Shown: positions 1 to 64,000 of the stretch, in pieces | Numbering within the stretch: position 1 is the first letter of the stretch | Layout of the letters: each line of letters begins with the position of its first letter | NCBI RefSeq assembly: GCF_900199725.1 | Contig: NZ_LT904904.1 | Span: 1,765,932 to 1,829,931, forward strand | Source: Cytobacillus massiliigabonensis | Lineage (GTDB): Bacteria > Bacillota > Bacilli > Bacillales > Cytobacillaceae | Length of the DNA stretch: 64,000 bases | Direction of reading: 5' to 3' | The notes under the pieces: model-generated | Database searches by the model: none | The model's input: the letters and a program-made list of their open reading frames with translations, nothing else | Told to the model about the DNA's origin: nothing | Program-made: the position numbers and the translations under genes

Positions 1-186
1 CAAAATAATCAAGGATATTATTGGTCTGAAGAAGAAGTTGAGGAAAAATTAGAAAAGATTTTAGTTAAATCTTTTGAAAATATTTATGAAACAGCTGAAT
101 CCCGCAGAGTGGATATGCGTCTAGCCGCTTATATGGTCGGTGTTAGAAAAATGGCTGAAGCATCAAGATTCCGCGGCTGGGTATAA
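1..186 (+). CDS. gudB: NAD-dependent glutamate dehydrogenase, C-terminal end (partial)
   Basis: The first 61 codons in frame 1 run open to a TAA at 184-186 and end in the C-terminal helix typical of hexameric glutamate dehydrogenases (RRVDMRLAAYMVGVRKMAEA followed by SRFRGWV). The enzyme deaminates glutamate to 2-oxoglutarate in the cytoplasm. The start lies outside the window. In B. subtilis gudB is the gene before ypdA, which is the reason for choosing gudB; rocG is the alternative paralogue. An intrinsic terminator follows at once. Confidence 0.85.
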   Translation, partial: QNNQGYYWSEEEVEEKLEKILVKSFENIYETAESRRVDMRLAAYMVGVRKMAEASRFRGWV

Positions 187-206
187 AGTGTATTTGAATA
201 TTTAAG

Positions 207-242
207 AAAAATCCCCTATCCTATTTGATAGGGGATTTTTTT
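207..242 (+). terminator. Rho-independent terminator after glutamate dehydrogenase
   Basis: An 11-bp stem (AATCCCCTATC paired with GATAGGGGATT) with a short loop is followed by a run of seven T. It sits about 20 bases after the stop codon. Confidence 0.9.
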
Positions 243-319
243 GAAGGCTTAATTTGCAGCAAAACTATTTACGAAGACATGGTTTTGCAATGCAGTACAA
301 CAATTAAAGGAGTAAAATA

Positions 320-1285
320 ATGAAGAAAGAAGATGCCATTATCGTTGGGGGAGGTCCATGCGGGTTGGCTGCCGCAATTGCATTGCAGGAGATTGGGATA
401 AATCCATTAATCATTGAAAAGGGCAATATCGTTAATGCGATCTATCATTACCCAACACATCAGACTTTTTTTAGTACAAGTGAAAAATTAGAAATTGGGA
501 GCATCCCTTTTATTACAGTTGAATATAAGCCGCGAAGAAATGAGGCATTAACTTATTATCGCGAAGTGGTAAAAAGAAAAAATATTAGGGTGAATGCATA
601 CGAAAAGGTTACTGAGATCATAAAGAAGGACCGTAATAATTTTCTGATAGCAACAAATAAACATCACTATGAAGCAAATCATGTGATTATTGCAACAGGT
701 TATTATGATAATCCAAACTTTATGAATATTCCAGGTGAAGATTTACCAAAGGTGTACCATTATTTTAAAGAAGCCCACCCTTATTTTGATAAGGATGTTG
801 TTGTTATAGGCGGCAAGAATTCCAGTGTAGATGCTGCATTAGAGCTTGTTAAGGCAGGGGCAAGGGTTACAGTCATTTATCGTGGAAAGGAGTACTCTCC
901 AAGTATAAAACCGTGGATACTGCCAGAGTTTGATTCACTTGTTCGAAATGGAGTGATTCAAATGGAGTTTCAATCACATGTAAAAGAAATTCTTGTTGAT
1001 AAAGTGATCTATACGAAGGATGGTCAAGTTATAGAGATTAAAAATGATTTTGTATTTGCAATGACAGGCTATCACCCTGATCATCGTTTTCTGGAAGCAA
1101 TGGGTGTTCGGATAGATCATGAATCAGGCAGGCCATTGTTTAATAGTGAAACAATGGAAACAAATGTGGAAGGTATTTATATTGCAGGTGTCATAGCAGC
1201 GGGGAACAACGCTAATGAGATATTTATTGAAAATGGGCGATTCCATGGAGGGCTCATTGCTCAAGCGATCAAGAATAATAAATAA
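320..1285 (+). CDS. ypdA: Bacillithiol disulfide reductase Bdr (YpdA)
   Basis: FAD- and NADPH-dependent oxidoreductase of the thioredoxin-reductase-like fold that reduces oxidised bacillithiol (BSSB) in the cytoplasm. The 321-aa protein has the N-terminal dinucleotide motif GGGPCG at residues 10-15, including the Cys14 conserved in YpdA proteins, a second nucleotide-binding motif GGKNSS at 164-169, and ATG(Y) at about 125. It lacks the CxxC pair of true thioredoxin reductases. The ATG is preceded by AAAGGAG. It is monocistronic between two terminators. The bacillithiol synthesis genes bshB1 and bshA lie 46 kb downstream. Confidence 0.92.
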   Translation: MKKEDAIIVGGGPCGLAAAIALQEIGINPLIIEKGNIVNAIYHYPTHQTFFSTSEKLEIGSIPFITVEYKPRRNEALTYYREVVKRKNIRVNAYEKVTEIIKKDRNNFLIATNKHHYEANHVIIATGYYDNPNFMNIPGEDLPKVYHYFKEAHPYFDKDVVVIGGKNSSVDAALELVKAGARVTVIYRGKEYSPSIKPWILPEFDSLVRNGVIQMEFQSHVKEILVDKVIYTKDGQVIEIKNDFVFAMTGYHPDHRFLEAMGVRIDHESGRPLFNSETMETNVEGIYIAGVIAAGNNANEIFIENGRFHGGLIAQAIKNNK

Positions 1286-1290
1286 GTTTA

Positions 1291-1333
1291 AAAGAAAAGA
1301 AATCGGCTGGTTAGGCTGATTTCTTTTCTTTTT
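1291..1333. terminator. Bidirectional terminator between ypdA and the asparaginase gene
   Basis: AAAGAAAAGAAATC pairs with GATTTCTTTTCTTT around a GGCTGGTTAGGCT centre. The A-rich left arm and T-rich right arm allow it to serve both convergent genes. Confidence 0.85.
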
Positions 1334-1338
1334 AGATA

Positions 1339-2316
1339 TTATACTTGAAAAATCTTTTCAATTTCTTTTATGTTTTGCGTACTCTCCAGTCCAATTAGGA
1401 GTTTCAGTCTAGCTTTTTGTCCATTTAAACCATTAGAAAAAATAACCCCTAGATCCTTTAAATGTTTTCCGCCGCCTTCGTATCCATACACATCTTGAGC
1501 AATCCCGTTAAAACAGCGGGATACAATAACAATAGGGATATTCTTTTCAATCAGTGCTACAATTCCAGCAACAGTAGCTGGCGGTAAATTCCCCTGACCA
1601 AGTGCTTCAATAACAACGCCATGATATTCTAAATCTCTTATCGCATATAAAAGAGTGGAATCCATTCCAGCATGGGCTTTTATTAATGCGACTTTCTTTG
1701 ATACACCGATTATTGGATAGTATTCATTAATTGTAGGAAGGTGGTGGAATAGAACACCTCTCTTTGTGACAATTCCAATAGGTCCATATTGAGGACTTTG
1801 GAACGTTGAAACATTACTTGTATGGGTTTTTGTCACATTTTCTGCTGTATGAATTTCATCATTTAGGACAACTAGAACCCCTTTATTCGTTGCTTCTTCA
1901 CAGGAAGCAACTCGAATAGATGAAATTAAATTGTATAGCCCATCTGCTCCAATTTCATTGCTTGAGCGCATGGCACCTGTTACAACAATTGGCATAAATG
2001 TTTGAATGGTTAAATGAAGAAAATAGGCAGTTTCCTCTAATGTATCTGTTCCGTGTGTAATGACTACACCTGAAATTTCATTTAAAGCTATATATTTATC
2101 AATTATTTTTTTTAGCTCGTACATTTCGACTGCCGTGATATGCGGGGAAGGAAGATGAAATGGTTCTTCAATGACAATGTCAGCTAAAGCTAATAATTCA
2201 TTTGTCTTTTGTGTTAATGGATTATTCTCGGTTGGTTTTACGGCGCCGGTAGAGGCGTCTTCACTCATAGAAATTGTTCCGCCAGTATGGATAACTAGTA
2301 TCTTTTTCTTCTGCAT
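1339..2316 (-). CDS. ansA: L-asparaginase
   Basis: Hydrolyses L-asparagine to aspartate and ammonia. The 325-aa protein has both catalytic threonine motifs of the family: TGGTIS at residues 11-16 and HGTDT at 88-92, plus VTGAMR. No signal peptide is visible, so it is probably the cytoplasmic type. On the minus strand the ATG is preceded by GGAGG with good spacing. B. subtilis has no asparaginase at this position between ypdA and prsW; the symbol is by family, since several paralogues (ansA, ansZ) exist in Bacillus. Confidence 0.88.
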   Translation of the reverse strand: MQKKKILVIHTGGTISMSEDASTGAVKPTENNPLTQKTNELLALADIVIEEPFHLPSPHITAVEMYELKKIIDKYIALNEISGVVITHGTDTLEETAYFLHLTIQTFMPIVVTGAMRSSNEIGADGLYNLISSIRVASCEEATNKGVLVVLNDEIHTAENVTKTHTSNVSTFQSPQYGPIGIVTKRGVLFHHLPTINEYYPIIGVSKKVALIKAHAGMDSTLLYAIRDLEYHGVVIEALGQGNLPPATVAGIVALIEKNIPIVIVSRCFNGIAQDVYGYEGGGKHLKDLGVIFSNGLNGQKARLKLLIGLESTQNIKEIEKIFQV

Positions 2317-2506
2317 TTTACATTCCTCCGAAAGTTCCTAATACTTTATAGCAAATGATAATTGTATAGGTAAATGTTAACTCATTTCAAGTTCCTAATG
2401 ACTGGAGCACTTTTCGCATTTCTAGTTCCAATTATTGAAAAATCATTTTCAATCTTTCCTTATCATGTTACGATTAAAGAAACCAAAATTGAAATGAGGG
2501 CAGCTC

Positions 2507-3178
2507 ATGCTTGGAATATTATCTGCGGGGATTGCTCCAGGATTAGCATTATTAAGCTACTTTTATTTGAAAGATCAATATAGCTCTGAGCCCATTTCAA
2601 TGGTGTTCAAAACCTTTTTTTTCGGCGCGCTTCTCGTTTTTCCAATCGCGTTTATTCAGTATGTACTTGAAACTGAAAACTTGATCCATTCAAGCTTTAT
2701 AAATGCCTTTCTTTCAGCTAGCATGCTAGAAGAGTTTTTTAAATGGTTTATTCTATTTTATACTGTGTATCAGCATGTAGAGTTTGATGAACCATATGAT
2801 GGCATTGTCTATGGCGCTTCTGTTTCATTAGGATTTGCTACATTAGAAAATATCTTTTATCTTATTGCCCATGGGGTGGATCATGCTTTAGGAAGAGCGC
2901 TATTACCTGTATCCAGTCATGCTTTATTTGGTGTCATCATGGGTTATTATATCGGAAAAGGGAAATTTACAGCAACCAAAAAAATCAAATGGATATTTTT
3001 ATCTTTATTTTTTCCATTTATTCTACATGGAACGTATGATTTTATTTTAATAACGCAGAAAAATTGGATGTTCATCATGTTTCCATTTATGATTTTCCTT
3101 TGGTGGCTAGGTTTAAGGAAAGTTAAAATGGCAAGGGCATTAAATGCAAAACATATAGAAAATCAGCTTCACTATTAA
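2507..3178 (+). CDS. prsW: Glutamic-type intramembrane protease PrsW
   Basis: Polytopic membrane protease; in B. subtilis it makes the site-1 cut in the anti-sigma-W factor RsiW. The 223-aa protein is hydrophobic throughout and carries the EExxK-type motif in LEEFFKWF, with further conserved polar residues in LENIFY and SSHALFG in later membrane segments. The N-terminus ([12 protein letters not shown]) aligns with the known protein start; a longer overlapping reading frame upstream is not used. A GAGG lies about 10 bases before the ATG. It is separated from sleB by a terminator. Confidence 0.9.
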
Positions 3179-3212
3179 AAAACTCTTCATTTATACATGG
3201 AGAGTTTTTTTA
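3177..3212 (+). terminator. Terminator after prsW
   Basis: AAAAAACTCT and AGAGTTTTTTT form a hairpin beginning at the prsW stop codon, ending in a T run. Confidence 0.8.
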
Positions 3213-3307
3213 TTGCACAATTATCGATAGCATCATTGCATAAAAAGTTAGTTACTACAAAACATAGAGATAATGAGATAAAGATTTCCTTTGGAGGTTA
3301 CAATTCC

Positions 3308-4165
3308 ATGAAAAAGAATTTGTTTATAACGAAAGTCATTCTAATCATTTCTCTTTGTATGCTGTTTGTGCCAATCGGCGGAAATGATAGGAAGGTAACA
3401 GCCTTTACAAATCAAGTCATACAACAAGGTGCTGTAGGGGATGATGTGATCGAACTTCAATCCAGGCTGCAATATCTTGGATTTTATAACGGGAAAATTG
3501 ATGGGGTGTTCGGTTGGGGAACGTATTGGGCTTTAAGGAATTTTCAATATGAATTCGGTTTGGATATTGACGGCATGGCTGGGGAAGATACGAAGAAAAA
3601 ACTTGTAGATGCGTCAAAATATAATAAGGAATTTGTGAAAGAACAAATAAATAAAGGAAATAAATTTACTCATTATGGTGGAGTGGATTTAGAAAAGCAG
3701 AAGAAGCCTTCTGGACAAACGGCTGAGAAGCCAAAGGCTCCTGCAAATAACAATGGCAGCGGGCAGAAAACTGAGCAAAAACCAACAGCCACGAACATAC
3801 CTAATGGGTTTTCACAAAATGATATCCAATTAATGGCTAATGCTGTTTATGGGGAAGCAAGAGGAGAACCATATACAGGTCAGGTAGCTGTTGCTGCAGT
3901 CATATTGAATCGTGTGGATAGTGCATCATTCCCTAATACGGTTTCAGGTGTTATTTTTGAGCCCCGTGCATTTACAGCTGTAGCGGATGGGCAAATATGG
4001 CTAACACCAAATGAAACAGCTAAGAAAGCAGTTTTGGATGCTATTAATGGATGGGATCCAACTGGGAATGCGCTATATTATTTTAATCCTGATACTGCGA
4101 CAAGCGGCTGGATTTGGACGCGTCCGCAAATAAAACAGATCGGCAAACATATTTTTTGTAAATAG
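3308..4165 (+). CDS. sleB: Spore cortex-lytic enzyme SleB
   Basis: Germination-specific lytic transglycosylase that degrades spore cortex peptidoglycan. The 285-aa protein has an N-terminal signal segment (residues 1-30), a peptidoglycan-binding domain (about 35-95, with GDDVIELQSRLQYLGFY), a Gln/Lys/Pro-rich linker, and a C-terminal hydrolase_2 domain (about 165-285) containing the conserved Glu in NAVYGEARGEP. The ATG after GGAGG is chosen; upstream in-frame codons read back through the prsW terminator. It forms a two-gene operon with ypeB, which is needed for SleB stability in the spore. Confidence 0.93.
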   Translation: MKKNLFITKVILIISLCMLFVPIGGNDRKVTAFTNQVIQQGAVGDDVIELQSRLQYLGFYNGKIDGVFGWGTYWALRNFQYEFGLDIDGMAGEDTKKKLVDASKYNKEFVKEQINKGNKFTHYGGVDLEKQKKPSGQTAEKPKAPANNNGSGQKTEQKPTATNIPNGFSQNDIQLMANAVYGEARGEPYTGQVAVAAVILNRVDSASFPNTVSGVIFEPRAFTAVADGQIWLTPNETAKKAVLDAINGWDPTGNALYYFNPDTATSGWIWTRPQIKQIGKHIFCK

Positions 4166-4179
4166 AGAGGTGATGAATT

Positions 4180-5529
4180 TTGTTAAGAGGAATATTAATT
4201 GGAGTACTTGCTTTAGGTGTTGCAGGAACGGCTTTTTGGGGCTATCAAGAGCATCGTGAAAAGAATGCAATTTTGATCAATGCAGAGAATAACTATCAGC
4301 GGGCATTTCATGATTTAACCTATCAAATAGATGTTTTGCATGACAAAATTGGGACAACTTTAGCAATGAATTCAAGAAATTCTTTATCACCAGCATTGGC
4401 AGATGTTTGGAAATTAACATCTGAAGCACACTCTAATGTTGGACTGCTGCCCTTAACATTGATGCCTTTTAATAAGACGGAAGAATTTCTTGCAAACATT
4501 GGGGATTTCAGCTATAAAACTGCGGTAAGGGATTTGGATAAGGAGCCGCTTTCTGATAAGGAATACCAATCCTTAAAGAAATTATATTCACAGGCAGGAG
4601 AGATTCAACAGGATTTACGGCAAGTACAGCATATGGTTCTAAAAAATAACCTTCGATGGATGGATGTAGAAACGGCACTAGCAACGGACTCTCAGCCAGC
4701 TGATAACACAATCATAGATGGGTTTAAAACAGTTGAAAAAACAGTTGAAGGCTATGGAGAAACAGATTTTGGACCTGCATTTGTAAATATGCAGAAAAAA
4801 GATGAGAATTTTAAATACCTTGAAGGAAAAGAAATTACGGCAAAAGATGCAGAAAAAATTGCGAAAAGATATGCTGGCTTCGGAAACAAAGTGAATGTAC
4901 AGGTAACTGAAAATGGCGATGGTTCAAATTACGGCTTTTTCAGTATAACTGTTCAAGACAAAAAAACAAAGAATGAAGCAAGCATGGATATTACCAAAAA
5001 AGGCGGCTATCCAATCTGGTTTATTCTTGCTAGGGATGTAAAAAAACAAGCGATCAGTCTGAATGATGCTAGCAAAAAGGCAATTCAATTTTTGAAAGAT
5101 AATGGATTTGAAAGCTTGGATTTATTTGAAAGTGCCCAATACGATAATGTTGGTGTATTTACATTTGTAACGAATGAAAATGATATAAGAATCTATCCAG
5201 ATTCAATCAAGATAAAAATTGCCTTGGACAATGGGAAATTACTTGGTCTTTCAGCAGAGGATTATTTGAGAGCCCATCATGTACGTGAGATCCCAAAACC
5301 TAGGATAACAAAGGAAGATGCACGTTCAAAAATTAACCCCCAAGTAAAAGTCATGGAAGAAGGCATGGCAATTATGATTAATGATCTTAATCAAGAAGTT
5401 CTTTGCTATGAGTTCCTTGGCACATTGGGGGATGATACGTATCGGGTGTTTATTAATGCTGACGATGGAAGTGAAGAACGGGTAGAGAAGCTCAAAAATG
5501 CGGAACAAATATTTGATGATGTTGTTTAA
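4180..5529 (+). CDS. ypeB: Germination protein YpeB
   Basis: Inner spore membrane protein that stabilises and restrains SleB in dormant spores. The 449-aa protein has one N-terminal membrane anchor (residues 5-20), a helical region, and C-terminal PepSY-type domains. The start is TTG, 14 bases after the sleB stop, preceded by AGAGGTGAT; the N-terminus (RGI..GVLALGVAGTAFWGYQEH) agrees with YpeB orthologues. A terminator follows directly, so sleB-ypeB is a closed bicistron. Confidence 0.92.
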   Translation: MLRGILIGVLALGVAGTAFWGYQEHREKNAILINAENNYQRAFHDLTYQIDVLHDKIGTTLAMNSRNSLSPALADVWKLTSEAHSNVGLLPLTLMPFNKTEEFLANIGDFSYKTAVRDLDKEPLSDKEYQSLKKLYSQAGEIQQDLRQVQHMVLKNNLRWMDVETALATDSQPADNTIIDGFKTVEKTVEGYGETDFGPAFVNMQKKDENFKYLEGKEITAKDAEKIAKRYAGFGNKVNVQVTENGDGSNYGFFSITVQDKKTKNEASMDITKKGGYPIWFILARDVKKQAISLNDASKKAIQFLKDNGFESLDLFESAQYDNVGVFTFVTNENDIRIYPDSIKIKIALDNGKLLGLSAEDYLRAHHVREIPKPRITKEDARSKINPQVKVMEEGMAIMINDLNQEVLCYEFLGTLGDDTYRVFINADDGSEERVEKLKNAEQIFDDVV

Positions 5530-5557
5530 AGGAAAAGCCGGCTGGCTTTTCCTTTTA
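5527..5557 (+). terminator. Terminator after ypeB
   Basis: A perfect 12-bp stem (AAAGGAAAAGCC / GGCTTTTCCTTT) with a 4-base loop overlaps the ypeB stop codon. Confidence 0.85.
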
Positions 5558-5635
5558 ATATGCATGACAAAACTGTTTATACATGTCATAATTAAAGGAC
5601 TAGATGATCCTTTTGAACAAGAAAGTGTGGTCTGC

Positions 5636-6292
5636 ATGATTAATATTGGTGATGTATTATTATTAGAACCAAGTCATTCTGATAAAGTTGAAAAATATAA
5701 ATGCAAGATTGTTGAAAAGTCAGAGAGCAAAATCTATATCGATTATCCAATCAATATGGATACAAATAAAACAGTATTTTTGATGGATGGAACGCAATTA
5801 AAAGGGACTTTTGTTTCTGAGGATGGTTCCGTGTACTTATTTGAAACAGAAGTTCTTACAAGGGTAAAACAGAAAATTCCTATGATTGTACTATCATATC
5901 CAGGTGAAGAACACTTAGTTAGAATTCAGCGAAGACAATTTGTCAGAGTGGAAACAGCTGTCGATGTTGCGATGCATCCTGAACATGCGGAATTTTCACC
6001 GATGATATCTATAACAGAGGATATTAGTGCTGGAGGAGCAGCGATCATCTGCCAAAATACATCTGTAATTAAACCAAATATGATAATACATAATTGGTTT
6101 GTATTGCCTATGCAAAATGGGGAAATACATTATTTAAAGTTGAAGAGTAAAATTGTTAGGGTGCTTGAGAGGAAGGATTCGAGACCAGTCGTATCTGTCC
6201 AATTTGTAGATACTTCTCCTAGCGACCGCCAAATGCTGCTTCGATTTTGTTTTGATAGACAGCTTGCATATAAGAAAAAAGGGTTAGAATAA
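5636..6292 (+). CDS. ypfA: PilZ-domain c-di-GMP receptor YpfA (MotI/DgrA)
   Basis: Binds cyclic di-GMP and in B. subtilis acts on the flagellar stator protein MotA to inhibit motility. The 218-aa protein has an N-terminal YcgR-like domain and a C-terminal PilZ domain. The ligand motif RxxxR is seen in RRQFVR (about residue 102) and the D/NxSxxG motif in DISAGG (about 128). The reading frame is open upstream to 5498 through the ypeB terminator, but MINIGDVLLLEP matches the usual N-terminus. The ribosome-binding site is weak (GAAAGTG). Confidence 0.88.
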   Translation: MINIGDVLLLEPSHSDKVEKYKCKIVEKSESKIYIDYPINMDTNKTVFLMDGTQLKGTFVSEDGSVYLFETEVLTRVKQKIPMIVLSYPGEEHLVRIQRRQFVRVETAVDVAMHPEHAEFSPMISITEDISAGGAAIICQNTSVIKPNMIIHNWFVLPMQNGEIHYLKLKSKIVRVLERKDSRPVVSVQFVDTSPSDRQMLLRFCFDRQLAYKKKGLE

Positions 6293-6363
6293 ATAAAAGT
6301 AAGGAATAATTTATTCAAAATGATCTCATACTAATCTTAAAGTAAAAAAGCGGAGAGATTGTG

Positions 6364-6543
6364 ATGAAGACATTTGAAAGAATCCTAGTGAAAATTGCCA
6401 TTATCCAGTGTTTGTTTTTAATTATTACCCAAATATTTTTTCACAAATTAAATGCATTTCCTGAATTAAATCAAATCAGCCAATATGAAGGTGTGACAGA
6501 TAATAATTTCGTGGAATTGCTTGAAACATTTAAAGGGAAGTAA
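6364..6543 (+). CDS. ypfB: Small membrane protein YpfB (DUF5359-type)
   Basis: The 59-aa product has one hydrophobic helix (about residues 10-27) and a short polar tail. It sits between ypfA and cmk, the same place as B. subtilis ypfB. GGAGAG lies 7-8 bases before the ATG; a GTG directly before it (6361) is less well spaced. Function is unknown. Confidence 0.7.
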   Translation: MKTFERILVKIAIIQCLFLIITQIFFHKLNAFPELNQISQYEGVTDNNFVELLETFKGK

Positions 6544-6577
6544 GTAAGCAGGCAAATTGTCTGCTTACTTTTTATTT
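6541..6577 (+). terminator. Terminator after ypfB
   Basis: AAGTAAGCAG pairs perfectly with CTGCTTACTT, followed by T-rich sequence. Confidence 0.85.
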
Positions 6578-6666
6578 TCAAGTAAAGATTAAAAAAGCTC
6601 ATTTTGTATCATCATATGTTAAAATATAATCAAAAATAGAGCATTATAGGTATTTTAGGAGGCACT

Positions 6667-7341
6667 ATGACGAACAAAATTTCAATTGCAATTGATGGAC
6701 CAGCAGCGGCTGGAAAAAGTACAGTTGCAAAAATCGTAGCAGAAAAACTTACTTATATTTATATTGATACAGGAGCTATGTACAGGGCATTAACGTATAA
6801 AGCAATCTTAAACAATATTAACTTAGAAGATGAAGAAAAGCTGATGAAAATATTAGATGAAACGGTTATAGAGCTGCTTCCTGGAAAGCATGGTCAGTTC
6901 ATTTATCTAGACGGGAAGGATGTAACGAATGAAATCAGAACATCTGAAGTAACCAATTCTGTATCCATTGTTGCGAAACATAAACTTGTTAGAGAAGAAA
7001 TGGTTAGAAGACAGCAAAGCTTTGCAGTTAATGGCGGAGTTGTTATGGATGGCAGGGATATCGGTACACATGTACTTCCTAATGCAGAAGTGAAAACATT
7101 TCTTCTAGCATCTGTAGAGGAACGAGCTATTCGCAGACATAATGAAAATATTCAAAAAGGGTTTTCCTCTGATTTGGAGAAATTAAAGGAAGAGATTTCT
7201 TTAAGAGATAAGCTGGACTCAGAACGCGAAGTGGCCCCATTAAGAAAGGCATCAGATGCTGTTGAAATTGATACAACTGCCTTATCGATTGAACAGGTTG
7301 TAGACAAAATTATGAACCTGGCTAATGAAAGGATCGGATAA
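6667..7341 (+). CDS. cmk: (d)CMP kinase
   Basis: Phosphorylates CMP and dCMP to the diphosphates in pyrimidine nucleotide metabolism. The 224-aa protein has a P-loop GPAAAGKST at residues 11-19, the [10 protein letters not shown] nucleotide-binding segment and the [11 protein letters not shown] motif, all diagnostic for cytidylate kinase. The ATG follows AGGAGG. plsC follows two bases after its stop, so the two are probably cotranscribed. Confidence 0.95.
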
Positions 7342-7343
7342 TC

Positions 7344-7925
7344 GTGACGTTTTACTCTTTTGCAAAATCGGTCGTATACGGAATATTAAAACCTATCTAT
7401 CGATTTGACGTTATTGGGACAGAACACTTTCCAAAAGAAGGCGGAGTGCTGCTTTGTTCTAACCATATTCACAATTTTGATCCTCCTGTCGTTGGCATCA
7501 ATGCCCCAAGACCAGTTCATTTCATGGCTAAGGAAGAGCTGTTCAATGTTCCTATTCTTGGAAAGCTTGTCCCGCATTTAAATGCATTTCCAGTAAAAAG
7601 AGGAATGAGTGATCGAGAAGCATTAAGAAAAGGACTTGCTATTTTAAAGGATGGTCATGTTCTTGGTCTATTTCCTGAAGGGACACGAAGCAAAACCGGC
7701 GAATTAAAAAAAGGCCTGGCAGGTGCTGGCTTTTTTGCCCTTCGAACAGATGCAGCCATTGTCCCTTGTGCAATCATTGGTCCTTACAAGGCTTTTAAAA
7801 AATTGAAGGTAGTTTACGGAAAACCGATAGATATGAATAGTCTGCGAGAAAGAAAAGCTTCAGCTGAAGAGACAACGGAAATAATAATGGATGCAATTCG
7901 CAAGCTGATTGAAGAACATCGCTAG
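7344..7925 (+). CDS. plsC: 1-acyl-sn-glycerol-3-phosphate acyltransferase
   Basis: Acylates lysophosphatidic acid to phosphatidic acid at the membrane. The 193-aa protein shows the four acyltransferase blocks: NHIHNFD (the HX4D catalytic motif, near residue 40), PVKRG, FPEGTRSKTG and PCAIIG. The start is GTG, two bases after the cmk stop, with AAAGGAT upstream. B. subtilis plsC is elsewhere, but cmk-plsC adjacency is common in other Bacillaceae. Confidence 0.9.
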   Translation: MTFYSFAKSVVYGILKPIYRFDVIGTEHFPKEGGVLLCSNHIHNFDPPVVGINAPRPVHFMAKEELFNVPILGKLVPHLNAFPVKRGMSDREALRKGLAILKDGHVLGLFPEGTRSKTGELKKGLAGAGFFALRTDAAIVPCAIIGPYKAFKKLKVVYGKPIDMNSLRERKASAEETTEIIMDAIRKLIEEHR

Positions 7926-8075
7926 ACCTTCTTGCTTGACAAAAGAAGTCGTTTGTAAGAAGTTAATTAAAAGGCATTTTTTTAAAATAGAATAGGTGTA
8001 TTTCAGTATGGGTGTGATTTGACCTTAGCATCAAACGAAAAGCACTTTTCGCATTTTAAATTAGGAGGAATACAT

Positions 8076-9215
8076 ATGTCAGAAGAGATGAATCAAGTCG
8101 ATGTGAGAAATTTCGAAGTTGGCGATAAGGTTTCTGGCCTTGTTACGAAAGTGGAAGAGAAGCAAGTCATTGTTGATATTAGTGACAGCAAGCTAGATGG
8201 GATTATTCCAATTAGTGAACTATCAAGCCTGCATGTTGAAAAAGCCGGTGATGTTGTTGCAGTTGGCGATCAGTTAGATCTAGAAGTCCTAAAGGTTGAA
8301 GAAGAAGCATTAATCTTATCTAAGCGGAAAGTAGATGCGGAAAAATCTTGGCAGGAGCTTGAAGAGAAATTTAATAAAGGCGAGATTTTTGAAGCAGAAA
8401 TTAAAGATGTTGTAAAAGGCGGACTAGTTGTAGATTTAGGTGTGCGTGGATTTGTACCTGCGTCACTTGTTGAAGCATTTTTTGTTGAAGATTTCTCTGA
8501 TTATAAAGGCAAAACAATGACATTTAAGATTGTTGAATTAGAAAAAGATAAAAACCGTTTGATCCTTTCTCATCGTGCAGTTGTAGAAGAAGAGAAAGGA
8601 AAGCAAAAACATCAAATACTTGATTCGCTTCAAGCCGGTCAAGTCATTGAAGGAACTGTCCAAAGAATCACAGATTTTGGCGCGTTTGTTGACATTGGCG
8701 GAATTGACGGACTTGTCCATATTTCACAGCTTTCATATGAGCATGTTGATAAGCCTTCAGAAGTTGTTGAAGAAGGACAAAAAGTTCAAGTGAAAGTGTT
8801 AAGCGTTGACCGTGACAATGAGCGAATCTCTTTATCAATTAAAGAGACATTGCCTGGACCTTGGAGCAATATTGCAGAGAAAGCACCAAAAGGAAGTTCA
8901 CTAAGCGGTGTTGTAAAAAGACTAGTTCCCTACGGTGCGTTTGTCGAATTATTCCCAGGGGTAGAAGGATTAGTTCATATCTCACAAATTTCTCATAAGC
9001 ATATTGGAACTCCCCATGAAGTATTAAAAGAGGGCCAAGAAGTTCAAGTGAAGGTTATTGATGTGAATGAACAAGATCAGCGATTATCTTTAAGCATTAA
9101 AGAACTTCAAGAGAGAGAACAGGAAGATGTAATTGACTATGTGCTTCCAGAAGAATCAAAAGGATTCCAGCTCGGTGAAATGATTGGGGATCAATTAAAG
9201 AATTTGAAAAAATAA
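8076..9215 (+). CDS. ypfD: S1 RNA-binding domain protein (ribosomal protein S1 homologue, YpfD)
   Basis: The 379-aa protein is made of four S1 (OB-fold) repeats, at about 15-85, 100-170, 187-255 and 272-342; the last two carry the canonical DFGAFVDIGGIDGLVHISQ-like pattern. It has four repeats rather than the six of E. coli S1, as usual in Firmicutes. AGGAGG precedes the ATG; the frame extends upstream to 8019 without a ribosome-binding site. It probably binds mRNA or the 30S subunit, but is not essential for translation in B. subtilis. Confidence 0.9.
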   Translation: MSEEMNQVDVRNFEVGDKVSGLVTKVEEKQVIVDISDSKLDGIIPISELSSLHVEKAGDVVAVGDQLDLEVLKVEEEALILSKRKVDAEKSWQELEEKFNKGEIFEAEIKDVVKGGLVVDLGVRGFVPASLVEAFFVEDFSDYKGKTMTFKIVELEKDKNRLILSHRAVVEEEKGKQKHQILDSLQAGQVIEGTVQRITDFGAFVDIGGIDGLVHISQLSYEHVDKPSEVVEEGQKVQVKVLSVDRDNERISLSIKETLPGPWSNIAEKAPKGSSLSGVVKRLVPYGAFVELFPGVEGLVHISQISHKHIGTPHEVLKEGQEVQVKVIDVNEQDQRLSLSIKELQEREQEDVIDYVLPEESKGFQLGEMIGDQLKNLKK

Positions 9216-9224
9216 TGGTGATAT

Positions 9225-10277
9225 ATGGTGTCTAGATCAAAAAGAAAATGGGATCATATTCGTCTTGCTCTAGCAACTGGGCAGGAAAGAAAAGCTGGCT
9301 TTGAGGATATTACATTTATCCATCAAAGCTTGCCAAATACTTCTTTAGAGCAGGTAAAGCTGGACACGAAAATTGGCGGACTTTCTGTAAGTTCGCCAAT
9401 TTTTATCAATGCCATGACTGGCGGCGGCGGTGACCGTACTTTAGAGATCAATCGAGATCTTGCAGTTGCTGCTAAAGAATTGGGAATGGCGATTTCAGTT
9501 GGCTCACAAATGTCTGCCTTAAAGGATCCGACAGAAGCAGAATCGTATCGAGTAATTCGACATATATACCCAAGTGGAATTGTCATTGGAAATTTAGGAA
9601 GTGAGGCAACAATTGATCAGGCAAAAGCAGCGGTTGATATGATTGATGCAAATGTGCTGCAAATACATTTAAATGTTGTGCAAGAGTTGACGATGCCTGA
9701 AGGAGATCGGAATTTTTGCTCTGCGCTCACCCGAATCGAGGATATTGTAAAAGGTGTATCTGTCCCAATTATAGTTAAAGAAGTTGGGTTCGGTATGAAT
9801 AAAGAAACGGTAGCAAAGCTCCTATCCATTGGTGTTTCTGCAGTTGATGTAGGGGGATTTGGCGGAACAAACTTTGCTAAGATTGAAAATAATCGGCGGG
9901 AGAGTGCATTTTCCTTCTTTAATGACTGGGGAATTCCAACCACCGTATCAATAGCAGAAGCAAAAGCTGCAGGTGGAGAGTTTTCGGTGTTGGGCTCTGG
10001 CGGGATACAGAACAGTTTGGATATAGTCAAGGCAATTGCCCTAGGTGCTGATGCTGTAGGTGTAGCAGGCTATTTCTTGAAAATTCTTATGAAAGAGGGG
10101 GTTGAAGCTTTAATAGAGGAGCTTCATCTCATTCATAGAGAAATCGCAATGATAATGACCGCACTTGGTGCTAGAAATATGAAAGAGCTTCAACAAGCCC
10201 CGATAATTATTTCTGGTAAAACCCATCATTGGTTAAATGAAAGAAAAATAGATACGAAGCAATATAGCCAAAGATAA
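9225..10277 (+). CDS. fni: Type 2 isopentenyl-diphosphate delta-isomerase
   Basis: FMN- and NADPH-dependent isomerase interconverting IPP and DMAPP, supplying prenyl chains for the heptaprenyl menaquinone side chain made by hepS/hepT further on. The 350-aa TIM-barrel protein has INAMTGGG, VKEVGFGM, and VDVGGFGGTNFAKIEN, the FMN/phosphate-binding blocks of the IDI-2 family. It starts 9 bases after ypfD with only a weak TGGTGAT ribosome-binding site, suggesting some translational coupling. Confidence 0.93.
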   Translation: MVSRSKRKWDHIRLALATGQERKAGFEDITFIHQSLPNTSLEQVKLDTKIGGLSVSSPIFINAMTGGGGDRTLEINRDLAVAAKELGMAISVGSQMSALKDPTEAESYRVIRHIYPSGIVIGNLGSEATIDQAKAAVDMIDANVLQIHLNVVQELTMPEGDRNFCSALTRIEDIVKGVSVPIIVKEVGFGMNKETVAKLLSIGVSAVDVGGFGGTNFAKIENNRRESAFSFFNDWGIPTTVSIAEAKAAGGEFSVLGSGGIQNSLDIVKAIALGADAVGVAGYFLKILMKEGVEALIEELHLIHREIAMIMTALGARNMKELQQAPIIISGKTHHWLNERKIDTKQYSQR

Positions 10278-10283
10278 TATATC

Positions 10284-10318
10284 GAAAGGTTCTCGCATTT
10301 TGCGAGAACCTTTTTTTG
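10284..10318 (+). terminator. Terminator after fni
   Basis: A 13-bp stem (AAAGGTTCTCGCA / TGCGAGAACCTTT) with a 3-base loop, then a T run. Confidence 0.92.
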
Positions 10319-10459
10319 TTAAAGCTTATTATTATTCAAATCTCTAGCCTCTTCAGGACTCTGCATCTTAGTAGCACCAGGATAATGGAGGGCTTGGTCA
10401 CGGTCTGATTCCACCCTTTTACTTTGCTTTAATTTTCTTTCCTGACGATCTTTACCCAT
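10319..10459 (-). CDS. ypzI: Small conserved protein YpzI
   Basis: A 46-codon minus-strand gene starts ATG at 10459, eight bases after a strong GAGGAGGTG ribosome-binding site, and ends TAA at 10319. The product is very polar, begins MGKDRQERK, and contains VESDRDQ and HYPGAT followed by SPEEAR, which I recognise as the YpzI family seen at this position in Bacillus. Function is unknown. Its stop lies just past the fni terminator, so it is convergent with fni and divergent from yphA. Confidence 0.82.
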   Translation of the reverse strand: MGKDRQERKLKQSKRVESDRDQALHYPGATKMQSPEEARDLNNNKL

Positions 10460-10588
10460 CAAAAACACCTCCTCTTTATAACATGGAACGTGCTTGATGA
10501 ATTTAATCGTTAATTTAATTATTTCTATAAATTAAAGATTAAAGTACATATCAGGCAGGCATAATGGGAATAGTAGGAGGTGAGTGTT

Positions 10589-11197
10589 TTGGAGGGATTA
10601 ACCTTTTATTGGGTTTCCTGGTTTTTTTGGATAGCGGCGACCTTTTTTATGGATAAAAATCATCATTCTAGGTTTGCGCTTTCATTGTATCTTTTGTTAT
10701 TAATAATTGCCTCTCCATACACAATTGCACTTTTTGATTTTGATCTATCAATCGCTGGTTTATTTCTTTGTTGTCCACTATTTTATTTTGCCTCACGTCT
10801 AGATTGGCAAAAGATGATTTATTTGTTTATTTGTTCTTTTATTATTATGCTGGCATACGTTTGTTTCCATTTATTTGAGCTATTTGACCCTGTTTGGCTT
10901 ATATTTCCCCGTAATTGGATGCTTGCCGTCATACTGCTTATCATGTCTCTTCTTTTACATGGAAAAAAACGATATCGATTGTTTATTGTTGTGCTTGGAT
11001 CACTCCAAGGTGAGTTTTTGTATGCACTTATTTTAAGTGAATATTCATTTCCGTACGTAATTGCTTCATTGGCATTCTTAGATGTCCTTTCACTTTCAGC
11101 CATTCTCCTTGCTTTATGGAATGGAATTGAATTCTTAGCTTCATTCTATGAAAGACATTTTAATCTACTGGAAAGGGAGAAACAAAAACTATCATGA
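10589..11197 (+). CDS. yphA: Integral membrane protein YphA
   Basis: The 202-aa protein is almost wholly hydrophobic with about six membrane segments and no known enzymatic motif. The TTG at 10589 is chosen because AGGAGG ends eight bases earlier; a GTG at 10580 in the same frame overlaps that ribosome-binding site. The stop overlaps the seaA ATG by four bases, so yphA-seaA-ypzH form an operon. Function is unknown. Confidence 0.8.
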   Translation: MEGLTFYWVSWFFWIAATFFMDKNHHSRFALSLYLLLLIIASPYTIALFDFDLSIAGLFLCCPLFYFASRLDWQKMIYLFICSFIIMLAYVCFHLFELFDPVWLIFPRNWMLAVILLIMSLLLHGKKRYRLFIVVLGSLQGEFLYALILSEYSFPYVIASLAFLDVLSLSAILLALWNGIEFLASFYERHFNLLEREKQKLS

Positions 11198-12087
11198 ATG
11201 AATATACTTTACCGATTATATTCGGGATCACAATAGGCACATTAACAAGAATATATATGCTAAGGACAGATTACCGTCAGTACCCAACCTATCTTCATGG
11301 GAAAATTATTCATACAGCACTTGGTTTTATAGCAGCAGGACTTGGTTCAGTTGCAATCCCATCTATCCTTAATGAAGAATTTACAGCTATTACGTTTCTA
11401 ACATTAGCAGCTTCTCAGTTTCGAGAGGTAAGGAATATGGAAAGAAATACATTAACTGAACTGGACAGCTACGAAATGGTGCCTAGAGGCAAGACTTATA
11501 TTGAAGGAATCGCTATTGCTTTTGAGAGCAGAAATTATTTAGTCATCTTAACCTCGCTAGTCAGCGTTCTAGGCTATCTACTATTCAATATTTGGGCTGG
11601 CCTTGCATTTGCAGTGATTGCTTTAATCATTTCAAGAGTCCTAATGTCAGGCGGCAAATTAGGGGATATAGTAGATATTGAATATGTTAAACCTCACTTT
11701 GAAGGTGCAGGTTTATATGTTGATAATATTTATATAATGAATATCGGACTCCCGCAAAGGCAAGAGGAAGTTTTAAAATATGGAATGGGATTTATTCTTA
11801 AACCAAAGAATTTTAATGCTCGCTCAACTATTGCAAATTTAGGACAGAGACAAGCGATCCTACATGATGTTTCTACTGCATTAGGGGTTTATCGTGATTC
11901 AGGAACACCTGCACTTGTGCCGCTCGCCAAAAGAGACTTAAATGATGGGAGAGTAGGAGTGTTCGTCTTGCCGCAAGAGGAAAATATCGATAAAGCATTA
12001 AAGATCATAGGTGCAGTACCAACCCTTGAAAATGCGATACGGATGCCTACTGAAAGAAATGCTTCAGAAGAAAGGGGGCAAACGTGA
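11194..12087 (+). CDS. seaA: YIEGIA-family membrane protein (YphB/SeaA, spore envelope assembly)
   Basis: The 297-aa protein contains the family-naming YIEGIA motif (residues about 107-112), four to five membrane segments in the first 150 residues, and a soluble C-terminal half. B. subtilis YphB (SeaA) is linked to spore envelope assembly. It is translationally coupled to yphA upstream and to ypzH downstream (overlapping stop/start). Confidence 0.8.
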   Translation: MNEYTLPIIFGITIGTLTRIYMLRTDYRQYPTYLHGKIIHTALGFIAAGLGSVAIPSILNEEFTAITFLTLAASQFREVRNMERNTLTELDSYEMVPRGKTYIEGIAIAFESRNYLVILTSLVSVLGYLLFNIWAGLAFAVIALIISRVLMSGGKLGDIVDIEYVKPHFEGAGLYVDNIYIMNIGLPQRQEEVLKYGMGFILKPKNFNARSTIANLGQRQAILHDVSTALGVYRDSGTPALVPLAKRDLNDGRVGVFVLPQEENIDKALKIIGAVPTLENAIRMPTERNASEERGQT

Positions 12088-12272
12088 TGGTGCTGGAAAA
12101 ATATATTCTTGCTGTTATTACGACAAATCCATCAAAGGTACCAAGTGGTGCAACTGTATTCTCTTGTGACAGCAAAGAAGAAATGGAATCGGTCGCTGCC
12201 AATCTTGAAGCTATTCTTGATGGGATTGCCCATGCATTAAACGAAGAATTGTATGTAATTGTGAAACATTAA
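12087..12272 (+). CDS. ypzH: YpzH, capping complex subunit for YIEGIA
   Basis: A 61-aa soluble protein starts at the ATG whose first base is the last base of the seaA stop, with AAAGGGGG eight bases before it. It is predicted to partner the YIEGIA membrane protein, from gene pairing and the family name; the biochemical role is not known to me. A terminator follows after about 60 bases. Confidence 0.72.
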   Translation: MVLEKYILAVITTNPSKVPSGATVFSCDSKEEMESVAANLEAILDGIAHALNEELYVIVKH

Positions 12273-12331
12273 CCACTCTGCCAAGTTTTTCATTGATAGT
12301 ATGGTACTGCTTTGATAATATAATGAAGTTA

Positions 12332-12361
12332 GGCCCTTCTATTAAAGAAGGGTTTATTTTA
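12332..12361 (+). terminator. Terminator after ypzH
   Basis: CCCTTCT pairs with AGAAGGG over a five-base loop, followed by TTTATTTTAT. Confidence 0.75.
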
Positions 12362-12457
12362 TAAATGATGACTTTTGCACGTTCTTAGGCTTCGGTTTAA
12401 AATAAATTGGAATGTTTAAGTAATGTTTGAAAGAAATAAGGTAAAGGGGTGATGTTC

Positions 12458-13768
12458 ATGGCAAAACCAGTAGTGGCAATTGTCGGACGTCCAAACGTTG
12501 GAAAATCAACAATTTTCAACAGAATTGTAGGTTCACGAATTTCAATTGTTGAAGATATTCCTGGTGTAACAAGGGATCGTATATACAGTTCAGGGGAATG
12601 GTTAACACATGAATTTAATATTATTGATACAGGTGGAATCGATATAGGGGACGAGCCTTTCTTGGAGCAAATTCGCCAGCAGGCTGAAATTGCAATTGAC
12701 GAAGCAGATGTAATTATTTTTCTTACAAACGGAAGAGAAGGGGTAACATCTGCAGATGAAGAGGTAGCAAAAATCCTTTATAAAGCAAAGAAGCCTGTTG
12801 TACTAGCTGTAAATAAAATTGACAATCCAGAAATGAAGGATCAGATTTACGATTTCTATGCATTAGGATTTGGGGAACCATTCCCAATTTCAGGTTCTCA
12901 TGGGTTAGGGCTTGGTGATTTACTGGATGAAGCTGCCAAACACTTCCCGAAATCTGGGCAAAAGGATTATGAGGATGATGTAATTAAGTTTTCATTGATT
13001 GGTCGTCCAAATGTAGGGAAATCCTCTCTTGTGAATGCAATACTTGGCGAAGAGCGAGTAATCGTGAGCAATATTGCCGGTACAACGAGAGATGCCATTG
13101 ATTCTCAGCTTAAATTCAATGGGAATAAATATGTCATTATTGATACTGCAGGAATGCGGAAAAAAGGGAAAGTGTACGAGACAACTGAAAAATATAGTGT
13201 TCTACGTGCATTAAGAGCTATCGAACGTTCGGATGTTGTTCTCGTTGTTATTGATGGCGAGGAAGGAATAATTGAGCAGGATAAACGGATTGCTGGGTAT
13301 GCGCATGAAGCGGGCAGAGCAGTTGTTATTGTAGTAAATAAGTGGGATGCTGTTGAAAAAGACGAGAAAACAATGAAAGAGTTTGAACAAAAAATTCGCG
13401 AGCACTTCTTATTCCTTGATTATGCTCCAATTGTTTTCTTATCTGCAAAAACAAAAAAACGTATTCATACGTTAATTCCAATGATTGATAAAGTAAGTGA
13501 AAATCACGCACTGCGTGTGGAAACTAGTGTGCTTAATGATGTCATAATGGACGCTGTGGCGATGAATCCGACTCCTACAGATAAAGGAAAGCGTCTAAGA
13601 ATATATTATGCAACACAAGTAGCTGTTAAGCCGCCTGCCTTTGTCGTGTTTGTAAACGATCCAGAACTTCTCCATTTCTCATATGAGCGTTTCTTGGAAA
13701 ATAGAATCAGAGATGCTTTCGGCTTTGAAGGAACACCGATTAAGATATTCGCTAGAGAGAGAAAATAA
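12458..13768 (+). CDS. der: Ribosome biogenesis GTPase Der (EngA)
   Basis: Essential GTPase for 50S subunit maturation. The 436-aa protein has two tandem G domains, each with GRPNVGKS (residues 10-17 and about 183-190), DTGG/DTAG switch motifs and NKID/NKWD specificity motifs, then a KH-like C-terminal domain ending KIFARERK. The third in-frame start ([10 protein letters not shown]) is chosen because AAAGGGGTGAT is correctly spaced from it. No terminator is seen before gpsA; a repeat element lies between. Confidence 0.96.
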
Positions 13769-13770
13769 CT

Positions 13771-13892
13771 AGAAAAGCGAAGCGGCTTGCCCAGGGGCGA
13801 CAAGCATAAGACAAGCTGCCGTGGAGGTTGTACTTTAACCTCCATGACGGAATGGCTTAGACCAAAGAGCCCCTAGCCGCTGCAGCTGGACA
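13771..13892 (-). repeat. Interspersed intergenic repeat family 1, copy in der-gpsA gap
   Basis: In reverse orientation this copy runs from GTCCAGCTGCAGCGG to CGCTTTTC and contains a central hairpin (GAGGTTGTACTTTAACCTC). Related copies lie at 18428, 19007, 56403 and 63890. No open reading frame of note is in it. Family membership rests on shared ends (TCTAGCTCCAGCG and GCGGCTT/CGCTTTTC) and shared order of internal blocks. Confidence 0.75.
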
Positions 13893-13946
13893 GAGAAAAG
13901 CGGAGCGGCTTGCCTAAGGTATAGACCTAGCCGTACTAGTTAGACA
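13893..13946 (-). repeat. Family 1 repeat, internally deleted copy
   Basis: A second shorter copy abuts the previous one: AAAAGCGGAGCGGCTTGCC and a CTAGCCG...CTAGTTAGACA end are present while the middle with the hairpin is missing. It ends 24 bases before gpsA. Confidence 0.6.
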
Positions 13947-13970
13947 ATATCAATTAAAGGTAGTGATCTT

Positions 13971-15011
13971 ATGGAGCGGAAAAGGGAAAGCATTGCTGTC
14001 ATTGGAGCTGGCAGTTGGGGAACTGCTTTAGCAATGGTGTTAGCAGATAATAATCATGATGTAAAGCTCTGGGGACATAACCCTGACCAAATCAAAGAAA
14101 TAAATGAACACCATACAAATAAAAAATATTTGCCAGATATCCTCCTTCCAGAAGGAATCAAAGGGATTGCTTCACTAGAGGAAGCATTATTTGGAGTAAA
14201 CACAATTATTCTTGCGGTTCCTACGAAAGCGATAAGAGAAGTTATTGGCAATATTAGTGCCATTAGAAAAGAACCTTTAACGGTTGTTCATGTGAGTAAA
14301 GGGATTGAACCTGATACGCTTCTGCGCATCTCTGAAATGATCGAAGAAGCAATGCCTGATAGCCTTTTAGCAAACGTAGTTGTGCTTTCAGGTCCAAGTC
14401 ATGCGGAAGAGGTTAGTTTAAGGCATCCGACAACAGTTACAGTCTCTTCTAAAAATATGGCTGCTGCTGATCAAGTTCAAGACTTATTTATTAATAATAA
14501 TTTCCGTGTGTATACTAACCCAGATATTATTGGGGTTGAAATCGGCGGAGCACTTAAAAATATTATTGCCCTTGCTGCTGGGATTACCGATGGTTTAGGA
14601 TACGGAGATAACGCTAAGGCAGCCTTGATTACTCGGGGGTTAGCTGAAATTGCCCGCTTAGGAATGAAAATGGGTGCAAGCCCGCTAACTTTTTCTGGGC
14701 TAACTGGGATAGGTGACTTAATTGTGACATGCACGAGTGTCCATTCCCGCAATTGGAGAGCGGGCCATTTACTTGGTAAAGGGCATAATCTTCAAGAGGT
14801 TTTGGATAATATGGGAATGGTTGTTGAAGGAGTAAGAACTACAAAAGCTGCAAAGCAGCTGGCTGAAAAATATGAAGTGAACATGCCGATAGCTGATGCT
14901 CTATATGACGTATTATTTAATAATATCAGCACGAAGGATGCTGTTGACCGCTTGATGGCTCGTGGAAAAAAGGATGAAATGGAAGACCTCACAAACGTTC
15001 TCGATATGTAA
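13971..15011 (+). CDS. gpsA: NAD(P)-dependent glycerol-3-phosphate dehydrogenase
   Basis: Reduces dihydroxyacetone phosphate to sn-glycerol 3-phosphate for phospholipid synthesis. The 346-aa protein has the Rossmann motif GAGSWG (residues 12-17), SGPSHAEEV, and the catalytic lysine segment [13 protein letters not shown], followed by the helical substrate domain. AAAGGTAGTGAT precedes the ATG. Confidence 0.95.
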
Positions 15012-15077
15012 GTTATTAGTACCCATGTAAATAAATATTTGAAATATAGGCATTCGAGGATGCGAGAAAGTAACAAA

Positions 15078-15092
15078 TTGCATACAATGCAA
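15078..15092. other. Short perfect palindrome downstream of gpsA
   Basis: TTGCAT and ATGCAA flank ACA. It lies in the 386-base gap after gpsA, before the gpsA terminator. It could be a protein-binding site or part of the gpsA 3' untranslated region; nothing further supports either. Confidence 0.3.
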
Positions 15093-15139
15093 CGAAGCAA
15101 ACTGGTGAAATGAACAGGGTAATAGGGTTATTTAGTCAC

Positions 15140-15183
15140 AGGCTGAGTTAAAGAATTGCCCCTCTTTAACTTAGCTTTTTTTT
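15140..15183 (+). terminator. Terminator after gpsA
   Basis: GCTGAGTTAAAG pairs with CTTTAACTTAGC (one G-U pair) followed by eight T. It lies about 130 bases after the gpsA stop. Confidence 0.85.
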
Positions 15184-15186
15184 GTA

Positions 15187-15315
15187 AAAAATTTATGGCC
15201 GATCTGATTAATTGAACAAGCCTTTATGTACGAAGTAATACCAGTGCAGAGAAATTAAGCAGACCGAAATTATATGCTAGGTTGTGAGCTGTTCATGATC
15301 ATTTTTTGTTAGACA
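15187..15315 (+). repeat. Interspersed intergenic repeat family 2, copy A
   Basis: About 125 bases match the segment at 36231-36357 with interspersed substitutions and small gaps. Shared blocks include TCTGATTAATT, ACAAGCCTTTA, GTACGAA and GCAGACCGAAAT. The CCGATCTG and CAGACCG ends of the first half can pair. No coding potential is apparent. It lies after the gpsA terminator and before yphE. Confidence 0.75.
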
Positions 15316-15397
15316 TGATTTAGGGACAGAAACATCGTTTTTGTGCCAAACGTCTTGGTGATATGATATAATACTCACGGAAAAAGGAGTTGAAAAT

Positions 15398-15598
15398 ATG
15401 TCACCATCATTAATGAAAATGTGGATATCACTTGCGTCCATGGGGTTTATGTTTTTGGCCATAATACTGATATATTTTAGTCGTTATAAATTAGGCGGAG
15501 TTTTTAAGTTTATTACTGCTTTAGTTGCCTATATCTTAATGATTGTATCAGGAATTATCATATTTCTTGTTGTCTTTAGCGGTCCTACCCCTGAATAG
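15398..15598 (+). CDS. yphE: Small membrane protein YphE (DUF2768)
   Basis: The 66-aa protein has two membrane helices (about 8-25 and 36-58) and the DUF2768 appearance (ISLASMGFMFLAI..YFSRYKL). AAAAGGAG precedes the ATG. A TATAAT stands at 15367-15372 without a clear -35 box. It is in the B. subtilis yphE position before yphF. Function unknown. Confidence 0.75.
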   Translation: MSPSLMKMWISLASMGFMFLAIILIYFSRYKLGGVFKFITALVAYILMIVSGIIIFLVVFSGPTPE

Positions 15599-15666
15599 AA
15601 GAAGAGGAATTTAGCGGCCGTCGTATGAAAATACAATAAATACATAGCCAAAAAGGATTGATTCGG

Positions 15667-16380
15667 TTGAAAAAAGAAATACGGCTTCTTTCATTGCTTC
15701 TATTAGCAATAATAGTATTATCGGGGTGCATGTATCCAGAAGAAAGACTTGCAGAAAATCAAATCCCCTATGAAGATCAGATTCAAGCTGTACAATCAGT
15801 AATAGATAAATATAAAGAGGATACAGGCGGACTGCTTCCAATTAAAACAAGGGAGCAAACCACCCCAATTTACCAAAAGTATCCGATTGATTTTAAGATG
15901 GTCGTACCAAAGTATATGGCAGAACCACCGGGAAATGCATTTGAATCTGGGGGCATATTTCAATATGTACTTGTTGATGTAGAAGAAAATCCAACTGTTA
16001 AAATATTTGATTTAAGAATGGCTGAAACGATTCGTGATATAAAGCTGCGGATAAAAACTCAAGGGTATCCGCCGTATAAAGAACAAATTGCCGACCATGT
16101 TTTTTCATTGGATTTTAGAAAATTAGGCTATAAAGAAGACCCTACTGCAAAAAGTCCCTACTCTGGACTTCAACTGCCATTTGTTGTAACAGGAGATGGC
16201 GAGGTTTATGTTGATTATACAAGTGATCTATTTGAAGCAGTAAAAACGAAAAAAATGAATTATAAGCCTGGTGAAGATATTAGAGGGATACTTGCCCGAG
16301 ATTCAGCGTTTGTCCCTGCCTATTCTTTGCCTTATACAATTGATGAGAAAACGAAACAGCCAATCTTTTTGGCGAAATAG
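15667..16380 (+). CDS. yphF: Putative lipoprotein YphF
   Basis: The 237-aa protein begins with a lipoprotein signal (KK, hydrophobic core, lipobox LSGC at about residues 16-19), so it is expected to be anchored outside the membrane. The rest is soluble with no motif I recognise. The TTG at 15667 is preferred: AAAAGG lies 10 bases before it, whereas the in-frame TTG at 15658 would overlap that site. It precedes spoIVA as in B. subtilis. Confidence 0.75.
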   Translation: MKKEIRLLSLLLLAIIVLSGCMYPEERLAENQIPYEDQIQAVQSVIDKYKEDTGGLLPIKTREQTTPIYQKYPIDFKMVVPKYMAEPPGNAFESGGIFQYVLVDVEENPTVKIFDLRMAETIRDIKLRIKTQGYPPYKEQIADHVFSLDFRKLGYKEDPTAKSPYSGLQLPFVVTGDGEVYVDYTSDLFEAVKTKKMNYKPGEDIRGILARDSAFVPAYSLPYTIDEKTKQPIFLAK

Positions 16381-16384
16381 TCAT

Positions 16385-16427
16385 AACCCTTCTTCTGCAA
16401 AATATATTGTAGGAGAAGGGTTTTTTT
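16385..16427 (+). terminator. Terminator after yphF
   Basis: AACCCTTCTTCT pairs with AGGAGAAGGGTT (one G-U) and is followed by seven T. Confidence 0.88.
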
Positions 16428-16505
16428 CTTCGTTGTGAATATAACCATAACTGTAATGAATTAGAAATAAAGTTATTAGTCAATACGGGGTGATTAAAAA
16501 AAACT

Positions 16506-16536
16506 GTCATAACGGAGTAGGACAACATCATAAACA
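16506..16536 (+). promoter_or_regulatory. Candidate sigma-E promoter of spoIVA
   Basis: GTCATAAC and CATAAACA are separated by 15 bases and resemble the sigma-E -35 (RTCATATT) and -10 (CATACANT) boxes. B. subtilis spoIVA is transcribed in the mother cell by sigma-E. The -10 match is imperfect. Confidence 0.4.
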
Positions 16537-16597
16537 TATAATGTCCAAACGTAATTGATAGGATAATTTTATCCCACAGATTTTAGGAGGGGATCAC

Positions 16598-18076
16598 TTG
16601 GAAAAGGTAGATATTTTCAAAGATATTGCCGAAAGAACTGGTGGTGATATCTATTTCGGTGTAGTTGGAGCTGTACGTACTGGCAAATCAACTTTTATAA
16701 AAAAATTTATGGAGCTCGTTGTATTGCCGAACATGAGTAATGAAGCTGACCGCGCTCGCACCCAGGATGAACTCCCTCAAAGTGCGGCCGGTAAAACTAT
16801 CATGACAACCGAACCGAAATTTGTACCAAACCAGGCAGCAACTGTTCATGTGGATGAAGGCTTAGATGTAAACATCCGACTGGTCGATTGTGTCGGCTAC
16901 ACAGTACCAGGGGCAAAGGGTTATGAAGATGAAAATGGACCAAGAATGATTAATACACCATGGTATGAGGAACCAATTCCTTTCCATGAGGCAGCAGAGA
17001 TTGGTACAAGAAAAGTCATTCAAGAGCATTCAACTATTGGGGTTGTAATTACTACGGATGGGACAATTGGTGAAATCCCGCGCAGCAACTACCTTGAAGC
17101 TGAAGGAAGAGTAATTGATGAGCTAAAAGAAGTAGGTAAGCCATTTATTATGGTCATTAATAGTGTTCAGCCGCATCATCCGAATACGGAAGCACTTAGA
17201 AATGAATTGGCTGAAAAATATGATATCCCAGTTCTAGCTATGAGTGTCGAAGGGATGAGGGAATCGGATGTATTAAATGTCATGCGCGAGGCATTATATG
17301 AATTTCCTGTGCTTGAGGTGAATGTGAATTTGCCAAGCTGGGTCATGGTATTACATGAGGACCATTGGTTAAGAGAGAGCTATCAGGAAGCTGTTAAAGA
17401 AACAGTTAAAGATATTAAGCGGCTAAGAGATGTAGATCGAGTGGTCCATCAATTTAGTGATTTCGAATTCATAGACCGTGCTGGCTTAGCAGGAATTGAA
17501 ATGGGTCAGGGAGTAGCGGAAATTGATTTGTTTGCTCCAGATGACCTTTATGATGAAGTATTGAAAGAAATTGTTGGAGTAGAAATTAGAGGGAAAGATC
17601 ATTTACTTGAGCTAATGCAGGATTTTGCCCATGCTAAAACAGAGTATGATCAAATCTCTGATGCTTTGAAAATGGTAAAACAAACGGGTTATGGGATCGC
17701 AGCCCCATCACTATCAGATATGAGTTTGGATGAGCCTGAAATTACTCGCCATGGCTCGAGATTTGGTGTTAGACTAAAGGCGGTTGCCCCGTCCATTCAT
17801 ATGATTAAAGTCGATGTGGAATCTGAATTTTCCCCAATCATTGGAACGGAAAAACAAAGTGAGGAGCTAGTCAGGTATTTGATGCAGGATTTTGAAGATG
17901 ATCCGTTGTCTATTTGGAATTCTGATATTTTTGGACGCAGCTTAAGCTCTATTGTAAGAGAGGGAATTCAGGCGAAATTAGCGATGATGCCGGAAAATGC
18001 CCGTTATAAATTAAAAGAAACGCTTGAAAGAATTATAAATGAAGGTTCGGGCGGATTAATTGCGATAATTTTATAG
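16598..18076 (+). CDS. spoIVA: Stage IV sporulation protein A (spore coat basement ATPase)
   Basis: Mother-cell protein that binds and hydrolyses ATP to polymerise around the forespore as the base layer of the coat and is needed for cortex formation. The 492-aa protein equals the family length. The Walker A GAVRTGKST is at residues 24-32 (Lys30), and the C-terminus GSGGLIAIIL matches the segment that inserts at the forespore surface with SpoVM. The start is TTG after a strong TAGGAGGGGAT. Confidence 0.97.
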   Translation: MEKVDIFKDIAERTGGDIYFGVVGAVRTGKSTFIKKFMELVVLPNMSNEADRARTQDELPQSAAGKTIMTTEPKFVPNQAATVHVDEGLDVNIRLVDCVGYTVPGAKGYEDENGPRMINTPWYEEPIPFHEAAEIGTRKVIQEHSTIGVVITTDGTIGEIPRSNYLEAEGRVIDELKEVGKPFIMVINSVQPHHPNTEALRNELAEKYDIPVLAMSVEGMRESDVLNVMREALYEFPVLEVNVNLPSWVMVLHEDHWLRESYQEAVKETVKDIKRLRDVDRVVHQFSDFEFIDRAGLAGIEMGQGVAEIDLFAPDDLYDEVLKEIVGVEIRGKDHLLELMQDFAHAKTEYDQISDALKMVKQTGYGIAAPSLSDMSLDEPEITRHGSRFGVRLKAVAPSIHMIKVDVESEFSPIIGTEKQSEELVRYLMQDFEDDPLSIWNSDIFGRSLSSIVREGIQAKLAMMPENARYKLKETLERIINEGSGGLIAIIL

Positions 18077-18078
18077 AT

Positions 18079-18108
18079 AAAGGGACTCCATTGGGGGTCT
18101 TTTTCTTG
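18079..18108 (+). terminator. Terminator after spoIVA
   Basis: GACTCC and GGGGTC pair around ATTG, extended by AAAG/CTTT on the outside, followed by TTTTT. Confidence 0.6.
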
Positions 18109-18360
18109 TTTAATTCTCTTTAAACTGAAGGATAAACGCAGATTTTTGTCAAAATATAAGAAAACTTTCCCATTTATACATGAAATATTCTTGATAACCG
18201 CATATGATTGTGATAATCTTTAAACGTAAATTACTAAAATGTGCTCAAACCCTTATTATTAAAGGATTTTTAATACAAATGGATTGATATTTTTTCATTT
18301 TTGATTTATTATTGGGCATGTTAAACAAAAATACCTGAAAACGTTTAGAAATCAGTAAAT

Positions 18361-18389
18361 TTGTTTACAAATGTAAGTAAGAATACTAT
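18361..18389 (+). promoter_or_regulatory. Candidate sigma-A promoter of hbs
   Basis: TTGTTT and TACTAT are separated by 17 bases. It lies 190 bases before the hbs ATG, which would give a long leader that contains a family 1 repeat. Confidence 0.45.
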
Positions 18390-18427
18390 TATGACTTAAG
18401 AAGATTCTACTTTTATGAGTTAGACTG

Positions 18428-18545
18428 GTGTCTAGCTTCAGCGCCTAGGGGCTCTCGGGTCTAAGCCAAACCGTCAAGAAGGTTAATTAAAGTACAACCT
18501 TTCTGCCGGCTCGACTTATGCATGTCGCCCTTGATCAAGGCACTT
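18428..18545 (+). repeat. Interspersed repeat family 1, copy in the hbs leader
   Basis: Begins TGTCTAGCTTCAGCGCCTAG and contains GGTCTAAGCC, a CCGTCAAGAAGGTTAATTAA block with the complementary AACCTT nearby, GGCTCGACTTATGCATGTCG, and ends TTGATCAAGGCACTT. This is the cleanest forward copy; the 500-base gap between spoIVA and hbs otherwise holds only AT-rich sequence and the candidate promoter at 18361. Confidence 0.75.
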
Positions 18546-18578
18546 TAAGTATTTCGTTTTTGGGAGGAGGTGAAAGGC

Positions 18579-18851
18579 ATGAATAAGACAGAACTAATTA
18601 ATGCAGTTGCTGAAAGCAGTGAGCTTTCTAAAAAGGACGCTACTAAAGCAGTTGATGCTGTTTTTGATGCAATCTTAGATGCTTTAAAAAATGGTGATAA
18701 AGTTCAACTAATTGGTTTCGGAAACTTTGAGGTACGTGAGCGTGCTGCTCGTAAAGGACGCAACCCTCAAACAGGTGAAGAAATCGAAATCGCTGCAAGC
18801 AAAGTACCTGCTTTCAAACCAGGTAAAGCATTGAAAGATGCAGTTAAATAA
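18579..18851 (+). CDS. hbs: Nucleoid protein HU (HBsu)
   Basis: Histone-like DNA-bending protein, major nucleoid component. The 90-aa protein has the HU signature [18 protein letters not shown] at about residues 46-63 and the C-terminal [12 protein letters not shown]. The ATG at 18579 is preceded by GGAGGTGAAAGG; a GTG nine bases earlier overlaps the ribosome-binding site. Confidence 0.97.
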
Positions 18852-18883
18852 GTACATAATGTGCTAAAAGCTTTTGCTTGAGC

Positions 18884-18914
18884 TAAAACCGCGACTTGCT
18901 CGCGGTTTTTTCTT
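18884..18914 (+). terminator. Terminator after hbs
   Basis: AAAACCGCGA pairs with TCGCGGTTTT over a five-base loop, then T-rich. Confidence 0.9.
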
Positions 18915-19006
18915 TTGAAAAAAATCTCTTTATAATTTAGCATAAAAATTAATGGATAATCTTACAATTTTACACAGATTATCTGTATGGTAAGCTTCCG
19001 CATTTC

Positions 19007-19188
19007 TTTGTCTAGCTCCAGCGGCTACCCCCGACGTACAGGACGTACTAGTATCGACAAAGGGACAGGACGTCGGGCTTTTGTCGACCTCGAGGTCACA
19101 AGTCAAGCCTCCCTGAAAGATAAAGAACATCTTTCTGAGAGGCTCGTCTTGTGCTTGTCTGGGGTGAGCAAGCAGCTTCCGTTTTTCT
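19007..19188 (+). repeat. Interspersed repeat family 1, enlarged copy in the hbs-folE gap
   Basis: Starts TGTCTAGCTCCAGCGGCTA and ends GCAGCTTCCGTTTTTC, so both family ends are present. The interior is larger and different: it holds short nested repeats of GGACGTAC/GGACGTCGG type, and an AAAGA-TAAAGAACATC-TTTCTGAGAGG hairpin instead of the usual central hairpin. It fills most of the 421-base gap between hbs and folE. Confidence 0.65.
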
Positions 19189-19210
19189 TTTTTTGCTAGT
19201 AACGAAATGA

Positions 19211-19240
19211 TTGTGCTAATATGGACATATTACGTTAGAT
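19211..19240 (+). promoter_or_regulatory. Candidate sigma-A promoter of folE
   Basis: TTGTGC and TTAGAT are separated by 18 bases, just after the repeat element and 33 bases before folE. Confidence 0.35.
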
Positions 19241-19272
19241 TTAGATAGTTGTGAACTTGAGGAGGATGTATG

Positions 19273-19839
19273 ATGGCTGAGGTAAATCGTGCGCAGATTG
19301 AGGATGCAGTACGTTTAATATTAGAAGCAATTGGGGAGGACCCTAATCGTGAGGGGCTGCTCGATACCCCAAAAAGAGTGGCTAAAATGTATGAAGAGGT
19401 ATTCCAAGGTTTGAATCAAGATCCAAAGGAATATTTTGAAACGGTATTTGGGGAGGACCATGAAGAAGTTGTACTAGTGAAGGATATTCCTTTTTACTCC
19501 ATGTGTGAACATCATCTTGTCCCTTTTTATGGCAAAGCCCATGTTGCTTATATTCCTAGGAACGGAAAGGTAACAGGATTAAGCAAGCTGGCAAGAGCAG
19601 TGGACGCAGTTGCTAAAAGACCACAGCTGCAAGAACGAATAACATCAACCATTGCGGAGTCAATTTTAGAGAAGCTAGATCCGCATGGAGTGATGGTTGT
19701 TGTAGAAGCAGAGCATATGTGCATGACGATGCGTGGTGTAAAGAAGCCGGGCTCGCAAACTGTAACTACTGCAGTAAGAGGCGTATTTGCTGATGACGAA
19801 AGAGCACGTGCTGAAGTGCTTTCATTGATTAAGTTCTAA
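19273..19839 (+). CDS. folE: GTP cyclohydrolase I
   Basis: Converts GTP to 7,8-dihydroneopterin triphosphate, the first step of folate synthesis (MtrA in B. subtilis). The 188-aa protein has the zinc and active-site residues in [10 protein letters not shown] (Cys78, His80, His81) and EHMCMTMRG. The second of two adjacent ATG codons is chosen by spacing from GAGGAGG and by alignment with known N-termini. It is followed 32 bases later by mtrB, the classic mtrAB pair. Confidence 0.95.
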
Positions 19840-19871
19840 AATTAAATAACCATAAGCAAAAGGGTGTTTAT

Positions 19872-20108
19872 ATGGAGAATAGAATTCAAGTAGGAAATGA
19901 GTATGTCATTATTAAAGCAAAAGAGGATGGCGTAAATGTGATTGGGTTGACAAGAGGGTCAGACACTAGATTTCATCATTCTGAGAAACTTGATCATGGA
20001 GAAGTCATGATTGCTCAATTTACCGAGCATACATCTGCAATAAAAATTAGAGGAAATGCAGTAATCATGACTGCTTATGGTGAAGTAGAGAGCGAATCAA
20101 AAAAGTAA
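19872..20108 (+). CDS. mtrB: Transcription attenuation protein MtrB (TRAP)
   Basis: Tryptophan-activated RNA-binding protein that forms an 11-mer ring and binds GAG/UAG repeats in trp leader RNA. The 78-aa protein keeps the RNA-contacting lysines and arginine (Lys39, Lys58, Arg60, offset by two from B. subtilis numbering) within [10 protein letters not shown] and TSAIKIRG. Its presence predicts a TRAP-controlled trp operon, which is not in its usual place in this window. Confidence 0.96.
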
Positions 20109-20163
20109 ATTTTCTCTAAATGTTAATAAACGTTCACAAAGCCGCTGTTTCTTTGAAAATTCC

Positions 20164-20193
20164 CTGACATTGAATTGTAATATATGATATAAT
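20164..20193 (+). promoter_or_regulatory. Candidate sigma-A promoter of hepS-menG-hepT
   Basis: CTGACA and TATAAT are separated by 18 bases, 115 bases before hepS. Confidence 0.5.
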
Positions 20194-20308
20194 GGTCTCT
20201 GCCTTATGTATACGTAAATATGGACTAGTAAAGGATCTTATTTCCTTTAATATAAATAGAGATCGCATGAAACGAAGAAGAAAACTCAGGGAAAACAAGG
20301 GTGATTGA

Positions 20309-21124
20309 ATGCAAAACATGATGGTTAAATTAGCAGATGTGAAAGAGCAAATCAATGAAAAGATTAAGCACCCTTATTTACTTAAGCACATTGAAACGCC
20401 AATAATCGATGAAGACAAGCTTTTGCTTCTTCTTTCGCTTCTAAATAAAGGGACTATCCCAGAATTAATTGCGAAAAAATATTGCATAACAATCATGCTT
20501 ATTCAAATTGCCCTTGATACTCATGAGCTTGTATCGAATCACAAACTAGATTCTGAAGAACTTAAGTCTAGGCAGCTTACCGTACTTGCTGGTGTATATT
20601 ATAGCGGATTGTATTATAAGATTCTTGCCGGTATTGATGATATTGAAATGATTCGTTCATTAGCTGAAGGGATAAAAGAGGTAAATGAACACAAAATTTC
20701 ACTCTATCAAAAATCAGCTAATACTTTAGATGGGTTAATGAATGATGTGAAAATGATTGAATCTTCTTTATTTGTTAAGGTCGCTTCTTATTTGGATGTC
20801 ACGGAATGGAGTGATTTTTCATCCAACCTTTTATTCATAAAAAGGCTAAATGCTGAAAGAGAAATGTTCTTGCAAGGAAGAAAGTCAATTGTTTTTGAAG
20901 CAATTAGAAATATAATCGCTGAAAATGAAAAATATCATGTGTCTAAAGAGCAAGATAAGGATTTGCTTGCCATTTGTGATCATTATATCGATTTTTCAAA
21001 AAAGCTCATTCAAAAGCACACGATGAAGTTCCCGATAATGGACGACGAATTATTAGGCAGAAAAATTCAGGCGATACTTGGTAAGAATGAATCCTATGCA
21101 AATACATTTGTGGAAGAAGGGTAA
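20309..21124 (+). CDS. hepS: Heptaprenyl diphosphate synthase component I
   Basis: Non-catalytic small subunit of the heterodimeric C35 prenyl synthase that makes the menaquinone-7 side chain. The 271-aa helical protein lacks DDxxD motifs, as expected for component I. AAGGGTGATTG precedes the ATG. It is followed at once by menG and then hepT, the conserved menaquinone gene order. Confidence 0.88.
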
Positions 21125-21128
21125 GCAG

Positions 21129-21836
21129 ATGCAGCAATCAAAAGAAGAACGTGTCCATCATGTATTCGAAAAGATATATGGGAATTATGACAAAATGAAT
21201 TCAGTCATTAGCTTTCAGCAGCATTTAAGATGGCGAAAAGATACAATGAAGAGAATGAACGTCCAAAAAGGTGCAAAGGCACTTGATGTGTGCTGTGGAA
21301 CAGCTGATTGGACGATTGCAATGGCTGAAGCAGTTGGAGATAATGGCCAAGTGATCGGTCTAGACTTCAGTAAAAATATGCTGAAAATTGGAGAACAAAA
21401 AGTAAAAGATTTGAATCTAAAACAAGTCCAGCTTGTACATGGAAATGCGATGGAACTGCCTTTTCCTGATAACACATTTGATTATGTAACAATCGGATTT
21501 GGTCTGCGAAATGTTCCCGATTATTTACAAGTGTTGAAAGAAATGAATCGTGTTGTAAAGCCGGGAGGATTGGCTGTTTGTCTTGAAACATCACAGCCAA
21601 CAATGATTGGTTTTAAACAAGCTTATTACTTCTATTTCCGCTTTATTATGCCGTTGTTTGGTAAAATTTTTGCAAAAAGCTATAAAGAATATTCTTGGCT
21701 GCAAGAATCTGCACGAGACTTCCCAGGAATGAAGGAGCTTGCCCGCATGTTCGAAAATGCTGGTTTTGATCAGGTTAGCTATAAACCATATACTGGGGGA
21801 GTAGCAGCTGTTCATATAGGGAAAAAAGAAAAATAA
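21129..21836 (+). CDS. menG: Demethylmenaquinone methyltransferase
   Basis: SAM-dependent C-methylation of demethylmenaquinone, last step of menaquinone synthesis. The 235-aa protein has the SAM-binding motif [11 protein letters not shown] (about residues 49-59), GNAMELPF, and the UbiE/COQ5 signature [10 protein letters not shown]. The start [17 protein letters not shown] matches the family; upstream in-frame ATGs lie inside hepS. Confidence 0.95.
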
Positions 21837-21931
21837 TATTTTTCTGAATGCTTTTTCATAGGAATGTTTGTGCATATAATAACATGATGTATGGAAGCGG
21901 CAGACAGGATATAAGCTGGGTGAGTATAGAT

Positions 21932-22894
21932 ATGAAGTTGAAAATGATGTATTCATTTTTGAATTCAGATTTAACGATAATTGAAGAAGCACTTGAGGAG
22001 ACAGTTCAAGCAGAGTCTCCTTTATTGCATCAAGCATCCTTGCATTTATTAAAAGCCGGGGGAAAACGAATCCGCCCAGTTTTTGTTTTGCTAGCTGGAA
22101 AGTTTGGAAATTATGATATCAGTAAAATAAAAAATGTTGCTGTATCGCTCGAACTAATTCATATGGCCTCACTTGTTCATGATGATGTCATTGATGATGC
22201 TGAACTAAGAAGGGGCAAACCTACGATAAAGGCAAAATGGGATAACCGCATTGCAATGTATACAGGGGATTATATATTTGCGCGCGCGCTTGAATTAATG
22301 ACCAAGATTGAAAAGCCATTTGCTCATCAAATTTTAGCGGATACATTGGTTGAGCTATGTATTGGTGAAATTGAGCAAATTAAAGATAAATACAATTTTG
22401 ATCAAAATGTACGTAACTATTTTCGCAGGATTAAAAGAAAAACAGCTATCTTAATTGCAGTCAGCTGCCAGCTAGGTGCGATTGCAGCAGATGTTTCCGA
22501 TGAGGTACATAAAAAGCTTTACCAATTTGGCTACTATGTTGGGATGTCTTATCAAATTATTGATGATGTGCTTGATTTTACTGGCACAGAGAAACAGCTT
22601 GGAAAGCCAGCAGGTGATGATCTTCACCAAGGCAATATTACACTTCCTGTTTTATTTGCGATGAAGAATGAAAAGATTCGCGAAAAAATAGTGAAAGTTC
22701 ATGCGGCAACAGAGCGTGAGGAAATGGAACAAATTATAACTTTGATAAAGGATTCCGGTGCAATTGAAAAGTCATTGAAGGTAAGTGACAATTACTTAAA
22801 TAAAGCACTTGAAATCTTAAATGAACTTCCGCATAATCGAGCAAAGAAAACACTAAGAGATATTGCAAATATGATTGGTAAACGTAAGTTTTAA
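21932..22894 (+). CDS. hepT: Heptaprenyl diphosphate synthase component II
   Basis: Catalytic subunit that adds four IPP units to farnesyl diphosphate. The 320-aa protein has the two aspartate-rich motifs DDVIDDAELRRG (first) and QIIDDVLDF (second), GGKRIRP, and the C-terminal GKRKF. The ATG at 21932 gives the usual length; the frame extends to 21848 but without a ribosome-binding site. The site before 21932 is weak (GGGTGAG). Confidence 0.94.
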   Translation: MKLKMMYSFLNSDLTIIEEALEETVQAESPLLHQASLHLLKAGGKRIRPVFVLLAGKFGNYDISKIKNVAVSLELIHMASLVHDDVIDDAELRRGKPTIKAKWDNRIAMYTGDYIFARALELMTKIEKPFAHQILADTLVELCIGEIEQIKDKYNFDQNVRNYFRRIKRKTAILIAVSCQLGAIAADVSDEVHKKLYQFGYYVGMSYQIIDDVLDFTGTEKQLGKPAGDDLHQGNITLPVLFAMKNEKIREKIVKVHAATEREEMEQIITLIKDSGAIEKSLKVSDNYLNKALEILNELPHNRAKKTLRDIANMIGKRKF

Positions 22895-22913
22895 AAGCTG
22901 TTTTCCGAATATA

Positions 22914-22942
22914 TTGCTAAATTATCAAAAAAATGTTACTAT
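22914..22942 (+). promoter_or_regulatory. Candidate sigma-A promoter of ndk
   Basis: TTGCTA and TACTAT are separated by 17 bases, 57 bases before the ndk start. Confidence 0.5.
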
Positions 22943-22999
22943 TTTCATGGGTTGTCTTCTTAGGTAATTCACTATACATATGTTTTAGGAGTGGAGATC

Positions 23000-23446
23000 A
23001 TGGAAAAAACATTTTTAATGGTAAAGCCTGATGGTGTTCAACGTAATTTAATTGGAGAGATTGTCTCTCGTTTCGAAAAGAAAGGGTTTCAACTTGTAGG
23101 CGGTAAGCTTATGAGCATTCCGCAAGCGCTTGCAGAAGAGCATTACGGTGAACATAAAGAGCGCCCATTCTTTGGAGAATTAGTTGACTTTATTACTTCT
23201 GGACCTGTATTTGCAATGGTTTGGGAAGGTGAAAATGTCATCGCAACAGCGCGGCTTATGATGGGATCTACTAATCCTAAAGATGCAGCACCAGGAACAA
23301 TCCGCGGCGACTTCGGAATTACAGTAGGTAAGAATGTCATTCACGGCTCCGACTCACCAGCAAGTGCTGAACGAGAAATCGGTCTATTCTTTAAAGAGGA
23401 AGAACTTGTTGAATACGCTAAACTAATAAATGAATGGATCAATTAA
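23000..23446 (+). CDS. ndk: Nucleoside diphosphate kinase
   Basis: Transfers the gamma-phosphate between nucleoside tri- and diphosphates. The 148-aa protein carries the catalytic histidine in NVIHGSDS (His115) and the Kpn-loop region. The ATG at 23000 is chosen over a GTG at 22991, which overlaps the TTAGGAGTGGAG ribosome-binding site. In B. subtilis cheR follows; here a five-gene cassette intervenes. Confidence 0.97.
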
Positions 23447-23457
23447 TTGATCTATTG

Positions 23458-23490
23458 AAAGGCACTTGCTTGGAGCGAGTGCCTTTTTTA
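23458..23490 (+). terminator. Terminator after ndk
   Basis: GGCACTTGCT pairs with AGCGAGTGCC (one G-U), flanked by AAA and a T run. Confidence 0.88.
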
Positions 23491-23566
23491 ATGCTCGTGA
23501 TGATATTTCCATATTGACCAATGATATCCAATTTGTTACGTTAAATCCATCAAAATTTTTAAGCTG

Positions 23567-24673
23567 ATGGGTGGTATAAATTTGCTTCCTTTTTGTATTC
23601 GCTTTATTATTTTAATCGCGCTTTGGGCACTAATTATTTTGTCTCCAAACAAGAATTCTGGTGTGTTCGTACTTCTCTTCTGTGCGCTCTCATTATCTAT
23701 TTATTTCCTTTTCCCTCTCTTTAAGAAAAAGCTGCCTATTACCTTAGTGTTACTTGCTATTACATTCGTATATGCATTTTTATTAGAGGAACAGCTTATT
23801 CCATTTTTTTTATTGCTAATTTTCTTATATAGTCTAGAGGCAGCCTTTTATTTATCTCCTCCCTATTTTCGCAGCTTACTAATAGGAGTAAATATTGTTT
23901 TATTAGCTTACTTTGCTGTAATGGTGGGCTCAGTAAATAGCATACTAGCAGGTTTGATTATTATGACCATTCTATTATTCTGTACTTTTTGCTATTTAAA
24001 TACTAACTACTTCAATTTCATTCATCAATCTCAATTATATGAACAGCTTATTGATGAATATAGAAAGGTAAAAAGATATGCTGCCCAAAATGAAAAGGCA
24101 GTACGGATGGAGGAAAGGACACGAATCGCACGTGAAATGCATGATTCAGTCGGACATAAGCTAACGGCTTTAAGCATGCAGCTAGAGATACTCCTTATGA
24201 ATGAAAAAAATGATGTCCTTCATACGATGAAGGACATTGTTAATGAAAGTTTGGAAGAGACAAGAAAGGCTGTTAGAGCTTTAAATATAGATGATGTCGA
24301 AGGAATATCTTCAGTTATCCAGCTAATAAGAAAACTGGAATCTGAAAGTCACTTACGAGTTCATTTTACAACGAAACAGGGGGCTTTGAGTGTCGCTTTA
24401 TCAAATCAAAATAGTATCGTTTTATACAGGGTTTTACAGGAATCTTTAACAAATGCAATGAAGTATGGACAATCTAGGGAAGTGTTTGTCACATTAGGCA
24501 CTTCACCGCTTGGTCATTTATATTTTGATATTAGAAATTCATATGATCATATAAAACCATTTCATGAAGGCTTCGGGCTGAAAAATATGAGGCAAAGGGT
24601 AGAAGAAGTGGGCGGTTCTATCGAAATTTATCAGTTAGATCAAATCTTTATTATCGAAGGATCATTGCCGTAG
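23567..24673 (+). CDS. Sensor histidine kinase, NarL-partner type (LnrJ/YfiJ-like)
   Basis: The 368-aa protein has five to six membrane segments in residues 10-145, a short linker, a HisKA_3 phosphoacceptor domain (MEERTRIAREMHDSVGHKLT, His192) and a C-terminal ATPase domain with N-box QESLTNAMKYG and GFGLKNMRQRVEEVGG. The usual D-G-x-G (G1) stretch is replaced by DIRNSYDH, which is atypical. It is followed by its response regulator and an ABC-2 exporter, the arrangement of B. subtilis lnrJKLMN (yfiJKLMN), which senses linear polyene antibiotics. The start is uncertain; ribosome-binding sites for the ATG and a TTG at 23582 are both weak. Confidence 0.8.
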   Translation: MGGINLLPFCIRFIILIALWALIILSPNKNSGVFVLLFCALSLSIYFLFPLFKKKLPITLVLLAITFVYAFLLEEQLIPFFLLLIFLYSLEAAFYLSPPYFRSLLIGVNIVLLAYFAVMVGSVNSILAGLIIMTILLFCTFCYLNTNYFNFIHQSQLYEQLIDEYRKVKRYAAQNEKAVRMEERTRIAREMHDSVGHKLTALSMQLEILLMNEKNDVLHTMKDIVNESLEETRKAVRALNIDDVEGISSVIQLIRKLESESHLRVHFTTKQGALSVALSNQNSIVLYRVLQESLTNAMKYGQSREVFVTLGTSPLGHLYFDIRNSYDHIKPFHEGFGLKNMRQRVEEVGGSIEIYQLDQIFIIEGSLP

Positions 24674-24680
24674 AGGAGAG

Positions 24681-25319
24681 ATGAGTTTGATTCGTGTATT
24701 AATAGTAGAAGACCAAAGCATCGTCCGCCAAGGATTAAAAATGATTCTTGAACAAAACGAGCAATTTATCGTTGTTGGAGAAGCGGAAAATGGAGTAGAA
24801 GCAATTGATTATTTAGAAAATTATCTTGTGGATGTTGTTTTAATGGATATACGGATGCCAAAAATGAATGGGATTGAGGCAGCTCATAAAATAAAAGAAA
24901 GGTGGCCGAATGTTAAGATCCTCATTCTAACAACATTTAATGATGAGGAATATGCACTCCAAGCCTTAAAAGTGGGTGTGGATGGATTTTTGTTAAAAAC
25001 ATCAGACGGACATAAGCTAATTAGTTCAATAAAAAGCTGTCTTGATGGTGGCATGGCAATACATGAGCAAGTGGCAGCCAAGGTGCTTCCGAGGCTGCTA
25101 GAAAAACCAGAAATCGATTCCATTGATATTCATTTAACTCCAAGAGAATTAGTGATTACAAAGCTGGTTGGAAGAGGAAAGACGAATAAGGAAATTGCAG
25201 GTGAACTCTATTTGTCCATTGGTACGGTTAAAAATCATCTAACACAGATTTTGCAAAAGCTTGGCTTAAGGGATCGCACACAGCTCGCGATCTTTGCTAT
25301 TAAGCATGATCTTTTATAA
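24681..25319 (+). CDS. Response regulator, NarL/FixJ family (LnrK/YfiK-like)
   Basis: Two-domain transcription factor of 212 aa. The receiver domain (1-120) has the phosphoacceptor Asp56 in LMDIRMP and Lys106 in LLKTSDG; the C-terminal LuxR-type HTH contains LTPRELVITKLVGRGKTNKEI and GTVKNHLTQILQKL. AGAGGAGAG precedes the ATG seven bases after the kinase gene. It probably activates the ABC genes downstream. Confidence 0.88.
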   Translation: MSLIRVLIVEDQSIVRQGLKMILEQNEQFIVVGEAENGVEAIDYLENYLVDVVLMDIRMPKMNGIEAAHKIKERWPNVKILILTTFNDEEYALQALKVGVDGFLLKTSDGHKLISSIKSCLDGGMAIHEQVAAKVLPRLLEKPEIDSIDIHLTPRELVITKLVGRGKTNKEIAGELYLSIGTVKNHLTQILQKLGLRDRTQLAIFAIKHDLL

Positions 25320-25334
25320 ATGAATGCCTTGTTA

Positions 25335-25367
25335 ATAAGCTATGTCAGTTGGCGTAGCTTTTTCTTA
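25335..25367 (+). terminator. Terminator after the response regulator gene
   Basis: AAGCTATGTC pairs with GGCGTAGCTT (two G-U pairs) around AGTT, followed by TTTCTT. It separates the two-component genes from the transporter genes. Confidence 0.7.
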
Positions 25368-25445
25368 TGACATAATAATGACGGAGGTCATGGGTATGGA
25401 AATTTTTAGTGACTTAGGGCAGTGTAGGAAGTTTTAAATTTTTTC

Positions 25446-25462
25446 TATACTAATCATGTATA
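25446..25462. promoter_or_regulatory. Inverted repeat TATAC-N7-GTATA before the ABC transporter operon
   Basis: TATAC (25446-25450) and GTATA (25458-25462) flank TAATCAT, 15 bases before the ATPase start. TATACT may also act as a -10 box; no -35 box is obvious, which fits a promoter needing activation. A near-identical inverted repeat lies at 28863-28879, after the operon. Confidence 0.4.
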
Positions 25463-25476
25463 AAGGAGGGAATTTC

Positions 25477-26409
25477 ATGTTAGAAGTAGTGGATCTATCC
25501 AAGCATTTTAAAAATAAAAAGGCAGTTAAAGGAGTTAATCTGTATTTGGAAAAAGGGGAGACGGTTGGTTTACTAGGTCCAAATGGTGCAGGGAAGTCAA
25601 CAACGATATCATTAATCTCTTCATTGGTTCATCCAACGAGCGGGGATGTTCGGCTTAAAAATGAAAGTATTGTAAGGAAACCAGAGAAAATTAGAAAAAT
25701 TCTTGGTGTCGTTCCTCAGGATATTGCTCTGTATATGGATTTAACAGCTGAAGAGAATCTCGAGTTTTTTGGAAGGATCCATCGTATTAAAAAAAAGGAA
25801 TTACAGAGAAAAGTCAAAGAGGTATTAGATATTATCGGTCTTACTGATCGAAAAAAAGATTTGGTAAAAACATTCTCTGGTGGGATGAAAAGACGTTTAA
25901 ATATTGGCGTATCCTTGCTTCATGAACCCGAGCTTCTCATCATGGATGAGCCGACAGTAGGCATTGATCCCCAATCAAGGAATTATATCCTTGATACAGT
26001 CAAACGATTAAATATGGAAAAAAATATGACTGTTTTATATACAAGTCATTATATGGAGGAAGTAGAGTATTTGTGTGACCGCATATATATTATGGACCAT
26101 GGCGAAGTAATCGCAGCAGGAACGAAGGAAGAAATTAAAGGCATACTATCGGCGGAGCAATCTATTGCAATGAAAGTAGAAATCCTGAAAGGGGAATATC
26201 TTCAACTACTGCAAGCTCTTCCAAATATAAAAAGTATATCGGTTCAAGATCCTTCTATTACTTTGATCGTTCCAAAAAAGGCAAATATTCTAAAAGACCT
26301 TTTCAGATTAGCGGAAGAAACAAAAACAAATATCATCTCAGTTCATATTGAAACACCTACTTTAGAAGATGTATTCCTCCATTTAACAGGCAGACAATTA
26401 AGGGATTAG
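25477..26409 (+). CDS. ABC transporter ATPase (LnrL/YfiL-like)
   Basis: Nucleotide-binding subunit of an ABC-2 exporter. The 310-aa protein has Walker A GPNGAGKST at residues 34-42, Q-loop VVPQD, signature FSGGMKRR, Walker B LLIMDEPTVG, and H-loop SHYMEE, plus a C-terminal extension of about 90 residues common in drug-exporter ATPases. GGAGG precedes the ATG; a start at 25456 is upstream of that site. It is cotranscribed with two permeases. Confidence 0.88.
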   Translation: MLEVVDLSKHFKNKKAVKGVNLYLEKGETVGLLGPNGAGKSTTISLISSLVHPTSGDVRLKNESIVRKPEKIRKILGVVPQDIALYMDLTAEENLEFFGRIHRIKKKELQRKVKEVLDIIGLTDRKKDLVKTFSGGMKRRLNIGVSLLHEPELLIMDEPTVGIDPQSRNYILDTVKRLNMEKNMTVLYTSHYMEEVEYLCDRIYIMDHGEVIAAGTKEEIKGILSAEQSIAMKVEILKGEYLQLLQALPNIKSISVQDPSITLIVPKKANILKDLFRLAEETKTNIISVHIETPTLEDVFLHLTGRQLRD

Positions 26410-26424
26410 AAGGGAGGAACGAAA

Positions 26425-27687
26425 ATGATCATTCAATTAATAAAAAAAGAGTTGCTCATGGTTTGGAGGAGACCTCGTGAATTAGTTATCCTCCTCTTTA
26501 TGCCTTTTGTCCTTATTACTATATTAGGGGCTGCATTAGGTTCAATTATCAATGGCGATGCTCCAGATTTAGATATTAAACTAGCTGTTATACAAAAGGA
26601 TGATATTGATGATGGGGAAGAAAAAATGATTAAAAGAATAGAAGACCTGCCGATATCACCAGAAGAAAAAACAACAGCAATTGAAGGGATAAAAAGCTTC
26701 AATCCGATAAAAATCTTACGTGATGATATATTTGGAAGCGTGGAATTTAAAGATAGCATTCGAGTAGTAGAAATGGAGAGTGCTCCATCTGCAAAAGAAT
26801 CACTTGAATATAGTGGCGTACTTGAAGTTCCTGCAGGGTTTACAGAACAATTTTATCGTCATGCATTTTTAAATGAAGATGAGATCCCGAGTTTAAATCT
26901 TAAACTAAATGAATCATACACACTAGAGGGAGGCGTGCTGAATGATATATTTTCCTCATTTCAAGATAATATTTCATTATGGTCAGCTCTTCCGTCTCTA
27001 GGAATTGATCAGGAAATGCTTCAAAACAGCTTAATTTCCAAAGTGGGAAACATAGAAACGGTAACGAAGAAAAAGCCAATTAATGCCGTCACCTATTACG
27101 CAATTGGGATGTGCGTGATGTTTATGTTTTATGTAGCGGGAAATTCGGCAGCCTTGGCATTGGAAGAGAAGGAAAACCAGATTTATGGACGTATACTATT
27201 AGCTAACGTGCCCATCCCGACATTTTTCATAGGTATTTTTGTTTCGACGATTATTGTCACCTTTATACAAATGAATATATTGTTTGGCTTGTCAGCTCTC
27301 ATACATGATGTAAGATGGCCAAATACTTTCGATTATTTTGTTGTAACTCTTTGTTTGTGTTTGATGGTTGGGGGGTTCGCTGTTTTTATTTCAGCTATTA
27401 ATTATCGTTTGAATTCTAGAAGCGCAACTCAAGTATTTTCCAGCTTTTTAATACCAATTATTGCTTTCATCGGCGGAAGTTTTATCCCAGTTTCGCAAAT
27501 TGGCGGATTTTTTGAAACGATTTCTCAATACTCCCCTGGTGGCGCAGGAATTTCAGCCTACTATAAGATCATGCAAGGATACACTTTAAATGATATTTCG
27601 GTTCAATTGTTATCCGTTCTAATTACGACTATATTGTTGCTAGTATTAGCATTTTTGATCCAGCCAAGAAGAGGTGAATCGATATGA
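26425..27687 (+). CDS. ABC-2 type permease (LnrM/YfiM-like)
   Basis: The 420-aa protein has one N-terminal membrane helix, a large extracellular domain (about 45-225) and five to six C-terminal helices, the ABC-2 permease layout. It is followed by a second permease with a 4-base ATGA overlap, so the two probably form a heterodimer. GGGAGGAACG precedes the ATG. Substrate is inferred only from similarity of gene layout to the linearmycin exporter. Confidence 0.82.
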   Translation: MIIQLIKKELLMVWRRPRELVILLFMPFVLITILGAALGSIINGDAPDLDIKLAVIQKDDIDDGEEKMIKRIEDLPISPEEKTTAIEGIKSFNPIKILRDDIFGSVEFKDSIRVVEMESAPSAKESLEYSGVLEVPAGFTEQFYRHAFLNEDEIPSLNLKLNESYTLEGGVLNDIFSSFQDNISLWSALPSLGIDQEMLQNSLISKVGNIETVTKKKPINAVTYYAIGMCVMFMFYVAGNSAALALEEKENQIYGRILLANVPIPTFFIGIFVSTIIVTFIQMNILFGLSALIHDVRWPNTFDYFVVTLCLCLMVGGFAVFISAINYRLNSRSATQVFSSFLIPIIAFIGGSFIPVSQIGGFFETISQYSPGGAGISAYYKIMQGYTLNDISVQLLSVLITTILLLVLAFLIQPRRGESI

Positions 27688-28781
27688 GAGGCATCATATG
27701 GGGGAAATTCCGCTTGCTACTTAGAAAACCAGGTGCATTTATCGCGACCACTATTATTTGTATCGCGTTTGCCTACTTATTAGGGAAGTCATCGTTTACA
27801 AAGGTTGAAGTTCCTGTTTATAGTTCTTTACCCGAGGAAGAGGTAAATGAAATCGTAGAAGAACTGAATAAAGGTGACTCTTTTTCATTTGTCGCTGGAG
27901 ATGAAAAAGAGGTAAAGAACAAAGTTGCTTCAGGCAATGCAGAAGCAGGTATTTCACTTGATGCTGATTTCTTTACAATATATCAGGTGGGAAATACAGA
28001 GAATTTTCATCTGATTAATCAATATGTAGAAAGATATTATTTAAAAAGATTACAAGAAAAAGCTGTCATTGATCTTGCTGTTGATTCAAATAAGGCAATT
28101 GAAAAAATTAATGAAGTAAAAGAAAATCACCTTTTCGAGCTCTCAGTAGCCTCTTTTTCAGATGATAATCAATGGGTGTATGATCCAGGTCTCCAATCAT
28201 TATTTGGATTTGCTCTGTTCTTCTCTATATACACTGTTGCGTTTAATGTAGTTGAAATTTTACGGGAGAAACAGCTCGGGATTTGGGATAGGCTGATTTT
28301 ATCTTCTACAACAAAGTTAGAAATGTATGTAGGCAATTTGCTTTATTGCTTTTTTATAGGTTATCTACAAATCTCCTTAATATTTGTTGTCTTTAAATTT
28401 GGTGCAGGAGTAGACTTCTATGGCTCGTTTGGAAAAACTTTGATCCTGATTATCCCTTATTTATTTTCGATTGTAGCATTATCAATCTTTTTAACAGGCA
28501 TCGTTAAAACAATCGGACAGTTTAATGCACTAGTTCCATTAATAAGTGTAAGCTTTGCTATGCTTGGCGGAGCTTATTGGCCAATTGAAATCATTACATC
28601 AGAGACACTGTTAACCATTTCAAAGGCAATCCCGATTACTTATGGAATGGAGCTTTTAAAAGGTGCAACTATCTCTGGCTTATCCTATAGCGAGTTATTA
28701 TATCCCGTTTCAATATTAATATTAATGGGTGTAGTCATGATGGGGATTGGAATTCGTTTAATGGAAAGAAGGCATGTATAA
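27684..28781 (+). CDS. ABC-2 type permease (LnrN/YfiN-like)
   Basis: The 365-aa protein has the same topology as its neighbour: an N-terminal helix, an extracellular domain (about 40-170) and a six-helix C-terminal part with LREKQLGIWDRLILS, a typical ABC-2 motif. It overlaps the upstream permease by four bases. The cassette ends here; I see no clear terminator in the 130 bases before cheR. Confidence 0.82.
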   Translation: MRGIIWGKFRLLLRKPGAFIATTIICIAFAYLLGKSSFTKVEVPVYSSLPEEEVNEIVEELNKGDSFSFVAGDEKEVKNKVASGNAEAGISLDADFFTIYQVGNTENFHLINQYVERYYLKRLQEKAVIDLAVDSNKAIEKINEVKENHLFELSVASFSDDNQWVYDPGLQSLFGFALFFSIYTVAFNVVEILREKQLGIWDRLILSSTTKLEMYVGNLLYCFFIGYLQISLIFVVFKFGAGVDFYGSFGKTLILIIPYLFSIVALSIFLTGIVKTIGQFNALVPLISVSFAMLGGAYWPIEIITSETLLTISKAIPITYGMELLKGATISGLSYSELLYPVSILILMGVVMMGIGIRLMERRHV

Positions 28782-28880
28782 TTAGAAGTTTACAAGAATG
28801 CCGATTTCTCTTTCAAGAATAAAAATTTCAATAAAACTCACTCCAATCTGGGATTTTTCAGCTATACTAATAATGTATAA

Positions 28881-29687
<807 letters not shown>

Positions 29688-29692
29688 CCTGA

Positions 29693-29722
29693 GGACCTGG
29701 AGAAATCCAGCGTCTTTTTTTA
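29693..29722 (+). terminator. Terminator after cheR
   Basis: CTGGA and TCCAG form the upper stem around GAAA, GAC/GTC the lower stem with one bulged C, followed by seven T. Confidence 0.75.
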
Positions 29723-29881
29723 TTGAATTGCTTTTCTTTTTTGAGTAACTAATCATTTCATGTTAAAATGCATTAAATATAGAAATAAATTATAGGAATT
29801 TTCTTTTTTTTACTATTTTTATTATTTATCCTATGTTATATTGGTACATAATCCTTTAATGAGTTGAAGGGGGAAAGAGTT

Positions 29882-31054
29882 TTGAGATACTTAACTTCGG
29901 GTGAATCCCATGGTCCGCAGCTGATGACCATTATTGAAGGGCTGCCAGCAGGTTTACCGCTGTTGGACTCAGATATTAATTTTGAATTGGCAAGACGGCA
30001 AAAAGGTCATGGCAGAGGAAGAAGAATGCAAATTGAAAAAGATACAGTTCAAATAGTGGGTGGCATTAGACATGGGTATACCCTTGGATCGCCAGTTGGA
30101 TTAGTCGTCGAAAATAATGATTGGAAGCATTGGACGAAAATTATGGGGCAGGAACCGATTGCTCCTGATGAAGAGGAAGAAATTAAAAGGAAGATTACAC
30201 GGCCGCGCCCTGGTCATGCTGACCTAAATGGTGCATTAAAATACGGACATCGGGATATGCGGAATGTTCTTGAGCGCTCATCCGCAAGAGAAACGACGGT
30301 GAGAGTAGCTGCAGGAGCTGTAGCAAAAAAGTTATTAAAAGAGTTAGGAATCGAGGTCGCCTCTCATGTAATTGAAATAGGCGGAGTGACTTCTGCTTTA
30401 AAAGAATATGAATCTCTTGAAAAATTAAAAGAAATTACTGAAGGCTCACCAGTTAGATGCCTTGATCCAGTAGCTGAAAAGAAGATGATGGCTGCCATTG
30501 ATGAAGCAAAACAACAAGGTGATTCCATTGGTGGAATTGTTGAAGTTATTGTCGAAGGGATGCCTCCTGGTATAGGAAGCTATGTTCATTACGATAGAAA
30601 GCTTGATGCGAAACTGGCTAGTGGAATGATGAGTATAAATGCATTTAAGGGTGTTGAGATTGGCATCGGGTTTGAAGCAGCAAGTAAACCTGGCAGTGAG
30701 GTTCATGATGAAATTGCATGGAGTGAGGAACGAGGGTATTATCGGAAAACCAATCGTTTAGGCGGACTTGAGGGTGGAATGACTACTGGCATGCCAATTG
30801 TTGTCAGAGGGGTAATGAAGCCGATTCCAACACTGTATAAACCGCTTCAAAGTGTTGATATTGAAACGAAGGAACCATTTTCAGCAAGTATTGAACGTTC
30901 AGACAGCTGTGCTGTTCCTGCAGCTGCTGTCGTTGCCGAAAATGTGATCGCATGGGAGCTGGCAGCTTCGATTGTTGAACAATTTTACTCTGATCGATTG
31001 GAAACATTGAAGGAGACAGTTGATAAGCAAAGAGCTTTCGCAAGGGAGTTTTAA
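29882..31054 (+). CDS. aroF: Chorismate synthase
   Basis: Last step of the shikimate pathway (aroC in E. coli naming). The 390-aa protein equals the B. subtilis length and has the signature GESHGP (residues 7-12), [19 protein letters not shown], and [15 protein letters not shown]. The TTG at 29882 ([10 protein letters not shown]) is chosen because AAGGGGGAAAG lies before it. It opens a tight run aroF-aroB-aroH-hisC. Confidence 0.96.
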
Positions 31055-31055
31055 T

Positions 31056-32138
31056 ATGAAGCAAATTTCCATTCAAACAGCTTCAAAAACATATCCTGTT
31101 TTTATTGGTTCGGATGTTATTAAGCAATTAGGCGCATTTATTAATCATGCTTTCCCTTTCCTATCAAAAGTATTGATTATTACGGATGAAACAGTTGGAG
31201 ATTTGTATCAATTTGATATCCAACAGGCTCTTGCGGATTTCCGAGTACAATCATATATTGTCCCAAGTGGAGAAAAAGCTAAAACCTTTGAAGTATATTA
31301 TCAATGCTTAACTTTTGCACTTGAGAATAAGCTGGACAGGAAATCGCTTGTCATTGCATTTGGCGGAGGGGCAGTCGGTGATCTTGGAGGGTTTGTTGCT
31401 GCTACATTTATGAGGGGAATTCCTTTTATACAAGTACCAACAACTATTCTTGCTCATGATAGTGCAGTCGGAGGGAAAGTAGCCATTAATCATCCATCAG
31501 GGAAAAATATGATTGGTGCATTTTATCAGCCGGAAGCAGTATTTTATGACTTGAATTTTCTTGAATCATTGCCATTGCATGAAAAAAGATCTGGATTTGC
31601 GGAAGTGGTTAAACATGGGCTTATTCATGATCCTGCCCTTTATTTATGGTTAAGTGAACACATCCGCTCATTGGTGAGGCTATCCGTTCCCGATTTAAGT
31701 TATATGCTGGCTAGAGGGATTGAAGTCAAAAATGATTTTGTTTCTTTAGACGAAAGAGAGACAGGGGTTCGTGCATTTCTCAATTTTGGTCACACACTTG
31801 GTCATGCGATCGAAGCCGAGGCTGGTTATGGCAAATGGACGCATGGTGAGGCAGTCGTCATTGGAATGTTATTTGCATTAGAGCTAAGCCGGAAAAAAGC
31901 CGGTTTAAAATTTGATAGTGAATATTTTAAGGCTTGGCTAAAACAGCTGGGATATGCCATAAAGCTTCCAAAAGAGCTGTCACATGAAAAATTAGTAGAG
32001 CGGATGAGGCAAGATAAAAAGTCGATTGACCAAAAAGTAAATTTTGTATTGTTAAAGGAAATTGGCAGCCCCATTTCATATGAAATTACGGATGAAGAGT
32101 TGTTGAATGAGCTATACATATTTCATAAGGGGGAATGA
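31056..32138 (+). CDS. aroB: 3-dehydroquinate synthase
   Basis: Converts DAHP to 3-dehydroquinate with NAD and a divalent metal. The 360-aa protein has GGGAVGDLGGFVAATFMRG, SAVGGKVAINH and the zinc-binding HGEAV and GHTLGHAIE segments. The ATG is one base after the aroF stop with CAAGGGAG upstream. Confidence 0.96.
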   Translation: MKQISIQTASKTYPVFIGSDVIKQLGAFINHAFPFLSKVLIITDETVGDLYQFDIQQALADFRVQSYIVPSGEKAKTFEVYYQCLTFALENKLDRKSLVIAFGGGAVGDLGGFVAATFMRGIPFIQVPTTILAHDSAVGGKVAINHPSGKNMIGAFYQPEAVFYDLNFLESLPLHEKRSGFAEVVKHGLIHDPALYLWLSEHIRSLVRLSVPDLSYMLARGIEVKNDFVSLDERETGVRAFLNFGHTLGHAIEAEAGYGKWTHGEAVVIGMLFALELSRKKAGLKFDSEYFKAWLKQLGYAIKLPKELSHEKLVERMRQDKKSIDQKVNFVLLKEIGSPISYEITDEELLNELYIFHKGE

Positions 32139-32140
32139 TT

Positions 32141-32515
32141 ATGATTCGAGGAATTAGGGGAGCTATTACTGTTTCTGAGAATAGAGAAAGTGAAATCATT
32201 GAAGCAACAGAAATCTTACTTAGAAAAATAATCGAACAAAACAGGATTGAAGCAAATATGGTTGCATCTATTTTCATTTCTGTGACAGAAGATATTACAG
32301 ATTCATTCCCTGCGAAAGCTATCCGGTTAATTGATGGCTGGACGTATGTACCTGTTATGTGTATGAGAGAAATTCCTGTTCCATCTGCATTGGCAAAATG
32401 TATTCGCATTATGATGCACGTGAACACAGCGATCCCGCAAGAAGAAATAAACCATATTTATTTAGGAAATGCAATAAGTTTAAGGCCAGATTTAAAAGTT
32501 GAAAATAGATCCTAA
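32141..32515 (+). CDS. aroH: Monofunctional chorismate mutase, AroH class
   Basis: Rearranges chorismate to prephenate. The 124-aa protein has the AroH-type features RGIRGAITV, FPAKAIR, and the C-terminal VYLG/NAISLRPDL region. GGGGG is seven bases before the ATG at 32141; an ATG two codons earlier is possible. In B. subtilis trpEDCFBA follows aroH; here hisC follows after 49 bases. Confidence 0.93.
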   Translation: MIRGIRGAITVSENRESEIIEATEILLRKIIEQNRIEANMVASIFISVTEDITDSFPAKAIRLIDGWTYVPVMCMREIPVPSALAKCIRIMMHVNTAIPQEEINHIYLGNAISLRPDLKVENRS

Positions 32516-32564
32516 TAATTCATAGATTTGAAATCGTAAAATTGATAAGAAAAGGTGAATGATC

Positions 32565-33683
32565 ATGAAATGGAAAGAGCAGCTCCTTCAGTTAACTCCC
32601 TATCAGCCAGGGAAATCAATCGATGAAGTGAAAAAGCAATATGGCTTAGATAAGATTGTAAAGCTCGCATCTAATGAAAATCCATTTGGGTGTTCAGATA
32701 AAGTAGCTGAAGCTTTAAATCAATCACCTTTAACATTCCCATTATACCCTGATGGATATGCAACAGATTTAAGAGCAGCTGTGGCAGAACATCTGAAGGT
32801 GAATGAGGATCAATTAATCTTTGGAAACGGTTCGGATGAAATTATCCAAATGATCTCTAGGTCATTATTAGGAAAAGGTACAAATACTATTATGGCTGAG
32901 CGGACATTTCCACAGTATAAGCACAATGCTATTGTTGAAGGAGCAGATATTAAAGAAATCCCTTTAATAAATGGAGAACATGATCTTGATCGCATGCTAG
33001 AGGCAATGGATGAGTATACATCTGTTGTGTGGATATGCAACCCGAATAATCCTACAGGTCATTATATTCCAGAGCACCGATTGCTTCCTTTTTTAGAGAA
33101 GGTACCAAAAGATGTTCTTGTTGTTCTTGATGAAGCTTACTGCGAATATGTGGATGCTCCAGATTATTGTGATACTATCCCTTTATTGAAGATATTTCCT
33201 AACTTGATTATTCTGCGTACATTTTCAAAAATTTATGGACTTGCAAGCTTGCGCATAGGCTATGGAATCAGTTGTTCTGATACTATACGTGCCCTGGAAC
33301 CTGTTAGGGAACCATTTAATGTAAATCGTACAGCGCAAGCTGCAGCAATAGCCGCGATCAATGATCAGTCATATGTTGAGTATTGCATGCAGAGAAATCG
33401 GGAAGGGCTTGAACTTTTCTATCAATTCTGTTTTGAAAACAAGCTTGAGTACTACCCTTCACAAGGCAATTTTCTTTTAATTGACTTCAATACGGATGGG
33501 AATGAAGTGTTTCAGTTCTTACTTGAGAAAGGATACATCGTTCGCTCAGGTAAGGCTCTCGGTTTTCCGACATCGGTTCGTGTAACAGTCGGATCAAAGG
33601 AGCAAAATGAAGGCGTGATGAAAGTGATGGGAGAATATTTAACATTTAAAGCAACGTGTTTAGAGGGAGTAAAAGCCCAATAA
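32565..33683 (+). CDS. hisC: Histidinol-phosphate / aromatic aminotransferase
   Basis: PLP enzyme that acts in histidine synthesis and, in Bacillus, in tyrosine/phenylalanine synthesis. The 372-aa protein has ASNENPFGCS, the PLP-lysine motif TFSKIYGLASLRIGYG (about 219-234) and NPNNPTG. The second of two near ATGs is chosen for spacing from AAAGGTG and for alignment. Confidence 0.94.
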   Translation: MKWKEQLLQLTPYQPGKSIDEVKKQYGLDKIVKLASNENPFGCSDKVAEALNQSPLTFPLYPDGYATDLRAAVAEHLKVNEDQLIFGNGSDEIIQMISRSLLGKGTNTIMAERTFPQYKHNAIVEGADIKEIPLINGEHDLDRMLEAMDEYTSVVWICNPNNPTGHYIPEHRLLPFLEKVPKDVLVVLDEAYCEYVDAPDYCDTIPLLKIFPNLIILRTFSKIYGLASLRIGYGISCSDTIRALEPVREPFNVNRTAQAAAIAAINDQSYVEYCMQRNREGLELFYQFCFENKLEYYPSQGNFLLIDFNTDGNEVFQFLLEKGYIVRSGKALGFPTSVRVTVGSKEQNEGVMKVMGEYLTFKATCLEGVKAQ

Positions 33684-33693
33684 AATCATAAAA

Positions 33694-33729
33694 ATATTCA
33701 GAGGCTTTTTTTAGCCTCTGAATTTATTT
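33694..33729 (+). terminator. Hairpin between hisC and tyrA (probable terminator or attenuator)
   Basis: ATTCAGAGGCT pairs perfectly with AGCCTCTGAAT; the loop is TTTTTT and TTATTTA follows. The T tract after the stem is imperfect, so read-through into tyrA is possible. Confidence 0.6.
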
Positions 33730-33744
33730 AAAGGGATGAGGATC

Positions 33745-34851
33745 TTGAATAGCCGCGTGTTTATAATTGGTTTAGGATTGATAGGGGGTTCCCTTGCACT
33801 ATGTATAAAGAAGCAGCATAAGGACGCGATAATTATTGGTTTTGATGTCAACTACGAACAGGCAAGGCTCGCTAGAATGCTTTCTGTAATTGATGATATT
33901 GCTGATTCTATTGAAGCTGGTGCGAAAGAAGCTGATCTTATTTTGATCGCTGCACCTGTTCAAGAAACGGAAATGATTATTCAGTATTTAGCAAATATTG
34001 AGCTAAAAGAGCAAGTTATTATTTCTGATGCAGGCAGTACGAAAAAGGCAATCGTTAAAAAGTCAAAATTGCTGGCAGATAAAGGGATTGCATTTATTGG
34101 CGGTCATCCAATGGCCGGTTCCCATAAAAGTGGGATCACTGCTGCAAAGTCAATCCTGTTTGAAAATGCTTTTTACTTGTTAACCCCTGAAGACCATATA
34201 CATGGTGAACAGGTACAGCTTCTGCAAAACTGGCTTTTAGGGACGAAAGCAAAATTTATAATATTGTCTCCAGATGAGCATGATTATTTAACAGGTGTAA
34301 TCAGCCATTTTCCTCACGTAATTGCCGCTTCTCTTGTACATCAAGCAGAGAAAACAAGTGAAAAGAGGAAGCTTGTGCCTCGTTTAGCAGCCGGCGGTTT
34401 CCGCGATGTGACAAGGATTGCATCCAGCAGTCCTGCAATGTGGAGAGATATTTTATTACATAATAAAGATGTTATTCTAAGTTTATTAGTAAACTGGCAG
34501 GAAGAAATGCAAAAGGTTACAAAAATGCTGGAAACCGAAAATAGTGAAGAAATCTATGATTACTTTTTAAAGGCAAAGCAGTTTAGAGATGAATTGCCGC
34601 AAAAACAAAAAGGAGCGATCCCTGCTTTTTACGACCTTTTTGTTGATGTCCCTGATTATCCTGGTGTCATTTCCGAAATAACAGGAATTCTAGCTAAGGA
34701 AGAAATAAGTATTACAAATATACGTATTCTTGAAACAAGGGAAGAAATATATGGTGTATTAGTCATTAGCTTTCAAACTGAAGAGGATCGCGAACGTGCG
34801 GAAACATGTATTCATTTACATACAAACTATGAGACTTCAGCTGGTTTATAG
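33745..34851 (+). CDS. tyrA: Prephenate dehydrogenase
   Basis: Oxidatively decarboxylates prephenate to 4-hydroxyphenylpyruvate with NAD. The 368-aa protein has a Rossmann motif GLGLIGGS near the N-terminus, GGHPMAGSHKSG, and a C-terminal ACT regulatory domain (about 290-365, YDLFVDVPDYPGVISEIT). The TTG at 33745 is preferred; an ATG at 33736 directly abuts the AAAGGG ribosome-binding site. Confidence 0.92.
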   Translation: MNSRVFIIGLGLIGGSLALCIKKQHKDAIIIGFDVNYEQARLARMLSVIDDIADSIEAGAKEADLILIAAPVQETEMIIQYLANIELKEQVIISDAGSTKKAIVKKSKLLADKGIAFIGGHPMAGSHKSGITAAKSILFENAFYLLTPEDHIHGEQVQLLQNWLLGTKAKFIILSPDEHDYLTGVISHFPHVIAASLVHQAEKTSEKRKLVPRLAAGGFRDVTRIASSSPAMWRDILLHNKDVILSLLVNWQEEMQKVTKMLETENSEEIYDYFLKAKQFRDELPQKQKGAIPAFYDLFVDVPDYPGVISEITGILAKEEISITNIRILETREEIYGVLVISFQTEEDRERAETCIHLHTNYETSAGL

Positions 34852-34903
34852 TACATGGTGTGAAGGTTTTTGTTGTAAAAAAATTTAGGAAAGGATGATG
34901 GGG

Positions 34904-36187
34904 ATGCCAATAAAACTGCATACGAATGTGGAAGGCTTAAATGGAGAACTTGCCATTCCTGGAGATAAATCGATTTCCCATCGGTCAATCATGTTTGGGG
35001 CAATTGCAGAAGGAGAAACAGTTGTCACAAATTTTTTATTAGGTGAGGATTGCTTAAGTACGATCGATTGTTTCAAAAAAATGGGTGTCATAATTGAGCG
35101 GCAGGAAGAAAAGGTTATTATCCGTGGCAATGGCTTTGAAGGATTAAATGAGCCTTCAGAGGTATTTGATGTTGGAAACTCTGGCACAACAATACGCTTA
35201 TTGTTAGGGATATTAGCTGGACGTCCATTTCACTCTGTTTTGATTGGTGATCAATCGATTGGAAAAAGACCGATGACAAGGGTAACGATGCCATTGCAAT
35301 TATTTGGAGCAGCCATTAATGGAAGAAAGAATGGTGAATTCACGCCTTTATCGATTATGGGCGGGAATTTGAAAGGAATCGAATATAAGCTTCCTGTAGC
35401 GAGTGCACAGGTTAAATCCTCTCTTCTATTTGCTGGTTTACAAGCTGATGGAACGACGACTGTCGTTGAACCAGTGACTACTAGAGATCATACAGAACGA
35501 ATGATCAAACAATTCGGCGGAGAAGTAGAGAAAATTGGCACAACGATCCGAATAAAGGGCGGACAGAAACTCACGGGTACATCCATTCATGTTCCAGGAG
35601 ATATTTCTTCTGCAGCCTTCTTTTTAGCAGCTGGTGCCATTATACCTGAAAGTGAAATTAAATTGACTAATGTAGGTCTGAATCCAACAAGAACGGGCAT
35701 TATTGATATTATGAAGGATATGGGGGCAAATATAACGATCACACAGAATATCGAGAATGAGTTTGAACCAAGCGGAGATATTTGTATTCAATCTTCTGCA
35801 TTAAAAGGAACAACAATTGGAGGTGAAATCATACCAAGATTGATTGATGAAATTCCAATTATTGCCTTAATGGCAACCCAAGCTGAAGGGGTAACAATTA
35901 TTAAAGATGCTCACGAATTAAAGGTGAAAGAAACAAATCGAATTGATACTGTTGTGGCTGAACTTACGAAGCTTGGTGCTAAAATAGATGCTACCGAAGA
36001 TGGGATGATTATTTATGGCAAATCAGAATTAACTGGTGGAATGGTATCAAGTCACGGGGACCATCGGATTGGGATGATGCTATCAATTGCAGCTGCTTTA
36101 AGTAAGGAAGACGTTTACCTTGAGAATGAAGAGGCTATTTATGTATCCTATCCTTCATTCTTTGACCATTTGAACAGTCTTATATAG
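34904..36187 (+). CDS. aroE: 3-phosphoshikimate 1-carboxyvinyltransferase (EPSP synthase)
   Basis: Condenses shikimate 3-phosphate with PEP; called aroE in Bacillus and aroA in E. coli. The 427-aa protein has [10 protein letters not shown] near residue 18-27, GNSGTTIRL (about 88-96), [13 protein letters not shown] and GDHRIGMM. It is the glyphosate-target family. AAAGGATGAT precedes the chosen ATG; two earlier in-frame ATGs lie within the ribosome-binding site. Confidence 0.95.
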
Positions 36188-36199
36188 TCACTTACCTAT

Positions 36200-36226
36200 T
36201 GAGAGCTGCTGTGCAGCTCTTTTGCT
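36200..36226 (+). terminator. Terminator after aroE
   Basis: AGAGCTGC and GCAGCTCT pair around TGT, followed by TTTTGCTTT. Confidence 0.8.
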
Positions 36227-36230
36227 TTGG

Positions 36231-36357
36231 AAAAAATTGTCGGTCTGATTAATTAAACAAGCCTTTACGTACGAATTAGTAATCTGCACAGTGAAATTTG
36301 GCAGACCGAAATTTACATATTTAGTTAAGTGCATTGTCCTGATCGTTCTTTGTCATA
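36231..36357 (+). repeat. Interspersed intergenic repeat family 2, copy B
   Basis: Matches copy A at 15187 over about 125 bases. CGGTCTG (36241-36247) and CAGACCG (36302-36308) form a perfect 7-bp inverted pair around a 54-base interior; copy A has one mismatch in the left arm. It lies right after the aroE terminator. Confidence 0.75.
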
Positions 36358-36410
36358 TTTATCTTATAAAGTGCATAGCTTGTCATAAGACCGAATAAGA
36401 GGGGGGTTTT

Positions 36411-37310
36411 ATGACGTATATTATTGAAAATGCAACCATATTAAAGGAACGAAGGATGACAAAAGCTTCACTGCTGATTGAGAATGGGAAGATTTTATCG
36501 ATTAAACCGGATTATAAACGATACAGGTTTATTCGGATGAATGCAGCTTCTTATATCATGACCCCCACATCGACTCTTTTGCATAAAGAGTTCCCGTTAA
36601 ATTTGCCTTTCCAAGAGTTAAAAAAATACTTTATTAATGAATTCATACTTAAGGGCTGTACAACCTTTATAACATTAGCTGAAGTGAATCATGAGCAAGC
36701 GTTGTCGAAAGAAATTAAACGTGTTCATACACGGTTGTTAAGCAGTCCAATCGACTATATTATTGGTGTGAAGATTTCTTCCCGATTACTAACTCCATCT
36801 TTATTAAGAAAATGCAAGCGGGAAAAGGTGCCTGCCGTTTTTGTAGAAATTCATCATGTGGACGAGCTGGATGCACTTCCTTGGGGATGGCTGAGGGAGG
36901 CTATGTTTCCGTATAATAGTCCGCTAATACCGCTTTTTGTAAATGGGAATGAGAGCGAAAGAAGCGAAGCAAAAATTAGATGGAAGCGGATTATGGAAAA
37001 AGAAAAAATTCCTTCTATTAATGAAGAAATAGCAGAAAATGAACCGATCTCCTATCCTGCTTTAAAAAAAATAGGGATTTTTCCGAAGAAATCAAGTATT
37101 CATCAAGGTCTCGAACTATCATATAACTTATACTTGAAGAGCAGGGAAATCAGAAATATTGAAGAAATCGAGCTCTTTCATTATCATAGACATATGCTTG
37201 TTCATACTGTTCATAAGGGCGAGGTCATCCGTGCGCAGGATTACATTGATTTTCGTCCAGGTTTCGGTGAACATGTTAAAATAAACACACCATCCTATTT
37301 TACTATTTAG
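36411..37310 (+). CDS. Amidohydrolase-like protein, probably non-catalytic
   Basis: The 299-aa product starts like a metal-dependent amidohydrolase (IIENATILKERRMTKASLLIENGKIL, the small beta-sandwich of the family), but the HxH metal motif that should follow is absent; only a lone His is seen in STLLHKEF. No conserved lysine or later His/Asp metal ligands are obvious. AAGAGGGGGG precedes the ATG and ypiA follows after 40 bases. I do not recognise an experimentally studied orthologue. It may have a structural role or be a decaying enzyme. Confidence 0.65.
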   Translation: MTYIIENATILKERRMTKASLLIENGKILSIKPDYKRYRFIRMNAASYIMTPTSTLLHKEFPLNLPFQELKKYFINEFILKGCTTFITLAEVNHEQALSKEIKRVHTRLLSSPIDYIIGVKISSRLLTPSLLRKCKREKVPAVFVEIHHVDELDALPWGWLREAMFPYNSPLIPLFVNGNESERSEAKIRWKRIMEKEKIPSINEEIAENEPISYPALKKIGIFPKKSSIHQGLELSYNLYLKSREIRNIEEIELFHYHRHMLVHTVHKGEVIRAQDYIDFRPGFGEHVKINTPSYFTI

Positions 37311-37350
37311 TATACTGCTAGTCAGATAATTGTCCCGAAAGGAAATAATA

Positions 37351-38607
37351 ATGGAAAAAGTAGATAAAATTATTACACTTATAGAAAATGGCCAACATGA
37401 GGAAGCGATGGAGCAGCAAAAACAAATTTTGCTGCAAGGATCCCATGAGGAAAGATTTGTCCTTGCGGAAGAGCTCTTTCAATATGGTTTTGTAGAGGAA
37501 GCTAAGGCATTATTCGAGAGGCTGCTGGAAGCTTATCCAGAAGAGGGAGAGCTGCTCGTTCTTTTGGCTGAGGCGAATATTGATCTTGGTCAGGAAGACG
37601 AAGCAATCCTAGTGCTTGAACGCGTGCAGGAGGATGATCCAAGTTTTCCACAATCACTTCTCCTCCTAGCTGACCTTTACCAGATGGAAGGGCTTTATGA
37701 GGTAAGCGAACAAAAGCTGCAGAAGGCAAAATCTATTTTGCCAGATGAAATCATTATTGATTTTGCACTCGGAGAACTTTATGCTGAGCAAGGGAAATTT
37801 CTAGAGGCCACAAGATCATACGAAAAGGTGTTGCTTAATGAAGATGTAATTGGGGGTGTAAATGTCAACCAACGGATGGCAGAGGTCCTGAGTGTTGGGG
37901 GAGCATTTGAGGAAGCATTGCCATATTACGAGCAAGCACTAGATGAAAAAATTGAAATCAATACTTTGTTTAGCTATGCATTCACAGCATTGCAAGCAGG
38001 CTTTAATCGGACAGCGATTGAAAAATTTAATGAATTAATGGAGCTGGATCCTGAGTATCATTCATTATATTTAAATCTTGCAAAAGCCTATGAACGGGAA
38101 GAAGAACTCGAAAATAGCTATCAAGCGATAAGAATGGGAATCAAGCAGGATGAATATAATAAAGATCTTTATTTATACGGCGGGAAGCTCGCATTAAAGC
38201 TTGGCAAGGAAGAGGAAGCTGAAAAGTTATTTAGAGAGTCCTTAGCTCTAGATCCTGAATTTACAGAGGCAGCTGTCACCCTGACAAAGCTGTTCCTTAA
38301 ACAGGATAGGTATGAGGATGTCTTAGAAATAACGGGAATGATGAACGATCTTGAAGAAGAAGAGCCCCGTCTCCTCTGGGATGCTGCAATCGCACATCAG
38401 CAGCTTGAAGAATATTCACAGGCATTAAACAAATACGATAGTGCATATACTTTTTTTAAGGAGCAGCCAGATTTTCTGTCCGATTATGGATATTTTCTAA
38501 TTGAAGAAGGAAAAACAGCTGAGGCTGCCGAAATTTTTAATAGACTAATAAAAATTGAACCAAACAACTTAGAATTTCAGGATATAGTACAAAGACTCTC
38601 GGAATAA
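37351..38607 (+). CDS. ypiA: Tetratricopeptide repeat protein YpiA
   Basis: The 418-aa acidic protein consists of about ten TPR-like helical hairpins from residue 1 to the end, each of about 34 residues (for example EEAKALFERLLEAYPEEGELLVLLAEANIDLGQEDEAI, given here as a run of its key pattern A-L-F...YP...L-L-A). In B. subtilis YpiA acts together with YpiB in control of MurAA turnover. CGAAAGGAAA precedes the ATG. ypiB follows after 48 bases. Confidence 0.88.
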   Translation: MEKVDKIITLIENGQHEEAMEQQKQILLQGSHEERFVLAEELFQYGFVEEAKALFERLLEAYPEEGELLVLLAEANIDLGQEDEAILVLERVQEDDPSFPQSLLLLADLYQMEGLYEVSEQKLQKAKSILPDEIIIDFALGELYAEQGKFLEATRSYEKVLLNEDVIGGVNVNQRMAEVLSVGGAFEEALPYYEQALDEKIEINTLFSYAFTALQAGFNRTAIEKFNELMELDPEYHSLYLNLAKAYEREEELENSYQAIRMGIKQDEYNKDLYLYGGKLALKLGKEEEAEKLFRESLALDPEFTEAAVTLTKLFLKQDRYEDVLEITGMMNDLEEEEPRLLWDAAIAHQQLEEYSQALNKYDSAYTFFKEQPDFLSDYGYFLIEEGKTAEAAEIFNRLIKIEPNNLEFQDIVQRLSE

Positions 38608-38655
38608 TTACGAGGAGCTTATCGCATTTCAATTTGCAGAGGAGGGAATCTAATC

Positions 38656-39207
38656 ATGTCAGCCCCTGTATCTGTCAACGAGAAAAAAGATTTTATTCGC
38701 TGGTTTCTCAATCATTATCAGTTAAAAAGGCGAGAATGCGTATGGATATTAAATTATTTAATGAGCCATGATCAACTAATGGAAAAGGTTCATTTTGTTG
38801 AACAAGCGCAATATTGCCCAAAGGGTTTAGTAATGTCTACTCATTGTGTGGAAGAAGTCCCATTTCGTTTTTATAAGGAAAATGTCATGACTACAGACGC
38901 AGAGAAATCATTCCATGATATTAGACTAAACCGGGAGGAAGAAATCTTTATACAATTAAATTTTCATGCATCAAACAAAACACATCAGTATGCAGCGGTG
39001 CTGGAAGAAAATCCGTTCATGCCAAAGAAACTTCGAATAAATGAAAAGGATCGGCTGATTGCGGAACGTTTCTTAGAAAACTGTATAGAAAGATTTCAAA
39101 AGGATCATCTCTTGAAAAAAATTGATGAAGCACTTGATAATCATGATGAACAGACTTTTTTACTGCTAACAGAAAAATTAATAAAGCTTAATAAAGATAT
39201 TCATTAG
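38656..39207 (+). CDS. ypiB: UPF0302 protein YpiB (ReoY)
   Basis: The 183-aa protein has the UPF0302 domain (about 5-120) with [19 protein letters not shown]. Its Listeria orthologue ReoY assists ClpCP-dependent degradation of MurA, so it influences the first committed step of peptidoglycan synthesis. GGAGGGAATC precedes the ATG. Confidence 0.88.
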
Positions 39208-39238
39208 CTTGCCATACTGGCAGGCTTTTATTTTTTTG
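39205..39238 (+). terminator. Terminator after ypiB
   Basis: AGCTTGCCA pairs with TGGCAGGCT (one G-U) around TAC, followed by TTTATTTTTTT. Confidence 0.85.
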
Positions 39239-39372
39239 CTTTGTAAGTGTGCTAAACTTCCTTTTAGTAACTGGATTATAGTGATATGATAATGAGGAAA
39301 GCTGGCAGCAGCTATTGATTATTGAATGCAATTCTATTGTTTTGGACAAATATAAGATATGGAGTGAAATGG

Positions 39373-39834
39373 ATGAAGTGGATTTCCCAGGATATTGATA
39401 TGTACATAAAATCAAAAGAATATGTAGACACAGCAGTTCTTCCTTTGTTTCCGGTATCATTAGGAGATGACATAAAGCAAACTGCAGCGATGTCGGAGTT
39501 TATATCTTTATTGAGCATTCAGCTTGAAAGACAGTTCAGAGGGAGATTAGTTATGCTTCCAGGCTATTCATATTTAAAATCATTCCCTGAGGATAAGCTT
39601 ATAAGCGATGTGAAATTATGGGAAACGGAACTATTAGAAAAAGGGTTTAAACACGTATTCTGCTTAACATCTGATAGCAGCTGGAAAGCAAATGAAAATC
39701 AAATCACGAGCGGTTTGATTTGGCTCCCTTCGCTTCCGCTAGAGCATATGGATGAGCAGTATAAAACTACTATTCTTGACGATCAAGTAAAGCAGCTGCT
39801 CCAATTGTTTCTGCAAAAGTGGGCATCAGCTTAA
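39373..39834 (+). CDS. ypiF: YpiF, DUF2487 protein
   Basis: The 153-aa soluble protein sits before qcrA as in B. subtilis. No catalytic motif is apparent. The ATG at 39373 is eight bases after GGAG; the frame runs up to 39322 without a ribosome-binding site. Function unknown. Confidence 0.78.
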   Translation: MKWISQDIDMYIKSKEYVDTAVLPLFPVSLGDDIKQTAAMSEFISLLSIQLERQFRGRLVMLPGYSYLKSFPEDKLISDVKLWETELLEKGFKHVFCLTSDSSWKANENQITSGLIWLPSLPLEHMDEQYKTTILDDQVKQLLQLFLQKWASA

Positions 39835-39860
39835 GTCAAGTGGCAATTTTAGTCACACAG

Positions 39861-39888
39861 TTGACATGTTTTCGTCAAAGGATATATT
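39861..39888 (+). promoter_or_regulatory. Probable sigma-A promoter of qcrABC
   Basis: TTGACA and TATATT are separated by 16 bases, about 100 bases before qcrA. The -35 box is part of an inverted repeat TTGAC-N8-GTCAA (39861-39878), a possible operator. Confidence 0.55.
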
Positions 39889-39988
39889 GACCTTATATTA
39901 AGATTGATATATCATTGTTATGTCCTAGTTTTATATTGTGTTGAATTTTGTCCGTTGGACTTAACTTCATAATAGAGGGGGGAAAGGT

Positions 39989-40495
39989 ATGAGCAAAAAT
40001 CGTGTTTCAAGACGTCAATTCCTAAGCTATACACTAACTGGTGTAGGCGGTTTCATGGCTGCTGGAATGTTAATGCCAATGGTTCGTTTTGCAATTGATC
40101 CAGTATTGCAGGCAAAAGCTGGCGGTAATTACATTCCGACTCCGCAAAAGGTTGCTGATATTACAGAAGTGCCAACTCGTGTTGACTTTACATTCGAACA
40201 GCAGGATGCATGGTACAATTCTGAAGAAACTGGAACTGCGTGGGTTTATAAGGACGACAAAGGAGAAATTGTCGCACTTTCACCTGTTTGTAAGCATTTA
40301 GGGTGTGTGGTTAACTGGGAAGGAGATAAATCCAAACCTGACCATTTCTACTGCCCGTGTCATGGAGGACTTTATACGAAAGATGGTACAAACGTTCCAG
40401 GTACACCACCTATTGCACCACTTGATGTATATCCTTACATTGAAAAAGATGGTTACCTGCACTTAGGTAAAGCAGAGCCAAAGAAGGGGGCGTAA
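39989..40495 (+). CDS. qcrA: Menaquinol:cytochrome c reductase, Rieske iron-sulfur subunit
   Basis: The 168-aa protein has a Tat-type N-terminus (SRRQFLSY, residues 7-14) followed by a membrane anchor, and a C-terminal Rieske domain with CKHLGC and CPCHGG, the two [2Fe-2S] ligand boxes. It transfers electrons from menaquinol to the cytochrome c part of the complex. GAGGGGGGAAAGG precedes the ATG. Confidence 0.96.
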   Translation: MSKNRVSRRQFLSYTLTGVGGFMAAGMLMPMVRFAIDPVLQAKAGGNYIPTPQKVADITEVPTRVDFTFEQQDAWYNSEETGTAWVYKDDKGEIVALSPVCKHLGCVVNWEGDKSKPDHFYCPCHGGLYTKDGTNVPGTPPIAPLDVYPYIEKDGYLHLGKAEPKKGA

Positions 40496-40498
40496 TCC

Positions 40499-41173
40499 TT
40501 GTTAAATAAAATTTATGACTGGGTGGACGAGCGTTTAGATATTACGCCTTTATGGCGCGATATTGCAGATCATGAAGTGCCTGAGCATGTAAACCCTGCC
40601 CATCACTTTTCTGCTTTCGTTTATTGCTTCGGCGGATTAACATTCTTTGTTACCGTTATTCAAATCTTATCTGGAATGTTCCTAACCATGTATTATGTTC
40701 CAGATATTAAAAATGCATGGGAGTCCGTGTATTACTTGCAAAACCATGTGGCATTTGGACAAATTGTCCGCGGAATGCATCACTGGGGTGCTAGTTTAGT
40801 CATCGTAATGATGTTCTTACATACGTTACGCGTATTCTTCCAAGGTGCTTACAAGAAACCGCGTGAATTGAACTGGGTTGTCGGTGTATTGATTTTCTTC
40901 GTTATGCTGGCTCTTGGTTTAACAGGCTACTTACTGCCTTGGGATATGAAAGCATTATTTGCAACAAAAGTTACAATGCAAATTATTGAATCTGTTCCGT
41001 TAATTGGGGTATATCTAAAAACCCTCATTGCTGGATCGCCGGATATCGTTGGAGCGCAAACCATTACTCGTTTCTTTGCGATTCACGTATTCTTCTTGCC
41101 AGCAGCATTGTTCGCATTAATGGCTGCTCACTTTGTAATGATTCGTAAACAAGGTATTTCAGGACCATTGTAA
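40499..41173 (+). CDS. qcrB: Menaquinol:cytochrome c reductase, cytochrome b subunit
   Basis: The 224-aa protein is the short b6-type cytochrome b with four membrane helices; haem-ligand histidines lie in GMHHWGAS and MFLHTLRV and later in the FFAIHVFFLP/AAHFVMI helix. The start is TTG, three bases after the qcrA stop, with AGAAGGGGG upstream. Confidence 0.95.
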   Translation: MLNKIYDWVDERLDITPLWRDIADHEVPEHVNPAHHFSAFVYCFGGLTFFVTVIQILSGMFLTMYYVPDIKNAWESVYYLQNHVAFGQIVRGMHHWGASLVIVMMFLHTLRVFFQGAYKKPRELNWVVGVLIFFVMLALGLTGYLLPWDMKALFATKVTMQIIESVPLIGVYLKTLIAGSPDIVGAQTITRFFAIHVFFLPAALFALMAAHFVMIRKQGISGPL

Positions 41174-41224
41174 GCTGATATGAGCAAAAAGAGGATTTTT
41201 AGATAAAGGAGGGGGAATCGCCCA

Positions 41225-41992
41225 ATGCATCGTGGTAAAGGTATGAAATTCGTAGGAGACTCTCGTGTTTCTGCTGAACGAAAACCGAACATTCCGAAAG
41301 ACTATTCGGAATACCCTGGCAAAACGGAAGCATTCTGGCCTAACTTCCTATTAAAAGAATGGATGATAGGTGCCGTTTTCCTAATCGGATTTTTATGTTT
41401 AACAATTGCACATGAGCCGCCGCTTGAAAAAATCGCGGATCCAAGTGATACAGCATATATTCCATTGCCAGACTGGTATTTCTTATTCTTATACCAACTT
41501 TTAAAGTATACTTACGCATCAGGTCCATTTAATATTGTAGGTGCCTTAATCATACCAGGTCTTGCTTTCGGAGCATTGCTGCTTGCACCATTTATCGACC
41601 GTGGACCAGAACGCCGTCCATCAAAGCGCCCATTAGCTACTGGATTTATGTTATTAGCAGTAGCTGCAATTACATTCTTAACTTGGCAGTCCGTAGCAAC
41701 CCATGACTGGGAAGCTGCAGCAAACCAAGGTAAAATTGTTGCTGAGGTTGAAATTGATAAAGAAGCAGAAGGCTACAAGATTATGGAAGCGAATACTTGC
41801 TTAACATGTCATGGTGGAGAACTTCAAGGAGGAGGAGGAGCACCTGCTCTTATTGACACTGGTCTAACTCCTGAAGAAATTAAAGAAATTGTTACCAACG
41901 GTAAAGGCGCAATGCCAGCTGGACTTTTCAAAGGTTCAGATGAAGAATTTGATAAATTGGCTGAGTATATCTCAGGAATCGTAAGTGAATAA
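41225..41992 (+). CDS. qcrC: Menaquinol:cytochrome c reductase, cytochrome b/c subunit
   Basis: The 255-aa protein is the Bacillus-type fusion: an N-terminal subunit IV-like part with three membrane helices (about 40-165, including LPDWYFLFLYQLLKY) and a C-terminal cytochrome c domain with the CLTCH haem-attachment motif at about residue 194 and a distal Met (MPAGLF). It starts MHRGKGMKFVGDSR as in B. subtilis. AGGAGGGGG precedes the ATG. Confidence 0.95.
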   Translation: MHRGKGMKFVGDSRVSAERKPNIPKDYSEYPGKTEAFWPNFLLKEWMIGAVFLIGFLCLTIAHEPPLEKIADPSDTAYIPLPDWYFLFLYQLLKYTYASGPFNIVGALIIPGLAFGALLLAPFIDRGPERRPSKRPLATGFMLLAVAAITFLTWQSVATHDWEAAANQGKIVAEVEIDKEAEGYKIMEANTCLTCHGGELQGGGGAPALIDTGLTPEEIKEIVTNGKGAMPAGLFKGSDEEFDKLAEYISGIVSE

Positions 41993-41996
41993 TCCT

Positions 41997-42030
41997 AAAG
42001 GCTGACGTTAATTCGTCAGCTTTTTTGTTT
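41997..42030 (+). terminator. Terminator after qcrC
   Basis: AAAGCTGACG pairs with CGTCAGCTTT around TTAATT, then a T run. Confidence 0.9.
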
Positions 42031-42102
42031 CGTGTGCATATAATGTACAGGCCTCTATGGTAAAATAATGAAGAAAAACATTGAATAGAGAAGAGGACAA
42101 TC

Positions 42103-42699
42103 ATGAAGTGGATTTATCCAGTTTTAGGGAATAAAGCAGTAATGTGGCTTCTTTTAGTTATCAATATTGCAGGGACCATTTACGGTTATATCTGGTATAA
42201 ATGGCAGCTTGTTGAAACACCTGCGATATTCTTGCCTTTTGTTCCAGATAGCCCAACTGCAAGCTTATTCTTTGTATTTGTATTAATCGCTTTTCTTTTA
42301 GGGAAAAATTGGCCGTTATTTGAAACGCTAGCCATTGTAACATTAATTAAATATGGCATCTGGGCTGTAGTGATGAATTTATTAGTATTTCAAGTGACTG
42401 GGGAGCTTGATTGGGTTGCGCTTATGCTGATATTTTCACATGGTGCGATGGCTGTACAGGGAATGCTTTATGCACCATTTTACCGTATAAAAACTTGGCA
42501 TCTTGTAGTTACAGGTATTTGGACGCTGCATAATGATGTGATTGATTATGTGTTTTTTATGCTTCCGCGCTATCCAATCTTAGACTTGTATACTCCACAA
42601 ATTGGGTATTTCACATTTTGGCTGAGTATTTTTTCTTTAGGGATCACGTACTTTTTGACGTTAAGAAAAAATCATTTTCAATTAGAAATTAAATATTAG
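42103..42699 (+). CDS. ypjA: Integral membrane protein YpjA (DUF1405)
   Basis: The 198-aa protein has five to six membrane segments and the conserved HNDVIDY motif of DUF1405 near residue 146. It is located after qcrC as in B. subtilis. AGAGAAGAGGAC precedes the ATG. Function unknown. Confidence 0.85.
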   Translation: MKWIYPVLGNKAVMWLLLVINIAGTIYGYIWYKWQLVETPAIFLPFVPDSPTASLFFVFVLIAFLLGKNWPLFETLAIVTLIKYGIWAVVMNLLVFQVTGELDWVALMLIFSHGAMAVQGMLYAPFYRIKTWHLVVTGIWTLHNDVIDYVFFMLPRYPILDLYTPQIGYFTFWLSIFSLGITYFLTLRKNHFQLEIKY

Positions 42700-42805
42700 C
42701 CAATACTAATAATAAAATCGAATTAAAACTATCGAAAATGGATTTCTGGTCTATCCTTGTCCAAACTCTCATACATATTTAATAGTAATTTGAGGGGGGA
42801 CAAGT

Positions 42806-43594
42806 ATGAAATCCAGAATAATGATTGCAATCATGATTTTTCTTCTATTGCCCATAACAGGATATGCAGAAGAAACCTCATCTATTGATAGATTGGATCA
42901 ATTATCGGATGAAGCGCTGCAAATGGTCAAGCTCCATCGATATGATGATGCCAAAAAGCTTCTAGATTACTTTTCAGATCAATTTTGTGCGACATCGGAA
43001 CAGGTAAGAATTTTGACTTCTGATGAGATGAGAATTGTTACTGTTTCTCATGATGAAGCGGTGCAAGCTACTGCTAATGCAACCATAAATCACAATGAGA
43101 AAATCAATCGTGTAACAAAGTTTAGGCTTGTTATGGATGCTATTACTTCTCAAAGTCAGCCATTATGGACAGAAATGGAAGCCCCGATTATGACTGTTTT
43201 TGGAGAAATGAAAGAGGCTGTATACAACGGAGATAAAGAACATTTTCAATCGAAATTTAATACTTTTTTGTCTTTATATGATGTTATTTATCCAAGCATG
43301 AAAATTAATGTTACAGGGGAGCGCATTCAAAGAATCGATACTCGTATTGATTATATTGATCGCTATCGCCCGCAAGTATTAGCTGATGAAGAAACTCAGA
43401 AGGAACTTGACGCATTGGAAGCGGACTTGCAGCTTTTATTTGATGAAATGTCTGATGATGAAGCGGATCCCTCTTTATGGTGGGTGATTATTTCAACTGG
43501 CAGTATTATTATACTTACATTATCTTATGTAGGATGGAGAAAGTATAAGGGTGACAGGCAAAAGGAAAAGAACCGTTCAAGAGGGCAAAAATAG
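42806..43594 (+). CDS. ypjB: Sporulation protein YpjB
   Basis: The 262-aa protein has a signal peptide (1-20, ending YAEE), a helical extracytoplasmic domain (about 25-215), one C-terminal membrane helix (about 224-243) and a basic cytoplasmic tail. GAGGGGGGAC precedes the ATG. The 100 bases before it hold no clear promoter that I can defend. Confidence 0.82.
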   Translation: MKSRIMIAIMIFLLLPITGYAEETSSIDRLDQLSDEALQMVKLHRYDDAKKLLDYFSDQFCATSEQVRILTSDEMRIVTVSHDEAVQATANATINHNEKINRVTKFRLVMDAITSQSQPLWTEMEAPIMTVFGEMKEAVYNGDKEHFQSKFNTFLSLYDVIYPSMKINVTGERIQRIDTRIDYIDRYRPQVLADEETQKELDALEADLQLLFDEMSDDEADPSLWWVIISTGSIIILTLSYVGWRKYKGDRQKEKNRSRGQK

Positions 43595-43663
43595 TGACAT
43601 CAAATTTCTGCAAGTGTAGAATATAAAAAAACAACTAGAATTAGCGGAAATGGGAGGTTAATT

Positions 43664-44344
43664 ATGGGTGGTTACCTTATTTACTTCGCTATCATCATAC
43701 TAGTGCCGATTTGGGCGCAGCTTAAAGTAAAGGGCTCCTATGCAAAGTACTCGAAAGTCTCATCCTCTTCCCATATGAGGGGTGCAGAAGTTGCGAGAAA
43801 GATTTTAGATGCAAATGGTTTATTCCACGTTGGAATAGAAGAAACAAGAGGTCATTTAACGGATCATTATGATCCCCGTTCAAAGACGGTCCGTCTTTCT
43901 TCAGCAAATTATCACGGTCATTCTGTTGCAGCTGCAGCAATAGCAGCTCATGAAGTTGGTCATGCGATCCAGGATCAGCAGGATTATTCATTTTTAAGAT
44001 TTCGCCATGCGCTTGTTCCTGTTGCGAATCTTGGATCTAATTTTTCTTGGATATTAATTATGATTGGATTTCTAGCAGGCTACAGCGGTTTTGTTTTATT
44101 AGGGATTATCTTTATGGCAGCTGCAGTTGTTTTTCAGCTAATTACCTTACCAGTCGAATTTAATGCATCCAATCGAGCGATGGATCAGGTAGTTTCTCTT
44201 GGGGTCATTCGAAATGATGAAGAAAGGGAGACTAGAAAAGTGCTAAATGCAGCCGCGCTCACTTATGTTGCTGCAGCAGCTGTTGCGGTGATGGAACTGC
44301 TGCGTTTAATTCTTATTTATACTGGAATGCAAAGAAATGATTAA
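43664..44344 (+). CDS. Membrane zinc metallopeptidase, YugP family
   Basis: The 226-aa protein has an N-terminal membrane helix, the zinc motif HEVGH at about residue 97 (AIAAHEVGHAIQDQ), two central membrane helices (about 120-165) and one C-terminal helix. B. subtilis yugP is elsewhere on the chromosome; here the gene is inserted between ypjB and ypjC. GGGAGG precedes the ATG. Substrate unknown. Confidence 0.87.
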   Translation: MGGYLIYFAIIILVPIWAQLKVKGSYAKYSKVSSSSHMRGAEVARKILDANGLFHVGIEETRGHLTDHYDPRSKTVRLSSANYHGHSVAAAAIAAHEVGHAIQDQQDYSFLRFRHALVPVANLGSNFSWILIMIGFLAGYSGFVLLGIIFMAAAVVFQLITLPVEFNASNRAMDQVVSLGVIRNDEERETRKVLNAAALTYVAAAAVAVMELLRLILIYTGMQRND

Positions 44345-44368
44345 AACCAGCCAAATGGCTGGTTTTGT
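44343..44368. terminator. Terminator between the yugP-like gene and ypjC
   Basis: AAAACCAGCC pairs perfectly with GGCTGGTTTT around AAAT. It starts at the stop codon of the plus-strand gene and may also stop ypjC transcripts from the other side. Confidence 0.85.
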
Positions 44369-44381
44369 TTTGTCTGCTATT

Positions 44382-44413
44382 TGTCGGGGCTGTACAGTCG
44401 CCTCCGCTTTTCG
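44382..44413. repeat. Fragment of interspersed repeat family 1
   Basis: CTGTACAGTCGCCTCCGCTTTTCG resembles the 3' end of the family (compare ACAGTCGCCTT at the window end plus the CGCTTTTC end of other copies). Only about 30 bases are present. The match is given here by its blocks ACAGTCGCC and CCGCTTTTC. Confidence 0.45.
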
Positions 44414-44425
44414 ATTTTAATCAAA

Positions 44426-45298
44426 TTAATGTTCGAGTGGTTTTTTGTTTTCGTCTAATGTAAACCCTTCTCCAAGGACGTCATGAACAACACTAACTGA
44501 AACAAATGCGTGCGGGTCAACGGATGTAATGACATTCTTTAAGCGGACAATTTCATTTTTTCCAACGACACAGTAAAGGACTTCCCGTTCCTTTTTTGTA
44601 AAAGAACCGTGCCCTTTTAATACAGTAACCCCTCTTTCCATATCGTTCATAATCTTAGCAGCAATTTCATCATTGTGATCAGAAATGATCATTGCACCTC
44701 TGGCAGAATAGGCTCCTTCCTGCATGAAATCAATCACTCTTGCACCAACAAAAACGCAAACAAGTGTATACATGGCTTCTTGATAGGATAAGTAGAAAAT
44801 TAAAGAGAGGGTAATAACTACTGCATCAAACATAAACATCGTTTTCCCCATGCTTACCCCAGCAAATTTGTTTACTAATCGTGCAATAATATCAACCCCG
44901 CCAGTCGTGCCGCCGAAACGGAATATAATTCCTAGTCCAACCCCAATGAAAACCCCAGCAAATAATGCAGCTAAAGTTAAATCCTCGTTTAGAGGCATGT
45001 TAATTTGATAGCGCTGGAAGATCCATAAGAAGACTGAAACGCTGACTGTACCAATAATGGTGTACAAAAAGGCGTTCCGGCCTAGCAATTTCCAGCCAAT
45101 AAAGAAAAGTGGGATGTTTAAAATTAAGTTTGTATAGGAAGGATCCCACTTGAAAAGGAAGTACAAGAGTAAGGTAATCCCAGTAAATCCTCCTTCAGCT
45201 AAATTATTTTGCATATTAAAATGTACAATTCCAAATGAAAAAATGATTGATCCAAGAAGGATAAAAATAATATTTTTAAGTTTTAGCCCCATTTTCAC
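44426..45298 (-). CDS. ypjC: YitT-family membrane protein YpjC
   Basis: The 290-aa protein has five to six membrane helices in residues 8-185 (YitT/DUF161 part, with FRFGGTTGGVDIIA) and a C-terminal DUF2179 domain (about 200-280, GVTVLKGHGSFTKKER). The start is taken as GTG at 45298, six bases after GGAGG; the frame continues upstream to 45325 without a ribosome-binding site. It is transcribed opposite to all neighbours. Confidence 0.86.
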   Translation of the reverse strand: MKMGLKLKNIIFILLGSIIFSFGIVHFNMQNNLAEGGFTGITLLLYFLFKWDPSYTNLILNIPLFFIGWKLLGRNAFLYTIIGTVSVSVFLWIFQRYQINMPLNEDLTLAALFAGVFIGVGLGIIFRFGGTTGGVDIIARLVNKFAGVSMGKTMFMFDAVVITLSLIFYLSYQEAMYTLVCVFVGARVIDFMQEGAYSARGAMIISDHNDEIAAKIMNDMERGVTVLKGHGSFTKKEREVLYCVVGKNEIVRLKNVITSVDPHAFVSVSVVHDVLGEGFTLDENKKPLEH

Positions 45299-45480
45299 AT
45301 AAAACCTCCACTGCCAAAATTTCACTTAGATAATTGTGCATGTTATCTAATAGGAAAGTCAAGTTTATCCATTAAAGGATTTAAGCGAGGGCAAAAATGT
45401 TTGTAAAAGAACCGTTGATTAGCTAACATGAAAGTAGGTAATTGAATCATTCCAAAGCAATAAAATGGAGAGTGGAAAAA

Positions 45481-45810
45481 TTGTCAGAAAAAACGATGAA
45501 AGAGCTTCAAACAGAAGTCGATGAATACATTGGCCAATTTAAAGAGGGGTATTTCAGCCCGCTGGCGATGCTGGCAAGAATGACTGAGGAGCTTGGAGAG
45601 CTTGCTAGAGAGATTAATCACCAATACGGTGAGAAACCAAAGAAATCGACTGAAAAAGACAAAGCAATTGAAGAAGAGATGGGTGATATGCTGTTTGTGC
45701 TCATTTGCCTTGCAAATTCTTTAAATATTGATTTAGAAAAAGCTCATGATCTGGTTATGAACAAATTTACTACCCGTGATAAGGATCGATGGACGAGAAT
45801 TAAAGAATAG
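45481..45810 (+). CDS. ypjD: MazG-like nucleotide pyrophosphohydrolase YpjD
   Basis: The 109-aa protein has the MazG motif [14 protein letters not shown] (EExxE) and [16 protein letters not shown] (ExxD), which bind magnesium for NTP pyrophosphate hydrolysis. The TTG at 45481 is chosen by alignment (SEKTMKELQ) and by GGAGAGTGG upstream. It opens the ypjD-to-birA operon, with gaps of only a few bases between genes. Confidence 0.88.
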
Positions 45811-45823
45811 AGGGGAAATACAG

Positions 45824-46624
45824 ATGAGAGATATAAGGATTGTTATAGCTGGACCTCGAGGAAGGATGGGAAGAGAAGCAGTCAAGCTTGTTCAGCAAAC
45901 CGACTATTTTCACTTAACTGCAGTTGTTGATTATAAAAATGATGGTGGACTTTTGAGTGATTTTGAAGGCTTTCCAGGTTTGGATATTCCTGTTTATTCG
46001 AAAATAGAAGAATGCTTTCAAAAGGCAAAGGCTGATGTGCTTATAGACTTAACGACACCCGAATTTGGGATGAAGCATACAATTACAGCACTATCATACG
46101 GAGTAAGACCAGTAGTTGGAACAACAGGATTTACTAAAGGGAATCTAGATGAGCTTGAAGACATTTGTAAGGAAAAGGGTCTTGGCTGTATAATCGCCCC
46201 TAATTTTGCCATTGGAGCTGTCCTTATGATGAAATTCTCTCAAATGGCGAGCAAATATTTTAATGATGTGGAAATTATTGAATTGCATCACGATGAAAAG
46301 CTGGATGCCCCTTCAGGAACTGCTGTGAAAACAGCTGAAATGATTTCGGAGCTTAGAGAGGCCAAGCAGCAGGGACATCCAAATGAAAAGGAAACAATTG
46401 CTGGTGCAAGAGGTGCCGATTATGAGGGCATACGTATTCATTCCGTTCGATTGCCTGGGTTAATTGCCCATCAGCAAGTGATGTTTGGAGAGACTGGACA
46501 GACACTTACGATTCGTCACGACTCATATAACCGTGCATCATTCATGTCTGGAGTAAAGCTGGCTGTGGAGACAGTAATGAAAATAGATACGCTCATATAT
46601 GGGCTAGAAAACATAATAGAATGA
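45824..46624 (+). CDS. dapB: 4-hydroxy-tetrahydrodipicolinate reductase
   Basis: NAD(P)H-dependent step of the lysine/diaminopimelate pathway, supplying both cell-wall DAP and spore dipicolinate. The 266-aa protein has the Rossmann motif GPRGRMG (residues 8-14), VGTTGFT, and the signature [24 protein letters not shown] precedes the ATG. Confidence 0.95.
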
Positions 46625-46638
46625 TGGAGGGCAAAACG

Positions 46639-47070
46639 ATGAATATTGCTTTAATTGCTCATGATAAGAAAAAGGACCATCTCGTCAGCTTTGCTACTGC
46701 GTATAAAGATATATTGTCTGAGCATCATCTTTTTGCGACAGGAACGACTGGTTTAAGGATTATGAATGAAGCTGGTCTAAATGTCCATCGCTTTCAATCC
46801 GGTCCGTATGGAGGCGACCAGGAAATAGGTGCAATGGTAGCGAATAATAAGATGGATATTGTTATTTTTTTCCGAGATCCTTTAACAGCCCAGCCGCATG
46901 ATCCTGATATTAGTGCGCTAATTCGGTTATGTGATGTATATTCTGTCCCGCTTGCGACAAATCTTGGAACAGCAGAGATACTAATTAAAGGACTGGAACG
47001 TGGAGATTTAGCTTGGAGAACGATTGTGAATGGAAGAAGCGGTGAAATAAATGGAGCAGATCAAACTTGA
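46639..47070 (+). CDS. mgsA: Methylglyoxal synthase
   Basis: Converts dihydroxyacetone phosphate to methylglyoxal. The 143-aa protein has HDKKKDHL, the phosphate-binding ATGTTGLRI, and [17 protein letters not shown] precedes the ATG; an in-frame start at 46621 overlaps the dapB end. It overlaps bshB1 by 20 bases. Confidence 0.95.
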
Positions 47071-47767
47071 TATACTTGCATTTGGAGCCCACGCAGATGA
47101 TGTTGAAATAGGGATGGGTGGTTCCATTGCGAAATATGCAGAGAATGGAAAGAAAATTGGCATTTGCGATTTAACAAAAGCGGAGCTGTCCTCAAATGGA
47201 ACGGTTGAAATTAGGCAAATGGAAGCAAAAGAGGCAGCTGGTATTCTAGGTGTTCTTACTAGAGACACACTTGATTTACCTGACAGGGGGCTTTTTCATA
47301 ATCAGGAATACATAAGAAAAGCTGTTCATGTGATTCGTAAATATCGGCCGGCACTCGTGTTTGCCCCATATTATAAGGATCGTCATCCAGATCATGGCGG
47401 CTGTGCCCGCTTAGTAGAGGAGGCAGTATTCTCTGCAGGTATAAAAAACTATTTTTCAGAAGAAGAGCTTCCCCCTCATAAGGTACAAAATCTATTCTTT
47501 TATATGATCAATGGTTTTCATGAACCAGATTTTGTTGTTGATATATCTTCTTATATGGATAAGAAGATAGCTAGCCTGCAAGCGTATAAAAGCCAATTTA
47601 CAAAAACAGCCCAATCTTTTAATACCCCATTAGTAAACGGCTACGTTGAAATGATTCAGGCTAGAGAAAGACTATTTGGCAATCAGGCAGGCATTACATA
47701 TGCGGAAGGTTTCAAACGAATGAAACCGCTAATTATGAATTATGATTTATTTGGAGAAGAACAATGA
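47051..47767 (+). CDS. bshB1: Bacillithiol biosynthesis deacetylase BshB1
   Basis: Removes the acetyl group from GlcNAc-malate, second step of bacillithiol synthesis. The 238-aa LmbE/PIG-L-type protein has the zinc motif AHADDVE (residues 11-17) and HPDHG at about 115. It overlaps mgsA at its start and bshA at its end (ATGA). Confidence 0.95.
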
Positions 47768-48912
47768 AAGAAAAAAAATTAAAAATCGGCATTACTTGTT
47801 ACCCGACTGTTGGCGGCTCAGGTGCAATCGCAACAGAATTAGGGAAAATGCTGGCAGAGAGAGGACATGAAATTCATTTCATTTCTTCAAGCGTCCCATT
47901 CCGTTTAAATAAAATGAACCCGAATATATATTATCATCAGGTGGAGGTAAATCAATATTCCGTTTTCCAGTACCCGCCATATGATATTGCTTTAGCAAGT
48001 AAAATGGCGGAAGTAATTAATCGGGAGAAATTGGACCTTCTTCATGTACACTATGCCATTCCTCATGCCGTTTGTGCGATATTAGCGAAACAAATGTGTG
48101 ATCGAGATATCAAAATTGTTACGACCCTTCATGGAACGGATATTACCGTGCTAGGATATGACTCAACTTTAACTGATGCCATCCGCTTTGGAATTGAAAA
48201 GTCAGATGCAGTAACTGCGGTATCAAATGCACTAATCGCTCAAACATATGATGTTGTCAAACCGAATAAAGCGATCGAAGTCGTTTATAATTTTATTGAT
48301 GAGCGAGTGTATCGATTAACCAATTCATCGTATTTGAAAGAAGAGTTTGGGATTAATGAAGAGGAAAAAGTCATCATCCATGTTTCGAATTTTCGAGCAG
48401 TGAAAAGGGTCCAAGATGTAGTGAAGGCTTTTTCGAGAATAGCAGAACAAATTCCTGCCAAGCTTCTTCTAGTCGGTGATGGTCCAGAAATGACGGTTGT
48501 TTGTAAGCTTGTTAGTCAATTAGGGATTACTGATCAAGTCATCTTCTTAGGTAAGCAAGATAACCTTGAGGAATTATATTCAATCAGTGACCTCATGCTT
48601 TTACTGTCTGAAAAAGAAAGCTTTGGATTAGTGGCGTTAGAAGCCATGGCTTGTGGTGTACCGTGCATAGGGACGAATGTTGGAGGAATTCCAGAGGTAA
48701 TTAAGGATGGAAAGAACGGGTATTTATGTGAATTAGGAGATATTGAAGCAATTGCGTTAAAAGGTATTTCCATACTCACTGATGAAAATCTTCATAAAAA
48801 GTTTTCTACGGAGGCGGTTAATGCTGCCTATATTAATTTTCGATCAGGACTTATTGTAGCGCAATATGAAGAAATTTATTATGATCTTTTAATGAATAGG
48901 GAGGACATATGA
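47764..48912 (+). CDS. bshA: N-acetyl-alpha-D-glucosaminyl L-malate synthase BshA
   Basis: Retaining GT-B glycosyltransferase (GT4) that joins UDP-GlcNAc and L-malate, first step of bacillithiol synthesis. The 382-aa protein has the N-terminal [18 protein letters not shown] and the C-terminal donor motif [18 protein letters not shown] (E-x7-E). It overlaps bshB1 and cca by four bases each. Confidence 0.95.
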
Positions 48913-50108
48913 AGGAGCCATTTTTATCTGCCATTCCCTTAATAACTAAAATTGAAGATGAGGGGTATGAAGCTTATTTTGTTGGAGGCTCTGTCCGAGA
49001 TTTATTGCTAGGAAGGGATATAGCTGACGTTGATATAGCAACATCTGCAACTCCTCAGGAGATCCAAGCTATTTTTCCGAAAACAATTGATGTTGGTGTA
49101 GAACATGGAACAATTGTTGTTCTATTTAGCGGGAAGACGTATGAGGTTACAACCTTTCGTACTGAAGCAGAATATAAAGATTGCCGCAGACCATCCGGGG
49201 TACAATTCATTCGATCGCTCGAAGAAGACTTAAAAAGAAGAGATTTTACGATGAACGCGATTGCGATGGATAAAACTGGACAATTCATTGATCCCTTTCA
49301 TGGCAAACAAGCAATAGAGAATAGAGTGATTCAAACGGTCGGGAAGGCAAAAGAACGTTTCAGCGAGGATGCATTAAGAATGATGCGTGCCGTACGGTTT
49401 TTCAGTCAGCTTAATTTTAAAATTGAAACAAAAACAAGAGAAGCGCTGATTCAAAATGCTTATTTGCTCAAACACATTTCAACGGAAAGAAAACTAATTG
49501 AGTTTGAAAAGCTATTAGCTGGAAAAAACCACCGCAATGCTTTAGGTGTGCTGCATGAAACAGAATTATATATGTATTTGCCTGGAATGGCACTTTATTC
49601 AGAAGGGTTAATCCGGATGATTAAATACGATACTACGGGCCTGTCAATTGAAGAAATGTGGGCATTTCTTATTTATCAGCTAAAAATAAATGAAAATGAA
49701 ATGAGTACCTTTTTAAAGACTTGGAAGCTGCCCGTAAAGAAAATCAAAAAAATTGTTCAAATAGTGAAATGGCTCAAGGTAAGACTGAAAATGGATTGGA
49801 CGGATGAATCCCTATACGAAGCAGGTTTGAATACAATCTTTTCAACCGAAAGAGCGTATAATTTATTACATAATCAGGAAATAGACAGTCGAATCAATCA
49901 CTTATTGGAACAATATGAAGATTTGCCTATTAAACAGCGGAGTGAGCTAAAGGTTACGGGAAATGATTTACAAGAGTGGTTTCAAAAGAAGCCAGGTCCT
50001 TGGATAAAAGAAATATTAGATAGGATTGAAAATGCCGTGATTCATCGAAAGGTTAGCAATGACAATCATTCATTAAGGGAGTGGCTAATCAAGTGCAATC
50101 AGAATTAA
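48909..50108 (+). CDS. cca: CCA-adding tRNA nucleotidyltransferase
   Basis: Adds or repairs the 3'-CCA of tRNAs. The 399-aa class II enzyme has [20 protein letters not shown] (residues about 26-45, with the catalytic aspartates), [12 protein letters not shown] and [16 protein letters not shown] overlap with bshA indicates coupling. Confidence 0.95.
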
Positions 50109-51076
50109 GAAAAAAGCTGCTTGATGCATTTTCCAATAGTCAGGAAGAGTTTGTATCGGGACAGGCACTAGCCGAGCTAGTAGGCTGCTCGAGGACGGCG
50201 GTCTGGAAGCATATTGAAGAGCTGCGAAAAGAAGGCTTTGAAATGGAAGCTGTAAGAAGAAAAGGCTATAAGATTATAAAGACACCTGAGCGGGTGACTG
50301 CCGATGAAATAAGACTTGGGTTAAAAACGGAATTCATTGGCAGACATATCCATTCGGAGGATGTCGTAGACTCTACCCAAAAAGTGGCCCAGCGCCTGGT
50401 TTTTGAAGGGGCGTCAGAGGGAACGATTATTATTGCAGAGGAGCAGCTTTCGGGAAGAGGACGTATGGATCGAAAATGGCACTCGCCTAAGTATACAGGT
50501 ATTTGGATGAGTGTTATATTACGCCCTAATCTTCCTCCTGCAAAGGCACCACAGCTAACGTTAATTACTGCAGTTGCTGTTGTACAGGCGATTGAAGAAA
50601 TGACAGGTATGACGCCAGAAATTAAGTGGCCGAATGATATTTTGCTAAATGGAAAGAAAGTAACTGGCATTTTAACGGAAATGCAGGCGGATGCGGATCG
50701 TATCCATTCAATTATTATTGGGATTGGAATTAACGTAAATCAGCAGCTGGAAGATTATCCGGAAGATCTAAAACCGATAGCAACCTCTCTAGCGATAGAA
50801 TATGGGCAAAAGCTGGAACGGGCAGAACTAATCAAATTGCTGCTTGTAAAATTAGAAAAGCTGTATACCATATATTTAGATCAAGGTTTCTTTCCAATAA
50901 AGCTTCTTTGGGAAAGCTATGCCATTAGCATTGGGAAAAATATTACAGCTAGAACGATAACTGGCGCCATATCTGGACAAGCGTTAGGAATAACAGATGA
51001 TGGTGTTCTAATGATTGAAGATTCTCACGGGACTGTTCATCATGTTTATTCAGCTGATATTGAATTGGAAAAATAA
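50093..51076 (+). CDS. birA: Biotin-protein ligase / biotin operon repressor BirA
   Basis: Attaches biotin to carboxylases and represses biotin genes. The 327-aa protein has an N-terminal winged HTH (about 18-60, SRTAVWKHIEELRKEGFE), the catalytic GRGRMDRKW (biotinyl-AMP loop) and KWPNDIL, and a C-terminal SH3-like domain. The GTG at 50093 within the cca end is preferred since AAGGGAG is ten bases before it; GTG at 50081 abuts that site. Confidence 0.93.
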   Translation: MQSELRKKLLDAFSNSQEEFVSGQALAELVGCSRTAVWKHIEELRKEGFEMEAVRRKGYKIIKTPERVTADEIRLGLKTEFIGRHIHSEDVVDSTQKVAQRLVFEGASEGTIIIAEEQLSGRGRMDRKWHSPKYTGIWMSVILRPNLPPAKAPQLTLITAVAVVQAIEEMTGMTPEIKWPNDILLNGKKVTGILTEMQADADRIHSIIIGIGINVNQQLEDYPEDLKPIATSLAIEYGQKLERAELIKLLLVKLEKLYTIYLDQGFFPIKLLWESYAISIGKNITARTITGAISGQALGITDDGVLMIEDSHGTVHHVYSADIELEK

Positions 51077-51138
51077 TATTTTTGTAGTCAGCTTATTCAT
51101 TGATTTGATATACTTTATTTGAAAAACATAAATGTTTT

Positions 51139-51292
51139 TCCCGGGCAGTATCCTCTTGTTGAACTGCACCAATTTGTTATCAAATAAATTAAAGATTTCT
51201 GCCTAGATCCATTATGGACCGGGACAGAGGGATGAATCGCAAATCATGAGCTACTTCACAATCCTTCTGTGTTTACAGAAGGATTTTTATTT
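51139..51292 (+). promoter_or_regulatory. Structured attenuator leader of panBCD
   Basis: TCCCGG (51139) can pair with CCGGGA (51219), enclosing a GCAGT/ACTGC hairpin. ACAGAGGGAT at 51224-51233 can pair over ten bases with ATCCTTCTGT (51261-51270), which is also the left arm of the terminator hairpin completed by ACAGAAGGAT (51275-51284). So antiterminator and terminator exclude each other. The position upstream of panB is where the 'pan' RNA motif has been described in Bacillus; I cannot verify a match to that motif by eye. Confidence 0.6.
51258..51292 (+). terminator. Terminator in the panB leader
   Basis: AATCCTTCTG pairs with CAGAAGGATT, loop TGTTTA, followed by TTTATTTTT. It lies 57 bases before panB and 180 after birA, so it could end birA transcripts or attenuate panB. 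Confidence 0.9.
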
Positions 51293-51348
51293 TTCAAAAA
51301 ATAGCTCCTGCTATATATCACCCTCTTCCTTAAAAAGGAGGACAAGAA

Positions 51349-52185
51349 ATGAAGCAAACGACCGATTTCATGAAAATGAAAGAAAACGGTGAAAAAATTG
51401 TCATGTTAACAGCCTATGATTATCCAGCAGCGAAACTAGCTGAGAAATCTGGAGTTGACATGATCTTAGTCGGGGATTCATTAGGAATGGTTGTCTTAGG
51501 GTATGAATCAACGATTCCGGTAACAATGGATGATATGGTCCACCATGCGAAGGCGGTGAAACGCGGAGCAAACGATACATTTATTGTTGTCGATCTTCCG
51601 TTCATGAGCTATCACCTATCGATGAAAGATACACTTCTGAATGGTGCAAAGCTTCTTCAAGAAACAGGTGCACATGCAGTTAAGATTGAAGGGGCAGAAG
51701 AGGTTATTGACAGTATAAAAGCATTAACTAAAGCAGGCATTCCAGTTGTGGCACATTTAGGTCTTACCCCGCAGTCTGTCGGTGTTTTAGGTGGATATAA
51801 AGTTCAAGGCAAAAATGCAGAAGCCGCAAGAAAGCTAATTGAGGATGCAAAAAAATGTGAAGAAGCTGGTGCATTTGCCCTTGTTTTAGAATGTGTTCCT
51901 AAACAATTGGCAAAAGAAATTTCAACATCCATTAAGATACCAACTATTGGAATTGGAGCTGGAGTTCACACAGATGGACAAGTTCTTGTCTATCATGATG
52001 TGCTTACCTATGGAGTGGAACGGGTGGCGAAATTTGTTAAAACATTTGCACAATTGAATGGTGATATTGAACATGGGTTAAAATCGTATGTCCATGAAGT
52101 GAAACAAGGTTTATTTCCGGATGATCAGCACAGCTTTACGATGAAGGAAGAAGAACTGCTTAGTTTGTACGGAGGGAAAGCATGA
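51349..52185 (+). CDS. panB: 3-methyl-2-oxobutanoate hydroxymethyltransferase
   Basis: First step of pantothenate synthesis (ketopantoate from ketoisovalerate). The 278-aa TIM-barrel protein has [26 protein letters not shown] (Mg ligand Asp) and VKIEG. AAAAAGGAGG precedes the ATG. It overlaps panC by four bases. Confidence 0.96.
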
Positions 52186-53036
52186 GAGTAATAACAACAA
52201 TCGAGGAAATGCAGGACGCTATTTTGCATGCAAAAAAAGGAGGACAATCCATCGGATATGTTCCTACAATGGGTTTTTTACATGAAGGCCATTTATCTCT
52301 AATGGAAAAAGCGCGCGGAGAGAATGATATTGTTGTCATAAGCATTTTTGTCAATCCGCTTCAATTTGGACCAACGGAAGATCTTAGCTCTTATCCAAGG
52401 GATTTTGAAAGAGACAAAGAGCTATCAATGCAGAAAAAAGTTGATTACATTTTCTATCCATCGGTAGAGGAGATGTATCCGCACCCTTCCTCTGTAACAG
52501 TTAAAGTAAATGCAAGAACAGATGTTTTATGCGGGAAATCTCGACCTGGTCATTTTGATGGGGTTGCAACCGTGTTAACGAAGCTCTTTCATATCATCCA
52601 GCCGGAAAAAGCTTATTTTGGAACGAAGGATGCGCAGCAGGTGGCTGTCGTTGAAGGACTAGTACATGATTTTCACTTTCCGATCGAAATTATACCTGTC
52701 GAAACGGTTAGGGAAACGGATGGGCTGGCAAAAAGCTCTAGGAATGTGAACTTGCAGACAGAGGAAAGAGAACAGGCTCCTATCCTTTATCAAAGCCTTT
52801 TAAGAGCTAAAGAGGCGATCATTGCAGGAGAAAGAGATCCACAAAAAGTGGTTGCTTTAATTACTGAAATGGTAACTGAAAAAACAGATGGCAAGATTGA
52901 TTATATTGAAGTATATTCCTATCCAATGCTGAGAGAAATGATTAAATTAAATGGGAAGTTTATTATTGCTATGGCAGTGAAGTTTTCGAAAGCACGATTG
53001 ATTGACAATATCATTTTAGAAATTAATGAAAAATAG
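52182..53036 (+). CDS. panC: Pantothenate synthetase
   Basis: ATP-dependent condensation of pantoate and beta-alanine. The 284-aa protein has the nucleotidyltransferase motif [23 protein letters not shown] and the KMSKS-like SSRNVNL. Starts inside the panB stop (ATGA). Confidence 0.96.
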
Positions 53037-53047
53037 GGGGAAACATC

Positions 53048-53431
53048 ATGTTCCGCACCATGATGAACGGCAAAATTCATCGTGCCGTTGTCACAGAAGC
53101 TAATTTAAATTATGTGGGAAGCATAACGATTGATACAGACATTCTGGATGCAGTTGGCATGGTTCCAAATGAGAAAGTACAAATTGTAAATAATAATAAT
53201 GGAGCAAGATTTGAAACATATATTATCCCAGGAGAAAGAGGCTCTGGCGTAATTTGTGTGAACGGAGCGGCTGCACGCCTTGTTCAGGAGGGGGATATCG
53301 TTATTATTATTTCCTACGCAATGATTGCTGAGGAAAATGTTCCGAATCATGAACCAAAAGTAGCCATCATGGATGAAAACAATCGAATCAAAAACATGAT
53401 CAACCATGAACCGGAAAAGACGATTTTCTAA
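53048..53431 (+). CDS. panD: Aspartate 1-decarboxylase (pyruvoyl type)
   Basis: Makes beta-alanine for panC. The 127-aa proenzyme has the Gly24-Ser25 self-cleavage site in [10 protein letters not shown] and the conserved [28 protein letters not shown] precedes the ATG. It completes the panBCD operon. Confidence 0.96.
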
Positions 53432-53445
53432 AAGAAATAATTAAG

Positions 53446-53476
53446 AGCTGGCTGGATAATCTAGTCAGCTTTTCTT
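53446..53476 (+). terminator. Terminator after panD
   Basis: AGCTGGCTGG pairs with CTAGTCAGCT (two G-U pairs), followed by TTTTCTTCTT. Confidence 0.8.
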
Positions 53477-53600
53477 CTTGTCCAGTTTAGGTATGGATAC
53501 AGGTAAATATAGCTAAAAATATAATTAGAAGAGTTTATGCCTTTTTCTTTTTCCATTTTTGTGATACCGTTTGATTGACTGAATGTTAGAGGTGTTTAGG

Positions 53601-56402
53601 ATGGGTAATAAATATGTTGTAATCGATTTAGAAACTACTGGCAATGCTCCAAAGAAGGGCGATAAAATTATACAATTTGCTGCAGTTGTCATTGAAAATG
53701 GAAAAATTACTGAGGAATATTCTTCTTTTGTCAATCCTAGAAAACCGATTCCGCCATTTATTGAGGAATTAACAGGCTTAAATGATCAAATGGTTGAGAA
53801 TGCACCGGATTTTTCAGAAATTGCTCCTAAAGTACTAACCCTTTTAGAGGGAGCATATTTTGTTGCCCATAACGTACTTTTTGACCTTTCATTTTTACAA
53901 GAAGAATTAATTGAGGCAGGGTATAATGGCTTTTATGGTCCAATACTGGATACAGTGGAAATGTCAAGAGTACTTATGCCAACCGCAGATAGCTTTCAAC
54001 TATCTGAACTAGCACTAAGAGAAGGTTTGAACCATGAACGTCCACATCAAGCTGACAGTGATGCATACGTTACAGCAGAGCTTCTGCTGCGTCTTTTAGA
54101 AAGACTTGAACATCTGCCATTAAATACGGTAAAACAGCTTCACAAGCTTTCTGGCGGCTTAAAAAGTGATTTAGACCTTCTTATTGACAATATTATAATA
54201 AAAAAGGAATCCACGATAGAAGCCATATCAGATATTCTTGAAATTCATCATGGGATTGCGCTTAAAAAGTATGTTAACCAAGCAGAAATTTACGAAGCAC
54301 AACAAATAAATTACCCCGTGGGCATGGAGGAAAAAGAGGAGCTGTTTCGGAAAGCTTTTCCAGCATTTGAAACACGTTTAGGGCAATTCTCTATGATGGA
54401 TTCAGTCTATAAGGCATTTAATCAAGAGAAACATACGATGATTGAAGCTGGTACTGGTGTTGGAAAATCACTTGCTTATTTGATTCCTTCTGCCATTTAT
54501 GCAAAAGAAACGAACCGAACGATCGTAATTAGTACATATACGACACAGCTTCAAGAACAATTGCTGTCAAATGATATCCCAAGACTAGCGAAAATGCTTC
54601 CTTTTTCAATTAAAGCAGTACTATTAAAAGGAAGAAGCCACTATATAAGCCTAGCCAAGTTTGAGCAAACATTAAAGGATCAAGACGACAATTACGATAC
54701 GATTCTTACAAAAATGCAGATCCTTGTTTGGCTGACAGAAACGGATTACGGGGATATTGATGAGTTGAATTTATCCAGTGGGGGCATGCTCTACTGGAAT
54801 AAGATAAAAAATGATGAGACCGTCTTTTTGAAAAATAAATCTTGGCTTTCTAGGGATTTTTATATGCGAGCACGAAAGGAAGCCTTGCAATCAGATATAA
54901 TTATTACGAATCATTCCTTACTATTAACCGATCTTGTAGCAGATCATAAAATATTGCCTGAATATACCCACGTTGTAATTGATGAGGGACATCATTTTAT
55001 GAAAGTATCAGGAAAGCATTTCGGTTTTACTTTTGATTATTTATCTACCCGATTGCTTCTTAGTCAAATTGGTCTCATCGAACAAAAGCAATTGCTTCAT
55101 AAGCTAGAGAAAATTTTGGAAAAGGAATGGGTAAACAAGCATGAACTCATTCATTCTTTTGAAGTGAACCAAATGATGAGTGAACTGAGTCTTGAAGCAG
55201 ATGAACTCTTTAAAGTGATTAGCTATTATGCAATAAAAAGAAAGAAGTCGAAAAAAGGTTATAATCGAATTAACTGCCGTATTATCGTGGACGATTCGAA
55301 TAAGGAATGGAGAGCTGTTCAAATTTCTGCTGAACGATTTATATTCTTTATTAAGGATTTTGTTGAAATGATTTCAGCAAGACTTAATTTCATCAAAACA
55401 GTTCAGGAATCGTTATCCGCAAGGGAAAAGTCGTCAATGGAAGAATTAACAACCCTTATAGAAGAGTTAAAGGATCTCTCTTTAGTTGTCAAAAATATTT
55501 TTTTACATCCTTCGGATCAATTTGTATCATGGATTGAAATGGATGAACGTGCTATGCAAAATGCGACAACGGTTTATGCTCAGCCAGTAACTGTTGAAAA
55601 TTATTTAAAAGAACAATTTTTTGAGAAAAAGAAGTGTGCAGTCATTACTTCTGCAACCTTATCAGTGAAAAATTCGTTTAATTATATGTTAACAGAGCTT
55701 GGCTTACAGCCATCAGATTGTTCGTCACAGCAAATTCAATCACCATTTAATTACAAAGAACAAGTTAAGCTTATTATTCCTAATGATTTACCTGAGATAA
55801 ATGCTGTATCATTAGAAGAATATGTGGCATCTATTACGGAACATATTATTTCCATTGCGGAAGTTACAAAAGGACGCATGCTGATTTTATTTACTTCTCA
55901 TGAAATGCTGAGAAAAACGTATGAGCTGATAAAGGAATCAGGATTTCTAAATGATTATGCGATTATTGCCCAAGGAATTTCAAGTGGGAGCAGGTCAAGA
56001 TTAACTAGGAATTTTCAAAAGTTTGATAAAGCAATCCTTTTAGGAACAAGCAGCTTCTGGGAAGGTGTTGATATTCCTGGGGAGGATTTATCTTGTTTAA
56101 TTATCGTTCGTTTGCCTTTCTCGCCTCCAGATGAACCACTAACAGAGGCAAAGTGTGATCAAATTAAACAGAGCGGCGGCAACCCCTTTTCTGAATACTC
56201 ATTGCCAGAAGCAATTATTCGTTTTAAACAAGGCTTCGGCAGATTAATACGAACGAAATCGGACCGCGGACTCATTTTTATTTTTGACCGCAGGCTGGTA
56301 ACAACAAAATACGGAAAAGCATTTTTGCAATCGATTCCGGAGGTGCCGGTGGAAAGAAGCGGGATAAATGAAATAATTCCCATGATTAAAGAGTGGATTT
56401 AA
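53601..56402 (+). CDS. dinG: DinG-family protein: 3'-5' exonuclease fused to XPD-like helicase
   Basis: The 933-aa protein has an N-terminal DnaQ-type exonuclease (about 1-170: DLETTG, AHNVLFDLSFL, HQADSDAY) and a C-terminal superfamily 2 helicase (about 255-930: Walker A EAGTGVGKS, DEGH box in VIDEGHHF, motif VI QGFGRLIRTKSDRG). The cysteine cluster for the Fe-S site of E. coli DinG is not visible, as in other Gram-positive DinG/CasR proteins. GGTGTTTAGG precedes the ATG; the frame extends to 53583. Confidence 0.93.
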   Translation: MGNKYVVIDLETTGNAPKKGDKIIQFAAVVIENGKITEEYSSFVNPRKPIPPFIEELTGLNDQMVENAPDFSEIAPKVLTLLEGAYFVAHNVLFDLSFLQEELIEAGYNGFYGPILDTVEMSRVLMPTADSFQLSELALREGLNHERPHQADSDAYVTAELLLRLLERLEHLPLNTVKQLHKLSGGLKSDLDLLIDNIIIKKESTIEAISDILEIHHGIALKKYVNQAEIYEAQQINYPVGMEEKEELFRKAFPAFETRLGQFSMMDSVYKAFNQEKHTMIEAGTGVGKSLAYLIPSAIYAKETNRTIVISTYTTQLQEQLLSNDIPRLAKMLPFSIKAVLLKGRSHYISLAKFEQTLKDQDDNYDTILTKMQILVWLTETDYGDIDELNLSSGGMLYWNKIKNDETVFLKNKSWLSRDFYMRARKEALQSDIIITNHSLLLTDLVADHKILPEYTHVVIDEGHHFMKVSGKHFGFTFDYLSTRLLLSQIGLIEQKQLLHKLEKILEKEWVNKHELIHSFEVNQMMSELSLEADELFKVISYYAIKRKKSKKGYNRINCRIIVDDSNKEWRAVQISAERFIFFIKDFVEMISARLNFIKTVQESLSAREKSSMEELTTLIEELKDLSLVVKNIFLHPSDQFVSWIEMDERAMQNATTVYAQPVTVENYLKEQFFEKKKCAVITSATLSVKNSFNYMLTELGLQPSDCSSQQIQSPFNYKEQVKLIIPNDLPEINAVSLEEYVASITEHIISIAEVTKGRMLILFTSHEMLRKTYELIKESGFLNDYAIIAQGISSGSRSRLTRNFQKFDKAILLGTSSFWEGVDIPGEDLSCLIIVRLPFSPPDEPLTEAKCDQIKQSGGNPFSEYSLPEAIIRFKQGFGRLIRTKSDRGLIFIFDRRLVTTKYGKAFLQSIPEVPVERSGINEIIPMIKEWI

Positions 56403-56500
56403 GAAAAGCGGAAGCGTCTTGGTCATCGCCGTACAAACTGGAAGGCCTCGACTTATCGTAGGGAGGGACCTGAGGTTTGATAGGCGCTGGAGCTAGACAA
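56403..56500 (-). repeat. Interspersed repeat family 1, copy after dinG
   Basis: In reverse orientation: GTCTAGCTCCAGCGCCTATC at one end, GACGCTTCCGCTTTTC at the other. The interior is shortened (about 98 bases). It starts directly after the dinG stop codon, with no dinG terminator visible before it. Confidence 0.7.
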
Positions 56501-56534
56501 TTCTCTATCTCCCAAGTTATACTTTCTCCACTTT

Positions 56535-56568
56535 TAAAAAAATGCTGCGCTAATTTTAGCGCAGCCAA
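56535..56568 (-). terminator. Hairpin oriented as a minus-strand terminator between dinG and ypmA
   Basis: GCTGCGCT (56544-56551) pairs with AGCGCAGC (56558-56565). On the minus strand the stem is followed by ATTTTTTTAAAAG; on the plus strand it is followed by CAAAAGAC, so it reads as a terminator only for minus-strand RNA, though no minus-strand gene lies upstream within this gap. Confidence 0.55.
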
Positions 56569-56605
56569 AAGACGTAGATGGATTAGAAGAAATTTTAAGT
56601 AGATA

Positions 56606-56634
56606 TTCAATGCAAATCATTTAGCTGTTATACT
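56606..56634 (+). promoter_or_regulatory. Candidate sigma-A promoter of ypmA-ypmB-aspB
   Basis: TTCAAT and TATACT are separated by 17 bases, 97 bases before ypmA. Confidence 0.4.
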
Positions 56635-56730
56635 AATTTAAAGGTTTGAACTGTTACGTACATATAGTTTATCCGTTTAAATCAAACATATAAGTTACAA
56701 AATTTGTTGCCTATGAGGAGGATTTCCATA

Positions 56731-56901
56731 ATGGAAAGTAAGATTGAAGTCATATCGACAGTGAAAATTCAGTTAAGCCCGGATCTTTATAAGGTGGTTG
56801 ATGTGTTGAATCGAACATTAAAAGAAAAGGATTTAATGTTTGGATTAGCACTTGACAAAGAAGATCAAAATAAAGCTGTATTTTCAATTTATCGTACATA
56901 A
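56731..56901 (+). CDS. ypmA: Small conserved protein YpmA (DUF4264-type)
   Basis: The 56-aa protein matches B. subtilis YpmA closely (MESKIEVIST at the start, KDLMFGLALDKEDQNKAVF in the C-terminal half). GAGGAGGATTTCC precedes the ATG. ypmB starts 14 bases later. Function unknown; symbol is secure, domain name less so. Confidence 0.88.
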   Translation: MESKIEVISTVKIQLSPDLYKVVDVLNRTLKEKDLMFGLALDKEDQNKAVFSIYRT

Positions 56902-56915
56902 GAAGAGTGACATTT

Positions 56916-57389
56916 GTGAAAAAAATAATTATTATAAGTATATTCATTATTCTCATTGTTTTAGTTTCTGGGATTTTTATTTATCAACAGGCATTAAAGC
57001 CTGTGAAATCAGCTGAGGAAAAAGCCGTTCAAACAGCAATGGAGGAAACGGAACTTACGAAAGCTGAAGACTTTTATTTATACAATGGTCAGGAAACCTA
57101 TTATGTCGTTAAAGGTAAAAATGAAAAAGGCAAAAATATTTATGTGTGGATTCCTGAAAAAGAAGGCAGAATTATTGTTCGGAAACAGTCAGATGGCGTT
57201 TCTGAAAAAGAAGCGGTAAGTAAGCTTCTTGAGGAAAAAAATCCGAAGGAAATTATCTCTGTCCGTTTAGGCATGGAAAAAAATATCCCATTATGGGAAA
57301 TTTACTACCGTTCCGAAGGTGATTTAATAAATTATTATTACGTTGACTTTCAAACAGGTGAATGGCTGAAAAAAATCGAAAACTTATAG
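56916..57389 (+). CDS. ypmB: YpmB, PepSY-like membrane-anchored protein (DUF5590)
   Basis: The 157-aa protein has one N-terminal membrane helix (about 3-24) and an extracytoplasmic PepSY-like domain ending YYVDFQTGEWLKKIENL. The GTG at 56916 is eight bases after GAAGAG; GTG at 56907 would overlap that site. aspB follows after 13 bases. Confidence 0.85.
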   Translation: MKKIIIISIFIILIVLVSGIFIYQQALKPVKSAEEKAVQTAMEETELTKAEDFYLYNGQETYYVVKGKNEKGKNIYVWIPEKEGRIIVRKQSDGVSEKEAVSKLLEEKNPKEIISVRLGMEKNIPLWEIYYRSEGDLINYYYVDFQTGEWLKKIENL

Positions 57390-57402
57390 ACGGAGGAAGA
57401 AA

Positions 57403-58593
57403 ATGGAGATCAAATTAGCACATCGCGTGAAATCATTAACCCCTTCTTCAACATTGGCAATTACAGCAAAGGCAAAGGAATTAAAAGCACAAGGATTTGA
57501 TGTCATTGGTTTAGGTGCAGGGGAACCTGATTTTAATACTCCGCAGCATATAATCGATGCCGCGGTCCAATCAATGAATGAAGGGCACACGAAATATACA
57601 CCTTCAGCTGGACTTCCGGCTTTAAAAAAGGAAATCGTAAATAAATTTGCTCAAGATCAAGGCATTACTTATGATTCAAGTGAAATTATTGTAACTAACG
57701 GTGCTAAGCATGCCTTATATACATTATTCCAAGCCCTGCTCGATGAGGGGGATGAAGTCATTATTCCTACACCTTATTGGGTTAGTTATCCTGAACAAGT
57801 GAAGCTTGCAGGAGGGCTACCGGTTTATATTGAAGGAAAAGAAGAAAATGATTATAAAATCACTCCTGAGCAATTAACTTCGGCACTATCTAAGAAAACA
57901 AAGGCAGTCATCATCAACTCACCGAGTAATCCAACAGGAATGCTTTATTCTCAAGCTGAGCTGGAAGCAATAGGTGAAGTTTGTTTGAAACATGAAATTT
58001 TAATTATTTCTGACGAGATATATGAAAAATTGATATATGGAACCAATAAACACGTTTCTATTGCCCAACTTTCACCAGAATTGAAAGAACAAACAATTAT
58101 TATTAATGGTGTGTCGAAATCACACTCAATGACTGGCTGGAGAATTGGCTATGCTGCAGGAAACAAAGAGCTTATTAAAGCGATGACAAATCTAGCAAGC
58201 CATAGCACATCCAATCCGACGACAACAGCTCAGTATGGCTCTATTGCTGCTTACGCAGGTTCACAGGAAATGCTTCAAGAAATGCGTGAAGCGTTCGAGC
58301 ATAGACTCAATACTATCTATGATAAATTAATTGCCATTCCTGGCTTTACATGCATAAAGCCTCAGGGAGCCTTTTATTTGTTCCCAAATGTAAGCAAGGC
58401 GTGTGAATTAACAGGATACGAAAATGTAGATGATTTCTCTCAAGCTTTATTAGAAGAAGCGATGGTTGCAGTGATTCCTGGCTCTGGATTTGGTGCGCCT
58501 AATAATATTCGTCTCTCCTATGCGACATCTCTTGATTTATTGGAAGAGGCTGTTCGCCGGATGCATCAATTTGTTGAAGGTAAACTGAAGTAA
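57403..58593 (+). CDS. aspB: Aspartate aminotransferase
   Basis: PLP enzyme interconverting oxaloacetate/glutamate and aspartate/2-oxoglutarate. The 396-aa class I (Ib) protein has GAGEPDFNTP, NSPSNPTG, SDEIYEKLIYG and the PLP lysine in NGVSKSHSMTGWRIGYAAG. CGGAGGAAG precedes the ATG. In B. subtilis asnS follows; here its place holds a repeat array and an asnS remnant. Confidence 0.95.
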   Translation: MEIKLAHRVKSLTPSSTLAITAKAKELKAQGFDVIGLGAGEPDFNTPQHIIDAAVQSMNEGHTKYTPSAGLPALKKEIVNKFAQDQGITYDSSEIIVTNGAKHALYTLFQALLDEGDEVIIPTPYWVSYPEQVKLAGGLPVYIEGKEENDYKITPEQLTSALSKKTKAVIINSPSNPTGMLYSQAELEAIGEVCLKHEILIISDEIYEKLIYGTNKHVSIAQLSPELKEQTIIINGVSKSHSMTGWRIGYAAGNKELIKAMTNLASHSTSNPTTTAQYGSIAAYAGSQEMLQEMREAFEHRLNTIYDKLIAIPGFTCIKPQGAFYLFPNVSKACELTGYENVDDFSQALLEEAMVAVIPGSGFGAPNNIRLSYATSLDLLEEAVRRMHQFVEGKLK

Positions 58594-58596
58594 TAG

Positions 58597-58630
58597 CGAG
58601 CAGGCAGCCGCATGGGGCTGCCGCTTTTTT
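58597..58630 (+). terminator. Terminator after aspB
   Basis: GGCAGCC pairs with GGCTGCC, extended by AGC/GCT with one bulged A, then TTTTTT. Confidence 0.85.
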
Positions 58631-58639
58631 ATATGGCTT

Positions 58640-58940
58640 TGGCGAATATAATTGACTGAACGGCGAAAATATCAGCTGTTACGGCGAATATAATTGAATG
58701 AACGGCGAATATATCAGCTGTTACGGCGAATATAATTGAATGAGCGGCGAATATCCCAGCTGTTACGGCGAATATAATTGAATGAACGGCGAATATATCA
58801 GCTGTTACGGCGAATATAATTGAATGAGCAGCAAATATATCAGCTGTTACGGCGAATATAATTGAATGAACGGCGAATATATCAGCTGTTACGGCGAATA
58901 TAATTGAATGAGCAGCAAATATATCAGCTGTTACGGCGAA
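58640..58940. repeat. 42-bp tandem repeat array (seven full units plus a partial)
   Basis: Units begin at 58640, 58682, 58724, 58766, 58808, 58850, 58892 and 58934 (partial), an exact 42-base period. Each unit consists of two 21-base halves, both starting CGGCGAATATA: one ends ATTGAATGAA, the other TCAGCTGTTA. From the fourth unit on, units alternate between ACGGCGAAT and GCAGCAAAT at the second half, giving an 84-base higher-order period. The minus strand is open across the array (14-residue repeat) but its GTG start has no ribosome-binding site, so I do not call a gene. Confidence 0.93.
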
Positions 58941-58945
58941 ATAAT

Positions 58946-59098
58946 ATAAAATGGTATTTAGAATTGCGTCAATATGGCCCTGTTCCACATTAAGGGTTTG
59001 AACTTGGACTTGAAAGAACAGTTGCCTGCATTAGTGGAGTTTAACATGTACGTGAAACGATCCCATTCCCATGTTTATTAAATCGATTATATTCATAA
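58946..59098 (+). pseudogene. asnS: Decayed C-terminal remnant of asparaginyl-tRNA synthetase (asnS)
   Basis: Reading 58949 onward in one frame gives KWYLELRQYGPVPH, stop, GFELGLERTVACISGV, stop, HVRETIPFPCLLNRLYS, stop at 59096-59098. This matches the AsnRS C-terminus (Y-x-DLRxYGSVPHSGFGLG, LERTVAWI, GLEHVRETIPFPR, LLNRLYP), including class II motif 3. Two nonsense codons (TAA at 58991 and 59042) and changes of conserved residues (Gly to Glu, Trp to Cys, Arg to Cys, final Pro to Ser) show it is dead. About 50 of some 430 codons remain. It sits exactly where B. subtilis has asnS, between aspB and dnaD, and begins where the tandem array stops. Confidence 0.93.
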
Positions 59099-59102
59099 TC
59101 AT

Positions 59103-59131
59103 AGAAAATCCGCTTCTTGCGGATTTTTTCT
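59103..59131 (+). terminator. Orphan terminator after the asnS remnant
   Basis: AAAATCCGC pairs with GCGGATTTT around TTCTT, followed by TTTCT. With no intact gene before it, it is best read as the old asnS terminator. Confidence 0.85.
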
Positions 59132-59218
59132 ATTAAAGCGAAGAAGCACTTGAATGTCAAGTAGCAATTAATAGGAAGGATTGCCTTTCATATTCTCCTT
59201 ACTAGCTAGGGGTGTTCA

Positions 59219-59227
59219 TGCTATACT
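59219..59227 (+). promoter_or_regulatory. Candidate extended -10 promoter of dnaD
   Basis: TG-C-TATACT stands 19 bases before the dnaD start; no -35 box is evident. Confidence 0.35.
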
Positions 59228-59245
59228 TATGAAGAGGTGTCTAGA

Positions 59246-59956
59246 ATGTCAAAAACAAGTTTATTAAAGTGGATCCAGGAAGGAAATGTAACAATCCCTG
59301 GAGTATTGCTCACTCATTATAAAGAGATGAATTTAGATGAAAATGAGCTTGTGCTTATACTGCAAGTAATCTCCTTTATTGAAAATGGAAATGAATTTCC
59401 TACTCCCTTTGAATTATCTTCCCGCATGACAATATCCGTTTCGGTTTGTACTGAAATTCTCCGAAAATTAGTTCAAAAAGGATTTATTGATATTAAAGAA
59501 AGCTATTCGGGAGACGATGTTCGATATGAAAGATATGATGTGGAACCGCTATGGGAAAAGCTAATTGATTACTTTCTGCTTCGAAGCAAACAGGAAGCTG
59601 TGATTGCAAATCAACAAAATGAAACAGATTTGTATACTTGCTTTGAACAAGAATTCGGTCGCCCGTTATCTCCATTCGAATGTGAATCACTTGCTATGTG
59701 GATGGATGATGATCATCATGACCCGCATATTATTAAAGCAGCCTTAAGGGAAGCAGTTATTTCTGGCAAGCTAAATTTCCGTTATATTGATCGAATTTTA
59801 TTTGAATGGAAAAAGAATGGAATTAAAACGATTGAACAAGCAAAAAGCTATGGGAAGAAATTCAGACAAAATCAAGCACCGCAGCGAAACAAACAAAGTG
59901 AGGAATCGAATCCAACTTTAAAATCCGTTCCGTTTTATAATTGGCTTGAACAATAA
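59246..59956 (+). CDS. dnaD: DNA replication initiation/restart protein DnaD
   Basis: Primosomal protein that works with DnaA/PriA, DnaB and DnaI to load the helicase. The 236-aa protein has an N-terminal winged-helix DDBH1 domain (about 1-110) and a C-terminal DDBH2 domain (about 128-200) with the YxxxIxxxW-like motif at FRYIDRILFEWKKNGI. GAAGAGGTG precedes the ATG at 59246. Confidence 0.93.
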   Translation: MSKTSLLKWIQEGNVTIPGVLLTHYKEMNLDENELVLILQVISFIENGNEFPTPFELSSRMTISVSVCTEILRKLVQKGFIDIKESYSGDDVRYERYDVEPLWEKLIDYFLLRSKQEAVIANQQNETDLYTCFEQEFGRPLSPFECESLAMWMDDDHHDPHIIKAALREAVISGKLNFRYIDRILFEWKKNGIKTIEQAKSYGKKFRQNQAPQRNKQSEESNPTLKSVPFYNWLEQ

Positions 59957-59981
59957 TTAGAATAAGTAAGTGGTGAGATAC

Positions 59982-60635
59982 ATGTTAAATAAAACGCAAA
60001 TTAGATTTTGCCTTGATCAAATGGGCGAAATGTTTCCTGATGCACATTGTGAATTAAATCATTCCAATCCTTTCGAACTAGTCATTGCCGTCGCTTTATC
60101 TGCACAATGTACGGATGTTTTAGTAAATAAAGTAACAAAAAATCTATTTCAAAAATATAAAACACCTGAAGACTATTTAAATGTTTCCTTAGAGGAGCTG
60201 CAAGGGGATATACGTTCAATCGGATTGTATCGAAATAAAGCAAAGAACATACAGAAATTATGCCGGATGCTTCTCGATGAATACGGAGGCATCGTCCCGC
60301 ATGATCGGGATGAATTAACGAAATTGCCTGGAGTCGGACGGAAAACAGCAAATGTTGTTGTCTCAGTGGCTTTCGGTATTCCAGCAATCGCGGTTGATAC
60401 ACATGTAGAGCGAGTTAGCAAAAGATTAGCCTTTTGCAGATGGAAGGACTCTGTTTTAGAAGTAGAAAAGACATTGATGAAAAAAGTACCAATGGATGAA
60501 TGGTCTGTTACACATCACCGCATGATTTTTTTTGGAAGGTATCATTGTAAGGCACAAAACCCCCAATGTCCTGTATGTCCATTGCTTGAACTTTGTAGAG
60601 AAGGGAAAAAGCGGATGAAGGAGAAAGGTCAATAA
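59982..60635 (+). CDS. nth: Endonuclease III
   Basis: DNA glycosylase/AP lyase for oxidised pyrimidines. The 217-aa protein has the HhH motif LPGVGRKTANVVVSVAFG with catalytic Lys, the catalytic Asp in AVDTHVERVSKRL, and the C-terminal [4Fe-4S] cysteines in CKAQNPQCPVCPLLELC. The ATG at 59982 matches family N-termini; the GTGs at 59970 and 59973 lie within the GGTGAG site. Confidence 0.95.
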   Translation: MLNKTQIRFCLDQMGEMFPDAHCELNHSNPFELVIAVALSAQCTDVLVNKVTKNLFQKYKTPEDYLNVSLEELQGDIRSIGLYRNKAKNIQKLCRMLLDEYGGIVPHDRDELTKLPGVGRKTANVVVSVAFGIPAIAVDTHVERVSKRLAFCRWKDSVLEVEKTLMKKVPMDEWSVTHHRMIFFGRYHCKAQNPQCPVCPLLELCREGKKRMKEKGQ

Positions 60636-61159
60636 TGAGTGAGCAGATAAAATTATCCATTCCTGATGAATTGAATAATCCTTTCTTTTTTTCTGCAAAT
60701 GAAGAAATGATTGTTGAAAAGGATCAATTGCAAAATAAGGTACTAAATATTCCTTTTCTATATGAAGCAGCTTTTTATGCAAATATTGAGGCGCTAAAGC
60801 CTTGGCAATTCCATGAAGACTTTGTTCCGCTAATAAAAAATGAGTGGGAAAACGAAAAAAATAACCTAGAGCAAATCTTTAAAGAAAGAAGATATAAAGA
60901 TGCCATTTTACCAATGCAAAAAGGAGTTGGCCTCTTTTTTCAGTTTGTTTACTGGGCAAATGGACAGCCTGTGAATTTTGGTCTGCCATTATTAAGTAAA
61001 TCATTAAAGGTACAGCCTGTTAATTTGGGAGAGAGAATCGGTTTCATCATTCAGCGCCCAGCTCTTTACCATTCCTTTATCCAATTAAATGAGCTCATGA
61101 CAGAAATGGAAAAGCAATATGTCAAGTATTTGGCCATCAAAAAAGCGTCAAAGCAATAG
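60635..61159 (+). CDS. ypoC: YpoC protein
   Basis: The 174-aa soluble protein overlaps the nth stop by one base (TAATG) and has AGGAGAAAGG upstream. It is the usual gene between nth and ponA in Bacillus. No motif of known function is visible. Confidence 0.83.
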   Translation: MSEQIKLSIPDELNNPFFFSANEEMIVEKDQLQNKVLNIPFLYEAAFYANIEALKPWQFHEDFVPLIKNEWENEKNNLEQIFKERRYKDAILPMQKGVGLFFQFVYWANGQPVNFGLPLLSKSLKVQPVNLGERIGFIIQRPALYHSFIQLNELMTEMEKQYVKYLAIKKASKQ

Positions 61160-61176
61160 CTTATGACGCTTTTTTG
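61138..61176. terminator. Bidirectional terminator between ypoC and ponA
   Basis: AAAAGCGTCA (within the ypoC 3' end) pairs with TGACGCTTTT. Both flanks are A- or T-rich, so it can end both convergent genes. Confidence 0.85.
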
Positions 61177-61187
61177 ATATTCATTTT

Positions 61188-63839
61188 TTATTGTCCATCT
61201 GTGCCTTGGGTGCCATCTGGATTCGTTGATCCGTTGTCAGATCCTTCTCCGCCTGAGCTGTTTCCGTCACCTTGGCTATTCCCATTTCCGTTATTGTTTC
61301 CATTTCCATTATTGTTTCCGTCACCCCAGCCAGAGCCGGATCCATTTCCGTTTCCATTATTTCCATTATTTCCGTTATTTCCTGGCGTTCCGTCTTCTAT
61401 CTCTTCTTCATCATCAAAGTCGTCCATAGGATCACCGTCCCCAAATCCATCATCAATTTCAGAATCTGGAATAGGTATTTCAACCTTTACAGTAGCTGGA
61501 TCACTGCGCATTTCACCACGAATGGCAATTACCTTAAATTGATAGATGCCTCCTGGTACAGGGTTGGCAATTTTTATGCCTTTTTCAGTTACAACCTGCA
61601 GTGGTTGCTCCGTTCCATCGTTTAGTGCAACGGATACTTCAAATTGAACATCCCCAGATTCCTCAGGATATTCCCATGTTAATGCGATCTCATTTGTCAG
61701 TTCATCATAAGAACCATTTACATTAACAGGCGAATCAAGTCTTTCAAATTTATCAGATACCTCTTTAGGTGCTTCGCCTTTTACCGCATACTCGTAAATG
61801 ATCTGATCTTTTGGTGTAAACTCACTAGCAAGCTTTGCAGGCATGGATCCTTTTTCAATTGCGACCTTTTCAACACTGTTTGGCATTTTAAAGTCAGGTG
61901 TATCTATATCTTCTGAAACATATGCCATTAAATTCTTGAATAATTCTTGCGCAATTTTTTGATCATTAGGAGCAATCGAACTCTTCATGTTAGGATATCC
62001 TGTCCAAATGGCTGCTGTATAATTTGTCGTATAGCCAGCAAACCAAATATCAGGAACACCGCCGCTTTGGATCTGCCACTCTTTCTTTTCTTTAGAAGAA
62101 TAGTTTGTTGTACCTGTTTTTCCTGCTAAATGAAGGTTTGGCACATTTGCTCGTTTCCCAGTCCCAAAGGAATCTTTCACAACACTTTTTAAGACGTCAG
62201 TGATCATGAACGCTGTATAATCCTGCATAACTGCCTCAGACTTCGGTGTTGCATCAATTGTTGTTTTGTCTCGCATTTCAATTTTCTTTATGGAATGCGG
62301 CTCGGTATAGAAGCCTTCGTTGCCAAAAGCACTATAAGCCCCAGCCATTTCTAATGATGAAACTTCCTCAGTACCAATCGCACTGGATTCATAGACTTCA
62401 TCCATATCAATGCCCAGATTATTAACGAATTCCTTTGCCTTATCTAAGCCGACCTCTTTTTCTACAGCCTGCAAGGTTTGCAGGGCAGCCGTATTACGCG
62501 AACGCGCTAACGCTTCCCGTAATGACATTTTCCCCATATGTTTTCGGTCCCAGTTATTCATCTGCTGACCGCTTGAATAGGTGGTAGGCTTATCATCAAG
62601 CGTATGATAAGTTCCCCATTTTAAATATTCAATTGCTGGACCGTAATCCATAATTGGTTTAAATGTCGAGCCCGCTTGACGTTTTGAATCGGTAGCATAA
62701 TTAAATCCTCTTTTTACTTCTTGATTTCTGCCGCCGCCAATTGCTCTAATTTCCCCAGTTTTTGTATCAAGAAGCGTAATCCCTGCTTGAAATTCATCAT
62801 TTGGAAATTGAACAATATCGTTTGAATCAAGCATTTTTTCGACATAGTCCTGTGCTTTCGTATCTAGTGTTGTATAAATGGTTAGCCCATCAGAAGAGAT
62901 ATCTAAATCAGGATATTTACTTTCTACTTCTTCAATTACAACATCAACAAAAGAGTCATATGGTGCATCATTTCTTTTTCGGTCTTCTTCCTTGACTAGA
63001 CTTGATTCAACGGGGATGGCTTGAGCCGCCTCCATTTCTTCCTTCGTAATAAACCCGTGCTGATTCATTAATGAAAGAACAATATTTCTTCTCTTTTCCG
63101 CACGGTCAGGATGCTTAAATGGATTGTAGTTTTCAGGGCTTTGCGGCATCCCAGCAAGCAGTGCTGCCTCATGCAGTTCTAATTCATCAAGTTCTTTGCC
63201 AAAATAAATATGGGAAGCGGTTAATACACCATGGCTTCGTTCCGACATCCATATTTTATTGACATACATTTCAAAAATTTGCTGTTTTGTATATTTTCGT
63301 TCTAGCTGGAAAGCAAGCCATGCCTCCTGTGCTTTTCTGCTTAATGTTTTTTCATTATTAAGGAAGGAATTCTTCACAACCTGCTGTGTAATCGTACTAG
63401 CTCCCTCTGAGCCAAAGCCACGTGTGACGTTAGCGAGCACTGCTCCGCCTAAGCGAATTAAATCCATACCGTTATGCTTATAGAACCGGACATCTTCTGT
63501 AGCGAGAAATGCATCTTCAACTAATTTAGGAACGTCCTCATAATTAACATATTCCCGATTTTCTAAGCCAACTTCGGTAATAAGCTCACCATTAATATCG
63601 AGGATTTTTGATGAGATAGGATCCTTCAACGCCTTTTCATCAAGCTTAGGTGCATCCTTTACCATAAAGGCAAAGGTAGCAGCACCAACTAACATACCTA
63701 TAATGCCAAGGGCTATTAATATTAAAAAGATCCGTTTGAAAATTCCTTTAGAAGGCTGTTTTCCTTTTCCGCCTTTTCTCTTTTGTTTAGAAGCATGCTG
63801 TTTTCTGCGCTCCTCTCTTGATTGATAATTCTCTGCCAT
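61188..63839 (-). CDS. ponA: Class A penicillin-binding protein PBP1A/1B
   Basis: Bifunctional glycosyltransferase/transpeptidase for peptidoglycan synthesis. The 883-aa protein has a basic cytoplasmic tail, one membrane anchor (about 35-60), a GT51 domain with catalytic Glu115 in EDVRFYKHNG, a transpeptidase domain with Ser391 (STFK), SRN at 447-449 and KTGT at 574-577, a fibronectin type III-like domain (about 695-790), and an acidic then Gly/Asn/Ser-rich tail of about 70 residues. AGAAAGGATG precedes the ATG. recU is expected upstream, beyond the window. Confidence 0.95.
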   Translation of the reverse strand: MAENYQSREERRKQHASKQKRKGGKGKQPSKGIFKRIFLILIALGIIGMLVGAATFAFMVKDAPKLDEKALKDPISSKILDINGELITEVGLENREYVNYEDVPKLVEDAFLATEDVRFYKHNGMDLIRLGGAVLANVTRGFGSEGASTITQQVVKNSFLNNEKTLSRKAQEAWLAFQLERKYTKQQIFEMYVNKIWMSERSHGVLTASHIYFGKELDELELHEAALLAGMPQSPENYNPFKHPDRAEKRRNIVLSLMNQHGFITKEEMEAAQAIPVESSLVKEEDRKRNDAPYDSFVDVVIEEVESKYPDLDISSDGLTIYTTLDTKAQDYVEKMLDSNDIVQFPNDEFQAGITLLDTKTGEIRAIGGGRNQEVKRGFNYATDSKRQAGSTFKPIMDYGPAIEYLKWGTYHTLDDKPTTYSSGQQMNNWDRKHMGKMSLREALARSRNTAALQTLQAVEKEVGLDKAKEFVNNLGIDMDEVYESSAIGTEEVSSLEMAGAYSAFGNEGFYTEPHSIKKIEMRDKTTIDATPKSEAVMQDYTAFMITDVLKSVVKDSFGTGKRANVPNLHLAGKTGTTNYSSKEKKEWQIQSGGVPDIWFAGYTTNYTAAIWTGYPNMKSSIAPNDQKIAQELFKNLMAYVSEDIDTPDFKMPNSVEKVAIEKGSMPAKLASEFTPKDQIIYEYAVKGEAPKEVSDKFERLDSPVNVNGSYDELTNEIALTWEYPEESGDVQFEVSVALNDGTEQPLQVVTEKGIKIANPVPGGIYQFKVIAIRGEMRSDPATVKVEIPIPDSEIDDGFGDGDPMDDFDDEEEIEDGTPGNNGNNGNNGNGNGSGSGWGDGNNNGNGNNNGNGNSQGDGNSSGGEGSDNGSTNPDGTQGTDGQ

Positions 63840-63889
63840 ATCTATTCATCCTTTCTGATGGGGCTGATCAAGGCGCTTTTCATTATTTA

Positions 63890-64000
63890 TTGTCTAGCTC
63901 AGGCTTCTAGGGCTCAAGGTCTTAAGCCTATCCGTCAAGAAGGTTAAAGAGCAACCTTTGCCAGCTCGTCTTAATCTTGTCGCCACTAAACAGTCGCCTT
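63890..64000 (+). repeat. Interspersed repeat family 1, copy upstream of ponA (runs off the window)
   Basis: Starts TTGTCTAGCTCAGGCTTCTAG, shares the CCGTCAAGAAGGTTAAAG and CAACCTTTGCCAGCTCG blocks with the hbs-leader copy, and reaches ACAGTCGCCTT at the last base. A short tail-like fragment (GATCAAGGCGCTTTT, 63867-63881) precedes it, suggesting a partial copy in front. Confidence 0.72.

Follow-up and report, generated by a model that had tools for sequence, protein, structure and literature searches.

The asnS locus

The window, the whole stretch of 64,000 nucleotides (64 kb) that was analysed, contains no tRNA gene and carries the 3′ end of a native asnS between intact aspB and dnaD genes (Table 1). 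Within the analysed genome (G000) this stump corresponds to G000:C8:1824880-1825029. As stated in an earlier note made from the DNA letters, the translation of 58946-59098 is interrupted by two in-frame TAA codons; a third TAA is the normal asnS stop. The attribution to the AsnRS C-terminus was confirmed by a family search of the whole genome, in which the stump matched positions 399-453 of NCBIfam TIGR00457 (E 6.5e-15). The match to asnS was equalled by none of 500 dinucleotide shuffles, and these two results exclude chance similarity.

Table 1. Positions of features in the aspB-dnaD region of the window. G014 is the closest relative found.
Feature	Position	Strand	Remarks
aspB, intact left neighbour	57403..58593	+	ORF of 396 aa; 94% identical to AspB of G014
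aspB terminator	58598..58626	+	hairpin 58603-58622 in pattern scan; fold -20.1 kcal/mol, z -3.0
42-bp (2 x 21 bp) tandem array, left of deletion	58641..58945		TRF, 7.3 copies, 93% matches
Deletion junction	58941..58951		right end at native codon 382; from exact-match list
asnS stump	58949..59098	+	C-terminal ~50 codons of native AsnRS; TAA at two internal positions; normal stop codon at 59096-59098
Former asnS terminator	59101..59133	+	fold -14.0 kcal/mol, z -4.3; hairpin also in G014
dnaD, intact right neighbour	59246..59956	+	ORF; 95% identical in G014

In G014 a complete native asnS occupies the same aspB-dnaD interval, which bears out the view that the stump stands at the ancestral asnS location, and the DNA of the window is 89% identical to that of G014 across 320 bases running from 58949 into dnaD. 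The stump represents native codons 382-430, with 129 of 147 bases matching G014 asnS, and native codons 1-381, about 88% of the gene, are missing in G000. Loss of the native gene was thus a matter of deletion and decay, beyond stop codons alone. With AsnRS C-terminal homology found at the ancestral locus, the stump has the properties of an asnS pseudogene remnant. The terminator thought to remain behind it is indeed retained; a pattern scan for terminators listed the aspB terminator only.

Recognisable asnS codons start at 58949, and the bases that precede them form the junction with the tandem array; G014 has a degenerate counterpart of this array between its aspB and asnS. The 10 junction bases 58941-58950 recur ~50 bases upstream of the native asnS of G014, which may be a chance coincidence. 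Intergenic repeats made of 21-bp units with the core CGGCGAATAT (in some GTCCAATAT) make up a family, seen at L040-L046 and L081:4704-4817 besides the window, several of them directly behind terminator-like sequence; the array in the window is the longest, and G000 has seven weaker relatives at other places.

Compared with G014, pN/pS was 0.22 in the stump, a value drawn from ~50 codons and few sites, versus 0.06 in aspB and 0.04 in nth. All seven residue changes in the stump, two of them stops, fell on the G000 side and none on the G014 side, where G014 equals G007 (two-sided probability of the 7:0 split, 0.016). Judged from these substitutions the stump is under relaxed constraint, and the two stops and the absence of codons 1-381 mark it as disabled. 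A rough neutral estimate, based on few sites, dated the loss to the final ~14-17% of the branch that began with the divergence from G014, in line with the proposal that it was fairly recent. Since the array abuts the junction, an assembly artefact concealing an intact native asnS might be suspected; this is scarcely credible, because stops stand at two residues of the stump and five more residues are changed, the family search found no other native-type piece in the assembly, the native protein had no match in it at 1e-80, and relatives show the same loss.

An acquired asnS elsewhere in the genome

The conclusion that asnS has been lost holds for the native gene, which is reduced to the stump, and fails for the genome, which retains an AsnRS of another, acquired type. 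The earlier note had named an asnS elsewhere, possibly acquired, as one alternative, and an intact second gene was located at G000:C6:816473-817861. Its product scored 618 bits with TIGR00457 and 676 bits with NF003037 (cut-off 414) and shares ~40% identity with the native type (38-42% in cross hits), so that an intact equivalent, apparently from a distant clade, lies at another site. When 61 genomes were searched with TIGR00457, acquired-type hits (617-622 bits) came only from G000, from G026 of the same genus and from G058 (AFS055030) of another family; the remaining genomes gave 531-568 bits, and G043 none above cut-off. In G026, G058 and G043 aspB adjoins dnaD, with no asnS between them. 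Within the genus, scores assign the native type to 34 of 36 genomes and the other type to G000 and G026 only; close relatives, G014 at this very locus included, retain the resident gene.

Among the best 80 of 432 loci, identity to the acquired protein was 97% in Bacillus sp. FJAT-49736 and in Heyndrickxia camelliae, 91-95% in other Bacillaceae (e.g. Mesobacillus, Peribacillus kribbensis and Gottfriedia) and 78-82% in Neobacillus types; in Clostridia it did not exceed 74%. A vehicle for the gene was not found among plasmids (best identity 70.9% in the best 20 of 36 records) or phages (67.9%, 10 records).

It had also been suggested that translation might require the indirect route, in which AspRS charges tRNA-Asn and GatCAB amidates it. 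The genome search identified gatB (594 bits) and AsnB, and dependence of G000 on the indirect route was rejected, as an intact AsnRS and AsnB are both present. In an alignment the main AspRS of G000 has Leu at the place of His31 of the Pseudomonas aeruginosa enzyme and Gly at that of Gly82, positions that we take to bear on acceptance of tRNA-Asn. Bacillus AspRS was reportedly studied by Nair et al. (2016) in the context of this route.

A hit at C8:2410275 (254.8 bits) was rejected as a working AsnRS, being an archaeal-type AspRS (NF003483 571 bits, TIGR00458 404 bits). This second AspRS (L080:7270-8882, G000:C8:~2410270-2411880) has a T-box with specifier GAC (Asp) and, unlike the 1n9w, 1b8a and 1wyd rows of the alignment, no proline in the anticodon-binding loop, a residue that presumably plays a role in tRNA specificity. 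Given the specifier and the missing proline, it probably serves tRNA-Asp. NCBIfam names the archaeal-type enzyme aspartate--tRNA(Asn) ligase, and the GAC specifier points to tRNA-Asp. The archaeal type also occurs in G014 (L084), and untyped hits of 234-256 bits were obtained in G031, G015, G023 and G016.

The T-box leader and the conserved block

The leader of the acquired asnS (L077) matched the T-box family RF00230 with 110.2 bits against a gathering score of 93. T-boxes above the Rfam cut-off were also found at L078, L079, L104, L110 and the clostridial L138 (Clostridium gasigenes); none was detected above that cut-off at L097 or at any of the 11 native asnS loci tested. Read by eye in the alignment, the specifier of L077 is AAC (Asn). 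An AAC pattern, crude in that it gives other codons too, was matched at 21 of 21 loci, made up of the clade with 91-100% identity and L110, and also at L138. A T-box tail pattern was present at 19 of the 20 loci of that clade and at L110, and at none of 22 Neobacillus-type loci. From this analysis the acquired leader is a predicted T-box that should respond to tRNA-Asn charge. The clostridial T-box asnS resembles it in belonging to the same protein family and, at L138, in T-box and AAC pattern, and differs in the protein, as the identities given above indicate.

PMC2916919 describes AsnRS, like LysRS, as not T-box controlled in Bacilli, and also a Bacillus subtilis 168 strain whose asnS can be titrated; PMC2494555 places T-box control of asnS in only a few Firmicutes species. 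A literature search by titles and abstract openings returned no description of this replacement or of a T-box asnS in Bacillaceae.

Among the 21 loci compared, the block L077:~9103-10913 was common to 19 others at 85.7-90.9% DNA identity, and L110 showed 74%. By eye the conserved block consists of promoter-like sequence, T-box, asnS and a terminator hairpin. Outside it, the sharing extends over four more genes in L093, their order inverted, and over a short piece in L078 and in L100. The 21 loci, from 20 genomes, represent eight flanking contexts. L100 (JAGGQZ010000016.1), titled Chryseobacterium sp. ISL-80, has Mesobacillus-like flanks and asnS, corresponds by coordinates to G230, a genome that is grouped with the Mesobacillus ones, and is probably misnamed.

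Distribution of the two types across the order

The acquired and native proteins were used to search 397 genomes of the order (E 1e-80), with E below 1e-250 taken to define the acquired type. Twenty-five genomes had the acquired type, 353 the native type (360 with a match, less seven acquired-type genomes with cross hits near 1e-82) and 19, obtained by subtraction, neither. Twenty of the 25 fall in the 91-100% clade, and five (G189, G204, G214, G240 and G381) have a protein of an 80-83% type. Native asnS was retained in none of the 25, and an intact native asnS was found in none of 33 named carriers (33 of the 40 Bacilli-type loci L093-L132, overlapping with the 25). If the two types were independent, the probability of no co-occurrence in 25 would be 5e-28, or ~2e-6 for the six genera with both states only, values that serve as guides as the genomes are not independent.

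Seven of the 19 genomes with neither type were named and tested with the family model. An AsnRS above cut-off was found in none of the seven; gatB was present in all seven and asnB in six, the exception being G043. G043 (L092), with neither type of asnS and no asnB above cut-off, may therefore make its Asn only on tRNA. In two of the 353 genomes counted as native (G069:C1:1199076-1200364 and G141:C100:103244-104532; L203, L204) the native asnS is in two pieces with stops or a frame change, and neither genome has an AsnRS above cut-off; this is early decay or sequencing error.

Remnants of native asnS in other genomes

Native asnS was aligned to 33 aspB-dnaD intervals, 26 from replaced and seven from asnS-less genomes, and a match was accepted when at most 6 of 500 shuffles reached it, at which ~0.4 false calls are expected in 33 intervals. 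An earlier local-alignment scoring was too permissive, only G000 and G420 beating all 200 shuffles, and the stricter scoring was used. Remnants of the 3′ end were accepted in 10 of the 26 replaced intervals and in none of the seven asnS-less ones, and no 5′ remnant was accepted in any of the 33. Besides G000, the matching bases were 75/90 in G420 (Mesobacillus selenatarsenatis SF-1), 54/66 in G401 (Bacillus sp. ISL-45), 32/38 in G297, 34/40 in G289, 24/25 in G267 (AFS088145), 21/24 in G279, 24/28 in G217, 32/40 in G351 (FJAT-25509) and 19/21 in G371; G136 was marginal (21/500 shuffles). The strain names in brackets, like that of G058, come from matching coordinates. Outside G000 the remnants lie within codons 396-430. 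The ten remnants come from four genera and so amount to ~4 independent cases, and in the 16 replaced intervals with no accepted remnant the loss is read from absence. At L173, L177 and L186, all from replaced genomes, the remnant starts within ~30 bases of the end of aspB, so that transcription of aspB may now stop at the former asnS terminator.

Mesobacillus boroniphilus (G437) has a native remnant of 29 residues. In Mesobacillus maritimus MER TA 152 (G441) a full-length native asnS stands between aspB and dnaD with one in-frame stop and two frameshifts, and an acquired asnS free of stops is also present.

These remnants bear on the order of events. The native asnS could have been deleted while the indirect route supplied Asn-tRNA, the foreign gene being gained later. 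An asnS-less state seems viable, judging from the 19 of 397 genomes with neither type and from the seven tested, all with gatB; G000 has gatB as well, and many bacteria encode both routes to Asn-tRNA, according to PMC4206432. The indirect route described there combines a non-discriminating AspRS with GatCAB; G000 has gatB and an AspRS, and loss of AsnRS could thus be buffered; G000 differs in having AsnRS and AsnB and hence in being independent of the route. Loss before gain is nevertheless unlikely, because in M. maritimus the acquired gene is accompanied by a native gene that is broken but still full-length, as predicted if acquisition came first, and because remnants were restricted to the replaced intervals. 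Acquisition would accordingly have preceded loss in G000 also.

Gene histories

The acquired asnS of G000 showed a synonymous difference of 0.31 to that of H. camelliae and 0.42 to that of G026, and the twelve nearest loci listed ranged over 0.31-0.48; loci with a match length unlike that of G000, L093 among them, are skipped in these distances. As a control, the native asnS of G014 was compared with that of other genomes, and the distances were 0.66-0.73 for four within the genus and 0.71-0.84 for seven outside it. Judged by these distances, the native asnS has been in these genomes for longer than the acquired gene. For G000, aspB differed by 0.47 from G014 and 0.71 from G026, and dnaD by 0.32 and 0.56, respectively; a caveat is that dnaD of G000 and G014 (0.32) is no farther apart than acquired asnS of G000 and H. 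camelliae (0.31).

In an unrooted gene tree of 58 of 83 loci, all Bacilli rows together with G000, G026 and G058 formed one starred group (43 rows, one of them misnamed), with Clostridia outside. Since the tree is unrooted, a clostridial direction of transfer is an inference. The acquired copies of G000 and G026 were sisters (support 91), and aspB paired G000 with the native-type G014. Within the genus, one older acquisition followed by differing losses may instead account for the sequences, though the flanks differ.

The aspB tree comprised 73 genomes, of which 28 have the acquired type, 38 the native type and 7 neither. On it the acquired label changed at least 10 times, eight of the changes forced by starred branches, and at least eight times for the 91-100% (T-box) clade alone; aspB is one gene that adjoins the replaced site, and label changes do not separate gain from loss. 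In G003 (G003:C1:1562076-1563262) aspB appears as two overlapping pieces with one TGA. The history of the acquired gene thus conflicts with vertical descent, in its synonymous distances (0.31 versus 0.66-0.73) as in the at least 10 label changes, and by these sequence comparisons related bacteria seem to have made the swap several times.

The sister relationship of the G000 and G026 copies would also fit an old ancestor that had both types, with each lineage keeping one and no repeated transfer. Such an origin is very improbable: the 21 loci have eight flanking contexts, acquired asnS differs less between genera (the twelve nearest loci listed) than native asnS does within a genus, and no genome of the 397 has both types intact, which makes long coexistence unlikely.

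Discussion

In all likelihood the native asnS was displaced by a foreign T-box-asnS unit at another site, the resident becoming redundant and then being inactivated, deleted and left to drift. A self-contained unit of ~1.8 kb (promoter-like sequence, AAC T-box leader, asnS and terminator) would have entered the chromosome at G000:C6, and with two AsnRS genes the resident would have been redundant. Disabling mutations would have accumulated in it, a deletion with one end at the repeat array that follows aspB and the other at codon 381 would have trimmed it, and the remaining 3′ stump would have drifted. AsnRS supply would then follow tRNA charging, since uncharged tRNA-Asn would pair both with the AAC specifier and with the antiterminator, so that transcription could proceed into asnS. 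Counted against displacement are an unsampled donor, the unrooted gene tree, and the lack of a T-box signal at L097 and the 22 Neobacillus-type loci. The stump itself very probably survives as a broken relic since the foreign asnS took over elsewhere in the genome.

Neutral resolution of redundancy need not have driven the swap; selection could have done so, acting on the foreign enzyme or on the way it is controlled (for example tolerance of an AsnRS inhibitor, or charge-responsive expression). This is on the unlikely side: the repeated label changes of the T-box clade on the aspB tree, the AAC pattern at every one of the 21 loci and the T-box tail at 20 of them speak for it, whereas no inhibitor-linked neighbour gene was recognised when the flanking genes were viewed without a family-library scan, and the one-way appearance is partly ascertainment, since a genome from which the newcomer had disappeared would pass for native. 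As a tentative proposal, somewhat less doubtful, a compact, self-contained T-box-asnS unit may be spreading through Bacillaceae as a recurrent replacer of an essential gene. The resident would be lost by point mutations and then by a deletion sparing the 3′ end, a synthetase with no T-box control would give way to one that responds to the charge of its own tRNA, and selection on control or enzyme would drive the spread.

Horizontal transfer is known to lead to xenologous (non-orthologous) displacement of aminoacyl-tRNA synthetases, and here too the resident has given way to a foreign enzyme with the same specificity. The present case differs in that the resident is visible in several stages of decay and that related newcomers seem to have taken its place in several lineages of one order. 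The T-box class I LysRS gene (lysK) of Bacillus cereus, described in PMC2916919, is likewise regarded as horizontally acquired, has a T-box and lies away from the resident gene; there, however, the resident lysS was kept, whereas in the present case the newcomer was not accompanied by any intact resident. Within the reach of the literature search, what is new is the repetition across one order with a T-box-bearing unit, the exclusivity of the two types in the sample and the graded remnants. The recurrence and the T-box leader of the new gene were missed in the earlier note.

As a rule, the replacement of an essential translation gene is deduced from trees when the event is long past. Within this one order the stages can still be seen: native gene intact, native gene broken with the newcomer present, stumps ranging from 50 to ~10 codons, and nothing left. 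They form a natural series for asking why an essential synthetase swaps repeatedly, and the series bears on whether redundancy through AspRS and GatCAB permits the swap and on why the newcomer retains its T-box leader.
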